From the NCBI GenBank assembly GCA_027331445.1, contig DAHWUD010000005.1, positions 1 to 47,052 of the forward strand: a stretch of 47,052 nucleotides of DNA. The letters are read 5' to 3'. Each line of letters begins with the position of its first letter. Positions within the stretch are counted from its first letter, which is position 1. Source of the DNA: Candidatus Amesbacteria bacterium (GTDB lineage: Bacteria; Patescibacteriota; Microgenomatia; CAZETR01; Amesbacteraceae). Both the position numbers and the translations under genes were made by a program. The notes beneath the pieces were generated by a model, which was not told the DNA's origin, did not search any database, and saw only the letters and a list, made by a program, of their open reading frames with translations. Shown here in pieces: positions 1 through 47,052 of the stretch.

Positions 1-1
1 A

Positions 2-88
2 AGAATATACCTGATTTTGTGGAAATCTGATGGCATCGAAATGATTACTCATTCCGAAATGTATAGCGTCCTAGACAAACCCTGGTAG
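2..88 (+). CDS. C-terminal end of an upstream gene (partial)
   Basis: An open frame enters from the left edge and ends at a TAG stop. It encodes 28 residues with a plausible protein composition, ending in VLDKPW. The stop codon forms the first three bases of the TAGAAT box that would drive the next gene, a packing seen elsewhere in this window. The other two forward frames close earlier or lack protein-like content. No family can be named from so short a tail. Confidence 0.4.
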   Translation, partial: RIYLILWKSDGIEMITHSEMYSVLDKPW

Positions 89-97
89 AATTTAGCT

Positions 98-595
98 ATG
101 GAAGGCCAGGAAGTAGTGCAGACAGCGACGGAGGTGTGGTCGGTGGCCTGCTGCCTGGCTCCGGCGGTGATAGGGCTGGCGGCACTTTATGTGGGACGAA
201 AAATAAAAGGGGCTGGTGAGAGGACGGATATTTCTTTGGGAGAATTTGATAATGAAGCGGATGCGGCCAGAGCGGCGGCCTTGGTGGGTAGAAGTGTAAA
301 ACGAAGCGGAAAAAAATGGGGAGCGGGGTTGGCAGCTCATGAACTGGCTCACGCCCATAAATTTCTGGAGCGCAATCCCGGGGAAAAGGGAAATATCGGA
401 GTAACTTTGGATGAGAAGGGAAATGTAGTGGGGGGATTTTTCAGGGCCAAATATAAGGATCCATATACAAAGTGGGCGGTAAACAGGGCTCCGGAAACGA
501 TGCATCCGGGGCTCGGGATGAGTGGCGTGGATAAAGCCCAAGCGGAACAAGCGAAAAAGGAAATTCGGCAGAGAGGGCGGGTGCGGCGGGATTGA
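98..595 (+). CDS. Small membrane protein with HELAH zinc-peptidase-like motif
   Basis: This 165-residue protein has one hydrophobic segment near residues 15-35 (LAPAVIGLAALYVG), so it is probably membrane anchored. Residues 81-85 read HELAH, matching the HExxH zinc-binding and catalytic motif of zincin metallopeptidases, and a downstream MHPG around residue 136 could supply another ligand. The C-terminus is basic. The ATG is preceded by TAGAAT and a 6-nt spacer, so the transcript is probably leaderless. I recognise no family: the motif is seen in the sequence, peptidase activity is inference, and a chance HExxH in a helical Ala-rich stretch is possible. It is followed by two further small unknown genes in the same direction. 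Confidence 0.7.
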   Translation: MEGQEVVQTATEVWSVACCLAPAVIGLAALYVGRKIKGAGERTDISLGEFDNEADAARAAALVGRSVKRSGKKWGAGLAAHELAHAHKFLERNPGEKGNIGVTLDEKGNVVGGFFRAKYKDPYTKWAVNRAPETMHPGLGMSGVDKAQAEQAKKEIRQRGRVRRD

Positions 596-617
596 TTTTG
601 AGGATTAGAATAAATGT

Positions 618-956
618 ATGTCCGGAAAGGAAAATAAAGAGGAATACATCCCGGATCAGTACGAAACTAAGCCCGGGGAAGTCGCGGATTTGGGGACGGT
701 GACGTTTGGGCAAATCGAAACCCTGACGGGTCCGGACGGGAAAAAGATCGGAACTATAAAAAAGACGCACAGAGCGAGGGTAGTGCGGGGGGCCAAAGGG
801 AATGTGACAGGGTTGCCGGCCGAAGGGGTACCAATACCCCTGAGAGATCTGAGGCCGGTTTTGGAGGAGACAGAATTCCACGAGCTGGAGAAGGCGAGGG
901 ATAGGCAGAAAGCGAGGAGGAAGAAAAGGCAAAATTTGGAAAATAAGCCTAACTAG
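618..956 (+). CDS. Hypothetical soluble protein, basic C-terminus
   Basis: This 112-residue protein has no signal peptide or membrane segment. The N-terminal part is acidic. The middle is predicted beta-rich (LGTVTFGQIETLTGPDG). The last 25 residues are strongly basic and helical (KARRKKRQ), which could bind nucleic acid or a charged surface. The start is set by TAGAAT plus a 6-nt spacer before the ATG. It lies 22 bases after the HELAH-motif gene and 15 bases before a Tat-signal gene, so the three may work together. I do not recognise the family. Confidence 0.6.
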   Translation: MSGKENKEEYIPDQYETKPGEVADLGTVTFGQIETLTGPDGKKIGTIKKTHRARVVRGAKGNVTGLPAEGVPIPLRDLRPVLEETEFHELEKARDRQKARRKKRQNLENKPN

Positions 957-971
957 TGGTACAATGCGCCG

Positions 972-1538
972 GTGAATAGAAGAGAGTTTTTTGCCCTTGT
1001 GGGCAGGACAACAGCCGCATTGCTGGTGGCTTCGTTTCCTGACGCAGCGGGTGCAGCCATAGCAGTTGGGCAAATGGGTGCAAATGCCACCACGGATCAA
1101 AAGGAGTCTGTGATAGAGGAAAAGCTGGCGGAAGACATGGCACAGGGCGACTTTACAAAAATATCGGCCGCGGCCTTTGTCCTGGTGGGGTTGAGTTATT
1201 TGCGGATCGGGCTTAGACACGACATGAACGTGGCTAGAGTTAGAATGGAGAGGGATAATGCTGAAAGTGATAGGAGATTGGCTGAAAGGCAGGCGGAAGT
1301 AGCTTTGATTAATCAGAAAAGGGCTGAGTTCGAAAATTTATCCCCGGAAGGCCAACGGCGTTTTCGTGAACAGCGAGCATATGGGCATGTGTCTACCTAT
1401 CTGGAAACACGCAGCGGAACTCCACCGTTGGAAGAGGAATATGAGGCAGCTATGGATTATCAGCAGCATTACCCTGGATTGCCTGCCCTTGATGGGGTGA
1501 AGTTGGCTGAAGCAATTAAAAAATCCGAACACCGTTAA
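972..1538 (+). CDS. Hypothetical protein with Tat-like signal and coiled coil
   Basis: This 188-residue protein starts at GTG, which is preceded by TACAAT and a 6-nt spacer. The N-terminus reads MNRREFFALVGR followed by an Ala/Leu-rich stretch ending in DAAGA, resembling a twin-arginine export signal with a signal-peptidase-I-like site. A second hydrophobic segment lies near residues 60-78 (ISAAAFVLVGLSYL). A charged, helical, probably coiled-coil region follows (VRMERDNAESDRRLAERQ). It is therefore probably exported or membrane-bound with an extended helical domain. Its function is unknown. Two other genes in the window, at 4258 and 44800, carry similar twin-arginine leaders. Confidence 0.6.
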   Translation: MNRREFFALVGRTTAALLVASFPDAAGAAIAVGQMGANATTDQKESVIEEKLAEDMAQGDFTKISAAAFVLVGLSYLRIGLRHDMNVARVRMERDNAESDRRLAERQAEVALINQKRAEFENLSPEGQRRFREQRAYGHVSTYLETRSGTPPLEEEYEAAMDYQQHYPGLPALDGVKLAEAIKKSEHR

Positions 1539-1651
1539 GCAGTCCGGGCGGGGGGTAATTAATTGGGACCGGTGAAGGTATGGAATCCGGAGAGCAGCTA
1601 GTGACGGAAATGTGGCCGGTAATCTGTACCACGGGCCGGCCGGTAGCTAAG

Positions 1652-2233
1652 CTACAATTGGATTTCCTCCCAGGTTTTACCTTCGATGTGAAAGAGTTTG
1701 GAGTTTTGGGCCAAAACGTGGTCGACAAAGAGGATGCCGTTTAGATGATCGATTTCATGCTGGATGATGTGGGCAGTGAAGCCGGTAAAGGTTTCGGTTT
1801 TATCGATCAAAATCTCCTCCGGCTTGCCAGCCACCCCCTCTTTAACTAAAGAGGGGGAAGGGGGAGATTTAAGAGTTTGATATTTAATGGTGACACTCAT
1901 TGAGCGTTTGAGCGGGGAGTAAAAATGGGGTAGGGAGAGACAGCCTTCGTAGACACCGTTTTTGGCGGTAGGAGACTGGAGGCGCTGGGAAGCAGAGAGA
2001 ATATCGGGATTAATGAAAACCCGAACCGGGGCCTTAAAGGCCGGGCGGATGGCGAATAAGCGGAGAGAGACCCCGATTTGGGGAGCGGCCAGGCCGACAC
2101 CCTGAGGATCGGTGGCGTTTTTAAGCGCTTCCACCAGATCGTCAATAATCCGGAGCAGACGCTGGTCGACGGCGGTGACGGGTTTGGTCGGCCGGCGCAA
2201 TACCGGGTCGGGGGCGACAACAATGGGGGTCAT
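1652..2233 (-). CDS. def: Peptide deformylase
   Basis: This enzyme removes the formyl group from the N-terminal methionine of new proteins, using a metal bound by one Cys and two His. All three family motifs are visible: GVGLAAPQIG, EGCLSLP and QHEIDHLNG. At 193 residues it is slightly longer than usual because a palindromic repeat adds an in-frame loop (KSPPSPSLVKEGVAGKPEE) between the second and third motifs. The start ATG overlaps the stop of the ligase-like gene by 4 nt. It also has its own TAAAAT box with a 6-nt spacer inside that gene's end, so it may be transcribed independently. Confidence 0.97.
   Translation of the reverse strand: MTPIVVAPDPVLRRPTKPVTAVDQRLLRIIDDLVEALKNATDPQGVGLAAPQIGVSLRLFAIRPAFKAPVRVFINPDILSASQRLQSPTAKNGVYEGCLSLPHFYSPLKRSMSVTIKYQTLKSPPSPSLVKEGVAGKPEEILIDKTETFTGFTAHIIQHEIDHLNGILFVDHVLAQNSKLFHIEGKTWEEIQL
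1810..1870. repeat. Nested palindromic repeat inside def (copy 1)
   Basis: The outer arms are AAATCTCC (1810-1817) and GGAGATTT (1863-1870). The inner 10-bp arms are CCCCCTCTTT (1834-1843) and AAAGAGGGGG (1848-1857) around AACT. The insertion keeps the def reading frame and encodes the loop SPPSPSLVKEG. The same core recurs in tgt, in dnaX and on both sides of ybeY. Confidence 0.9.
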
Positions 2234-4191
2234 GGAGCCATTTTACCAGAGGGAGAGGCCAGGAGTTGTAACTGGCCCAAGGCGTCGGCAAAATCGGGTT
2301 TGAGGGAGAGGGCGGCTTCCAGGAATTTTTTCTCGGCGGCGGTATTGCCTTCATATTTGGCGTTGATAGCCCGGATATAAGGAATGCGCGGGTCGGTAGG
2401 GGAAATGACCTGGGCGCGGGCGAGGACGGCGTCGGATTTGACGTAGTAGGCGGGATCCATGGAGCCTAAAACTATCAGAGTGCGGGCCCGGTTTTTGTAG
2501 TAATTGGGATGGAAGGGGCTTTGGTCAATGGCTTTTTGGGAGGCGACGTCGGCGACCTGGGCCAATTGGGCCGAGGCGGTGGCATCAGTCGAATGGGTAA
2601 GCAGGGCCATGAAGGCGGCAGAAAGAGACAGCTCAGAACTGATGGGGGGGTCCAGAGGGTTGAGCTGATAGGCCTGGGATAGCTGTTGGTAGGAATCTAA
2701 AACATATTGGGGAGACTGGGTTTGATTGAAGGCCTGGAAGGATTTGATGCCGGAGGCGTAGTAGGTATCCGCCAGCCAATAATCGAACAGGAAGTAGCAG
2801 ATAAGAAGGGCGGGGAGAAGCGGAATGAAGATGAGCCAGGGGCGGGGAGAAGCGGTGGGGGGCGGGAGAGGATGATCGAAGGCAGAAAGCAGGGCAAAAG
2901 CGGGAAAGAGGAAAAGAAAAATCTGCATGATGACGACGGAGAAGCCCCAAAAATTGGTGACGGAGATGCTGACCCAACCTGCGAGCAAAGCCAGCTCCAG
3001 GTGGGAATTTTTGGGTGAGGAGCCGGAGGGTGATTTAAGGGCGCGGATGAAAATGACGAGCATCCCGGCTAACAGAAGCAAATAAGAAAGCAAACCCAAA
3101 AGACCGGTGGTAGAAAGATAGTTGAGAAATTCGTTGTGGGCTTTGTTATAAAGCAATTCCCACTCTGAGGTATTATTGTGTGCAAGAGGACGGAATTGGT
3201 AGTATGACATGGCGAAAGTTTCCGGGCCTGATCCCAACAAAAAGTTCTTAACCGAGGAGTCCCAGATGTGGATGGCCCCGGTCCAGACGATTTCCCGGAT
3301 AATTCCGGATTCGGTACCGCCGGTTTCCAGGGCGGTGCTGCCGGCGGGGGCGGCGGCGGGGGCAGGGGTCGGGGAAAGTTTAAGGTGCGAGAAGACCAAG
3401 TCCCGGACGGGGTTGGAGACGAGGAAAGTAAAAATCAAGGTGAGGGCGGCGAAGACGGCCAGGGGCTTGACCGGCCGGGGGCGGGCGGTCGCCAGAAAAT
3501 AGCCCCAAAAAATGACCGAGCTGAGGCCGAAGGCCAAGTAAGCGGAACGGGACTTGGTGTAAAGCAGGACGATAAAAAAGAGAAGGGAAAGGCAGATTTG
3601 GAACCAGGACAGACGCTTGGCAAAGAGGGCTCGGCCCAGGGGGATAAAAATCAGGGCGACCAGGTAGGCGGCCAGCCAGTTGGGTTGGCCCAGGGTGGAA
3701 AAGACACGGACCTGGACGTCCTGGACCCACCAGGAAGCATCCACACCGAAGTGCTCGGCAAAGCCCCAGAGGGCGACGGCGACGGCGGAGACCAGACCCC
3801 AAAACAGAGTGGTGCGGACGGATTTTTGGTCCAGATTACTGACGGCGGCCCAGTAGAGAAGAGCATAGCTGACCAGGGAGAGCAGACCGCCGTTGAAGCG
3901 GGAATAATAGCCCATGAGGGAGGTGCGGGGATCGATGGAGAAAAAGAGACTCGTTAATTGGATGACTAAAAATATCAACAGGGGCCAATCCAGGAGGGTG
4001 CGGCGGAAGATGAGACGGCGCTCGGAGAGCATACGGGCGATCCAGGCGGTGACAATAAAGATGGTCAGCAGATAGGTGACGACCATTTTGTTGAATTCAA
4101 ACAGCTCAGAGGTGTTGGGGAGAAAGATCAGGGGAACGATAATGAAGAGCAGGGGAAAAAAGATACGGATGAGTTTAGCTGACAGAGACAT
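2230..4191 (-). CDS. O-antigen ligase/polymerase-like membrane protein with TPR-like tail
   Basis: This 653-residue protein has roughly a dozen hydrophobic segments in its first 450 residues. The periplasmic-loop motif KAHNEFLNYLSTTGLLG is typical of the Wzy_C/WaaL family, which joins or polymerises lipid-linked glycans at the membrane. The C-terminal 180 residues are soluble and helical with TPR-like repeats (AYQLNPLDP, ALSLKPDFADAL), an arrangement I know from O-antigen-ligase-like proteins of reduced bacteria. The start is preceded by TAAACT and a 6-nt spacer. It precedes def in the same direction. With galU, galE and the GT2 genes it suggests surface glycan assembly. Whether it is a ligase, polymerase or protein glycosylase cannot be told from sequence. 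Confidence 0.85.
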   Translation of the reverse strand: MSLSAKLIRIFFPLLFIIVPLIFLPNTSELFEFNKMVVTYLLTIFIVTAWIARMLSERRLIFRRTLLDWPLLIFLVIQLTSLFFSIDPRTSLMGYYSRFNGGLLSLVSYALLYWAAVSNLDQKSVRTTLFWGLVSAVAVALWGFAEHFGVDASWWVQDVQVRVFSTLGQPNWLAAYLVALIFIPLGRALFAKRLSWFQICLSLLFFIVLLYTKSRSAYLAFGLSSVIFWGYFLATARPRPVKPLAVFAALTLIFTFLVSNPVRDLVFSHLKLSPTPAPAAAPAGSTALETGGTESGIIREIVWTGAIHIWDSSVKNFLLGSGPETFAMSYYQFRPLAHNNTSEWELLYNKAHNEFLNYLSTTGLLGLLSYLLLLAGMLVIFIRALKSPSGSSPKNSHLELALLAGWVSISVTNFWGFSVVIMQIFLFLFPAFALLSAFDHPLPPPTASPRPWLIFIPLLPALLICYFLFDYWLADTYYASGIKSFQAFNQTQSPQYVLDSYQQLSQAYQLNPLDPPISSELSLSAAFMALLTHSTDATASAQLAQVADVASQKAIDQSPFHPNYYKNRARTLIVLGSMDPAYYVKSDAVLARAQVISPTDPRIPYIRAINAKYEGNTAAEKKFLEAALSLKPDFADALGQLQLLASPSGKMAP

Positions 4192-4213
4192 AAGGTTAGT
4201 TTAGCATAGGTGT

Positions 4214-4243
4214 TTGACTGAAGCCTGGCGTGCATGCTATAAT
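4214..4243 (+). promoter_or_regulatory. Sigma70-like promoter for the 4258 lipoprotein
   Basis: TTGACT (4214-4219) and TATAAT (4238-4243) are separated by 18 nt, a near-consensus promoter. The -10 box lies 14 nt before the ATG at 4258, so any leader would be only a few bases long and no Shine-Dalgarno fits. The intergenic region is shared with the divergent ligase-like gene. Confidence 0.65.
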
Positions 4244-4257
4244 GGCCTATAGCATTT

Positions 4258-6090
4258 ATGGAACAACAACAGAAAGGACCTGTCATTGATCGAAGGACGG
4301 CATTGAAAATTATGCTCAGTACTGCTGCTGCGCCATTTATTGCTGAGATAATATCGGCATGTAATGCTGTAGGTGGGAGTGCACCAGCGGCGGCTGAAGC
4401 TGCCAGAGACAGTTCAGTTGAAGCTACGCGTTCAATTCTGACCGACGTTCCACCACAAGCATTGGCTCATATCACAAGGACAATAAATGAGGGTGATGTT
4501 CCCGTTTACCATGGGTCTTCGGCTTTGGTACTTGTTAATAGGGATCTGTTAGAAAAGGCTGCTTTTACTCCAGAGGAAATTTCCTACCAGAATGCCCTGA
4601 AGATGAATTCTGTAGGGCTGGTGAGCTTTAAAAATTTGATGGAGTCGGAAACCGCTGAATTGGTGTTGACCGGAAGAAATACAACCGGTGTACCTAAAGG
4701 GTATAAGAATATGGGGAACATGAAAAACACTACTGAATTGTGGGTAGGGGCGCAGAGGACAGAACTTCAGGATGAGCCTATAGGTTTACCATACGCCACG
4801 GCTCAAATGTACGCGAGCAGAATGGTGAGTTCAAAAGGGTTTGATCCGGAGATTTCTCAGGAAGTGTTGTCGACTATGAAAACGGAAATCAATACACTAG
4901 AACCAGTTGTCGTAGCAGGCCAGGCTACTGGAGCTCAAGCAGCGGCATATAATAGATTGTCGGCCGATTATAATTTTTTGTTTAACAGACAGGTTTTGAT
5001 TGACCGAATAAACGCTGCTGAGGATCCCAATTTGGGAACGTTGATGACTAAAGCGATGAAGACACCAGTAATATTGGAGTCAAAATTGGCCCCGGATAGG
5101 CTCCAGTTTAATGGAAATAGTAATTTTGATACGACCGGGATGGTGGTAGACGGAGAGCTGCCGTTTACAGATGTGACCCGGGCATATTTTCCAGTGGGTG
5201 CCGATAAAGGGGTTATGGATTTGATTAAGTCCATGTATCCTAATATGGACGTAGTGATTGACCCTAAATTTAATGTGGCTTCGATGCCAAGTGCGATGTT
5301 CAGCGCAGCTTTCAAGGCATCGCAGGCCGTGGAAGCGGTTTCTGAATGGATGCCGATTGCAGGAGCAGTGACCTTAGTGTCGACGCCGGCTGGGGTGATT
5401 GCGAGTGACGTCTTGGGCATGGAACAGCGATATGTCGAAGATAAAAAGAAAGGCGTGACTGACATGGACCTCCCGACATTTTATGCATATGCGAGTAATT
5501 GGAAACGACAGTTGGAGCAAGCCGGAGATGACGGAATTGGGAATAGCATATTCCAGCCAGTTGTAGACTTGGCAAATACTTATGAGGGGGAAGTCGAACC
5601 GAACACGTGGAGATTTGATGTGGTGAGGCCCGGAGAAGCGGTAACCTTACCGGTGGTTATGCCAGATGGAATGCAGGTGAAGTCATTGATAAAAATTGAC
5701 AAGAAAAGCTTTCTTGGCAAGGTTCCGGAAATTGTTGCAGATTCTCAAGTGAATGGCGATCAGAAATTAAATGATGTGAGGTTTGCATGGAATGGCCAGA
5801 AGAACGAAGTAGAAGTGTCAATGCCGGATGGGTCACCGGCTGTAGTTGAAGATACACAATATGCTGGCCATGTGGTAGTGTTTGAAGCGTTGCAAACAGA
5901 TGACCAGAAATTGAACAAGTTGGGAGTTAAGATATGGCCCTTTTGTGAATATAGGTACTTGAAATTGGATGACGGTGCAGTAGTTATCGGAACGAAAGTT
6001 GAAGCTGTCGGTATGGCCGCAGATCAGCTGCCCGTCTCTTCCACACCGTCGAGAATTTTTGCTTGTGCGTTGTCGCGAGCAACTGTTTAA
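4258..6090 (+). CDS. Tat-type lipoprotein of unknown function
   Basis: This 610-residue protein opens with a twin-arginine signal (IDRRTALKIML) running into the lipobox-like ISAC, with Cys near residue 35. It is probably exported folded and lipid-anchored. An Ala-rich linker follows, then a long mixed alpha/beta region with no motif I recognise. A hydrophobic stretch near residues 363-383 (WMPIAGAVTLVSTPAGVIAS) may be buried or membrane-associated. The C-terminal third looks beta-rich. Codons are visibly more A/T-rich than in neighbouring housekeeping genes, which may reflect recent acquisition or rapid evolution. Similar leaders occur at 972 and 44800, and another large lipoprotein lies at 42901. 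Confidence 0.7.
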   Translation: MEQQQKGPVIDRRTALKIMLSTAAAPFIAEIISACNAVGGSAPAAAEAARDSSVEATRSILTDVPPQALAHITRTINEGDVPVYHGSSALVLVNRDLLEKAAFTPEEISYQNALKMNSVGLVSFKNLMESETAELVLTGRNTTGVPKGYKNMGNMKNTTELWVGAQRTELQDEPIGLPYATAQMYASRMVSSKGFDPEISQEVLSTMKTEINTLEPVVVAGQATGAQAAAYNRLSADYNFLFNRQVLIDRINAAEDPNLGTLMTKAMKTPVILESKLAPDRLQFNGNSNFDTTGMVVDGELPFTDVTRAYFPVGADKGVMDLIKSMYPNMDVVIDPKFNVASMPSAMFSAAFKASQAVEAVSEWMPIAGAVTLVSTPAGVIASDVLGMEQRYVEDKKKGVTDMDLPTFYAYASNWKRQLEQAGDDGIGNSIFQPVVDLANTYEGEVEPNTWRFDVVRPGEAVTLPVVMPDGMQVKSLIKIDKKSFLGKVPEIVADSQVNGDQKLNDVRFAWNGQKNEVEVSMPDGSPAVVEDTQYAGHVVVFEALQTDDQKLNKLGVKIWPFCEYRYLKLDDGAVVIGTKVEAVGMAADQLPVSSTPSRIFACALSRATV

Positions 6091-6094
6091 CGAT

Positions 6095-6340
6095 ATGCAA
6101 AATAAAGAAGGTTGCCCAGGGTGTATTTTTATTAGAAATGGCCTTTGTGCTTCAAGAATTGAGCAGGCTAACGCAGGTATTAAACCTGATCAGATTAAGA
6201 TCCCTGATAAAGCCAGTACAACGGAAGGCGATGCAGCCGGTATATTGGACTTGTGTTCTGTAGCGGAAGATAAACAGGCCCAAAGCGGTTGCTCTGGATA
6301 TTTTGGCAGTGAGGCTTTTGAGATGGCGAATGCGGGATAA
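6095..6340 (+). CDS. Small Cys-containing protein
   Basis: I place the start at the ATG 5 nt after the upstream stop, giving 81 residues; the ORF track's longer version runs back into the lipoprotein gene. The N-terminus holds a C-x2-C pair (GCPGCIF) and a third Cys at about residue 18. Two more Cys follow near residues 56 and 68, so it may bind a metal or an Fe-S cluster. There is no signal peptide. It may be co-transcribed with the lipoprotein, as no clear -10 box precedes it. The function is unknown and the gene is only moderately certain. Confidence 0.5.
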   Translation: MQNKEGCPGCIFIRNGLCASRIEQANAGIKPDQIKIPDKASTTEGDAAGILDLCSVAEDKQAQSGCSGYFGSEAFEMANAG

Positions 6341-6387
6341 AGATTGGGGGCTTGGCAGGAGCGGAAAAATAGGGGTATGATGGGGGA

Positions 6388-7290
6388 ATGAGTCTCAAGG
6401 TGACCAAAGCGGTGGTGCCGGTAGCCGGGTTTGGGACCAGGTTTTTGCCGCAGACAAAGGCGATGCCGAAGCAGATGCTGCCCCTGGTCGACAAGCCGGT
6501 GATTCAGTACATCGCGGAGGAGCTGGTGGGGTCGGGAATTGAGACAATTATTATGGTGACCAATTACCATGAACGGGCGATCGAGGATCACTTTGACCGG
6601 CCGCACCATGACTTGGTGGAGAACATCCTCATGGGCGGGGAGAAAAAGCGGCCGCTACTGGACGTACTAAATGAGATTTCGGACATGGCCAATTTTGTGT
6701 ATGTACGGCAAAAGGGGCCGTACGGTAACGGGACGCCGCTACTTAATGTGCAGCATCTGGTGGGCGACGAGCCGTTTATTTATACTTGGGGAGACGAGTT
6801 TATTGAGCCGACTAACGGCAGTCCGTCGATCTTTGAGCAGCTGATGACGACATATGAGGAGTTTGGGTGTTCTGTTTTAGGGTCGATCCGGGCTCGGACG
6901 GATGAGGATTACAAAAGGTTCGGGTTTGCGGCAGGGGAGGAGGTACGGCCGGGGGTGGTTGACATCAAGAATATTGTTGAGAAGCCGGGGAAGGATAAGG
7001 CACCGTCTGACCTCGCTAACCTGGCGGGGTATCTGTTTACGCCGGAAATTTTTACCTATATAGGTAAGGCGCTGAAAAACCTGAAAGAGGGTGAGGAGCT
7101 GTGGTACAACGATGCACTCAAGTTGATGCTCGCTGACGGGAGGCGGGTCCTGGCTAAGGAGATCATAGACGGGGTATACCGGGATGCAGGTACGAAGATC
7201 GAATATATGAAGACCGTCGTGGAGATGGGCATGAAGCATCCGGAGATCGGGGCTGAGTTTAAGAAGTGGCTGAAAAGTAGTATACTATAG
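6388..7290 (+). CDS. galU: UTP-glucose-1-phosphate uridylyltransferase
   Basis: This cytoplasmic enzyme makes UDP-glucose from UTP and glucose-1-phosphate, feeding glycan synthesis. The 300 residues match the family length. The N-terminus carries the nucleotide-binding signature GFGTRFLPQTKAMPKQMLP and the PVIQYIAEE helix. VEKPGKDKAPS and YRDAGTKIEYMKT are typical of GalU. The start has TATGAT with a 6-nt spacer, so it is probably leaderless. GalE, which converts UDP-glucose to UDP-galactose, is encoded at 41755, and the two would supply the GT2 glycosyltransferases. Confidence 0.96.
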   Translation: MSLKVTKAVVPVAGFGTRFLPQTKAMPKQMLPLVDKPVIQYIAEELVGSGIETIIMVTNYHERAIEDHFDRPHHDLVENILMGGEKKRPLLDVLNEISDMANFVYVRQKGPYGNGTPLLNVQHLVGDEPFIYTWGDEFIEPTNGSPSIFEQLMTTYEEFGCSVLGSIRARTDEDYKRFGFAAGEEVRPGVVDIKNIVEKPGKDKAPSDLANLAGYLFTPEIFTYIGKALKNLKEGEELWYNDALKLMLADGRRVLAKEIIDGVYRDAGTKIEYMKTVVEMGMKHPEIGAEFKKWLKSSIL

Positions 7291-7293
7291 GGC

Positions 7294-7650
7294 ATGGCAG
7301 GTGTAAGGCGGGAGTTTATGATGGTAGCGCAGCCATTTGACGAGCAGGAATTGAAAAACATTGACCTGTATTTGGGGGCCGGACTGATGGGGATTGCGAT
7401 ATGCAGACACGGGATAGCGAGAAGCTGGAGCTATGCGGATTATATGACGAGGTGCGGCATGCCGACAGTTTTTTGGGAAGGGGGTTTTGAGAGTTTTGAA
7501 AAAATGAATCAATGGCAACGAAAAGATGTGCTGAATAAAATAAGGGAAATTCCGGTGAGGTATGCAGTGCTGCAGGCAAAGGAGGTCAGACGGTTTTTTG
7601 ACTATATAACTAAAATAGAAGCGACTATAGTGCGTGATGAAGATTGCTAA
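7294..7650 (+). CDS. Hypothetical protein
   Basis: This 118-residue protein begins 3 nt after galU. It has no signal peptide or clear membrane span, although LYLGAGLMGIAIC near residue 26 is mildly hydrophobic. It is rich in aromatic residues and ends in an acidic tail (VRDEDC). TATACT with a 7-nt spacer precedes the ATG, suggesting a separate leaderless promoter inside the galU end. I recognise no family. It lies between galU and the cell-shape genes. Confidence 0.6.
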   Translation: MAGVRREFMMVAQPFDEQELKNIDLYLGAGLMGIAICRHGIARSWSYADYMTRCGMPTVFWEGGFESFEKMNQWQRKDVLNKIREIPVRYAVLQAKEVRRFFDYITKIEATIVRDEDC

Positions 7651-7708
7651 ATTTGGGAAGAATGTGTGGTTTTGGTGACGATTAAATGATATATTGCGGG
7701 TGATTGTT

Positions 7709-8788
7709 ATGTTTGATTATTTGTTTGGCCTATTGTCCTACGATGTAGGAATTGATTTGGGGACGGCGAATACGCTGGTGCATGTGAGGGGTAAGGGGAT
7801 TGTGATCCGGGAGCCGTCGGTGGTGGCCCGGCATAAAAAGACTAAGGAAATTCTGGCCATCGGGGAAGAGGCCAAGAAGATGCTGGGGCGGACGCCGGCG
7901 ACGATTGAAGCGATACGGCCTTTGAAAGATGGAGTGATCGCCGACTTTGACGCCACTGAGGCCATGCTGCGGCGGTATATTGTCCAGGTCCATGAATCGG
8001 GGAAGCTGATTCCGCGGATACCCAAACCCCGGGTGGTGGTGGGAATTCCTTCGGGGGTAACGGAGGTGGAAAGACGGGCAGTGCAGGAAGCGGCGCTGTC
8101 CGCGGGAGCCAGGCAGTGTTATCTGATCGAAGAGCCGATGGCGGCGGCGATCGGGGCCAATCTGCCGATTGATGACGCGGGAGGGGTGATGGTGGTGGAT
8201 ATCGGCGGAGGGACGAGTGAAATTGCTGTGATCTCGCTGGGCGGGATCGTACTCAACCGGTCGATTAGGATTGCCGGGGATGAAATGGACGAGGCGATAA
8301 TCCATTACCTGCGGCTCAAATACAATATCTTACTGGGGGAACGGACGGCGGAAGAAATAAAACTGGCCCTGGGGAATGCGCATCAGACGGCGTTTTCGGT
8401 GACGGAGGATGAACACAAGACGAGTAAGGGCAGAATAATGGTGATCCGGGGGAGAGATTTGGAATCGGGTTTGCCCAGAAGCCTGAAAATTACGTCTGAT
8501 GAAGTGCGGGAAGCCCTGATGCCGATATTAAAGCAGATTACGGCGGCGACGGCCGATTTAATTGAGGAAACACCGCCGGAACTGGTCGCTGACATTCTGG
8601 AGCGGGGGATTGTGATGGCCGGTGGGGGAAGTCTGATTGCCGGAATTGACAAACTGATGAGTGAAGACACGCAGATGCCGGTGTATATCACGGAGGACCC
8701 GATGACGGCGGTGGTGCGGGGCTGCGGACGGGTGCTCGATGACGCCGGGTTGCTGCAGAGAGTAAAAGTAGTGGGGGGACTGCGCTGA
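7709..8788 (+). CDS. mreB: Rod shape-determining protein MreB
   Basis: This actin-like ATPase polymerises under the membrane and guides wall synthesis. Visible motifs are the phosphate-1 loop GIDLGTANTLVHVRGKG, phosphate-2 VVDIGGGTSEIAVIS and the adenosine motif GGGSLIAGID. The length (about 359 residues) is normal. I favour the ATG giving MFDYLFGLLSYD by comparison with the family. GTG at 7700 (after TATATT) and TTG at 7694 (after TTAAAT) are alternatives that fit leaderless spacing, and no Shine-Dalgarno is present. PBP2 follows, but mreC, mreD and rodA are absent here. Confidence 0.96.
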   Translation: MFDYLFGLLSYDVGIDLGTANTLVHVRGKGIVIREPSVVARHKKTKEILAIGEEAKKMLGRTPATIEAIRPLKDGVIADFDATEAMLRRYIVQVHESGKLIPRIPKPRVVVGIPSGVTEVERRAVQEAALSAGARQCYLIEEPMAAAIGANLPIDDAGGVMVVDIGGGTSEIAVISLGGIVLNRSIRIAGDEMDEAIIHYLRLKYNILLGERTAEEIKLALGNAHQTAFSVTEDEHKTSKGRIMVIRGRDLESGLPRSLKITSDEVREALMPILKQITAATADLIEETPPELVADILERGIVMAGGGSLIAGIDKLMSEDTQMPVYITEDPMTAVVRGCGRVLDDAGLLQRVKVVGGLR

Positions 8789-8789
8789 C

Positions 8790-8887
8790 GGGAAATTCGC
8801 AATTTTTCGTGCTCGAATTCTGTGTTTCATTGCTGCGCGCGTAAAATTTGACGAATTTCCCTTTGCAACAATTAATATAATGTCTCT
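8790..8887 (+). promoter_or_regulatory. Long inverted repeat and leaderless promoter ahead of mrdA
   Basis: GGGAAATTCG (8790-8799) and CGAATTTCCC (8852-8861) form a perfect 10-bp inverted repeat with A/T-rich sequence extending it imperfectly inward. TATAAT (8876-8881) lies 6 nt before the mrdA ATG. The right arm falls where the -35 element should be, so the repeat may be a regulator-binding site or an mRNA hairpin between mreB and mrdA. Confidence 0.6.
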
Positions 8888-10585
8888 ATGCGAAAGAAAT
8901 TTAAGCCGGGGGTGACGTTCGGGGATTTTATTGTCCACGACAGCGCGGTTAAAAAAACAAGAGTGGACAGCAGCGTACCGGCGGATTACCGGCGAGGGTG
9001 GCTGGCGTGGATGATGGTGGTGGTTTTGTTTGCGATCCTGGGAGTGAGACTGGTCGGATTACAGTTGTTTTACGGCGGGCGGTACCGGACGCTGGCTGAC
9101 GAAAACCGGATTAAGACCATCAAGCTGCCGGCGCCGCGGGGGGAGATTACGGATCGGAACGGGCGGGTGCTGGCGGTCAGCCAAAAAACCAGTGCCGGAT
9201 GGGTGAGGCAATATCCGCTGGGAGCGAATGCGGCACAGGTAGTGGGCTATGTGTCGCAGGTGAACGCGGACGAGGTGGGGCTTTTAAAGGACGCGGGGGA
9301 GCAATACGACATCGGGGATATGATGGGCCGGACCGGGGTAGAACAAGTGTATGAGAAATCGCTGCGGGGGCAGGACGGAGGCCGGTTGGTGGAAGTGGAT
9401 CACGAGGGAAGGGAAGTGCGGGAACTGGGGAGGAGGAACCCGATCCCCGGACAGGGTCTCAAACTGTCAGTGGATGCCAATCTGCAGATGCGGGCTACCG
9501 AGGCCATGGCGGGGAAGAAAGGGGCGGTGATAGCCAGCAACCCGCAGACGGGCGAAGTGCTGGCGCTGGTGTCCAGCCCGAGCTTCGATCCCAATTTGAT
9601 TTCCACCGACTACGCCAAATATGCGGTCGATGCTAACCTGCCGATGTTTGACAGGGCCATCGGGGCGATCTACCCGCCGGGGTCGACATTTAAGATGACG
9701 GTGACGGCGGCGGCGATCACGGACAAAAAAGTGGATCCGAACTTCACCTTTTTGGACCAGGGGATTATCCGGGTGGGGAGTTTTTCGTATACCAACTGGC
9801 TGTACAGCCGGGGTGGGGGGACGGAGGGAACGATCGGGTTTGCCCGGGCGATTACCCGGTCCACGGACACGTTTTTTTATAAAATAGGGGAGCTGACCGG
9901 GCCGGACACGATAGCCAAGTGGGCCCGGGCGGTAGGAATGGGGGCCAAAACCGGGATTGACCTGCCGGGGGAAGTGGCCGGGCTGATTCCGACGCCAGAT
10001 TGGAAGCTGCGGGTCAAAGGGGAAGAGTGGTTTTTGGGAGATACATATCATATGGCCATCGGGCAGGGAGATGTACTGGTGACCCCGCTGCAGATTAATT
10101 TGATGACCAATGTAATGGCGACGGCCGGTAAAAAGTGCCGGCTGCACATGACGGCGGCGGGCAAAGTGAGCTGCAGCCAGGTACCGATTGACCCGGTGGC
10201 TGTGGGAATTATCCATCAGGGCATGGTGGGGGCCTGCAGCCCCGGAGGGACGGCTTTCCCAATTTTTGACTGGAACGAGGCGGCGGCTAAAGGGTTGGCA
10301 GCAGGGACGTTTGCCAAGTCCATGGACGGCCAGCCGCTGCCGCTCGTCGCTTGCAAGACGGGGACGGCCGAGTATGTAGCGGCGGACGGCAAAACGCATC
10401 TGCACGGGTGGCTGACAGCCTACGCGCCGGCGGACAACCCTACGATTTCGGTGACCGTGGTCATGGAAGGCGGAGGGGAAGGATCAAATGTGGCGGCGCC
10501 GGTGGTGAGGCAGGTGCTGGCCAAATACTTCAATGTAACGGATACATATCCGTATCAGAATATCCCGCAGCAGATAAGCGAGTAA
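8888..10585 (+). CDS. mrdA: Penicillin-binding protein 2 (peptidoglycan transpeptidase)
   Basis: This class B PBP cross-links peptidoglycan for cell elongation, normally with MreB and RodA. It has 565 residues. A single membrane anchor near residues 38-58 (WMMVVVLFAILGVRLVGLQL) is followed by the dimerisation domain with APRGEITDRNGRVLA. The transpeptidase domain has SxxK at about S266 (GSTFK), an STD motif at about 325 in the SxN/SxD position, and KTGTAE at about K490. The start ATG has TATAAT with a 6-nt spacer. RodA is not encoded in the window, so its glycosyltransferase partner must lie elsewhere. Confidence 0.96.
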   Translation: MRKKFKPGVTFGDFIVHDSAVKKTRVDSSVPADYRRGWLAWMMVVVLFAILGVRLVGLQLFYGGRYRTLADENRIKTIKLPAPRGEITDRNGRVLAVSQKTSAGWVRQYPLGANAAQVVGYVSQVNADEVGLLKDAGEQYDIGDMMGRTGVEQVYEKSLRGQDGGRLVEVDHEGREVRELGRRNPIPGQGLKLSVDANLQMRATEAMAGKKGAVIASNPQTGEVLALVSSPSFDPNLISTDYAKYAVDANLPMFDRAIGAIYPPGSTFKMTVTAAAITDKKVDPNFTFLDQGIIRVGSFSYTNWLYSRGGGTEGTIGFARAITRSTDTFFYKIGELTGPDTIAKWARAVGMGAKTGIDLPGEVAGLIPTPDWKLRVKGEEWFLGDTYHMAIGQGDVLVTPLQINLMTNVMATAGKKCRLHMTAAGKVSCSQVPIDPVAVGIIHQGMVGACSPGGTAFPIFDWNEAAAKGLAAGTFAKSMDGQPLPLVACKTGTAEYVAADGKTHLHGWLTAYAPADNPTISVTVVMEGGGEGSNVAAPVVRQVLAKYFNVTDTYPYQNIPQQISE

Positions 10586-10615
10586 CAGAATATGCGGTTA
10601 GAGTATGATTTTGAT

Positions 10616-13600
10616 ATGGATTCTTCGGAAATATCAGGTGGGGAGGAAAGGGTAAAGGTTCTGTGGTATCCGGTTGCCGTGACTACAAAGGTAATGTCTG
10701 ATTTTGAAAGAAAGTATTTGAGGGGGGAGGAAAACGAGATAAGGAAATTTATCAGAAGGAATCTGCTGACTGTGGAGAATAAAGGCAGCCGGCTAACGGA
10801 GCAGGAGAAGAAGCTGATTCACACAGAAATGCGGGGGATAGGGTGGCTGTATTTGGATGAACAGATTGAGGGACAAGAGGCGGAAGGGGCAAACCCGTTG
10901 ACGGATATGGGAGTTGTTGTGTTAGCAGGAACCCGCAGCACCGATCTTGTATTCCTGTCTAAAAAGGAACGGAATAATTATTTTCTCTCAGGCTACCACC
11001 TCCACCCGATAATAACAGATGAACGGGCAGGTAATGACAGGGATAAAAGTTACCAAGTGAACTCATCGCGGGGAGGAGAAGTCGTGAGGACGATTGTGGG
11101 GCCGGAAGAGTACAGGACAGCGGCGGTAAAATTTTTCGGGGTGGCTGATTGGGCGGCAAGGAACGCGCGGGGAGTATTGCGGCGGGCAATGCAGAGTTTG
11201 GGTTCGGCAGATGAGTGGAGGGGGACGCAGGAGCTGGGGTTGCTGGAGATAATGGCTAATTTGGGGCTAGTCAACAAAAAAGGTTTTGAGGATATTCAGG
11301 ATTTTTTGGTAAGGGGAGCGGCTGGGATTGATGATGACCTGGATGTGTCAAATTACCGCGTGACGCAGCAGGATTGGTTTGTGGATCAACGGTGGGATGT
11401 ATGGCACGGAAGAAACGGCCGTGAACCGTTGCAATTTCCGAAGACGGTTGTGTTGGAAGCGGCAATGAAAAGGCGGGACCAGCTGTCGCGGAGACTGGAA
11501 CAAGCGAGATCTCCCAGAAGGTTGGTAACAGCGGCCGCTTTTAAAGAACCGGTGGATAACGCGGAAAAAATTGAGCGGGAGATAGAAGCGTTGGAAAAGT
11601 CTTCTTTGAATATGTTCAGTGCAGAATGGAAAAAGGTGTGGGAGGGAGAAACGCCGAGAACAGATGTGCCGGAAAAGCTTAGAAAAGCGGTACTTGGGAG
11701 AATGACGAAAGCGTTATTTGATTTTTTTTCCCACGAGTCCGGATTTCCCAGGAAGGCCATGAATTTTGAGGATCCGATCTATACGGCACGGCTGGATTTG
11801 GCAGTGGAGAAATTGGCAAACGATCGGAATTTCGTGTGGTGGGATCAGATGCAGTCCGAGCGGTATCTGCAATCTTTTGAAAGTGAGATTGGTGATAATC
11901 CCCAGTCGTTTTATTTTATGGCAAAGGCATTGACGGGTCGGTTGTTGAGAGATGCGCTGTCTTTTCGGGGAGGAGATAGGGAACTGATATTCGGCGGACG
12001 GTTGCTAACTGACCGGATGGGGGATGTGGAGGCTTTGCAGGGATTGGCTGCGGGGGCGACCAGGGTTTGGATACAGGATTTGGTGCCGGCGATGCCTGAA
12101 GTGATGCGAAAAGTCGCGGAGCAGAAAAAGGAATATTTGCCGCAGAAAGTCGGTCAGCCGACGACTCTGGAGAAAATCAAGGCCGCTGTCCGGAGCCTGG
12201 GAATTAAAAAGGAAGAGACCTTTTTACGGGTTTTGGGAAGCGAGATATCTAACCCGGCGCTGAAGACACTGGTTATAGCCGCTATGGTATCGGTTCCGAT
12301 CGGAGCGGTGGAAATCGGAGTTTTGAATACCGTGTTGGCGCAAAATATAGATATACAGGAGGTGGCCCGGCAGTTGGGTTGGGGTGGGCTGGGAAATCTG
12401 CCCGAATCGGGAAATAAACCTCCGGATCAGGAATATGGCCGGATTTTGTATGCCCCCAGCGGGGTGAGCATTAATGACCGACAGCAGGAATTTTTTATGG
12501 CAGACAATCTGAATCATTTGGGGATGAGCCTCGTGCCGGTGGTGAGTAGAAGAATTCAGGATTTAGAGTTGAAGGCGACGGAATATAAACCAGAGCAGCT
12601 AGTGATTGCATATGACAGAGCCCAGGTGGACGGAACGTTTTTGACGCCGTTGGGTTGGCATGTAAGTGAAGTCTATTCCAGGAGCGGAGAGCAGGCGGGA
12701 GTATATGGCATCGGGCAAATTTCCGTGTCTGGGGGAGACAAGCAAATAATTGCTGTGCTGGAACGGGATCGGGTGCCGGACTTGAAAAATACCCGACTTG
12801 GAATATTGCCTATTTCTACAGGTTCCTATGAGGCCGGTGGAGGGGGGAATAGCCAAACGGAAGAGCAGAAGCTGAGCGGCGACCCGAGGCTGAACACCAT
12901 TTATCAGCAGATGGATACAGGTTTGAAATCTGCCCCGGGCGATGTCCGGGCACAGACACGGGTAGTGAAGGAATTTTTAGCGGCCTATGGTGATTATGTA
13001 ACAAAATTTAGGTTTTACAGTCTGGATGCCAAGCCCGGCGGAATACCACAAGAAGAGTGGTTGGCGAATAATCCTCAGGCCGGGTATTTTTGTTCCATTG
13101 CCGCTGACGCTACGGATAATATGTTGAGGTCGGTGGGTGTGAAGTCATTCGGTCTGACAGGAATGCCCGTGGCAGATTTTAACGGTCAGTTGTGGGGGAG
13201 TTTCAGCCACGAAAAGAACCTGGTTCTTCTCCCAGATGGGGAGGTGGTGGTTTTTGACGGGACACCGCCGGGAAAGGACGGCCTGACGCCGACGGGGACG
13301 GGGGATTATTTGAAAACTCCCAGGCCGGGGTTTTGGGATTACCATAGAGGTGAGGTGCGGGAGATAGGGGAGGTGGTGGGGGGAGCGGTGGCGGCGATGG
13401 TTCTGTGGATGACAGCAAAGGAATTATATCCGGGGTCTAAGTCGGAGGAGTTGGTGGAAAAGATAAAAAAAGCGTTTGGCCCGCCCCAGAAAGACACTAC
13501 TGAAGATTTGCCGTTGGATATTGAAGATACGGGGAATATGCATTTCAACCCAGAAGAGATCGAGGTTTTGGCCGGGGTGGCATGGCACCTGGCCGGGCTA

Positions 13601-14104
13601 CCGGGTGATGCGGAGTTTGAAGAGACGGCGAAGGCAGATTTAAAAAGCCTGGTGCGGGTGGCGGCCGGCCCCAGAGGTGGTATGTCAGCAGCAGCAGCGA
13701 TGGCTCACGGGGAGGAAGTGGTCTCGGTCATCGAAGAAAAAAACATGCAGGAGGCTTACAAGCAAATGGCGGAGGAATTCGGATCCAGAATCGCCCATGC
13801 GAGTTTTCCGCCGGAGCTGAATGAAGAGATCAGAATGAATTCGGGGCCACGGTTATTCGCGGATTATTATCGATTGGCAAAACTGATGATAAAAGCGGAA
13901 GAACAGGCGAAGGTGCAAGAGATGGTTAGGGGTGTGATTGAAGCGGCGGGTGAACAGGTTGAGGTATCGCAGGCTGAAGATAAAAGGATGCTGTTGTTGC
14001 CGGTAGTGAGAGAGATGTACAATGGGTTGGCGGAAACGGAGAAGAAGAAGGCGGGTAGGTATCTGGTAATGCTATATAAGATATTTCACTTACAAAGTGG
14101 TTAA
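10616..14104 (+). CDS. Giant hypothetical protein with transglutaminase-like core
   Basis: I prefer the ATG at 10616 (1162 residues) because TATGAT sits exactly 6 nt upstream; the tracked start at 10592 is possible. The first 540 residues are charged and largely helical with no motif I know. A hydrophobic segment near residues 560-580 (TLVIAAMVSVPIGAVEIGVL) may span the membrane. A transglutaminase/protease-like core follows: GYFCSIA with Cys at about 826, then SHEKN with His at about 865, and VFDGTPP with Asp at about 881. The spacing fits the family's Cys-His-Asp triad. A second hydrophobic patch (GGAVAAMVLWMTA) and a helical tail end the protein. It follows mreB and mrdA, so a wall or surface role is conceivable but unproven. 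Confidence 0.7.
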   Translation: MDSSEISGGEERVKVLWYPVAVTTKVMSDFERKYLRGEENEIRKFIRRNLLTVENKGSRLTEQEKKLIHTEMRGIGWLYLDEQIEGQEAEGANPLTDMGVVVLAGTRSTDLVFLSKKERNNYFLSGYHLHPIITDERAGNDRDKSYQVNSSRGGEVVRTIVGPEEYRTAAVKFFGVADWAARNARGVLRRAMQSLGSADEWRGTQELGLLEIMANLGLVNKKGFEDIQDFLVRGAAGIDDDLDVSNYRVTQQDWFVDQRWDVWHGRNGREPLQFPKTVVLEAAMKRRDQLSRRLEQARSPRRLVTAAAFKEPVDNAEKIEREIEALEKSSLNMFSAEWKKVWEGETPRTDVPEKLRKAVLGRMTKALFDFFSHESGFPRKAMNFEDPIYTARLDLAVEKLANDRNFVWWDQMQSERYLQSFESEIGDNPQSFYFMAKALTGRLLRDALSFRGGDRELIFGGRLLTDRMGDVEALQGLAAGATRVWIQDLVPAMPEVMRKVAEQKKEYLPQKVGQPTTLEKIKAAVRSLGIKKEETFLRVLGSEISNPALKTLVIAAMVSVPIGAVEIGVLNTVLAQNIDIQEVARQLGWGGLGNLPESGNKPPDQEYGRILYAPSGVSINDRQQEFFMADNLNHLGMSLVPVVSRRIQDLELKATEYKPEQLVIAYDRAQVDGTFLTPLGWHVSEVYSRSGEQAGVYGIGQISVSGGDKQIIAVLERDRVPDLKNTRLGILPISTGSYEAGGGGNSQTEEQKLSGDPRLNTIYQQMDTGLKSAPGDVRAQTRVVKEFLAAYGDYVTKFRFYSLDAKPGGIPQEEWLANNPQAGYFCSIAADATDNMLRSVGVKSFGLTGMPVADFNGQLWGSFSHEKNLVLLPDGEVVVFDGTPPGKDGLTPTGTGDYLKTPRPGFWDYHRGEVREIGEVVGGAVAAMVLWMTAKELYPGSKSEELVEKIKKAFGPPQKDTTEDLPLDIEDTGNMHFNPEEIEVLAGVAWHLAGLPGDAEFEETAKADLKSLVRVAAGPRGGMSAAAAMAHGEEVVSVIEEKNMQEAYKQMAEEFGSRIAHASFPPELNEEIRMNSGPRLFADYYRLAKLMIKAEEQAKVQEMVRGVIEAAGEQVEVSQAEDKRMLLLPVVREMYNGLAETEKKKAGRYLVMLYKIFHLQSG

Positions 14105-14123
14105 ATGATACAATACTCAACTT

Positions 14124-16163
14124 ATGGATTTGATAGTTGTGGAATCACCGACCAAGGCCCGGACGTTGGGGCGGTTTTTGGGCCCCGAATTTGTGGTGGA
14201 GGCGACGTACGGGCACGTGCGGGATCTGCCGGAGAAGAAAATGGGAGTGGTGGTCAAGGCGACTGGGAGACGGACGGAATTTATCCCGGAGTATGTGGTA
14301 ACCAAAAAGCAGCAGGACCGGATGGATGAGATTGAGAAGTCGGTAGCCAAAGCCGGGACGGTGTATCTGGCCACAGATCCGGATCGGGAAGGGGAAGCAA
14401 TAGCCTTTCATGTAGCGGAGCTACTGAAAGACAAATATTCAAAGTTTAAAGATCAAGGTTCAATTAAAAGAATTGTGTTTCATGAGATTACCAAGACGGC
14501 GATTGACCACGCCCTGGAAAGTCCGAGGAAGATAGATATGCCGCTGGTAAATGCCCAGCAAGCACGGCGGATTTTGGACAGACTTGTAGGGTACAAATTG
14601 TCTCCGCTTTTGTGGAGAAAGGTCCGTAGGGGCTTGTCCGCCGGCCGGGTGCAAAGCGTGGCCGTGCGGTTGGTGGTGGAGAAGGAAAGGGAAATTGAAG
14701 CCTTTGTGCCGGTCGAGTATTGGGACGTCTTTTGTGAGGTGAGTAAGATTCAGGGTCCAAGATTCAGGGTACAATTGGGGGAAAAAAACGGGGGGAAAAT
14801 AAAGATAGGTAATGGTGAGGAAGCGGCGATGGTCAAGGCGGAACTGGAGCGGGCTGTGTATGCGGTGGAAAATGTAGAGAAAAAAGAGGCCAAAAGGACC
14901 CCGCCGGCGCCGTTTACAACTTCGACGCTGCAGCAGGCGGGAGCCAGCCGGTTCGGATGGAGCGCCAAAAAGACCATGCAGGTGGCGCAAAGCCTATATG
15001 AAAAAGGCTGGATCACTTATCACCGGACGGATTCGACTAATATGGCATCGGAAGCCGTGGAAGCGGCGGGCCGGTTTATCGCCGGGAAGTGGGGAGCCAG
15101 ATTCGCGCTGGAGAAGCCGCGGCTGTTTGCGACCAAAAACAAGGTCGCCCAGGAAGCGCATGAGGCCATCCGGCCGACAGAGGTGGAACGGGACCACCTG
15201 GCGGGTGAAGGCATAAACCGGGATGAAATAAAACTGTATGACCTGGTGTGGCGGCGGTTTGTAGCCAGTCAGATGGCGGAAGCGGAATTGCTGAGAGTCG
15301 GCGTGAGTGTGTCGGGGGACGCCGGAGAAAATAAATACGGACTGACGGCCAGAGGCCAGACGATAACTTTTGAGGGCTGGCTGAAACTGTATCCGTCGGA
15401 GAACGCCAAGGTCAAGGTGACCAATTATAATGATCAGAACGAGGAATGCGGCGGGGAGAAGGAAGAAAATCTGCCGGAGGTAAGTACCGGAGAGAAACTG
15501 GAGCTAGCTGAAGTGCTGGCGGAGCAGAAGTTTACCCAGCCGCCGGCCCGGTTCAGCGACGCGACTCTCGTCAAGACTCTGGAAGAAAAAGGCATCGGCC
15601 GACCCTCGACGTACGCTCCGATTCTGACGACCATCCAGGACCGGCAATACGTGGAAAAAGTGGACAAGCGATTCCGCCCCACGCCTTTGGGAGTGGCTGT
15701 GAACGACTTTTTGGTGGAGCATTTCCCGGGGGTGGTGGATTACCAATTTACGGCCAAGATGGAGGACGATCTGGACGCGATTGCCAATGGGGAAAAAGAT
15801 TGGGAGCCGGTTTTGGGTGAGTTTTACGGTCCGTTTGAAAAGATAGTGGAAACGGTTGCGGTCGGGGCCGCCCGGGTAAAGGTGGAAGTGGAAAAGACGG
15901 GGGACAAGTGCCCACTGTGCGGAGAGGGCGAGGTGGTGGTGAGGATCGGCAGATTCGGCAGGTTTCTGGCCTGCAGCCGGTATCCGGAGTGTAAATATAA
16001 AGCTAATTTTGTGAATAAGATCGGGGTGCCCTGCCCCAAATGCGGGGGGGATATTATTGTGCGGCGGACGCGGAACCGGAAAACTTTTTACGGGTGCAGC
16101 AATTATCCCAAGTGTGATTTTGCCAGCTGGACCAAGCCGGTGGCGGCGGATGTTAAAATATAA
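14124..16163 (+). CDS. topA: DNA topoisomerase I
   Basis: This type IA topoisomerase relaxes negative supercoils. The 679 residues start with the TOPRIM motif (LIVVESPTKARTLG) and its acidic triad (ATDPDREGEA). The active-site Tyr lies in GWITYHRTDSTNMA. Two C4 zinc fingers close the protein (CPLCGEGE through CSRYPEC, and CPKCGG through CSNYPKC). Two TTCAA-rich repeats add in-frame peptides: SKFKDQGSI before the conserved RIVFHEIT, and KIQGPRFRVQLG farther on. Upstream sequence holds AATACT 6 nt, or TACAAT 9 nt, before the ATG. Confidence 0.97.
   Translation: MDLIVVESPTKARTLGRFLGPEFVVEATYGHVRDLPEKKMGVVVKATGRRTEFIPEYVVTKKQQDRMDEIEKSVAKAGTVYLATDPDREGEAIAFHVAELLKDKYSKFKDQGSIKRIVFHEITKTAIDHALESPRKIDMPLVNAQQARRILDRLVGYKLSPLLWRKVRRGLSAGRVQSVAVRLVVEKEREIEAFVPVEYWDVFCEVSKIQGPRFRVQLGEKNGGKIKIGNGEEAAMVKAELERAVYAVENVEKKEAKRTPPAPFTTSTLQQAGASRFGWSAKKTMQVAQSLYEKGWITYHRTDSTNMASEAVEAAGRFIAGKWGARFALEKPRLFATKNKVAQEAHEAIRPTEVERDHLAGEGINRDEIKLYDLVWRRFVASQMAEAELLRVGVSVSGDAGENKYGLTARGQTITFEGWLKLYPSENAKVKVTNYNDQNEECGGEKEENLPEVSTGEKLELAEVLAEQKFTQPPARFSDATLVKTLEEKGIGRPSTYAPILTTIQDRQYVEKVDKRFRPTPLGVAVNDFLVEHFPGVVDYQFTAKMEDDLDAIANGEKDWEPVLGEFYGPFEKIVETVAVGAARVKVEVEKTGDKCPLCGEGEVVVRIGRFGRFLACSRYPECKYKANFVNKIGVPCPKCGGDIIVRRTRNRKTFYGCSNYPKCDFASWTKPVAADVKI
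14433..14469 (+). repeat. TTCAA-rich repeat inside topA
   Basis: The stretch contains ATTCAAAGTTTAAA and GATCAAGGTTCAA. The 13-mer GATCAAGGTTCAA recurs exactly in dnaX at 31791-31803. It encodes the extra peptide SKFKDQGSI in TopA without breaking the frame. Confidence 0.65.
14745..14776 (+). repeat. 14-nt tandem repeat inside topA
   Basis: AAGATTCAGGGT occurs at 14745-14756 and again at 14759-14770, a 14-nt period. It encodes KIQGPRFRVQL. The same 14-nt periodic ATTCA unit appears at the 3' end of cysS. Confidence 0.8.
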
Positions 16164-16165
16164 GT

Positions 16166-16264
16166 ATGGCGGAAGGACAACCCGGCGGAGAAATAGAGTG
16201 GAAGAAGTGGGCCAAATGGGGTCTGATTGCCGTGGGGGTGCTGGCGCTGTTGGCGATAGTATAG
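16166..16264 (+). CDS. 32-residue single-span membrane peptide
   Basis: This ORF is too short for the ORF track. It encodes a charged, Trp-rich N-terminus (IEWKKWAKWG) and one clean hydrophobic segment (LIAVGVLALLAIV) that ends at the stop. TAAAAT lies exactly 6 nt before the ATG, matching the start context of confirmed genes here. It sits 2 nt after topA and 20 nt before the kinase gene. The combination of promoter spacing and membrane-helix composition suggests a real small protein, perhaps a membrane anchor or regulator. The function is unknown. Confidence 0.55.
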   Translation: MAEGQPGGEIEWKKWAKWGLIAVGVLALLAIV

Positions 16265-16284
16265 TTTTGTGAGATAATTTAGGC

Positions 16285-16890
16285 ATGAACGGCAAAAAAG
16301 GCTTGTTTATCGTGATCTACGGGCCATCCGGAGTGGGGAAGAGCAAACAGATGGGGCTATTGGAAGAGCAGATGAAACAATTGGGCATCACTTACAAACG
16401 GCTGGAGTATCCCATTTATGAAGTCGGGGAAGCGGGCAAAAAGCTGAAACGGTTAATCTGGAAGCAGGATCCCCAGCCGTCCGAGGAGCAGATGCAGGAA
16501 CTGTTTGCAAAGAATAGGGAGGACTTTGAACCGACTTTGAAAAGCTGGCTGGAGTCGGGAGTGAACGTCCTGGCTGAAAATTATAAAGGGACGGGCATGG
16601 TGTGGGGTGTGACGCGGGGGGTGCCGCCGGAAAAAATGGAAGAGATAAACAGGGCATCTCTGGAACCGGATGTATCGATTGTGATTGACGGGCCGCGGCG
16701 GCAGGATCTGCGGCCGGGGGAAGGACATATCTATAATACCGACGAGGAGGAATGGTACCGGGCGCGGAAAGTCTATGTGCAGATGGCGGACAAATATGGG
16801 TGGGTGCGGGTGGGCGGGGACGCGCCGATTATTACCGTGGCGGGAAGAATCTGGACGGTGGTAAAACTGGCTTTGGCAAGGGGAAGATAA
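16285..16890 (+). CDS. Divergent thymidylate-kinase-like protein
   Basis: This 201-residue P-loop kinase has Walker A GPSGVGKSKQ near residue 13. Its layout (LEYPIYEVGEAGKKLKRLI, then a long helix and LAENYKGTGMVWG) resembles eukaryotic and archaeal-type dTMP kinases more than bacterial Tmk. The usual DR(Y/F) substrate motif appears as ENY, so specificity may differ. GATAAT with a 6-nt spacer precedes the ATG. It stands directly before a canonical tmk in the thymidylate cluster, so a nucleoside-monophosphate kinase role is likely. It might act on dTMP, dUMP or dCMP, or be a regulatory paralogue. Confidence 0.8.
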   Translation: MNGKKGLFIVIYGPSGVGKSKQMGLLEEQMKQLGITYKRLEYPIYEVGEAGKKLKRLIWKQDPQPSEEQMQELFAKNREDFEPTLKSWLESGVNVLAENYKGTGMVWGVTRGVPPEKMEEINRASLEPDVSIVIDGPRRQDLRPGEGHIYNTDEEEWYRARKVYVQMADKYGWVRVGGDAPIITVAGRIWTVVKLALARGR

Positions 16891-16896
16891 AATTCC

Positions 16897-17538
16897 ATGG
16901 CTAAGAGGAAGGGTTGGTATATAGTCTTCGAGGGAATAGTGGGGAGCGGTAAAACCACGCAGAGTAAATTGCTGTATCAATGGCTGAAAGATAAATATCC
17001 CAAAAAGACGGTGATCTGGACCCGGGAACCTGGCGGGTCAGAAGTGGCTGAATCGATCAGAAAAGTTGTCCAGGGGACAGATTTTAAAGAGCTCATGGAC
17101 CCGGTGTGCGAGCAGTATTTATATGCGGCTTCGCGGGCGCAAACACTGCGGACGGTAGTGCGACCGGTATTAGAAAGCGGAGGAATTGTGGTGGCGGACA
17201 GGTCGGTTTTTACCAGTTTTACTAACCAGGGTTTCGGTCGGGGAATGGGACTGGCAAAAGTACTGGAAATCAACCGGGCGGCGGTGGAAGACTTGTGGCC
17301 GGACAAAGTGATTTACCTATCTGTGCCGGTGAAGACAGGTTTGTCCCGGACGAGAGATGGCGGGGGAGATAAATTTGAAAAGTACGGGGACGATTTTTAC
17401 CGGAAAGTGGTGCGGGGATATCGGTATGTGCGCAAGGCCTATAAACAAGTGGAAGAAGTCGACGGCAGGGGGGAGATAGGGGAGGTGCAGAGGAGGATCC
17501 GGCAGGTCTTGGGGCTTGAAAAGGGGTGGCGGTTCTGA
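16897..17538 (+). CDS. tmk: Thymidylate kinase
   Basis: This enzyme phosphorylates dTMP to dTDP. The 213 residues show Walker A GIVGSGKTTQ, the dTMP-binding TREPGGSE, and the DRS motif in VVADRSVFTSFTNQG. Length and motif order are normal for bacterial Tmk. The ATG is 6 nt after the preceding kinase gene, with TAAAAT unusually close (3 nt), so the two are probably co-transcribed. Its 3' end closely abuts thyA, the enzyme making its substrate. Confidence 0.93.
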   Translation: MAKRKGWYIVFEGIVGSGKTTQSKLLYQWLKDKYPKKTVIWTREPGGSEVAESIRKVVQGTDFKELMDPVCEQYLYAASRAQTLRTVVRPVLESGGIVVADRSVFTSFTNQGFGRGMGLAKVLEINRAAVEDLWPDKVIYLSVPVKTGLSRTRDGGGDKFEKYGDDFYRKVVRGYRYVRKAYKQVEEVDGRGEIGEVQRRIRQVLGLEKGWRF

Positions 17539-17551
17539 TAAAAGTTTGGGG

Positions 17552-18409
17552 ATGTCAGAAAATCCGGACAGGAACGAGTTTGACCTGGAGTACCAGCGGG
17601 TAGTGAAAGATATTCTGCAAAACGGGACGGAAGAAACAAACAAGCGGACGGGACACAAAACGCGGGTGCTGCCCGGGGCGTATTTTGAAGTCGATAACGG
17701 ATTTCCCCTGCTGTCGCTGCGGAAAATCCCCATCCGGATATTTGTGGCAGAAATGATTTGGTACGTGATGGGCTCACGGATGCCGGCGGAATTTTTGCAG
17801 CAATATACCAGGATCTGGGATGATTTTACGAATATTAACGGGGTGGTGACAACGTCTTATGGGTACCGGTGGCGGCGGCATTTCGGGCGGGACCAGCTGG
17901 GGGAGTTGGTGAAGCTATTAAAGACGGATCCGACGTCACGCCACGGCGTAGTGGTGACGTGGGATCCGGCCGACGACGGGCTGGCCAATTCGCTGACAGT
18001 GAGAAAAAAGATGAACATCCCGTGCCCGTTTACATTCGTGGTGAATATCACCAACAAGAAACTGAATATGTTTTCCGTGTCCCGTTCGACGGATATGATT
18101 CTGGGATGTCCGCACGATGTGGCGGGATTTGCCCTGCTGCAGCGGATACTGGCGGCGCATCTGGGATACGGAACGGGAAAATTTGTGTTTACCACGGCCA
18201 ACGCTCACATTTACGATATCCATTACGCGGCGGCGGAGGAGCTGGTAAGAAGAAAAAGCCGGCAGAAAGAGATTAAATTAAAAGGGGAAGCCAATTGGCT
18301 GGCGCGGGCGGAGCGGGGTGACGATAAATTGGTCGGAGAAATTGTGGGCAAACTGGAATCCCAATATACTCCCGGGGAGCCGATTAAAGGTCTGAAGATT
18401 GTGATATGA
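17552..18409 (+). CDS. thyA: Thymidylate synthase
   Basis: It converts dUMP to dTMP using methylene-tetrahydrofolate as carbon donor and reductant. I place the start at the ATG giving MSENPDRNEFDLEYQ (285 residues) and not at the tracked ATG, which overlaps tmk. The catalytic Cys is in IPCPF at about residue 158. The dUMP-binding SRSTDMILGCPHDVAGFALL and NAHIYDIHY segments follow. The sequence is divergent: the usual PPCH is PCPF, so a related dUMP/dCMP-modifying activity cannot be excluded, but the neighbours (kinases, DHFR, deaminases) favour ThyA. The stop overlaps the next ATG as ATGA. Confidence 0.92.
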   Translation: MSENPDRNEFDLEYQRVVKDILQNGTEETNKRTGHKTRVLPGAYFEVDNGFPLLSLRKIPIRIFVAEMIWYVMGSRMPAEFLQQYTRIWDDFTNINGVVTTSYGYRWRRHFGRDQLGELVKLLKTDPTSRHGVVVTWDPADDGLANSLTVRKKMNIPCPFTFVVNITNKKLNMFSVSRSTDMILGCPHDVAGFALLQRILAAHLGYGTGKFVFTTANAHIYDIHYAAAEELVRRKSRQKEIKLKGEANWLARAERGDDKLVGEIVGKLESQYTPGEPIKGLKIVI

Positions 18410-18915
18410 AAGTAATTTTGTTCTGCACCACATCTGTCGACGGGAAAATAGCCACGGGGAGCGCGGACAGTACTGAATGGACGACCAAGGGAAACAAGAG
18501 AATCTTTGCCGAGGAGACCAAAAAGGCGGGGGTAATAATTATGGGGAATAATACTTTTAAGGCGATCGGGCGGCCGCTGCCGGATCGGCTGAACGTGGTG
18601 GTGACGGCGAGTACGGCCGGAAAGGAAAGCCAGCGGGGGGTGCTGGAATACATGGCGGCCCAGCCCCGGCGGATATGGGAGCAACTTAAAAAAAGGGGAT
18701 TCAAAACGGTATTTGTGATCGGAGGCGGCCGGGCGAACAGCTTATTCATGAAAGCGGGAGTGATAAATGAGATTTGGCTATTGTGGGAGCCGGTGGTGCT
18801 GGGAGAGGGGCTGGGACTTTTCGCGGAGGTCGGGAAGACAAAACTGAAGCTAATATCGGTACAGAGGGTACTGGACAATTTACTATTTGTGAAATATGGG
18901 GTAGAAACAGCATAA
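18406..18915 (+). CDS. Dihydrofolate reductase-like (DHFR/RibD fold) protein
   Basis: This 169-residue protein has the DHFR/RibD-C fold signatures: TTSVDGKIA near the N-terminus, an IIMGNNTFKAIGRPLPDRLNVVVT nucleotide region, and VFVIGGGRANSLFM. It overlaps thyA by 4 nt. ThyA oxidises its folate cofactor to dihydrofolate, so a reductase here is metabolically expected and this is the best candidate. RibD-type reductases of riboflavin synthesis share the fold, but no riboflavin gene is nearby. Confidence 0.85.
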   Translation: MKVILFCTTSVDGKIATGSADSTEWTTKGNKRIFAEETKKAGVIIMGNNTFKAIGRPLPDRLNVVVTASTAGKESQRGVLEYMAAQPRRIWEQLKKRGFKTVFVIGGGRANSLFMKAGVINEIWLLWEPVVLGEGLGLFAEVGKTKLKLISVQRVLDNLLFVKYGVETA

Positions 18916-18919
18916 ATTT

Positions 18920-19549
18920 ATGGGTGTGTTAACCAAAAACCAAATATTGCAGTCCATCCAAGCGGGAGAGCTGGGGTTTGAGCCGGCGCTGGACAAATTT
19001 CAGCTGCAGGAACACAGCGTGGACCTAAGATTAGGGTTTACGTTTATGATCCCCAAGTCATGGGCCATGGCACCCCAAGGCCGGGTGGCCCTGAACGTGA
19101 ATTACGGAGAAAACAGAAAGAATTTTGACATCGTGGAGCTAGAAGCCGGCCAGTATTTTGAAATCCTGCCGGGAGAATTTGTGGCCGTGTCGACGTTGGA
19201 GAAAGTCAAAATCCCGGGGGGGATTATGGCCGTACTCTATCCCAGATCGTCCATAAACCGGCGGGGGTTGTCCGTCGACCTGTCTGGGGTAATCGATGCG
19301 GGTTACGAAGGCCGGCTACTGGTGCCGGTGAGAAACAATACGGTATCGCAGGTGATCAGGGTCTACCCTGGGGAAAGGTTTTGCCAATTAGTATTTGAGG
19401 AGCTCAATGATAAAGTGGCGAAGAAGCAGGGCCGGTACCACAACAAAGATGTGGTGGTGGGGGTGCTGAAGGAGAAAAGCAAGCGGGAGGAAAGCCTCGT
19501 CAGAAAAGGCAAGATCCAGGATCTCAAAAAGCTATTCCCGCTGGTCTGA
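18920..19549 (+). CDS. dcd: dCTP deaminase
   Basis: It deaminates dCTP to dUTP, one route to dUMP for ThyA. The 209 residues carry HSVDLRLGFTF near residue 33 and the active-site block PRSSINRRGLSVDLSGVIDAGYEG. The final 45 residues form a basic helical tail (KEKSKREESLVRKGKIQDLKK) beyond the conserved core. No separate dUTPase is visible in the window, so a bifunctional dCTP deaminase/dUTPase is possible but cannot be read from the sequence. The 3' end overlaps the convergent dCMP deaminase gene by 18 nt. Confidence 0.93.
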   Translation: MGVLTKNQILQSIQAGELGFEPALDKFQLQEHSVDLRLGFTFMIPKSWAMAPQGRVALNVNYGENRKNFDIVELEAGQYFEILPGEFVAVSTLEKVKIPGGIMAVLYPRSSINRRGLSVDLSGVIDAGYEGRLLVPVRNNTVSQVIRVYPGERFCQLVFEELNDKVAKKQGRYHNKDVVVGVLKEKSKREESLVRKGKIQDLKKLFPLV

Positions 19550-20056
19550 GAAGTGGGCAAATTGGCGGCCGACAATGTTTCGCGGGTGGTCTTTGTTAAA
19601 GAGAATTTCCGAATCGGTGAGTAAATAGACATGGGTGATGCCGGCGGAGGTGATAGCCTGCCAGCAGGGCTCGCAGCACCACCAGTGGCCCCAGAGATAG
19701 AGACTGGCGAAGGAGGTGTCCCGGCCGTGATCCCGGGCATCAGCAATAGCTTTGCGCTCGGAGTGATTTTTGGGATGGCAGCCTTCACAAAGTTCATAGC
19801 CTTGGCCGGTGGGGATTTTCAGCCGGACACGCTCGCACTCGTGAGTTTGGTGGTAGGCGGAGCCATTGCCGCCCCGGCCGATGATTTTCCCTGAAGGACT
19901 GGCCACGACGGATCCGGTGGGCATGACGGCGTCCAGAGAGAGGTCGCGGGCGGCCAGGAGAGCGGCGGTCATAAAAGGCTGGTCGATGTCGGTGTATTCA
20001 AAAACGTAGCCGGGGGGAGGGGCAAAGGGATAGGAAATTTCTTTTTTCGTTGACAT
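19532..20056 (-). CDS. Deoxycytidylate (dCMP) deaminase
   Basis: This 174-residue member of the cytidine/deoxycytidylate deaminase superfamily has the zinc motifs HSERKAI (catalytic Glu) and WCCEPCW. LSLDAVMPTGSVVASPSGKIIGRGGNG is the typical first strand and substrate loop. Extra Cys and His residues (YHQTHECERV, YELCEGCHPKNH) may hold a second, structural zinc as in other dCMP deaminases. It would make dUMP directly, in parallel with Dcd. TAGAAT with a 6-nt spacer precedes its ATG, and it diverges from glyA. Confidence 0.85.
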   Translation of the reverse strand: MSTKKEISYPFAPPPGYVFEYTDIDQPFMTAALLAARDLSLDAVMPTGSVVASPSGKIIGRGGNGSAYHQTHECERVRLKIPTGQGYELCEGCHPKNHSERKAIADARDHGRDTSFASLYLWGHWWCCEPCWQAITSAGITHVYLLTDSEILFNKDHPRNIVGRQFAHFSDQRE

Positions 20057-20084
20057 CTGCTAATTCTAACATTAGGATGAGAAG
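20057..20084. promoter_or_regulatory. Divergent promoters for dCMP deaminase and glyA
   Basis: On the minus strand TAGAAT lies 6 nt before the deaminase ATG. On the plus strand TAGGAT (20073-20078) lies 6 nt before the glyA ATG. Only 28 bp separate the two start codons, so the two polymerase sites overlap and probably compete. Confidence 0.6.
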
Positions 20085-21308
20085 ATGATTGACACCGAGG
20101 TCGCGGAATTAATCGGGCGGGAGGAAGAGAGACAAAAGGAGACGATTACCCTGATCCCGTCGGAAAACTATGCCAGCGCGGCGGTGCGGGAAGCGGTAGG
20201 GTCGGTGCTGTCTAACAAATACGCGGAAGGATATCCGGGCAGACGGTATTATCAGGGTAACGGAATAATTGATGAAATAGAGAATTTAGCTATAGAACGA
20301 ACAAAAAGGTTATTCGGTGTGCCGCATGCCAATGTGCAGCCTTATTCCGGGTCGCCGGCGAACGCGGCAGTGCTTCTGGCCCTCGTCGGTCCGGGGGAAA
20401 AAGTCATGGGGATGAAATTGGCGGCCGGCGGGCACCTGACACACGGACACAGCGTGTCTTTTTCGGGGAGATTTTTCCCGGCGGTGCAGTACGATGTGGA
20501 TGAGAACGGACTGGTGGATTACGGGGAAATGGAAAAGATGGCCCTAGTCGAGAAACCGAAGCTGTTGGTGGTGGGGGCGACGGCATATCCGCGGATTTTT
20601 GACTGGCAGCGGGTTGGGGAAATCGGAAACAAAACCGGGGCGTATATTCTAGCTGACATTTCCCATATCGCCGGGCTGGTGGCGGCGGGAGAACACCCGT
20701 CGCCGGTGCCGTTTGTGGATGTGGTTATGACCACCACGCATAAGACGCTGCGGGGACCGCGGGGAGCGGTACTATTAGTGACGGAAAAGGGGTTGGCCAA
20801 GGATGCCGACCTGGCTAAAAAGATTGATAAAGCGGTGTTTCCGGGGATGCAGGGCGGGCCGCACGAAAACGTGGTGGCCGGGATAGCCATGGCCATGGCG
20901 GAAGCAGCGACACCGGAGTTTCGGCAATACGCCAAACAAGTAGTGAAAAACGCCAGGGAATTGGCAGCAGGCCTGATGAAGTTGGGTTATAAGATAACTA
21001 CCGGAGGCACGGACAATCACCTGATGCTTATCGACCTGGTGGATAAAGGTCTGACCGGCAAAGAAGCGGCGGTGGCTTTGGAGGAGGCGGGGATAGTAAC
21101 CAACGCCAATGCGATTCCTCACGATCCCAATCCACCTCTCAAACCGTCTGGGCTGCGAGTGGGGACACCCGCGGTAACCACGCGGGGAATGAAAGAGCCA
21201 GAGATGAAGCTGATTGCCGAATTGATGGAGAGAGCTTTGCGGGGAGAAAAAGAGCAGGTGAGAGCGGAAGTGAAGAAACTGGGGATGAAGTTTCCGGTGC
21301 CCGGGTGA
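20085..21308 (+). CDS. glyA: Serine hydroxymethyltransferase
   Basis: This PLP enzyme converts serine and tetrahydrofolate to glycine and methylene-tetrahydrofolate, the carbon donor for ThyA. The 407 residues include LIPSENYAS, YAEGYPGRRYYQGN, GSPANAAV and the PLP lysine in VVMTTTHKTLRGPRG at about K220. Length and motifs are normal. It lies within the thymidylate cluster and before folD, so it probably feeds dTMP synthesis here. Confidence 0.98.
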   Translation: MIDTEVAELIGREEERQKETITLIPSENYASAAVREAVGSVLSNKYAEGYPGRRYYQGNGIIDEIENLAIERTKRLFGVPHANVQPYSGSPANAAVLLALVGPGEKVMGMKLAAGGHLTHGHSVSFSGRFFPAVQYDVDENGLVDYGEMEKMALVEKPKLLVVGATAYPRIFDWQRVGEIGNKTGAYILADISHIAGLVAAGEHPSPVPFVDVVMTTTHKTLRGPRGAVLLVTEKGLAKDADLAKKIDKAVFPGMQGGPHENVVAGIAMAMAEAATPEFRQYAKQVVKNARELAAGLMKLGYKITTGGTDNHLMLIDLVDKGLTGKEAAVALEEAGIVTNANAIPHDPNPPLKPSGLRVGTPAVTTRGMKEPEMKLIAELMERALRGEKEQVRAEVKKLGMKFPVPG

Positions 21309-21539
21309 TTATTCGGGAAGGAATTTGCATTTGTGCTTGCCGTTGATATAGCAGACGGTGGGGGTGGTTTTGACGCGGTGGATGGGAGACCTCTGAAAGC
21401 GGACCTCGCGGCTGGCGATGGCGTTAATTCCGCAGCTGGGACATTCGATCTGGAGAGATTCGCCGTCGGCAGGGAGGCTTTCCAGGTATGACCGGTTAAG
21501 CTGCAGACAGGTAGTGATGATGTTTTCGTAATTAGCCAT
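21309..21539 (-). CDS. Small zinc-ribbon-like protein
   Basis: The tracked ORF starts far upstream inside folD, but the protein-like part begins at MANYENIITT, giving 76 residues. TAAAAT lies 7 nt before this ATG on the minus strand. Two Cys pairs, CPSC near residue 33 and C-x7-C near residue 63 (VCYINGKHKC), suggest a zinc ribbon. Its basic segment (REVRFQRSPIHRVK) could contact nucleic acid. It runs antisense to the flanking one-carbon genes and directly abuts the glyA stop. The function is unknown. Confidence 0.65.
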   Translation of the reverse strand: MANYENIITTCLQLNRSYLESLPADGESLQIECPSCGINAIASREVRFQRSPIHRVKTTPTVCYINGKHKCKFLPE

Positions 21540-21578
21540 GAGGGTGATTTTAGCAGAATTGCGGCGTAGAATCGACAT
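21540..21578. promoter_or_regulatory. Divergent leaderless promoters (zinc-ribbon gene and folD)
   Basis: TAAAAT on the minus strand and TAGAAT (21567-21572) on the plus strand each sit 6-7 nt before their ATG. The two start codons are only 39 bp apart. Confidence 0.65.
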
Positions 21579-22322
21579 ATGACGGTAATTTTTGACGGCC
21601 GGGCGATGGCCTGGGAGATAGAGGACAAAGTGAGGGGGAAGGCGGCCAAAATGGGGCGGAGGCCCCGGCTGGTGAGTTTTTTCGATCCGGCGGACGCGGG
21701 GAGTGTGGCTTACACGAAGATTAAGGGCAGAAAGGCGGAAGAGCTGGGGATGGGGTTTGAGAAAATTCAAAGTTCAAATTACACAAATTCACAAATCAAG
21801 GCCAAAATACGCAGCCTGAATGCAGACCCCGGGGTGGACGGGGTGATGATCCAGCTGCCGTTTCCCGACAGCGCGGAGCTGATTGGCGAGATCGCCCCGG
21901 AAAAAGACGTGGACGGACTGCGGGCGGATTCGCTGTTTATGCCGGCGACGGTGCGGGCAGTCATGGAAATATTAAAGCTGGCCGGCGGCGAGGACAAAAA
22001 AATTGTGATAGTGGGGAACAAGGGCGAGGTGGGCGGGAGGCTGCAGAAAATCCTTCATTGCCAAGGAATGGGGAAGGACGATTTTGACCCGGCAGCTCTG
22101 CTTGGGGCAGAGGTAATTATCTCGGCGACGGGACAGGCCGGTTTGATCACCCCGCAGATGGTGAGAGACGGGGTGGTGGCGATTGATGTGGGGTACCCCA
22201 GGGGAGATTTTGATCCCGCGGTAGCGAACATAGCGGCGTTTTTTACGCCGGTGCCGGGAGGAGTGGGACCAGTGACAGTGGCCATGTTGTTTGCGAATCT
22301 GGTAAGATTGACCGGTGAGTGA
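21579..22322 (+). CDS. folD: Methylene-tetrahydrofolate dehydrogenase/cyclohydrolase FolD
   Basis: It interconverts methylene-, methenyl- and formyl-tetrahydrofolate. The catalytic YxxxK is in AYTKIKGRKA. MIQLPFP, EKDVDGL and the C-terminal PVPGGVGPVTVAML are diagnostic. At 247 residues it is shorter than the usual 280 or so. The NAD(P)-binding region is compressed (IVIVGNKGEVGGRL replaces the usual GRSxxVGxP). A TTCAA-rich repeat adds IQSSNYTNSQIKAK between the YxxxK helix and the QLPFP strand. TAGAAT with a 6-nt spacer precedes the ATG. The 3' end overlaps the GGDEF gene by 8 nt. Confidence 0.93.
   Translation: MTVIFDGRAMAWEIEDKVRGKAAKMGRRPRLVSFFDPADAGSVAYTKIKGRKAEELGMGFEKIQSSNYTNSQIKAKIRSLNADPGVDGVMIQLPFPDSAELIGEIAPEKDVDGLRADSLFMPATVRAVMEILKLAGGEDKKIVIVGNKGEVGGRLQKILHCQGMGKDDFDPAALLGAEVIISATGQAGLITPQMVRDGVVAIDVGYPRGDFDPAVANIAAFFTPVPGGVGPVTVAMLFANLVRLTGE
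21762..21798 (+). repeat. TTCAA-rich repeat inside folD
   Basis: AAAATTCAAAGTTCAAATTAC followed by ACAAATTCACAAATCAA is an A/T-rich block unlike the G-rich gene around it. It encodes KIQSSNYTNSQIK in frame and resembles the copies in rpsB and dnaX. Confidence 0.7.
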
Positions 22323-23013
22323 CGCGGGCGGTGAAATCAGCCAGGCCGGAAAAGCCTATACGGGACCGGAAAGGAGAGTGTTTAATAGGGACACCGAACC
22401 GGTGTTGGATGCAGTATTGAACGGAGCAATAGCCAGAGTATCTAACCATACAGCAACTCCGGAGGAGGCAGTAAAGCAGATAAAAGACCAGATTCAGGAA
22501 ATGCTGATTTATGACGACCTGACCCGGGTGTACACCAGGAGACAAGCACTGATTTTATTGAATCTGCGGATGGAGGAAGCCAAAAGCAACCCCAACCGCG
22601 AGCTGGCATTTATTATGGTGGACGCAGATGATTTTAAGATTATTAACGATCAGGATCAAAGCCACCAGACGGGAGACCGGATGCTGATTAGTCTGGCGAA
22701 TTCTCTAAAACGCACAATGGGCGACCGGGGATTTGTGGGGAGATACGGAGGGGATGAATTTTTGGCTGTAGCCCAGGCCGATTCTGGGGAAGAATTGGTA
22801 AAACTGGGGCAGGAACTGGGTGGGGGAGTGCATGCAGATAAAGTGGGCATAACCGTAAGCGTGGGGTTGGCGATATATGATCCGGCCACGGATACGGAAA
22901 AAACGCTGGTTGATAAGGCAGATAAAGCGGCATACAAAGCTAAAGCCGAGGGCAAGGACGGGTTGGTGACGGAGGGGCGGGAGGGATTTGTAAAGTTCAG
23001 CCAGGTGCGGTAG
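22315..23013 (+). CDS. GGDEF-domain protein, probable diguanylate cyclase
   Basis: This 232-residue protein starts at GTG, with TAAGAT and a 6-nt spacer upstream inside folD. The first 60 residues are a short N-terminal region (TGPERRVFNRDTEP). The rest is a GGDEF domain: YDDLTRVYTRRQAL, MVDADDFKIIND, RYGGDEFLAV at about residue 145 and TVSVGLAIYD. The intact GGDEF predicts synthesis of c-di-GMP from GTP. The RxxD inhibitory site is missing, so classical product inhibition is not expected. There is no sensor or membrane domain. No EAL, HD-GYP or PilZ protein is visible in the window. Confidence 0.93.
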   Translation: MSDAGGEISQAGKAYTGPERRVFNRDTEPVLDAVLNGAIARVSNHTATPEEAVKQIKDQIQEMLIYDDLTRVYTRRQALILLNLRMEEAKSNPNRELAFIMVDADDFKIINDQDQSHQTGDRMLISLANSLKRTMGDRGFVGRYGGDEFLAVAQADSGEELVKLGQELGGGVHADKVGITVSVGLAIYDPATDTEKTLVDKADKAAYKAKAEGKDGLVTEGREGFVKFSQVR

Positions 23014-23086
23014 AATAGCTGGATCTATTTCGCACTTCGCCCGATTCTCCTTATAAACATGGGCGGAGGAGGTGCAAGGAGAAGAT
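23011..23086 (+). promoter_or_regulatory. rpsB promoter and leader with sequestered Shine-Dalgarno
   Basis: TAGAAT (23011-23016) overlaps the GGDEF gene's stop and would start a leader of about 65 nt. TTCTCCTT (23045-23052) is perfectly complementary to AAGGAGAA (23076-23083), which contains the rpsB Shine-Dalgarno. The loop carries a second purine run, GGAGGAGG, that could compete for the same pyrimidine arm. The layout suggests translational control of S2, perhaps autoregulation. Confidence 0.55.
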
Positions 23087-23884
23087 ATGAGAGATATAAC
23101 ATTACAGGAATTGTTGGAAGCCGGGTGCCACTTCGGGCACCAGGTGCGCAGGTGGAATCCGTCCATGAAGAAGTATATCTATGGGGAAAGAGACGGAATT
23201 CATATTCTGGACCTGGCGCAATCTAAGACGGGACTAGTGGAAGCGGGAGAGTATCTCAGAGATTTGGCGGCAGAAGGCCGGGTAATTTTGTTTGTGGGGA
23301 CGAAGAGGCAAGCGGCGGAAGTGGTGAAGGCGGAGGCTATCCGGGCGGGGATGCCGTACATGACCAAGCGCTGGGTCGGGGGACTGCTGACCAATTTTGA
23401 GCAGTTGTCCAGGCGCATCCGCAAGATGCAGGAAATGATGACGGCCAGAGGGGCCGGGGAATACAAGAAATACACCAAGCGGGAACAGCTGCTTTTGGAC
23501 CGGGAGATCGGCCAGCTGCAGAAGTTTTTCGCCGGAGTGGACGGGATGGAAAAGCTACCGGACGCTTTGTTTGTGGTGGACTCGCATAAAGAAGAAGTGG
23601 CGGTGCGGGAAGCCGTACGAATGAAAATACCGGTGGTGGCTATGGTGGACACGAACGGCGACGCCACGATGGTAGATAAACTGATTCCGGTCAATGACGA
23701 CGCGGAGAAATCCATTGAACTGATTGTCAAATATATCGGGGACGCGGTGGTTGAAGGCAAAACTTCAAATGACAAAATTCAAAATTCAACTCAAACTCAA
23801 AACTCAAATGACCAAAAGCCGGTTGTTAAAAAGAAAGCGGTGAAGAAGGTGAAAAAGGAGGAAGATGGCGCAGGTAAAAATTGA
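23087..23884 (+). CDS. rpsB: 30S ribosomal protein S2
   Basis: S2 binds the small-subunit platform. The start is the ATG after AAGGAGA, one of the few Shine-Dalgarno starts here; the tracked GTG lies upstream of that signal and is rejected. Conserved blocks are LLEAGCHFGHQVRRWNPSMKKYIYGERDGIHILDL, MTKRWVGGLLTNF and VDSHKEEVAVREA. The C-terminal tail is extended by a TTCAA-rich repeat (KIQNSTQTQNSNDQK) followed by a Lys-rich end. The tail overlaps the tsf start by 20 nt, and the AAGGAGG within it can serve tsf. Confidence 0.98.
   Translation: MRDITLQELLEAGCHFGHQVRRWNPSMKKYIYGERDGIHILDLAQSKTGLVEAGEYLRDLAAEGRVILFVGTKRQAAEVVKAEAIRAGMPYMTKRWVGGLLTNFEQLSRRIRKMQEMMTARGAGEYKKYTKREQLLLDREIGQLQKFFAGVDGMEKLPDALFVVDSHKEEVAVREAVRMKIPVVAMVDTNGDATMVDKLIPVNDDAEKSIELIVKYIGDAVVEGKTSNDKIQNSTQTQNSNDQKPVVKKKAVKKVKKEEDGAGKN
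23760..23818 (+). repeat. TTCAA-rich repeat inside the rpsB 3' end
   Basis: AACTTCAAATGACAAAATTC is followed by AAAATTCAACTCAAACTCAA and AACTCAAATGACCAAAAG. It adds KTSNDKIQNSTQTQNSNDQK to the S2 tail. CAAATGACAAAA and CAAATGACCAAAA flank the block as near-direct repeats. Confidence 0.75.
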
Positions 23885-24320
23885 AGATATAAAGAAATTG
23901 CGGGAGATGACGGCGGCCGGAGTGGCGGACTGCCGGGAAGCGCTGGAGGAAACTAACGGAGATTTGAAGGCGGCGGCGGAAATATTGAGGAAGAAGGGAA
24001 TTGAGAAAGCGGCTAAAAAGGCGGAGCGGGAAGTCAAGGCGGGGAAGGTGTTTTCTTACGTGCATCACACGGGCCGGTTGGGAGTGCTGGTGAGCCTGGC
24101 GTGCGAGACGGATTTTGTGGCCAAAACTGACGATTTCGGCAAACTGGGCCGGGAACTGGCCCTGCAGGTGGCGGCAGCCCAGCCGGAGAATGTGGAGGCG
24201 TTGTTGAAACAGGAGTATATCCGGGACGCGAGCAAGACCGTCGCGGAGCTGGTCAAGGAAACGATCGGAAAATTGGGGGAGAATATCCAAGTAGTGGATT
24301 TCAAGATCGTGACGGTGTGA
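23865..24320 (+). CDS. tsf: Elongation factor Ts (short form)
   Basis: EF-Ts exchanges nucleotide on EF-Tu. At 151 residues it is much shorter than the E. coli protein. It has the N-terminal UBA-like domain (IKKLREMTAAGVADCREALEE), the core strand GRLGVLVSLACETDFVAK, and little else, so the second core subdomain is reduced, as in other small EF-Ts proteins. The start lies inside rpsB and uses AAGGAGG three bases upstream. It follows rpsB, as in most bacteria. Confidence 0.95.
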   Translation: MAQVKIEDIKKLREMTAAGVADCREALEETNGDLKAAAEILRKKGIEKAAKKAEREVKAGKVFSYVHHTGRLGVLVSLACETDFVAKTDDFGKLGRELALQVAAAQPENVEALLKQEYIRDASKTVAELVKETIGKLGENIQVVDFKIVTV

Positions 24321-24332
24321 TATCATTGCAGT

Positions 24333-24887
24333 ATGGATTTGGGAGACGTGCCGGGCAGGATGGCAAAAGTACTGGAATTTGTAAAAACGGATGTGGGAAC
24401 GATCAGGACGGGGAAGGCGACGCCGGCTTTGGTAGAAAATATAGTTATCAACGCTTACGGCGGGACGGCCAAAATGCGGCTGGTGGAACTGGCGACGATT
24501 ATGGCGACGGACGCGGCGACGCTGGTGATCACCCCTTACGACCAGTCGGTCATCGGGGATATCAAAAGGGATATCATTGCGGCCAATACCGGGCTCACAC
24601 CGGTACTGGACAACACTCTCATCAGAATCGCGGTGTCGAGTTTGACCGGGGAGAGACGACAGGAATATATTAAGCTATTACACCGGAAGCTGGAGGACGG
24701 GCGGGTAAAATTGCGGCAGGTGCGGCACGACAAGATGAATGAGCTGAAGCGGATGTTTGAGGAAAAAACGCTCATCGAGGACGAAAAGACGCGCCTCGAG
24801 GAAGAGCTGCAGAAATTGACGGATAAAATGATGGCGGAAGTGGAGAAGATCGGGGAGGCAAAAGAGGTAGAATTGACTACGGTATGA
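24333..24887 (+). CDS. frr: Ribosome recycling factor
   Basis: RRF splits post-termination ribosomes together with EF-G. The 184 residues are a normal length. Typical segments are VGTIRTGKATPALVENI, LVITPYDQSVIGDIKRDI and LTGERRQEYIKLL, then a long helical C-terminus. TATCAT with a 6-nt spacer precedes the ATG. The pyrH gene usually found between tsf and frr is missing here. The stop overlaps rseP as ATGA. Confidence 0.97.
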   Translation: MDLGDVPGRMAKVLEFVKTDVGTIRTGKATPALVENIVINAYGGTAKMRLVELATIMATDAATLVITPYDQSVIGDIKRDIIAANTGLTPVLDNTLIRIAVSSLTGERRQEYIKLLHRKLEDGRVKLRQVRHDKMNELKRMFEEKTLIEDEKTRLEEELQKLTDKMMAEVEKIGEAKEVELTTV

Positions 24888-26029
24888 GCACGCTTCTTAT
24901 TTTTCTGCTGTTGTTGTCGGTGCTGGTGCTGGTGCACGAGTGGGGGCATTTCATGGCGGCCAGGCTTTTGGGAATTAAAGTGGAGGAATTCGGTTTCGGA
25001 CTGCCGTTTACCCCGCCCGTATTTAAAATCAAAAACAAAAAAAGCGGGACGCAGTATGCGATTTATCCCTTGCTGTTCGGGGGGTTTGTGAGGCTGTACG
25101 GCGAGGAGAAGGACGTCAGTATTGACCGGGACAAGAGTTTTTGGGCCCGGGGAAAAAGGCAGCGGATCGGGGTGATCGTCGCCGGGGTGATCATGAATAT
25201 GGTGCTGGCGCTGGGACTGTTCGTGGTGTTATACGGGGTACTGGGGGTGCCGAAGTCCGTGCATAACGAAGTGACGCTGGTCGGAGTGAGCTCCGGGTCG
25301 CCGGCGGCTAAGGCGGGCCTACAGGTGGGGGACAGAATCGTAGCAGTGGAGGGCAAAGCGGTGGGCAGCCTGGATGAGTTTTCCCAGCTCATGAAATCGT
25401 GGGGCGGAATAGGCGTAAATATTACGTTTGAGCGGGGCCAGGGTACGGATTTGTTTGAAGGAATTGTGGATCAGGGAGGCGTAAAGAAGGTGGTCAACAT
25501 GGTACCACGGCTGAATCCGCCGGCGAGGGAAGGGGCCCTGGGGGTGATTATCGCCAGCTATCCCTACCTGGAGACGGATAAATGCTCGATGTGGAATGCG
25601 GCGTGCAGCTTGGCGGCGGTGAAGCAGGGATTTGCCAGTACCGGGCTGTGGATTGGGCGGGTGTTTGACGGATTGAGGTCGATTGCCAAGAGCCTGTTTG
25701 CTGGCCAGGTGCCGCAGGGGGTGTTGGGGCCGGTGGGAATTTACCAGCTGACGGGGATTATCGCGGCGGAGGGAGTCTGGCCGCTGGTGGAATTTACAGC
25801 TATCCTGTCAGTAAACCTGGCGGTGTTTAATATCCTCCCTATTCCGGCGTTGGACGGCGGGCGGCTGATATTTGTGGTTTGGGAGCTGGTGACGAGGAAG
25901 CGGATTAATCAGGAGCTGGAAGAAAAGGTGAATGCCTGGGGGATGGCGTTTCTTTTAGGGTTGATTGTCCTGATCTCGATACAGGATGTGCTGAAGCTGG
26001 ACTTTTTCGTGAAGTTATTTAAGCATTAG
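24884..26029 (+). CDS. rseP: Site-2 membrane metalloprotease RseP (M50)
   Basis: This intramembrane zinc protease cuts membrane-bound substrates such as anti-sigma factors or leftover signal peptides. HEWGH lies at residues 18-22 in the first membrane helix. The third ligand is in NILPIPALDGGRL near the C-terminus. A single PDZ domain sits between (SSGSPAAKAGLQVGDRIVAVEG, about residues 130-200). The 381 residues and four membrane segments fit the one-PDZ type. It overlaps frr by 4 nt and so may be co-transcribed with the translation genes. Confidence 0.95.
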   Translation: MSTLLIFLLLLSVLVLVHEWGHFMAARLLGIKVEEFGFGLPFTPPVFKIKNKKSGTQYAIYPLLFGGFVRLYGEEKDVSIDRDKSFWARGKRQRIGVIVAGVIMNMVLALGLFVVLYGVLGVPKSVHNEVTLVGVSSGSPAAKAGLQVGDRIVAVEGKAVGSLDEFSQLMKSWGGIGVNITFERGQGTDLFEGIVDQGGVKKVVNMVPRLNPPAREGALGVIIASYPYLETDKCSMWNAACSLAAVKQGFASTGLWIGRVFDGLRSIAKSLFAGQVPQGVLGPVGIYQLTGIIAAEGVWPLVEFTAILSVNLAVFNILPIPALDGGRLIFVVWELVTRKRINQELEEKVNAWGMAFLLGLIVLISIQDVLKLDFFVKLFKH

Positions 26030-26043
26030 TCCGGTTACTGATC

Positions 26044-26316
26044 ATGACGATTGAGGCTAAAAGCGATTTTGCCCGGGGGTGGGAGGACAAAGTGGGATTT
26101 TTCCGAAGGAGGGAAAATTGTGAAGTACTGGGTCCAAACGAAGCCAGGTTTGTCAAAAATAAAATTGTGCGGGTAGTAGGACCGAACTTGGTGGAAGTGA
26201 TTACCTCCCGGAAAAGAGGGGAGCCGGTGTATAGGTATTATGAATACGAAGCAATCAACCGGTATTTCGGGAAGGAGGGGGCGGTGAGGTGGAGAGATGA
26301 GAGAGTCAGGAGATGA
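26044..26316 (+). CDS. Hypothetical small charged protein
   Basis: This 90-residue protein has no signal or membrane segment. The middle looks beta-rich (NKIVRVVGPNLVEVITSRKRG) and the rest is basic and aromatic (YRYYEYEAINRYFG). It follows rseP by 14 nt, and its last 11 nt overlap the convergent queA 3' end. No clear -10 box or Shine-Dalgarno marks the start. I do not recognise the family. Confidence 0.55.
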   Translation: MTIEAKSDFARGWEDKVGFFRRRENCEVLGPNEARFVKNKIVRVVGPNLVEVITSRKRGEPVYRYYEYEAINRYFGKEGAVRWRDERVRR

Positions 26317-27286
26317 AGGTGGCGTCGCCGAAGGAGTAGAAGCGATAATTTTGGGCAATGGCTACAGAATAGGCGTTTTCGATGATGGGCCAGGAGGCAA
26401 AGGCGGAGACCAGCATGACCAGGCTGCTGCCGGGGAGGTGAAAGTTGGTAATTAAGCCATCGATGACCTTAAATTTGTATGGTGGTTTGATAAAAATATC
26501 GGTGTCTCCAGTTTGAGGAATTAAATTGGTAGTTTCCAGGACCCGGGTAGTGGTGGTGCCGACGGCGATGATCCGGCGGCCGGAAGATTTTGCGGATCTG
26601 AGGCGGGCGGCAACTGCGGGCGACAATTCGAAATATTCGTGATGGAGTTTGCCGGAGGCGATTTGCTCGGGAGTGGGAGATTGAAAGGTGCCCAAGCCGA
26701 CGTGGAGGGTGACGTATTCCAGCTGATAATTTTCAATTTCTAATTGTCCTAAAAGCCGGCGGGTGAAATGCAGGCCGGCGGTGGGGGCGGCGGCACTGCC
26801 CGGGGTTTTGGCATAGACGGTCTGGTACTGACGGCGGAGGGTGGCTTCCGGAACTTGGGAATGAATGTAAGGCGGGATGGGAGTGTGACCTACTTTGTGC
26901 AAAAGTTCAAGGTTCAATGGCCAAAGTTCAATTCGGGTCGGGGAGACGACTTTGGCGCTGACGTTTTTGGGAAAGATGATGATTTGGCCGGGGCGGAGGC
27001 CGGGGTGGGAGATAATTTCCCATTGATTGCGGCCCAGATTTCTTAGGAGTAAAACCTCGACTTTACCACCGGTCGATTTACGGCCGTAGAGACGGGCGGG
27101 AATGACTTGGGTGTGGTTGAAGACTAAAACGTCGGTGGGGCGGAGCAGCCGGGGCAGGTCGTAAAAATGATGATGACCCAGGGCGCCGGTGGTCCGGTCG
27201 ATAGTCAGAAGGCGGGAATGGTCACGGGGGGAGGCAGGGGTTTGGGCAATGAGCCGGGGAGGGAGGTCGAAGGAAAAGTCGGGCAT
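26306..27286 (-). CDS. queA: S-adenosylmethionine:tRNA ribosyltransferase-isomerase QueA
   Basis: QueA transfers the ribosyl part of SAM to preQ1-modified tRNA to make epoxyqueuosine. The 326 residues include the N-terminal LPPRLIAQTPASPRDHSRLL, TDVLVFNHTQVIPARLYGRK, GSAAAPTAGLHFT and HLPGSSLVMLVSAFA. A TTCAA-rich repeat adds residues within the stretch WPLNLELLHKVG. Its ATG overlaps the upstream small ORF's stop as ATGA. Tgt, the preceding enzyme of the pathway, is encoded upstream in the same direction. Confidence 0.96.
   Translation of the reverse strand: MPDFSFDLPPRLIAQTPASPRDHSRLLTIDRTTGALGHHHFYDLPRLLRPTDVLVFNHTQVIPARLYGRKSTGGKVEVLLLRNLGRNQWEIISHPGLRPGQIIIFPKNVSAKVVSPTRIELWPLNLELLHKVGHTPIPPYIHSQVPEATLRRQYQTVYAKTPGSAAAPTAGLHFTRRLLGQLEIENYQLEYVTLHVGLGTFQSPTPEQIASGKLHHEYFELSPAVAARLRSAKSSGRRIIAVGTTTTRVLETTNLIPQTGDTDIFIKPPYKFKVIDGLITNFHLPGSSLVMLVSAFASWPIIENAYSVAIAQNYRFYSFGDATFIS
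26902..26934. repeat. TTCAA-rich repeat inside queA
   Basis: AAAGTTCAAGGTTCAATGG and CCAAAGTTCAATTCG appear on the plus strand, antisense to queA. The AAGGTTCAA unit matches the copies in topA and dnaX. The frame of queA is kept. Confidence 0.6.
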
Positions 27287-27612
27287 CAGCGGCTATAAGG
27301 GGAAGGATGATCTTCGATAAAGGCTTGGGGATTTTTGAGAGCTTCCCGAATGAGGGGCAGGGCGATGTGGTCAAAATCGTTGATTTCGGCCTCAGTAATG
27401 CCCAACTGCCGCGTTAAAAAATCGTTGCGGCTGCGCAAAAGTTCGCTGGCCGGGCCGAAGTATTCACGGGAGGGGATTTTTTCGGCCGTGGACGGATTTA
27501 ATTTTACCGTGGCGGCCCTGGCCAGGGCAGCATGAATCTGGTTGCGGTGGTAAGGCCCGGCTTTTTCGTATAAATGAGGCAGGCCTTCTGGTGCAAGCGT
27601 GCGGTCAGTCAT
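27286..27612 (-). CDS. Hypothetical protein in the tgt-queA operon
   Basis: This 108-residue soluble protein starts MTDRTLAPEGLPHLY and is mostly helical, with a Pro-rich end (HPSPYSR). The frame is coupled to queA by an ATGA overlap, and its start lies 6 nt after the next upstream ORF's end, so all belong to one transcript. AATAAT close to the ATG could act as a -10 box. No family is recognised. Confidence 0.6.
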   Translation of the reverse strand: MTDRTLAPEGLPHLYEKAGPYHRNQIHAALARAATVKLNPSTAEKIPSREYFGPASELLRSRNDFLTRQLGITEAEINDFDHIALPLIREALKNPQAFIEDHPSPYSR

Positions 27613-27618
27613 AGCCGA

Positions 27619-29009
<1,391 letters not shown>

Positions 29010-29027
29010 CTACCGGATTATCCAATA

Positions 29028-29057
29028 TTGACAGCATCTGCGCAAATGTGGTGTACT
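29028..29057 (+). promoter_or_regulatory. Possible promoter for the 29102 gene
   Basis: TTGACA (29028-29033) is followed after 18 nt by TGTACT (29052-29057). It would give a leader of about 40 nt containing GAGGGGGTGA near the ATG at 29102. This makes 29102 one of the few genes with a leader and a purine-rich ribosome-binding site. Confidence 0.4.
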
Positions 29058-29101
29058 GGATACATGGTAGTTGTCTTGACTTTAGCTGAGGGGGTGAGAG
29101 C

Positions 29102-29332
29102 ATGACATCTTCAAGAGCGAAAGACCAGCCGGTTTATTTGGTGGTAGCTGCAGTTTTAATCTCCGGTGCCTTTTTAATGTTTTACTTTGCCCTTAACGGA
29201 GCAACTATGCCTCAGGTACAGGGAGCAGAAACCAGCCAGCCGGCGTCTGTGACGCAGGTAAAAAAGACAGTGGGGGCACCCGCTTATTTGTCACCGCAGC
29301 AGATGCAGGAAGACACTTCGGGCCAGTATTAA
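29102..29332 (+). CDS. Small membrane-anchored protein
   Basis: This 76-residue protein has one membrane segment at about residues 11-31 (VYLVVAAVLISGAFLMFYFAL). A Gln/Ser/Thr-rich extracytoplasmic tail follows with no motif I know. GAGGGGGTGA upstream is a plausible ribosome-binding site. It stands alone between divergent tgt and the HIT gene. The function is unknown; a pilin-like or wall-anchored peptide is only a guess. Confidence 0.6.
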   Translation: MTSSRAKDQPVYLVVAAVLISGAFLMFYFALNGATMPQVQGAETSQPASVTQVKKTVGAPAYLSPQQMQEDTSGQY

Positions 29333-29383
29333 GCCATTATTTTAGCTTGTCCTGCTATGGCGGGATGGGCTATAATAGCGCCC

Positions 29384-29740
29384 ATGGAAAGTATTCCTAC
29401 TGAAAATTGTGTTTTTTGTCAGGTGGTGGAAGGAAAACTGCCCAGCCAGAAAGTGTATGAGGATGAGGAAGTTCTGGCGTTTCGGGACATTCATCCTTCG
29501 GCGCCGGTGCATATTTTGGTCGTACCAAAGAAGCATGTGGCGGCTAATTTGGGCGATGTGACGGCTAAGCAGGCACAGATTTTGGCCAAGCTGCAGCTGG
29601 CGGCGGCTAAGGTGGCCCAAAAAGCAGGGATTTCCGAGTTTAGTTACCGGACAAATACCGGAAAATCAGCGGGTCAATCCGTGTGGCACCTACATTATCA
29701 TTATCATTTACAAGGTGGATGGAAAGGGGGAGAAGATTAA
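29384..29740 (+). CDS. HIT-family nucleotide hydrolase
   Basis: The tracked ORF begins upstream, but TATAAT with a 7-nt spacer points to the ATG giving MESIPTENCVFC (118 residues). The N-terminal CVFC pair can bind zinc. NTGKSAGQSVWHLHYHYHL contains the histidine triad that cleaves nucleotide phosphate bonds. The family covers Hint-like phosphoramidases and dinucleoside polyphosphate hydrolases; the exact substrate is not clear. rpsU follows closely. Confidence 0.93.
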   Translation: MESIPTENCVFCQVVEGKLPSQKVYEDEEVLAFRDIHPSAPVHILVVPKKHVAANLGDVTAKQAQILAKLQLAAAKVAQKAGISEFSYRTNTGKSAGQSVWHLHYHYHLQGGWKGGED

Positions 29741-29743
29741 TTC

Positions 29744-29932
29744 ATGCCGACTGTGGTTCGTAAAAAACCAGGCCAATCTGATGACAAACTGATCGCTGAT
29801 TTTAGAAAAAAAGTACTTGCGGACGAGATTCTAATTGAGCTTAAAGAGCGGGAGTTCTACCGGAAGCCGTCAGTTATCAAACAGGCCAAAATTAAGGAGA
29901 GGCGGAAGACGCACCGCCCCAGGAGTTATTGA
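29744..29932 (+). CDS. rpsU: 30S ribosomal protein S21
   Basis: This 62-residue basic protein matches bS21: MPTVVRKKPGQSDDKLIADFRKKV followed by REFYRKPSVIKQAK and a basic tail. It binds the 30S platform near the anti-Shine-Dalgarno. That is of interest here because most genes look leaderless. It starts 3 nt after the HIT gene, and its stop overlaps the YqeY start (TGATG). Confidence 0.92.
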   Translation: MPTVVRKKPGQSDDKLIADFRKKVLADEILIELKEREFYRKPSVIKQAKIKERRKTHRPRSY

Positions 29933-30387
29933 TGCTGATTGACCAGATCAAGACGGATATGACCCGGGCCCTCAAGGCCGGGGAGAGTTTGCGGGTCTTA
30001 ACCCTGCGGATGCTTTTATCTGAGATTAATTATGAGCAAATCCGGGTGCAGCGGGAGATTACGGACGCGGATGTAGTGGGCGTGGTGGCCCGGGAGATCA
30101 AGAAGCGGCGGGAGGCGATCGAGTCTTACAAAGCGGCGGCAAGGACGGAACAAGCGGATTCGGAGCGGGTGGAGATGGAGATACTCCAGGAATACAGCCC
30201 CAAGATGATGAGTGAGGCCGAGGTGAAGACAGAAGTGCAGAAAGTGATTTCCGGATTAGGCGGGGAAGAAAAAAAGAATTTCGGGCAGGTGATGCGAGTG
30301 GTGGCGCCGGTATTTAAGGGGAGGGCAGAAGGGGCAGTGGTGGCGGCGGCGGTTAAAGAATTGGTTGGAGATCATAACGCCCCTTAA
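29932..30387 (+). CDS. yqeY: GatB/YqeY-domain protein
   Basis: This 151-residue helical protein shows the family pattern: LKAGESLRVLTLRMLLSEI near the start, EIKKRREAIESYKAA, and FGQVMRVVAPVFKGRAEGAVV at the end. The family resembles the tRNA-binding tail of GatB and is linked to amidotransferase or translation functions, but its exact role is unsettled. The start is the ATG overlapping the rpsU stop; the tracked TTG one codon earlier is less likely. The rpsU-yqeY-ybeY order is common in bacteria. Confidence 0.92.
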   Translation: MLIDQIKTDMTRALKAGESLRVLTLRMLLSEINYEQIRVQREITDADVVGVVAREIKKRREAIESYKAAARTEQADSERVEMEILQEYSPKMMSEAEVKTEVQKVISGLGGEEKKNFGQVMRVVAPVFKGRAEGAVVAAAVKELVGDHNAP

Positions 30388-30390
30388 TCG

Positions 30391-30411
30391 CCCTCTTAGC
30401 TTAAAAGAGGG
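30391..30411. repeat. Short palindromic repeat before ybeY (copy 3)
   Basis: CCCTCTT (30391-30397) and AAGAGGG (30405-30411) form a shortened copy of the palindrome. Its right arm, AGAGGG, lies 6 nt before the ybeY ATG and may serve as that gene's ribosome-binding site. Confidence 0.7.
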
Positions 30412-30417
30412 AAATTT

Positions 30418-30789
30418 ATGATCAGTGTACTAATAAGCTCTCAATCAATCTATAAGTTTGACAGGGAACGGATGCGGCGGGCAGTGGAAAGGACAGTAGC
30501 GGCGGCCGGGATCGGCGGTGAGGTGACGGTCAGCCTGGCGGTAGTGGGCAACCGAAAAATGCGGGAGCTGCACAAAAAATACATGGAGACGGACGAGACG
30601 ACGGACGTGCTGTCCTTCCCGCTGGAAGAAAGGCGGGACCCGGAAGGGGTGCTGTGGCTGGGGGACATCGTGGTGTGCTATCCGGTGGTAATGGTCCAGG
30701 CTGGTGAAAACAACCGGCTGGTAGATGAGGAAATGGAATTTTTGGTGGAGCACGGGACGAAGCATTTGTTGGGGATACATCACGAATGA
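30418..30789 (+). CDS. ybeY: Endoribonuclease YbeY
   Basis: YbeY is a zinc RNase for 16S rRNA maturation and ribosome quality control. The 123 residues end in the metal site FLVEHGTKHLLGIHHE, corresponding to the family's HGxLHLxGYDH with some divergence. DETTDVLSFPLEE and LGDIVVCYPVV are also typical. The start is set by AGAGGG from the upstream palindrome. The stop codon touches the next palindromic repeat. Confidence 0.95.
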   Translation: MISVLISSQSIYKFDRERMRRAVERTVAAAGIGGEVTVSLAVVGNRKMRELHKKYMETDETTDVLSFPLEERRDPEGVLWLGDIVVCYPVVMVQAGENNRLVDEEMEFLVEHGTKHLLGIHHE

Positions 30790-30860
30790 AATCTCCCCCC
30801 GCCTGCAGGTAGGTAGGCCGCCCTTCTCTTTATCAAAGAGGGGGACTAAAGGGGAGATTT
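30789..30860. repeat. Nested palindromic repeat between ybeY and dnaX (copy 4)
   Basis: The perfect 10-bp outer arms are AAATCTCCCC (30789-30798) and GGGGAGATTT (30851-30860). The inner hairpin is CTCTTT/AAAGAG (30826-30831 and 30835-30840). A CCTGCAGGTAGGTAGGC segment lies between. This intergenic copy is the longest and shows the full unit. Confidence 0.88.
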
Positions 30861-30918
30861 TGAACACAATGTGTAAGCAGTTGATTCAAAATAACATTGG
30901 GGATATAAGTGACATGGC

Positions 30919-32496
30919 ATGACTTTGTATCTGAAATATCGGCCCCAAAAAATTGCGGATCTGGACTTGGCAGAAGTGCGGGGGATATTGGCGGCGATGC
31001 TGTCTAAAAAGGACCTGCCGCACGCCTTTTTGTTTACCGGACCATGGGGGACGGGCAAGACCAGTGCGGCCAGGATCATCGCCAAGGTGGTAAATTGCGA
31101 GCAGCGGAAGGACGGGGAACCCTGTAATAAGTGTGCGATGTGCCGGGAGATCACGGCCGGGTCGGCGACCGATGTAATTGAAATAGACGCAGCATCAAAC
31201 CGGGGAATTGAGGAAATCCGGGATTTGCGGGAGAAAGTGCGGCTGGCGCCGATGCGGGCCAAATACAAAGTGTACATTATTGATGAGGTGCATATGCTGA
31301 CCAACGAGGCAGCCAATGCTCTTTTAAAGACTTTGGAAGAGCCGCCGGAGCGGACATTGTTTATTCTGTGCACGACGGAGCCGGAAAAAATGCTGGAGAC
31401 GGTCAAGTCCCGGTGCGCGTGGGTAAAGTTTAAGAAGCCGACGGCGGCGGAGGCGGTAGCCAGTCTGGAGCACGTAGTGGATGGGGAGAAGGTGAAGTGG
31501 ACGTCGGCGGCACTGGCGTTGGTGGCCCGGGCGGCCAGGGGGAGTTTTAGGGACGGGACAAAGATCCTGGAGCAGGTGATCATGGCTAAAAATGAGGTGT
31601 CGGAGGAGACGGTACGGGAAGTGCTGGGGTGGCTTGCCAAGGCGGATCCGGAGGAGTTTTTAAGGTTGGTGCGCGCCGGACAGACGGGGCCGGCTTTGCA
31701 GTTTATTGCGGGGCTGGTGAAAGACGGGGTTAACCTGCGGTCATGGGTGGAGCGGGTGGTGGAAGAACTGCGGGAGGAACTGCTGGAAAAGATCAAGGTT
31801 CAAGGTTCAAGCTTCAATTTTGAAAGTATTCTGAAAGAAATAGCCGGGATGGATAAAGTTTACGGGCAGATGAAGTCGGCGGCGGTAGTGCAGCTGCCGC
31901 TGGAGATATTTGTCATAGAAAATTCATCCGCTTTGCCAGCAAAATCCCAAGTTCAAAAGACAAATCAAATTCCAAATTCAAACGACAGAAACTCCGATAA
32001 CGCCCCCTCTGATCCCCCTGTTACGGCGAAGACACGAGTCGAAAAGGAGGAAAAGGAAGTTGTCGGTGAAGTTGGTCAGAACCCCCCCTCTTTAATTGAA
32101 GAGGGGGAAAAAGAGGAAGTTCATAGTTTGGGCAGGGGAAAATTTAAGCTGCAGGATGTGGCGGAACGCTGGCCGGAGATTATGAAGCAGGTGCGACCGA
32201 AGAATCATTCGGTGGAGGCGCTTTTAAGGTCGACCAAACCCACGGACTTTGACGGGGAAAACCTGACGCTCGAGGTGTTTTATAAGTTCCATAAGGATAA
32301 GCTGGAGACGGAAAAATGCCGGATGATTGTGGAAGGGGCTGTCGCCGAAGTGTTCGGGGTGGGGCCGGTGAAACTGTTTTTGAAATTGGGGGATAAGAAA
32401 AGTAACAACGACAGCGCCCGGGATAGCCTATCCGGGGCGGTAGAAGAAGATATTGTTAAGGCTGCGGAGGCGATATTTAAAGTTGACGCGATGTAG
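30919..32496 (+). CDS. dnaX: DNA polymerase III subunit gamma/tau
   Basis: DnaX is the ATPase of the clamp loader. The 525 residues include Walker A GPWGTGKTSAARI, the zinc module (CNKCAMC), Walker B YIIDEVHML and the arginine-finger SRC motif (VKSRCAWVKF). The linker between the clamp-loader core and the C-terminal domain is expanded by two TTCAA-rich repeats and one palindrome (PPSLIEEGEKEE). TATAAG lies 9 nt before the ATG. The gene leads the classical dnaX-ybaB-recR set. Confidence 0.96.
   Translation: MTLYLKYRPQKIADLDLAEVRGILAAMLSKKDLPHAFLFTGPWGTGKTSAARIIAKVVNCEQRKDGEPCNKCAMCREITAGSATDVIEIDAASNRGIEEIRDLREKVRLAPMRAKYKVYIIDEVHMLTNEAANALLKTLEEPPERTLFILCTTEPEKMLETVKSRCAWVKFKKPTAAEAVASLEHVVDGEKVKWTSAALALVARAARGSFRDGTKILEQVIMAKNEVSEETVREVLGWLAKADPEEFLRLVRAGQTGPALQFIAGLVKDGVNLRSWVERVVEELREELLEKIKVQGSSFNFESILKEIAGMDKVYGQMKSAAVVQLPLEIFVIENSSALPAKSQVQKTNQIPNSNDRNSDNAPSDPPVTAKTRVEKEEKEVVGEVGQNPPSLIEEGEKEEVHSLGRGKFKLQDVAERWPEIMKQVRPKNHSVEALLRSTKPTDFDGENLTLEVFYKFHKDKLETEKCRMIVEGAVAEVFGVGPVKLFLKLGDKKSNNDSARDSLSGAVEEDIVKAAEAIFKVDAM
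31791..31826 (+). repeat. TTCAA-rich repeat inside dnaX (first)
   Basis: GATCAAGGTTCAAGGTTCAA is followed by GCTTCAATTTTGAAAG. Its first 13 bases are identical to a stretch in topA. It encodes IKVQGSSFNFES. Confidence 0.75.
31941..31984 (+). repeat. TTCAA-rich repeat inside dnaX (second)
   Basis: CCCAAGTTCAAAAGACAAAT is followed by CAAATTCCAAATTCAAACG. It encodes SQVQKTNQIPNSN in the tau linker, close in composition to the rpsB tail. Confidence 0.75.
32084..32107. repeat. Palindromic repeat inside dnaX (copy 5)
   Basis: CCCCCTCTT (32084-32092) and AAGAGGGGG (32099-32107) surround TAATTG. It encodes PPSLIEEGE in frame. A degenerate fragment sharing ATAACGCCCC with the ybeY copy lies about 80 nt upstream. 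Confidence 0.85.
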
Positions 32497-32515
32497 GTGT
32501 GCTATAATCCCAAAC

Positions 32516-32797
32516 ATGGGTATAGGTGACACCATAGGAAAACTGGGGGACATGAATAAACTGCGGCAGCAGGCGATGCAGATGCAGAAAAACCTGTCGG
32601 CGCAGCAGATTACGGTGGAAGAAAACGGAGTCAAGGTAGTGATTTCCGGTGACCAAAGGATTTTGGATCTGGAGATTCAGGGGATGTCAAACCAGGTATT
32701 AAACGACGTTCTGAACAAAGCGATTAAGAAGAGCCAGGAACTGGCGGCCAAGGAATTGATGAACGTTTCGGGGGGCATGGGCGGATTGATGGGGTAA
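32516..32797 (+). CDS. YbaB/EbfC nucleoid-associated protein
   Basis: TATAAT and a 7-nt spacer set the start at MGIGDTIGKLGDMNKL (93 residues); the tracked start is inside dnaX. The family forms DNA-binding dimers. The helical QQAMQMQKNL, the strand VEENGVKVVISGDQRILDLEI and the Gly/Met-rich end (NVSGGMGGLMG) are typical. It lies between dnaX and recR, the standard arrangement. Confidence 0.94.
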   Translation: MGIGDTIGKLGDMNKLRQQAMQMQKNLSAQQITVEENGVKVVISGDQRILDLEIQGMSNQVLNDVLNKAIKKSQELAAKELMNVSGGMGGLMG

Positions 32798-32825
32798 AAG
32801 CCGGCTTTGGGGTAAAATAGGCGGT

Positions 32826-33443
32826 ATGCGGGTAGCAAGAGCGGTATCCAATCTGGTTGAGGCGTTTGAACGGCTGCCGGGAGTGGGGCCAAAATCGGCC
32901 CAGAGGCTGACTTATTACCTGCTGCATGTGCCCCAGGCCGAGCTGGATCGGCTGGCCCAGGCTGTTTCCAGCCTGAAAAAGGACACCAAGGAGTGCTCCG
33001 TTTGCCACAATATCGCCGAGACGGACCCGTGCGACATCTGTGCCGATTCGAGCCGAAACCGGAGCCTCATCTGCGTGGTGGAGCAGCCGCTGGACGTGCT
33101 GGCACTGGAGCGGGCCGTGCCTGCCGGCAGGCGGGGAGATGGGTACAAAGGGGTATACCACGTGCTGCACGGGGTGATCGATCCTTTACACAATATCGGG
33201 CCGGAGGAGATCAAGCTGGAGGAGCTGATGCAGAGGCTGAGGGCGGGCGGGGTAAAGGAAGTGATTTTGGCCCTGGATCCGAATATGGAAGGAGAAGCGA
33301 CTTGTTTATACATTAAGAGGCAGGTGCCGGCGGGGATACGGGTGACGCGGCTAGCGCACGGATTGCCGGTGGGGGCGGATATAGAGTACGCGGATGAAGT
33401 GACGCTGTCGAGGGCTCTGGAGGGGCGCCAGGACTATGATTAA
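32826..33443 (+). CDS. recR: Recombination mediator protein RecR
   Basis: RecR helps load RecA at gaps. The 205 residues show the helix-hairpin-helix FERLPGVGPKSAQRL, the C4 zinc finger (CSVCHNIAETDPCDIC), and a TOPRIM domain (LICVVEQPLDVLALE, VILALDPNMEGEAT). TAAAAT with a 7-nt spacer precedes the ATG. The 3' end overlaps the carboxypeptidase gene by 8 nt. Confidence 0.97.
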   Translation: MRVARAVSNLVEAFERLPGVGPKSAQRLTYYLLHVPQAELDRLAQAVSSLKKDTKECSVCHNIAETDPCDICADSSRNRSLICVVEQPLDVLALERAVPAGRRGDGYKGVYHVLHGVIDPLHNIGPEEIKLEELMQRLRAGGVKEVILALDPNMEGEATCLYIKRQVPAGIRVTRLAHGLPVGADIEYADEVTLSRALEGRQDYD

Positions 33444-34443
33444 ACCTAAAGCGGTCAAACCCGGGGACGTGGTGGGGGTAATTGCCCCGTCGGATGCGGT
33501 GGAAAAGGAGGATGTGGAGAAAGGGCGGGCGGTGCTGGAATCGTGGGGGCTAAAGGTCAAGATCGGCAAGCACGTGTACGCCAAAGTGGGAGATTTTTCG
33601 GCGGGGACGGCGGCCGAGCGGATGGAAGATATCCTGACCATGATCAACGATCCGGACGTGCGAGTAATCTGGGCGGCCGGCGGAGGATACGCGGCGACGG
33701 AGATTTTGCCGGTATTTAACCGGGAGGTGCTGGTCAAACTGACCGAGCAGCCGCTTTTGTGGGTGGGCTACAGTGATGTCTGCCTGATTCTCAATGCCCT
33801 GACCAGCTTTAGGATGGTGTCGGTTATGGGGCCGAACCTGGCCGGGCTGACGGAGTGGGATAAAAAATCGACGGCGGAGATGAAAAAAATTCTGTTCGGG
33901 GAGGCGTGCGAGGGGATGGCGCTGGACGCGCGGTGGCGGACGGGATTGGCAGGGACAGCCGAGGGGCGGCTGGTGGCGTCGAATCTGGAAACGCTGATTC
34001 TGTCTTTCGGAACCCGGTTTGACCCCCTGATGTACGGGAGCGGGAATATAATTTTGGGGCTGGAGGAGCTGGATATCGATAAAAGCTCCCTGCAAAGACA
34101 ACTGGATACGGTCTTAAACCATAAGCGGGCCGGTAGGATTACGGGCATATTTGTTGGCCGATTGGTAAATATTGCGGAAAAATCTTACCCGGAATGGGGG
34201 AAGATAGTGACCTCCGAAGGACTGATTACGGACCGGGTCAAAAAATGGGGCGACGGAAAAATCCCGTTGGCATTTTGCAGTGATTTCGGGCATCCAGAAT
34301 GGAGCTACGGAATGTTTTCAAAATGGTTGCGGTATTTTGCCAACCGCAGGTTCCTGCCGGTGCCGGAGGGGATCTTGGCCCGGTTGACGGTGGAGGAAAA
34401 ATCGGTAAAACTGGAGTATCTGGAAAAAGTGACGGCGGAATAA
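33436..34443 (+). CDS. LD-carboxypeptidase / MccF-like S66 serine peptidase
   Basis: This 335-residue S66 protein has the nucleophile Ser in VGYSDVC at about residue 113, the Glu region LGLEELDI, and the His in SDFGHPEW. The start (KPGDVVGVIAPSD) and IWAAGGGYAATEILP are family hallmarks. S66 enzymes trim L,D-tetrapeptides during peptidoglycan recycling or, in MccF, cleave microcin C. Which one applies here is not clear; no signal peptide is present, so it acts in the cytoplasm. It is coupled to recR by overlap. Confidence 0.92.
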   Translation: MIKPKAVKPGDVVGVIAPSDAVEKEDVEKGRAVLESWGLKVKIGKHVYAKVGDFSAGTAAERMEDILTMINDPDVRVIWAAGGGYAATEILPVFNREVLVKLTEQPLLWVGYSDVCLILNALTSFRMVSVMGPNLAGLTEWDKKSTAEMKKILFGEACEGMALDARWRTGLAGTAEGRLVASNLETLILSFGTRFDPLMYGSGNIILGLEELDIDKSSLQRQLDTVLNHKRAGRITGIFVGRLVNIAEKSYPEWGKIVTSEGLITDRVKKWGDGKIPLAFCSDFGHPEWSYGMFSKWLRYFANRRFLPVPEGILARLTVEEKSVKLEYLEKVTAE

Positions 34444-34445
34444 AT

Positions 34446-34880
34446 ATGGCAGTATTTAATAACAGCCCGAGAGATGACTGGGAAACCGCTTTTGAGCAGG
34501 GAGCGGGGCAGGTGAAGAAGACGGTCAAGCAGGCGGCGGCGACGGTGGCGGCGGATATCAAAGAGCAGGTAACCGGAAGCGGGGGCAACCAAGCCAAGCC
34601 GGAGGCCGGGACGGCGGGCGGGGCGGTGGCGGAGGAAAAGCCGGAGGAGGAGCGGAAAAAACTGCTGGAACAGACACGGATCAATCTGGCCGAACTGGAA
34701 AAAAGGATAAAGGAGGTGAGGGAGAAGAGGCTGCAAAAGGAAAAACAACTGGCGGAGGCGGCGATACAAAAAAGCGAGCAGAAAAAAGCAGTGGAGGAAA
34801 AAAAGCAGCGGGAGAGTATCGAGATGGCGAACATAAAGAAAAAGGGCGCGACGGAGATATTGAAAGGGGTGAGCGGGTAG
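34446..34880 (+). CDS. Coiled-coil hypothetical protein
   Basis: The tracked ORF starts inside the S66 gene; the ATG 2 nt after that stop gives 144 residues (MAVFNNSPRDDWETAF). An Ala/Gly-rich middle (GGNQAKPEAGTAGGAVAEEK) leads to a long charged coiled coil (LAELEKRIKEVREKRLQKEKQLAEAAI) and a conserved-looking end (GATEILKGVSG). It has no signal or membrane span. It may be a CPR-specific structural protein; I know no function. Confidence 0.65.
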   Translation: MAVFNNSPRDDWETAFEQGAGQVKKTVKQAAATVAADIKEQVTGSGGNQAKPEAGTAGGAVAEEKPEEERKKLLEQTRINLAELEKRIKEVREKRLQKEKQLAEAAIQKSEQKKAVEEKKQRESIEMANIKKKGATEILKGVSG

Positions 34881-34894
34881 CTTAGAATAAGTTT

Positions 34895-35068
34895 ATGGCG
34901 GGGAAGAATGAAAAACCTATAAAAGTGAAAGGGACGGCAGTACCCAAGTTTGACCGGGCCCACGTGGATTTTTTCCGGGGCAGCCGGGGAGGACAGATGT
35001 TTAGTAACCGGAAAGGGTTTGCCGGCCCGCAGAAGAGTTTTTTCGGGTTCCGGCGCGGGAGCAAGTGA
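34895..35068 (+). CDS. Small basic protein (57 residues)
   Basis: This gene is absent from the ORF track. TAGAAT with a 6-nt spacer precedes the ATG, the strongest start context in the window. The product is basic and rich in Gly, Phe and Arg (FFRGSRGGQMFSNRKGFAGP). It ends one base before the cysS ATG. It is perhaps a nucleic-acid-binding or ribosome-associated peptide, but no family is recognised. Confidence 0.6.
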   Translation: MAGKNEKPIKVKGTAVPKFDRAHVDFFRGSRGGQMFSNRKGFAGPQKSFFGFRRGSK

Positions 35069-35069
35069 T

Positions 35070-36515
35070 ATGAGGATCTATAATTCCCTGACGCGGCAGA
35101 TTGAAGAATTTGTGCCGATCAAGCCGCCGGCTGTCGGGATGTATGCCTGCGGACCGACGGTCTACAGCTATGTGCACATCGGGAACTTCCGGACCTACAC
35201 GACGGCGGATGTGCTGGTGAGGCTGCTCAAGGCCAACGGCTATGAAGTGAGTTACGTGATGAACATTACCGATGTGGGGCACCTCACCGGGGATAATCTG
35301 GGGGATGCGGACACGGGGGAGGACCGGATGGAAAAGGCGGCCAGCAAAGCCGGGAAAACGGCCTGGGAAATAGCGGATTTTTATACGCGGCAGTTTTTGA
35401 TGGATTTTGACCGGCTGAACTTGCTGCGGCCGAGGGAATTCTGCCGGGCCACTGACCATATTCCGGAGCAGATTGCACTAATACAAAGACTCGAGGCCAA
35501 CGGATTTACTTACAAAACCAGCGACGGAATTTATTTTGACACGGCGAAATTCCCGCGATACGGGGAGATGTCGACGCTGACGCAGATCCAGGAAGGGGCC
35601 AGAGTGGAAGTCAACCGGGAAAAGCGCAACCCCAGGGATTTTGCCCTGTGGAAGTTTTCGCCCACGGATGCCAAAAGACAGATGGAATGGGACAGCCCGT
35701 GGGGAGTGGGATTTCCGGGGTGGCACATCGAATGTTCGGCCATGTCCATGAAGTACCTGGGGGAGAGTTTTGATATCCATGCCGGGGGGGAGGACCTGCG
35801 GTCGACGCACCATCCCAATGAAATTGCCCAGGCGGAGGCGGCGACGCGCAAACAGTTTGTAAAATATTGGGTGCATTCGGCGTTTTTGCTGGTGGACGGC
35901 GGCCGGATGAGCAAAAGCCTGGGAAACAACTACACGCTTTCGGACCTGGTGCAAAAAGGCTTTTCGCCGATGGCGCTGCGGTACCTGTATTTTATGGGGC
36001 ATTACCGCGGCCAGATAAATTTTACCTGGTCCGGCCTCGCTTCGGCCCAGACGGCGTACGACAAGCTGGTGGAGTTTGTGCGGCAGGCCAGAAGCAAAGG
36101 CGACAGCGCCCGGGTGGCGCTATCGGCGGAAAAGATGAAAAAGGCGGATGATTACCGGAAGCGGTTTGCGGCAGCCATGAATGAAGATCTGGGGACGCCG
36201 CAAGCCCTGGCAATAGTATGGGAGACGCTGAAAAGCAATATTCCGGATTATGACAAGCTGGATTTGCTTTTGGATTGGGACCAAATCCTGGGTTTGCGGT
36301 TATCGGAGGCGGGGGCGGGGATCACGGTGCCCGAGGAGGTGAGAAGCCTGGCCGGGGAACGGGAGAAGCTGCGGCTGGGGGGAAAATTCGTGGAGGCAGA
36401 CAGCGTGCGGATGCAGCTGGAAAAAATGGGTTGGGAAGTGCGGGATACGGTGGGAGGGCCACAATTAAAACCAAAGATTCAAGATTCAGGATTCAAGATT
36501 CAGGATTCAAAATGA
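35070..36515 (+). CDS. cysS: Cysteinyl-tRNA synthetase
   Basis: This class I synthetase charges tRNA-Cys. I start it at MRIYNSLTRQ (481 residues), after the small basic gene. Visible motifs are YACGPTVYSYVHIGNFRTY (zinc Cys and HIGH-type motif), GWHIECSAMS, HHPNEIAQAEA and RMSKSLGN (KMSKS-type). The C-terminal tail KIQDSGFKIQDSK comes from a 14-nt tandem repeat and is not part of the conserved enzyme. The stop overlaps the next gene as ATGA. Confidence 0.97.
   Translation: MRIYNSLTRQIEEFVPIKPPAVGMYACGPTVYSYVHIGNFRTYTTADVLVRLLKANGYEVSYVMNITDVGHLTGDNLGDADTGEDRMEKAASKAGKTAWEIADFYTRQFLMDFDRLNLLRPREFCRATDHIPEQIALIQRLEANGFTYKTSDGIYFDTAKFPRYGEMSTLTQIQEGARVEVNREKRNPRDFALWKFSPTDAKRQMEWDSPWGVGFPGWHIECSAMSMKYLGESFDIHAGGEDLRSTHHPNEIAQAEAATRKQFVKYWVHSAFLLVDGGRMSKSLGNNYTLSDLVQKGFSPMALRYLYFMGHYRGQINFTWSGLASAQTAYDKLVEFVRQARSKGDSARVALSAEKMKKADDYRKRFAAAMNEDLGTPQALAIVWETLKSNIPDYDKLDLLLDWDQILGLRLSEAGAGITVPEEVRSLAGEREKLRLGGKFVEADSVRMQLEKMGWEVRDTVGGPQLKPKIQDSGFKIQDSK
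36477..36511 (+). repeat. 14-nt tandem repeat at the cysS 3' end
   Basis: ATTCAAGATTCAGG occurs twice in a row (36477-36490 and 36491-36504), followed by ATTCAAA. It adds the repeated peptide IQDSGFKIQDSK to CysS and runs right up to the next gene's ATG. Confidence 0.88.
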
Positions 36516-37180
36516 ATGCGAAAAAAATTCTAGTGGGGGTTTTAATCGGGGTGGATGTGCTGGCGGTGAATGCCGGGATAGGATACCTTTTCTACCGGTC
36601 ACAAATTCAAAATTCCAATTTACAAATAACAAATCAAATAAGTTCGACGGGGGGCGGGACAGTAACAGATACTTGCGGGGCGGACTGCCAGGCCTATATC
36701 GACCAGCGAATTGCCAGTTTGTCGGCGGCCCGGACGGCCGGACAACCGGCGGGGCCGAGTGCCACGCCCAAAGTGGTGTATGTCACCCAGACGGCGCCCA
36801 GGACCAAAGTGCAAAGCACCACTTATGTGACGGTGCCGGGCAGCGGCAGCACCACCAATAATGACTGGACGGATTTGCCGGGGACGGAGTTTTATTTCGA
36901 CCCGGCGGATTACCCCGGACTGGTGAGCGTATATTTTGAAGCCAATATGAAGCTGTTCAACGGCAACGGGATGGCGTACGTGCGGCTGTATGATGGGACT
37001 AATGGGGTGGGAGTGCAGGGGAGCGATGTGCAGACGAACAGCCAAGCAGACAGCGTAGTCGCGTCCGGCCAGGTGAGTTTTTGGGCGGGAAAAAACCTGA
37101 TCCGGGTGCAGGCCAAATCACTGACAGCGGACACGGCGATCTTTTCCTCGGGCCGGTTACGGATTGTGACGGAGAATTGA
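36512..37180 (+). CDS. Membrane-anchored surface protein with beta-rich domain
   Basis: The ATGA overlap with cysS gives a 222-residue protein starting MNAKKILVGVLIGVDVLAV. One membrane segment spans about residues 6-28. The next 15 residues come from a TTCAA-rich repeat (QIQNSNLQITNQ). A short Cys pair (DTCGADCQAYI), a Pro/Thr linker and a C-terminal beta-rich domain (FYFDPADYPGLVSVYFEANMKL) follow. It is probably displayed outside the cell; ligand and role are unknown. Confidence 0.7.
   Translation: MNAKKILVGVLIGVDVLAVNAGIGYLFYRSQIQNSNLQITNQISSTGGGTVTDTCGADCQAYIDQRIASLSAARTAGQPAGPSATPKVVYVTQTAPRTKVQSTTYVTVPGSGSTTNNDWTDLPGTEFYFDPADYPGLVSVYFEANMKLFNGNGMAYVRLYDGTNGVGVQGSDVQTNSQADSVVASGQVSFWAGKNLIRVQAKSLTADTAIFSSGRLRIVTEN
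36601..36642 (+). repeat. TTCAA-rich repeat in the surface protein gene
   Basis: ACAAATTCAAAATTCCAATT is followed by TACAAATAACAAATCAAATAAG just after the membrane segment. It resembles the folD and dnaX copies. Confidence 0.75.
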
Positions 37181-37213
37181 CAACAGAGATGTGAGGGGTG
37201 TGATTTGGGAATT

Positions 37214-37462
37214 ATGGCAGGCATCGAGGCGGTGGAAAATTGTTTCCACCCGATCCAAACGGTGACGACGGAAGTGGATGGGGTGACGGTATTTGAGAGT
37301 TCGTGCATGGCCAGGGCCACGATGGGATGTAGTAAGTTTGTGAGCTGGGACGGGCAGACTCTGGGGGCGGATGTGGATTTGATGCTGAGAAACGGAAAAG
37401 TGAAATGCACCGCCAACTGCAGGCTGCGGAGGGATTTGAAAAGTGGTTTTTTTGGGCATTAA
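37214..37462 (+). CDS. Cys-containing hypothetical protein
   Basis: This ORF encodes about 82 residues; the ATG at 37214 is preferred over the tracked TTG at 37205, but neither has a clear promoter or Shine-Dalgarno. Five Cys are spread along it (NCFHPI, SSCMARATMGC, KCTANC), the last two pairs suggesting metal binding. VTTEVDGVTVFES looks like a beta hairpin. It lies 33 nt after the surface protein gene. The function is unknown. Confidence 0.55.
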   Translation: MAGIEAVENCFHPIQTVTTEVDGVTVFESSCMARATMGCSKFVSWDGQTLGADVDLMLRNGKVKCTANCRLRRDLKSGFFGH

Positions 37463-37488
37463 GGGGCTGACTCTGTTAAAATTGGGTG

Positions 37489-38178
37489 ATGATCACGGCG
37501 GTAATATTTGATCTGGATGGGACGATTACAGACAATGAGGGAGATTGGGAGGAAGTGTTTCGGCGGGTGTGGGAGGAGTATTCCGGAGCGCGGTGGATAG
37601 AGAAAAAGTGGCTGCATGTAGTGGGCATGGGGATGGTGCCCAACTGGCGGCGGCTGGTCAAAGACGAAGTCATAGTGCAGAAACTGGCGGCCAGGACTTT
37701 TGAACTGTATAAGGAAAAAGTGGCCGACCGGGGGGAAGTAAGAGTGAGAGAAGGTATGGTAGAAGCGGTAGAAAAGGCCCGGGAGCTGGGATGGCTGACC
37801 GCTTTGTGCACCGGAAGCAGCTGGAATACAGTGGAGGAAGAATTGGAGCAGCTGGGGTTGTACCTGGCCTTTGACATTACTACCACCGGTGAAGAAGTGC
37901 TGGCCCAAAAACCGGATCCGGAGATATACATCCTGACGGCCCAGAAATTGGGAGTGGACTTTAGAGAATGCCTGGTAGTCGAGGATTCGGTGTCCGGAGT
38001 AGAGGCGGGAGCCGCGGCGGGGATGGAGGTGGCGGGATTGGTAACGGAGTACTCGACGGCGACGGTGTTACGGGCGGCCGGGGCAAAATATAGTCTAAAA
38101 GACATGAAGGAACTTGCCGGTTTGATGGTAGAAATAAAGAGTAAAGAACAAGTTATTGATTCAGGGGAAGAGGTGTAG
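37489..38178 (+). CDS. HAD-superfamily phosphatase (beta-phosphoglucomutase-like)
   Basis: This 229-residue hydrolase has motif I FDLDGTIT, a helical cap, motif II CTGSS, the motif III Lys region (AQKPDPEIYI) and motif IV VVEDSVSGVEAG. These define the group holding beta-phosphoglucomutases and sugar-phosphate phosphatases. The substrate is not readable, but it stands at the head of a glycosyltransferase cluster. TAAAAT with a 6-nt spacer sets the ATG at 37489. Confidence 0.9.
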   Translation: MITAVIFDLDGTITDNEGDWEEVFRRVWEEYSGARWIEKKWLHVVGMGMVPNWRRLVKDEVIVQKLAARTFELYKEKVADRGEVRVREGMVEAVEKARELGWLTALCTGSSWNTVEEELEQLGLYLAFDITTTGEEVLAQKPDPEIYILTAQKLGVDFRECLVVEDSVSGVEAGAAAGMEVAGLVTEYSTATVLRAAGAKYSLKDMKELAGLMVEIKSKEQVIDSGEEV

Positions 38179-38179
38179 A

Positions 38180-39106
38180 ATGGCGGCACTGAGAGAGCGA
38201 AGAAAATACGAACTGGCGGTGGTAATTTTGACGTACAATGTGAAGGAGGCGCTGTTGGATTGCCTGGCGTCGGTAGTCCTGGAGGGAACGGCCAACCGGC
38301 AGCTAATAGTGGTGGACAACGCGTCCGCGGACGGGACGAAAGAAGCGGTGGAGAAGGAATTCCCGGAAGTGAAATATATTTATAGTCAGAAGAATCTGGG
38401 ATTTGCGGCGGGGAACGATCTGGCGATCCCCGAAGTGCAGGCCGACTACGTACTGTTTTTAAATCCGGACACGGTGGTGGTGGACAAAGCCATCGGGAAA
38501 AGCCTGGCGTTTATGAAAAGCCGGCCGGAGATAGGAGCTTTAACCTGCCGGGTGGAACTGCCGGACGGCAGCCTGGATTATTCCTGCCACCGGGGGCTGC
38601 CCACGCCGTGGAATGCCCTGTGCTATTTTTCGGGGCTGGCCAAACTGTTTCCCAAATGGGGGCTGGTGTCCGGGTACACGGCCACCCATCTGGATATCAG
38701 TGTGCCGCACGAAATGGAATGCGGAAATGGGACGTTTTTTCTGGTGCGGCGGACGGCGGGGGAAGCGGTGGGCTGGTGGGACAAAGATTATTTTTGGAAC
38801 GGGGAGGACGTGGATTTCTGTTACCGACTGCGGGAGGCGGGCTGGAAGATCTACTTTTATCCTCCGGCGCGAATAATCCATTACAAGGGCTCGTCTTCGG
38901 GGCTTCAAAAGACGGCCAGAAAACCGGTGCCGACACAGGTCAGGCTGCAGTCGGCCAGGGCCGGGATCGAAGCCATGCGGATTTTTTATGAGAAGCATTA
39001 CCTGAACAAATATCCGCAGGGGCTACGGAAACTGGTGGAGGCGGGAATTACACTTTTAGAGAAATACCGGCTGACTAAGATTAAGATGGAGATAACCCAT
39101 GATTGA
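38180..39106 (+). CDS. GT2-family glycosyltransferase
   Basis: This 308-residue GT-A fold enzyme opens with LAVVILTYNVKEALLDCL. It has IVVDNASADGT, KNLGFAAGND and the metal-binding acidic motif in LNPDTVVV. Sequence of this type is common in rhamnosyl- and galactofuranosyl-type transferases building surface polysaccharide; the exact sugar is unknown. MECGNGTFFLVRR and WNGEDVDFCYRLREAGW form the acceptor side. The start is just after the HAD gene, and the 3' end overlaps the next GT2 by 8 nt. Confidence 0.92.
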   Translation: MAALRERRKYELAVVILTYNVKEALLDCLASVVLEGTANRQLIVVDNASADGTKEAVEKEFPEVKYIYSQKNLGFAAGNDLAIPEVQADYVLFLNPDTVVVDKAIGKSLAFMKSRPEIGALTCRVELPDGSLDYSCHRGLPTPWNALCYFSGLAKLFPKWGLVSGYTATHLDISVPHEMECGNGTFFLVRRTAGEAVGWWDKDYFWNGEDVDFCYRLREAGWKIYFYPPARIIHYKGSSSGLQKTARKPVPTQVRLQSARAGIEAMRIFYEKHYLNKYPQGLRKLVEAGITLLEKYRLTKIKMEITHD

Positions 39107-39977
39107 TTTGTCGGTCATCATTTTGTCATATAACACCCGGGAAGTGACGGATAGGTGTCTGACGCTGGCGGCGGCGGCGGCCAAGAAAGACACGGAAATT
39201 ATAGTCGTGGACAACGGGTCGACGGATGGGTCGGCGGAGATGATTGCCAAAAAGCACCCGGAGGTGAAGCTGATCAACACCGGGCAAAACCTGGGGTTTG
39301 CGGCGGGAAATAATCTGGCCCTGCGGCAGGCGACCGGCAAGTACTTGCTGCTATTGAATTCGGACGTGTTTGTGCGCAAGGAGACCTTTGTTAGGACGGT
39401 GAATTATTTTGAGCGGCATACGCAGGCGGATGTGGTGGGCTGCCGGCTGGAGCTGCCCAGTGGACGGCTGCAACCCTCGGCGGGACATTTGCCCACACCC
39501 AAAAACGTAGTGCTGTGGCTTTTAGGATTGGATAAACTGTTAGGAATTGACGGGGTGCACCCGAAAAACGCCGAGTTTTTTAAAAAAAGCCGGCGGGTGG
39601 AGTGGGTGATGGGGGCGTTTTTGGCCATGCGGCGGGATGTGTGGGAGAAAACCGGGGGCATGGACGAGCATTTCTTTATGTACATGGAAGAGGTGGAGTG
39701 GTGCTGGCGGATGAAGACCAAAGGTTTTTCGGTCTGGTACGTACCGGAGTGGACGGTGACGCATCTGTCTCAGGCCAGTAGCCGGGGGGACGTCAGAGGA
39801 CCGCTGGTTAAGGAAATGGTGGGACTATCGTATCTTATCCAGCGGCACGAGCCGAACGCCTGGTGGTGGTTGCGGCCGGTGTTGCAGGCGGGCAACCTGG
39901 CGCGGATGGTGGCGTGGGGATTGCTGTTGAGGCCGCGTAAGGCAGCGGCGTACAAAGAAGTGCTGACGAAGATATGA
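39099..39977 (+). CDS. GT2-family glycosyltransferase
   Basis: This 292-residue enzyme is related to the preceding one: LSVIILSYNTREVTDRCL, IIVVDNGSTDGS, QNLGFAAGNNLAL, LLLNSDVFV and YMEEVEWCWRMKTKG. GGAGATAACCC upstream offers a weak Shine-Dalgarno inside the previous gene. It overlaps both neighbours, so the three GT2 genes form a translationally coupled set, presumably acting in sequence on one glycan. Confidence 0.92.
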   Translation: MIDLSVIILSYNTREVTDRCLTLAAAAAKKDTEIIVVDNGSTDGSAEMIAKKHPEVKLINTGQNLGFAAGNNLALRQATGKYLLLLNSDVFVRKETFVRTVNYFERHTQADVVGCRLELPSGRLQPSAGHLPTPKNVVLWLLGLDKLLGIDGVHPKNAEFFKKSRRVEWVMGAFLAMRRDVWEKTGGMDEHFFMYMEEVEWCWRMKTKGFSVWYVPEWTVTHLSQASSRGDVRGPLVKEMVGLSYLIQRHEPNAWWWLRPVLQAGNLARMVAWGLLLRPRKAAAYKEVLTKI

Positions 39978-41746
39978 AGAAACTGGCGATTGTCACCGTG
40001 GATTATAACGGCCATGAAGACACGGCGGCACTATTGTCCGATCTGGCGAGGGTAGATTTGAAGGATTGGGACAGCCGGATAATTGTGGTAGACAACGGAT
40101 CCCGGCCGGGACTTTTGGCCCCGGCTAAAAAAGCTTATCCGGGGGTAGATGTGATCCAGACCGGCGAAAACAAGGGCTTTGCGGGCGGGTACAATTTCGG
40201 TCTCAAATACGCTTACGAGTGGGGAGCGGATTATCTGTGGATTATTAATAATGACACGCTGGTTAAAGACAAAGACGCGGCCAAAAAGCTGGTGCAGGTA
40301 CTTCTTAAAAATCCGCAGGCGGGGGTGGTCTCGCCCAAAATCCGGTTTGCTCCGGGGTATGAATTTTACAAAGACCGGTACAAAAAATCCGAAATCGGGA
40401 AGGTGATCTGGTATGCCGGGGGGGTGATGGACTGGGCCAACGTGCTGGTGCGGCATCGGGGGATAGACGAAGTGGACCGGGGACAGTATGACTCAGTTTC
40501 CGAGACGGAATTTGTGAGCGGGTGCAGCTTCATGAGCCGGCGGGAAGTCTTCGAGAAAGCCGGGTATTTTGACGAAGTGCTGTTTGCGTATTTCGAGGAT
40601 GTGGAGTGGATGCTGCGGGTGGCCCAGGCCGGGTTTTTGCGCATGTATGCCGGAAATACGGAGATTTACCATAAAGTATCGCGGACGGCCGGCATCGGTT
40701 CACCGCTCACGGATTATCTGCTGACGCGCAACCGGCTGGTCGTGGGTATGAGACTGGCGGCGGTCGGGTGGCGGACGAAGTTGGCTCTGGCCCGGGAAGC
40801 GGTGAAAATCCTGGTGACCGGGCGGGAAGCGCAGCGGCGGGGAGTTTGGGACGCCCTGGACGGAGCAGTCGGCCCGGGGCCGTATCTTAAAGCGCCGGAC
40901 TGGGAGCCGGAGTATGAGACGGAAGTCTCGGTGGTGACGATTAATTACAAAACGGCGCCGCTCACCGAGGGGCTGGTCAAAAGTATTCTGAAAAAAGGCT
41001 CGGGCTTCGAAAAACTGGCCGGGGAGATCGTGGTCGTGGATAATGCTTCCGGCGACGATATGGCCGAGCGGATAAAAAAATATCCCGGGGTGAAGTTTAT
41101 CGGCAATCGGGTGAATAACGGGTTTGCCGGGGGCAACAACCAGGCGATGCGTTTTGCTAAGGGCAAATATTTATTGATGCTCAACTCTGATATGGAGATC
41201 AAACCGGGAGCGATAAATGAAATGCTGCGGCAGGCAGAGGCAGTGAAGGGAAAGGCCGTCCTCGGGGCCAAACTGGTGTTCCCGGACGGGACGGTGCAGG
41301 ATTCGTGCTACAACCTGCCCACCGTCGGGCACGCGATGGAGGAGTATTTCCTGGGGAAAAAGGGCAGCTATTTTATGTATGCGCCGCCGGCCGGGGAGGC
41401 AGTGGCGGTGGAGGGAGTGGTGATGGCCTGCTTTATGATTCCCCGAGTCGTACTAAACCGGGTGGGGCCGATATCGGAAGAGACGTTTATGTACTTTGAG
41501 GACATCGAATATTGCCGAAGACTGCGGGAGGCGGGAATCCCGGTGCTGTATTGCCGCAACGCGGAAATCATCCACTATCACGGCATGAGTTCAAAACAAA
41601 TCGGAGTAGTGCGGGCTGTTGACTATCTGAAAAAGGGGTCGCTGTGGTATCACGGGCCGATAAATTATGCCCTCCTTTGGCTGGTTTTGTGGCTGGGACA
41701 GAAGTGGGGGAGAACGGCCACGCCTAAATCGAAGTGGGCGGGCTAG
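39974..41746 (+). CDS. Bidomain GT2 glycosyltransferase
   Basis: This 590-residue protein holds two complete GT2 catalytic domains. The first has LAIVTVDYNGHEDTAAL, IIVVDNGSRPG, NKGFAGGYNFGL and IINNDTLV. The second, from about residue 315, has VSVVTINYKTAPLTEGL, IVVVDNASGDD, NNGFAGGNNQAM and MLNSDMEI. Each has its own FEDVEW or FEDIEY acceptor motif, so both may be active. It could add two sugars in turn or make a disaccharide repeat. It is joined to the previous gene by ATGA overlap. Confidence 0.92.
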   Translation: MKKLAIVTVDYNGHEDTAALLSDLARVDLKDWDSRIIVVDNGSRPGLLAPAKKAYPGVDVIQTGENKGFAGGYNFGLKYAYEWGADYLWIINNDTLVKDKDAAKKLVQVLLKNPQAGVVSPKIRFAPGYEFYKDRYKKSEIGKVIWYAGGVMDWANVLVRHRGIDEVDRGQYDSVSETEFVSGCSFMSRREVFEKAGYFDEVLFAYFEDVEWMLRVAQAGFLRMYAGNTEIYHKVSRTAGIGSPLTDYLLTRNRLVVGMRLAAVGWRTKLALAREAVKILVTGREAQRRGVWDALDGAVGPGPYLKAPDWEPEYETEVSVVTINYKTAPLTEGLVKSILKKGSGFEKLAGEIVVVDNASGDDMAERIKKYPGVKFIGNRVNNGFAGGNNQAMRFAKGKYLLMLNSDMEIKPGAINEMLRQAEAVKGKAVLGAKLVFPDGTVQDSCYNLPTVGHAMEEYFLGKKGSYFMYAPPAGEAVAVEGVVMACFMIPRVVLNRVGPISEETFMYFEDIEYCRRLREAGIPVLYCRNAEIIHYHGMSSKQIGVVRAVDYLKKGSLWYHGPINYALLWLVLWLGQKWGRTATPKSKWAG

Positions 41747-41754
41747 GGGGTTAG

Positions 41755-42765
41755 TTAGTGGTCCCAGCCTTGGGGATGGGCTTTGTACCAGGTGACGAGG
41801 GAGGTAATGGTCTGGTCGAGGGAACGCTGGGGGACCCAATCCAGGAGGCTTTTGGCTTTGTCAGTGGCTGCGATCATCTTGGCGTACTCGCCTTTGCGGG
41901 GCTCGGCTTTTTGCAGGTCAAACTGGTAGTGGGTGACATACTCGACTTTCTTGACGATTTCCAGGACGGAATTGCCGGTGCCGGTGCCCAAATTGATGAT
42001 GTCGCTTCTGCCGCCTTTCCCAAGATAATCCAGGGCTTTGAGATGGGCCAGGCCGAGGTCAACGACGTTGATGTAGTCCCGGATGGGGGATTTGTCGGGA
42101 GTGTCCACCTCGGGGTAAGTGAGGCGGAAGGGCTCGATGCCCAAAGCCCCTCTGACGGCGTTTTGGACAAGTAGAGAGGAGGGCTTTTTGGAGTCGCCGA
42201 TGGTGCCGTCGTCGCTGCAGCCGCAGACATTGAAGTAGCGGAGGATGACAAAAGAAAGGCCCTTGAGCTGGCCGTACCAGTGGATCATGGTTTCGATCAT
42301 TTTTTTGGATTCGCCGTAGGTATTGGCCGGCCGGGTGGGGTGAGCTTCGTCTACCGGGACGTACTCGGCTTCGCCGTAGACGGCGCAGGTACTGGAAAAG
42401 ACGATTTTGGTGATGCCGTTTTGGAGCAGGGTATCCAGCAGGTGGGCGGAACCCCAGACGTTGTTGGAAAAGTACTTTTCGGGGTGCTCCATGGACTCGT
42501 TGACGCTGCAGGAGGCGGCATAATGGAGGACGGCGGCAATGTCTTTTTCGGTGGAAAACAGGGGAGACAGGTCGTCACGCAGGTCGAGGGCGTAGATGCG
42601 GAGGCGGTTTTGGCCGAATTGCTGCTGCAGGTGCTCCAGGGGGGCGCGAAAGCCGGTTGTGAAGTTGTCCAGGACGACCACGTCAAAGCCTCCTTGCAGC
42701 AGCAGCTGGGTGGCAACGGAGCCGATATAGCCCCCGGCGCCGGTGACTAAAATTTTCTGGGCCAC
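41755..42765 (-). CDS. galE: UDP-glucose 4-epimerase
   Basis: This extended short-chain dehydrogenase interconverts UDP-glucose and UDP-galactose. The NAD motif is GAGGYIGSVATQLL. The active site is SSTCAVYGE followed by YGESKKM (YxxxK). The rest (RYFNVCGCSDDGTIGD) is typical, and the 336 residues are normal. It starts at GTG with TAATAT and a 6-nt spacer upstream on the minus strand. It converges on the GT2 genes and probably supplies them with UDP-galactose. Confidence 0.96.
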   Translation of the reverse strand: MAQKILVTGAGGYIGSVATQLLLQGGFDVVVLDNFTTGFRAPLEHLQQQFGQNRLRIYALDLRDDLSPLFSTEKDIAAVLHYAASCSVNESMEHPEKYFSNNVWGSAHLLDTLLQNGITKIVFSSTCAVYGEAEYVPVDEAHPTRPANTYGESKKMIETMIHWYGQLKGLSFVILRYFNVCGCSDDGTIGDSKKPSSLLVQNAVRGALGIEPFRLTYPEVDTPDKSPIRDYINVVDLGLAHLKALDYLGKGGRSDIINLGTGTGNSVLEIVKKVEYVTHYQFDLQKAEPRKGEYAKMIAATDKAKSLLDWVPQRSLDQTITSLVTWYKAHPQGWDH

Positions 42766-42814
42766 GGGGAAATATTAGCATAAAATATAGGGGGCGTGTG
42801 GTATAATTCTAGCC

Positions 42815-42862
42815 GTGGAAATGAGGCTATCAATGTTTATTTGCGGGCTGAGCCCGGTTTAA
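42815..42862 (+). CDS. Possible leader peptide (15 residues)
   Basis: GTG lies 7 nt after TATAAT, the same leaderless spacing as real genes here. The frame encodes MEMRLSMFICGLSPV and stops just before the terminator stem. It is out of frame with the downstream lipoprotein. A ribosome on it would cover the first hairpin, so it could steer the terminator decision. No run of one amino acid stands out as a sensor. Confidence 0.4.
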   Translation: MEMRLSMFICGLSPV

Positions 42863-42866
42863 CCAG

Positions 42867-42892
42867 TCCCGCCCAGTGGCGGGATTTTTTTT
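42867..42892 (+). terminator. Intrinsic terminator inside the leader
   Basis: A 7-bp stem (T plus CCCGCC pairing with GGCGGG plus A) closes over CAGT and is followed directly by eight T. It is the only clear Rho-independent terminator I see in the window. It lies downstream of a promoter and 8 nt before a gene, not after one. Confidence 0.85.
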
Positions 42893-42900
42893 GGCTGATT

Positions 42901-44781
42901 ATGGCTGGCAAAATTGAGGAACTCCGGGGAAAGGCAGTCGGAGCCGGGTTGGCCCTGATCGCCGTGGGCGGGATGGCGGCAGCCTGTGCCCCGGTGGGCG
43001 GGTTCTCCGGTAATGAGATCCAGGGCTCCCTAGTTGAGGTCACGTCGGGGGCGTCGGCGGCCAAGGAAACAAACGGGCAGAAGAAAGCGCTGGAAGAGCA
43101 GGCGTTGGCCGGCATTACGCAGTTGGCCAGAAGTCAGCTGAATATCGGTGAGTGTGACCCGGAGCTGTATACCGTGGTGGGAAATGACGGCAAGGCCAGG
43201 GCAGATTTGGTGTGTAATGATCAGCAGGGGTCTATTTTGGTGGCCCAGCTGATTGGGGGGAAGGAGACGGTGATCGGCCAACGGTTGTTTGCCAGTTCTG
43301 ACAAATCCAAAATATATTACAGGGGAGCTGACGGGAGCTTGCAGGAGGCGATGGAGGTCGCACCGGCCAGCGTGGTTTACGTGTTTTCTGACGGGGCCAG
43401 AGTGAAATTTGATCAGGAAGCAGCCGGTGGGCAAAACACCCGGAATGACCAGGTCCAGGTGGCGGTGGCGCAGCTGGAGGAAAATTTGACCGGGAATATT
43501 GTGGCCCAGGCCCAGGGGTTGGAAGCGACCAAGACGGCGACACCGGTACCGGCGACAGCTACGAAAGAGGTGCCAACGGTGACGAAGGCGCCAACGGTTA
43601 CCAGCACGCCTGAGGTGTGGGCGGCACCGGCGGAGTTGGATGCAAATGCATGGGAGCAGATGCAGAAGGATGGGTTTAGCGTGGTAAAGAGTAAAGACGG
43701 GGGGTGGGAGATGGACAAACTGGTGACTAAAAAACAGGATGCCCCGGAATGGACGGCGTCAGTGGGTAAACTGAGTGCGAAGGGGATCGAGATTACCGTC
43801 CCCGGAGAACAGGCCCCGGTGGAGTTGGAATATTCACAACTCAAGTTTGACGGAGAATATGTGTATACCCAGCAGACTCAAGTTGATCCGAAGTTCATTC
43901 ACTTGGACGTGGCGCAGAAGTTTGATGGAAGTAAGGATCTAATTTACAGCCCCTACACAGGCAAATGGTTTAGAAACGAATGGGTGACTACCCCCGACGG
44001 TCGTTTTATCTACAACGTGGCGGAGAATTTCGGAGGGTTGATGACAGCCAACTCAAAAAATCCGGCGGCGGAAGCGGATTTTTATGACAAACTGGTATCC
44101 GGTGTATATCACATAATGCAAATTGATCCCAGAAAGAACCTGCCGGCTGACCCATCAGCTTTTGTAAACAAATTTACGCAGGCTCTAACCAACGAGGGAA
44201 TGATCAGCGGGTTGACAATACCTGAGCGGTTCCCGGTACCCTTAAATAGTGCGGGTCAGCCGGTTAATGGAGCAAACCAATGGAGGAATGTAGATATGGC
44301 TGGAACCCCGGTTGAAATTCCTGCTGTAGCTCCGGGAATTATTATTGCCTTTTCTGATCAATCGGACCAGGAGGTGATGAATTACAGCCCGACGAACCCT
44401 GACTCGCCAGATTATAAATTTATTGATTTCCGGGGGGGATTGGGGCAGGTTCATTACGGAGTAGTGAAAGGGGAGGACGGAAAGAACCACTTGGAGATCA
44501 TTTTCAGAAAATCCTGGCCGATTGATGACGTGACTAACGGGGGGGTGGCATATAATGCCAGAGACAGCAAGTACTCACCAGAGCATAACTTTAAATCATG
44601 GGATGCGCTAATCCAGGATTGGGTGAATTTATCTGCTGTTGAATTGGACTCCTCAAATTATAAGTGGGAGTTTCTCGAGTTGTTTGATGTGATCTCGTTC
44701 GCGAAAGTTGAGGACTTTGGTGCTGTGCTGGCTCAATATCAGAACAGGGATCCTAAAGATGCGCCTTTCGTTTTGTATTAA
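42901..44781 (+). CDS. Large lipoprotein with Thr/Pro linker, function unknown
   Basis: I start it at MAGKIEELRGKAVGAG (626 residues), because a signal segment (LALIAVGGMAAAC) then ends in a lipobox Cys near residue 24; the longer tracked form runs through the terminator hairpin. An Ala/Glu region and a Thr/Pro/Val linker (TATPVPATATKEVPTV, about 210-240) separate two predicted globular parts. The C-terminal part is rich in aromatic residues, Asp and Asn and mostly beta (GKWFRNEWVTTPDGRFIYN). It is probably anchored outside the cell. No catalytic motif is recognised. A terminator-bearing leader controls it. Confidence 0.7.
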   Translation: MAGKIEELRGKAVGAGLALIAVGGMAAACAPVGGFSGNEIQGSLVEVTSGASAAKETNGQKKALEEQALAGITQLARSQLNIGECDPELYTVVGNDGKARADLVCNDQQGSILVAQLIGGKETVIGQRLFASSDKSKIYYRGADGSLQEAMEVAPASVVYVFSDGARVKFDQEAAGGQNTRNDQVQVAVAQLEENLTGNIVAQAQGLEATKTATPVPATATKEVPTVTKAPTVTSTPEVWAAPAELDANAWEQMQKDGFSVVKSKDGGWEMDKLVTKKQDAPEWTASVGKLSAKGIEITVPGEQAPVELEYSQLKFDGEYVYTQQTQVDPKFIHLDVAQKFDGSKDLIYSPYTGKWFRNEWVTTPDGRFIYNVAENFGGLMTANSKNPAAEADFYDKLVSGVYHIMQIDPRKNLPADPSAFVNKFTQALTNEGMISGLTIPERFPVPLNSAGQPVNGANQWRNVDMAGTPVEIPAVAPGIIIAFSDQSDQEVMNYSPTNPDSPDYKFIDFRGGLGQVHYGVVKGEDGKNHLEIIFRKSWPIDDVTNGGVAYNARDSKYSPEHNFKSWDALIQDWVNLSAVELDSSNYKWEFLELFDVISFAKVEDFGAVLAQYQNRDPKDAPFVLY

Positions 44782-44799
44782 CGGTTTTTTGGTGTAGGT

Positions 44800-44966
44800 A
44801 TGGAAAGGAAAGAAATTACCAGACGAGAATTTGTTAAAGCCTCCGTGTTAGCAGTGGCAGCGGGGGTAACTGGAACCGCTACTTGATGGATACGGGTGAG
44901 GTACGTGTTGACTCCGATCTGTTAGTACAGTCGGAGACAATGAACATCATATTGAAAGAGTCTTGA
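44800..44966 (+). pseudogene. Split Tat-signal gene (possible frameshift)
   Basis: The first frame encodes MERKEITRREFVKASVLAVAAGVTGTAT and stops at TGA (44884-44886). It is a textbook twin-arginine leader with nothing after it. A second frame starts at the overlapping ATG (44886) and encodes 26 residues (MDTGEVRVDSDLLVQSETM) to 44966. Either a frameshift has split a small exported protein, or two tiny coupled ORFs exist. A remnant of a larger gene is most likely. Confidence 0.5.
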
Positions 44967-44986
44967 GAGATAATTAATATTAGTGG

Positions 44987-45481
44987 ATGTCGAAGAGGGT
45001 GGTAATATTGATAACAGGAACAGCGCTGTTTTTGGTGGTGATAGTATTTGTGGTTTATCTGATGTTTTGGAAAGGATCAAAAGTAGCTTTCGTGAGTGCG
45101 AATAGGTCGTATCGATGGGATGTAAATTCAAATGTGATTAAGAGAAATGTTGAGACTAAACTGTTCCCTAATGGTGACAGTTTTCGGTGGATTTTGGTGG
45201 TAATTGGAAATGAATATATAGAGACGGGTCTCAAAACAGGTTTGAGAGAAGATGACCAGCCGTTTGCTAGTTATGAGTGGAAGGTCTATGGTCCAGTAGA
45301 TGTGTTGTATGTTTATATTAATCCGCCGGTTTGGAGTAAGCTGGATAAGGTGAGGGAGGATAATTTGCTGTCGGAATATATTCTGGGGGTATTGATCCCC
45401 GGGATGACAGGGTCGGCCTTTTCTATGCCTGATGCAGTTAACCTGTTGAAAAGTAACGGTTATTTGTTAAGAATTATATAA
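44987..45481 (+). CDS. Membrane-anchored hypothetical protein
   Basis: This 164-residue protein has a basic start and one membrane segment (VVILITGTALFLVVIVFVVYLMF, about residues 5-27). A mixed alpha/beta domain follows, rich in aromatic residues and presumably outside the cell (YVYINPPVWSKLDKV). TAATAT with a 6-nt spacer sets the ATG. Base composition is more A/T-rich than in the housekeeping genes. The gene ends just before the large surface protein, so they may be co-expressed. The function is unknown. Confidence 0.65.
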   Translation: MSKRVVILITGTALFLVVIVFVVYLMFWKGSKVAFVSANRSYRWDVNSNVIKRNVETKLFPNGDSFRWILVVIGNEYIETGLKTGLREDDQPFASYEWKVYGPVDVLYVYINPPVWSKLDKVREDNLLSEYILGVLIPGMTGSAFSMPDAVNLLKSNGYLLRII

Positions 45482-47052
45482 ATGGCCAAGAAAGTGGTAT
45501 TGGGGTTAATGATGGTATTGGCGTTGTTTGCGGTGGGAACTAAAGCAGCTGAGGCGGGTTGCACCGGAACAATAAAGTGCGAGACTTATACGAATGGTGT
45601 TTGTGATTCATCGCAGTGGTACACCGTCGGATGTGCGTACTCAGGAGGGGTATGTGGTGGTAATGGGTGTGGGTCAGGCAATCCATGCGCGGATCAGCCG
45701 AATTGTACGGATACGGGGACGGGGCCGACGGCGACACCGGCGCCGGGATCAGGTGGGCCGGGGGCGACCTACCCCAATGGGCAATGGTGGGGTTGGACCG
45801 GGGTGCAGGGGCCTTCACAGTGTGCGGCCAGCGGGTTTGCGACTGATTGGGACAGCAAGGGCTGGGTGACCACGCGGGTGGTGGATTCGACCTCTCTTCC
45901 GGCAAGCGAGGTAACCTCGGTTGTGGCTAATATTGCTTACCCTTCGCAACTGGCTGGGCAGTGCTACACGACTCTGGGATACGACTGTGGGTATTGGATG
46001 AATCTTTGGGGGGTGATACCGGCCAACTCGGTCCGGACCGTCCAGCCGCAGGCGCGTGACCTGAATAACAATTTTCCCTATTGTTTGAACTATCCTAGTT
46101 GCATTAATCCGGCAAAACTGCTGTGCAGTCAGACGCCGGAGTGCGGGACGCCAACCGGGCTGACGTGCACATACGCCGGGACGGCGACAACTTATGGTAA
46201 TACTTGTACCGATGACCACGGGATTACACGGATGGATATGTATTATTCACCTACTTCCACTCAGAGCTGGACCAGGTTTGGAACCAATACCTGGAATACG
46301 ACCGGGCTGACCAGCGAGACCTACTCGGCCAGTGCGACTTTTTCCACAACAGGCAATTATTATGTGACTACCAATGCCTGGGATGATTCAGGTTTGATAT
46401 TTGGCGGGGGTGCTAGTGGCCTGGCCTGTTCGGGAAATCCGTTTGTGTCGACCTGGCCCACGTCCGGGTTTTGGAGCTGCAGTGCGACCAATGCCGACCA
46501 GAAGACGGTTACGGTGGTGAATGCGGCGATGGTAAGCAATCTTAGCCCCAACGGATCGGCGATCGCCTGTACCGGCGGAGTTTTGGGTACACAGGCAGTA
46601 ACTTTGAGCTGGTCGGCGGCATACGCCAGCACTTTTTATCTCTCCGTGACCGATCTGACGGCTGGGGGGACGAGCAATTACACAGTGTCCAAGACGAGTT
46701 ATACCTATACGGCGGTGGGAGGCCATTCATATAACTGGTCGGTAAAGGCGGTTGATCAGTGTGGGGTGGTGGATGCGCCGGTGACGGGGAGTTTTGCCGT
46801 CGGTCCGTGCGCCACCCCCACGCCCACACCGGCCCCGGTGTATATTGAGGGGCTTCTGGAGGACAATACCGGAACGCTCTTAACCACTCCAATGGCGGTC
46901 ACCATTAAAGGGACGAACACCGGGACTTCTCAGGTGCAAACTACTTCCAGCGGCATGTTTTATTTTTTAAACCTGCCCGCAGACACCTACAGTATCTCGG
47001 CACCGTTGTTTGGTTACAGCGTGGCAAACGGAGTCTGTCTGAACTGCCCCAC
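45482..47052 (+). CDS. Secreted Cys-rich surface protein (3' end outside window)
   Basis: The frame is open from this ATG to the window edge, over 520 residues, though the ORF track omits it. A signal peptide (VVLGLMMVLALFAVG) is followed by a Cys-rich stretch (GGVCGGNGCGSGNPC) and Pro/Thr/Gly linkers (GTGPTATPAPGSGG and CATPTPTPAPVY). Several Ser/Thr-rich beta-type domains lie between. The last visible part (GTNTGTSQVQTTSSGMFYFLNLP) resembles a carboxypeptidase-regulatory-like or Cna-B-type beta-sandwich repeat. It is probably a large extracellular adhesin or structural protein. AAGAAT lies 7 nt before the ATG. Confidence 0.75.
   Translation, partial: MAKKVVLGLMMVLALFAVGTKAAEAGCTGTIKCETYTNGVCDSSQWYTVGCAYSGGVCGGNGCGSGNPCADQPNCTDTGTGPTATPAPGSGGPGATYPNGQWWGWTGVQGPSQCAASGFATDWDSKGWVTTRVVDSTSLPASEVTSVVANIAYPSQLAGQCYTTLGYDCGYWMNLWGVIPANSVRTVQPQARDLNNNFPYCLNYPSCINPAKLLCSQTPECGTPTGLTCTYAGTATTYGNTCTDDHGITRMDMYYSPTSTQSWTRFGTNTWNTTGLTSETYSASATFSTTGNYYVTTNAWDDSGLIFGGGASGLACSGNPFVSTWPTSGFWSCSATNADQKTVTVVNAAMVSNLSPNGSAIACTGGVLGTQAVTLSWSAAYASTFYLSVTDLTAGGTSNYTVSKTSYTYTAVGGHSYNWSVKAVDQCGVVDAPVTGSFAVGPCATPTPTPAPVYIEGLLEDNTGTLLTTPMAVTIKGTNTGTSQVQTTSSGMFYFLNLPADTYSISAPLFGYSVANGVCLNCP

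Follow-up and report, generated by a model that had tools for sequence, protein, structure and literature searches.

Relation to described attenuators

Leader-peptide attenuation is known mainly from bacteria in which the leader ORF is preceded by a Shine-Dalgarno (SD) sequence. In the pyrBI and pyrE operons of Escherichia coli, a leader ORF is combined with an intrinsic terminator without an antiterminator, and a ribosome trailing the RNA polymerase covers the terminator hairpin, which results in read-through. The SD-led leader ORF of pyrBI is longer than the one described here, is combined with a U-rich pause, and serves in sensing UTP. The leader that we analyzed lies ahead of a surface-protein operon in a 47,052-nucleotide stretch of DNA (the window) and resembles pyrBI in anatomy, in that a leader ORF would bring a ribosome onto a terminator with no antiterminator, the occlusion itself being presumed. 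It differs from pyrBI in that the ORF, in this leader and its counterparts, comprises 13 to 20 codons near the 5' end and stops ahead of the terminator, and in that the genes encode surface proteins. With the trp and his attenuators of E. coli it shares a pause-like hairpin (hairpin 1) followed by a terminator, as well as an ORF overlapping hairpin 1, but it has neither control codons nor a conserved antiterminator, and its ORF stops beyond hairpin 1.

More closely related organisms of the same family or class contain leaders with Met codon runs before metG and Ile codon runs before ileS. These are alike in placing a near-5' short ORF, a hairpin, and a terminator before the gene, but their codon runs match the gene, and in the ileS leaders the stop codon precedes the hairpin. 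In mycobacteria, translation of leaderless short ORFs upstream of operons has been found to control the next genes, with consecutive Cys codons sensing cysteine (Canestrari et al. 2020, as presented in PMC9031893). The window leader likewise places a leaderless short ORF ahead of an operon, but it has no residue run, and its ORF ends at the base of a strong intrinsic terminator. In the literature searched on Patescibacteria or the Candidate Phyla Radiation, we found no description of attenuation in a small-genome lineage of this type. The lack of an SD signal and genome sizes of 0.5 to 1.7 Mb point to Patescibacteria.

Anatomy of the leader

As read directly from the sequence, an RNA leader of approximately 90 nt lies upstream of a surface-lipoprotein operon; its parts and the three operon genes described below are on the + strand. 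The leader is preceded by an extended -10 promoter, TGG-TATAAT (42799-42807; hexamer, 42802-42807), without a clear -35 element. Exactly 7 nt downstream of the -10 is the GTG (42815) of a leader ORF of 15 codons, VEMRLSMFICGLSPV (42815-42862), which ends with a TAA stop codon (42860-42862) and also holds in-frame internal ATGs at 42821 and 42833. With the start site predicted at this GTG, the ORF would open at the 5' end of the transcript, as is characteristic of leaderless short ORFs. The peptide contains one Cys codon and no consecutive Cys codons. Hairpin 1, CGGGC-UGA-GCCCG (42844-42856), is located within the 3' end of the ORF, the stop of which is 4 nt ahead of a 9-bp terminator hairpin, AGUCCCGCC-CAGU-GGCGGGAUU (42865-42886), with a T8 tract (42885-42892). 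The promoter, leader ORF, hairpins, and T8 terminator reported in the preliminary description of this DNA were thus all recovered in place.

The terminator sits between the promoter and the first gene, with no promoter 3' of it, which is the arrangement of attenuators in general. The folding energy of the whole leader was not significantly unusual (z, -1.4). Among the cis-regulators of Rfam (riboswitches, T-boxes, and ribosomal protein leaders), none matched at gathering score, with Trp_leader reaching no more than an E value of 0.92 (17 against 41 bits).

Start signals and terminators in the genome

Scans of the same genome covered stretches totaling about 400 kb plus the window. ATG and GTG codons at the head of ORFs of 100 amino acids or more peaked sharply at distances of 6 nt (63 starts) and 7 nt (23 starts) downstream of TANAAT, compared with about 5 starts per position elsewhere (427 kb). 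SD-like motifs were not enriched (49 among 417 starts; control stretch, 48). These 86 long-ORF starts and the lack of an SD signal bear out the earlier view that most transcripts are leaderless, and the leader GTG is therefore at a normal leaderless position for this genome. Because short ORFs at the leaderless position are not in general excess in the genome, leaderless spacing alone is weak evidence, and the weight lies in the recurrence of the arrangement.

Strong intrinsic terminators, defined in a strict scan by a GC-rich stem that is uninterrupted or nearly so and by at least 7 T in 8, are rare, with 7 in 455,053 bases. The leader holds the only one that is clear within the window, as had been proposed. 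Three of the seven belong to copies of the window leader (on contigs C55, which is that of the window, C4, and C2), one precedes the gene for ribosomal protein L3 (C33:5318; identity by eye), one follows tRNA-Met, and two lie just 3' of genes; four of the seven are in leaders immediately ahead of a start codon. This rarity depends on the criterion, since a looser scan yielded about as many sites as did shuffled sequences, with no clear excess.

Copies of the leader in the same genome

Nearly identical leaders are present at three loci of the genome (C55, C4, and C2), and a fourth, diverged copy is found on C15. All four directly precede the start of a lipoprotein gene. Among C55, C4, and C2, 15 of 99 columns differ, none of which is in the stem of hairpin 1, and the single difference in the terminator stem is a change from G-U to A-U that preserves the pair. 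The leader codons differ at six places, with the amino acid altered in five; selection on the amino acids of the leader peptide was rejected, because the codon changes are mostly nonsynonymous. The C15 leader forms hairpin 1 as GUCUG-CCAGCU-CAGAC and the terminator as AAUCCC-ACCUGGA-GGGAUU, and its distance from terminator to start codon is the same as in C2. The C15 lipoprotein and the N-terminal part of its C2 counterpart share 45% identity. Two features of C15 count against an attenuator, namely, the absence of a start codon at the 5' end of the leader and a weak U tract, UUUCUU.

The C55 and C4 leaders, together with some 210 codons at the N-terminal end of the lipoprotein genes, are 96% identical in DNA; further on, the two proteins are wholly different. 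The C2 copy has only the leader in common, the DNA match stopping just ahead of the C2 lipoprotein start. In the corresponding comparison of window positions 42797-43550 with L012, the leader and lipoprotein N terminus match at 96% (C55/C4) and the sequence beyond is unrelated. A stretch at the contig ends is also common to the C55 and C4 surface proteins. The C55/C4 pattern looks like the result of modular recombination or gene conversion.

Leaders of surface-protein operons in related genomes

The same layout, consisting of a near-5' ORF of 13 to 20 codons, its stop 1 to 13 nt short of a terminator, and then the ATG of the gene, was found before surface-protein operons in five genomes of the same family: G002 (L087), G003 (L152), G004 (L151), G005 (L120), and G010 (L153). 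The leader proposed earlier, with a leaderless ORF stopping before the terminator, hence recurs both in paralogues and in five other genomes. These five leaders came from terminator-containing patterns or models, and the presence of the terminator in them was therefore itself selected for. Most matches of a class-wide covariance search (model R1) either arose by chance or reflected the terminator stem, and only those checked for context were retained. The leader pattern had no matches in viral contigs, and a single match in GTDB contigs, from Lucifera butyrica, was discarded, as it is not at a leader and was judged by eye to be coding.

In all six independent leaders having a near-5' start, the distance from the ORF stop to the terminator lies between -2 and 13 nt. 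Dinucleotide shuffles gave a chance of 0.09 to 0.15 per leader for this stop position and a product of about 4e-6 for the six, a value that is somewhat optimistic because the start codon was picked as the near-5' ATG or GTG. A GTG with leaderless spacing (7 nt after the -10) occurs in C55, C4, C2, and G002 and not in C15. Hairpin 1 adjoins the stop in five of seven leader types (C55/C4/C2, C15, G002, G005, and G004) with unrelated sequences and with P values of 0.005 to 0.03 per leader relative to shuffles; it was not found in the leaders of G003 and G010. The leader peptide sequence is not conserved, and the leaders have no common amino acid codon run of the type found in trp attenuators. The gene start is 79 to 99 nt from the expected transcription start in nine of nine leaders, and in none of the nine is there a -10 at leaderless distance before the gene start codon (upstream 14 nt inspected). 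The downstream gene consequently needs transcription through the terminator.

The downstream operon

The first gene (42901-44781), with an ATG at 42901, encodes a lipoprotein of 626 amino acids with the lipobox MAAAC and a T/P-rich linker. No Pfam or NCBIfam family was found for this protein, and the predicted structure of its C-terminal part (pLDDT, 32) is unusable. The gene under control had been described as a large lipoprotein; rather than being isolated, it heads a surface-protein operon. Its ATG has no SD sequence and is not leaderless, which counts against the attenuator reading. The second gene (44987-45481) encodes a small protein of 164 amino acids with one N-terminal membrane helix (by eye), and the same operon position is occupied by a small protein in C4, G002, G003, G004, and G010. 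The third gene (45482-47052), of which only the start is present because it runs off the contig, encodes a giant Cys-rich exported surface protein with equivalents in C4, C15, G002, G003, G004, G005, and G010.

The order of a lipoprotein or membrane-anchored protein, a small one-helix protein, and a giant Cys-rich exported protein is found in C55, C4, G002, G003, G004, and G010; the G005 operon lacks the small gene, and C2 lacks both the small and the giant genes. In the operons of the five relatives, the first gene encodes a lipoprotein or another exported or anchored protein. The small proteins have no mutual BLAST similarity, and the giant proteins have some domains in common. Between the lipoprotein and small membrane protein genes of the window, a short ORF (44801-44886) resembles the remnant of a twin-arginine signal peptide (METRREF-like motif, ITRREFVKASVLAVAAG, and then a stop).

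Proposed mechanism and alternatives

From the parts of the leader, their spacing, and their recurrence, all taken from the sequence, we infer termination, read-through, a pause, and a role for translation. With a probability of roughly 0.55, we propose that the leader is a translation-coupled transcription attenuator without an antiterminator, the 5' arm of its terminator being masked by a ribosome that has reached the stop codon. RNA polymerase would begin transcription near 42814, and the 5'-terminal GTG could immediately be loaded with a 70S ribosome. Without a following ribosome, hairpin 1 and then the terminator would fold, and the RNA would end at about 42892. If a following ribosome had reached the final codons or the stop while the terminator was being synthesized, its leading edge would cover the terminator 5' arm, and the polymerase would read through into the surface-protein operon. 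A ribosome with a stop codon in the A site covers roughly 10 to 12 nt further. Since this footprint takes in part of the terminator 5' arm, occlusion would be the simplest route from translation to read-through. Hairpin 1, which resembles the trp-type pause hairpin, is a candidate pause element and would probably hold the polymerase so that the ribosome catches up.

The strongest alternative, although an unlikely one, is that the terminator is partial and fixed, with a constant fraction of polymerases passing so that expression of a costly operon is both lowered and steadied and the leader ORF is irrelevant. Such a terminator would be in keeping with the unconserved leader peptide, with the lack of a conserved antiterminator, and with the C15 leader, which has no 5' start codon. 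It is opposed by the ORF stop at the foot of the terminator in six of six independent leaders, by the recurrence of hairpin 1 next to the stop, and by the control-codon runs in leaders of related genomes.

It is improbable that the hairpin and U tract act instead in translation or RNA stability, as a start signal or as 5' protection in a genome without an SD signal. Although the U tract ends a few nucleotides 5' of the start codon in all leaders, and similar hairpin-U tracts precede the start codons of rpsA-like genes and rplC, a hairpin with U8 has the textbook shape of a terminator, the metG and ileS leaders fit attenuation, and the position of the ORF stop would be left unaccounted for. We give still less credence to the terminated RNA of 80 nt being a trans-acting small regulatory RNA, with the downstream gene transcribed through leakage: every copy lies directly ahead of a lipoprotein start codon, and the leaders of the relatives have layout rather than sequence in common, even if the promoter and terminator form a complete small unit of which the genome contains several nearly identical copies.

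Least probable is a classical attenuator with mutually exclusive pairs, as envisaged in the preliminary description, because the antiterminator formed by GCGGG (42843-42847) and CCCGC (42868-42872), a 5-bp pairing possible in C55, C4, and C2, was rejected on its energy (-16.2 versus -26.1 kcal/mol for the terminator fold, the gap being about 10 kcal/mol in all three copies) and on its missing conservation in the diverged leaders C15, G002, and G005. In these, the longest complement between the 5' arms of hairpin 1 and the terminator is 1 nt (C15) or 3 nt (G002 and G005). No conserved antiterminator excluding the terminator, as in trp-type attenuators, was found among the leaders. Hairpin 1 and the terminator recur together across leaders, while pairing between the two is not kept; as they recur with the stop codon between them, a ribosome covering the terminator is favored over exclusive RNA pairings.

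If translation-coupled attenuation is correct, the giant-surface-protein operon of these uncultured cells would be gated by translation itself, and terminators, which are rare in this genome, would mark regulated operons and offer a sequence handle on regulated genes in organisms beyond culture. We tentatively extend the proposal to a general valve of this SD-less, reduced-genome lineage, in which transcripts would open with a mini-ORF close to the 5' end and a 70S ribosome would thereby be brought to the base of an intrinsic terminator. This valve might work without an amino acid code at surface operons, where it would sense the supply of ribosomes or the rate of termination, and by means of codon runs at metG and ileS.

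Other leaders in related genomes

Three genomes of one family in the same class (G270, G275, and G327) have a hairpin and terminator ahead of ileS, the identity of which was checked for G275 and G327. The near-5' ORFs of these leaders (L119, L123, and L124) encode MLHSVKIIIK, MSQTTKIIIT, and MYLVNKIIIR, each with three Ile codons before the stop, and they look like classical Ile attenuators. In two genomes of the family of the window genome, G012 (L154) and G005 (L155), leader ORFs encoding MNSKVTMMMTSV and MSMMMTC, each with three Met codons, are combined with a terminator and precede metG or a metG-containing operon (gene identity by eye). The ORF of a purF leader (L110) stops at the terminator. 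The Met runs, the Ile runs, and the purF ORF make attenuation in the lineage likely, and the leaders with Met or Ile runs also suggest that these genomes use near-5' ORFs to couple attenuation to translation.

In one family, L102-L111 consist of a promoter, an ATG-stop pair with no codon in between, and a GC-rich terminator. The L102 unit is located about 200 nt upstream of 16S rRNA, with a boxA-like sequence 3' of the terminator, and these units are possibly start-stop attenuators of rRNA operons.

The rpsA-like genes at L029, L036, and L115 have a common leader (TTTATTTGGGGTA...CAA..TCCC) directly upstream, with a terminator and no ORF. A pattern search for similarity of such leaders (TTTATTTGGGGTAACCAATCCC) to the window leader matched only the genome's own copies, two leaders of the rpsA-like kind, and one further site, and the similarity was not taken as homology. 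Genes for ribosomal protein L3 (rplC) also lie behind terminator-containing leaders, both in the same genome (G000:C33:5318) and in relatives (L130, L131, and L101).
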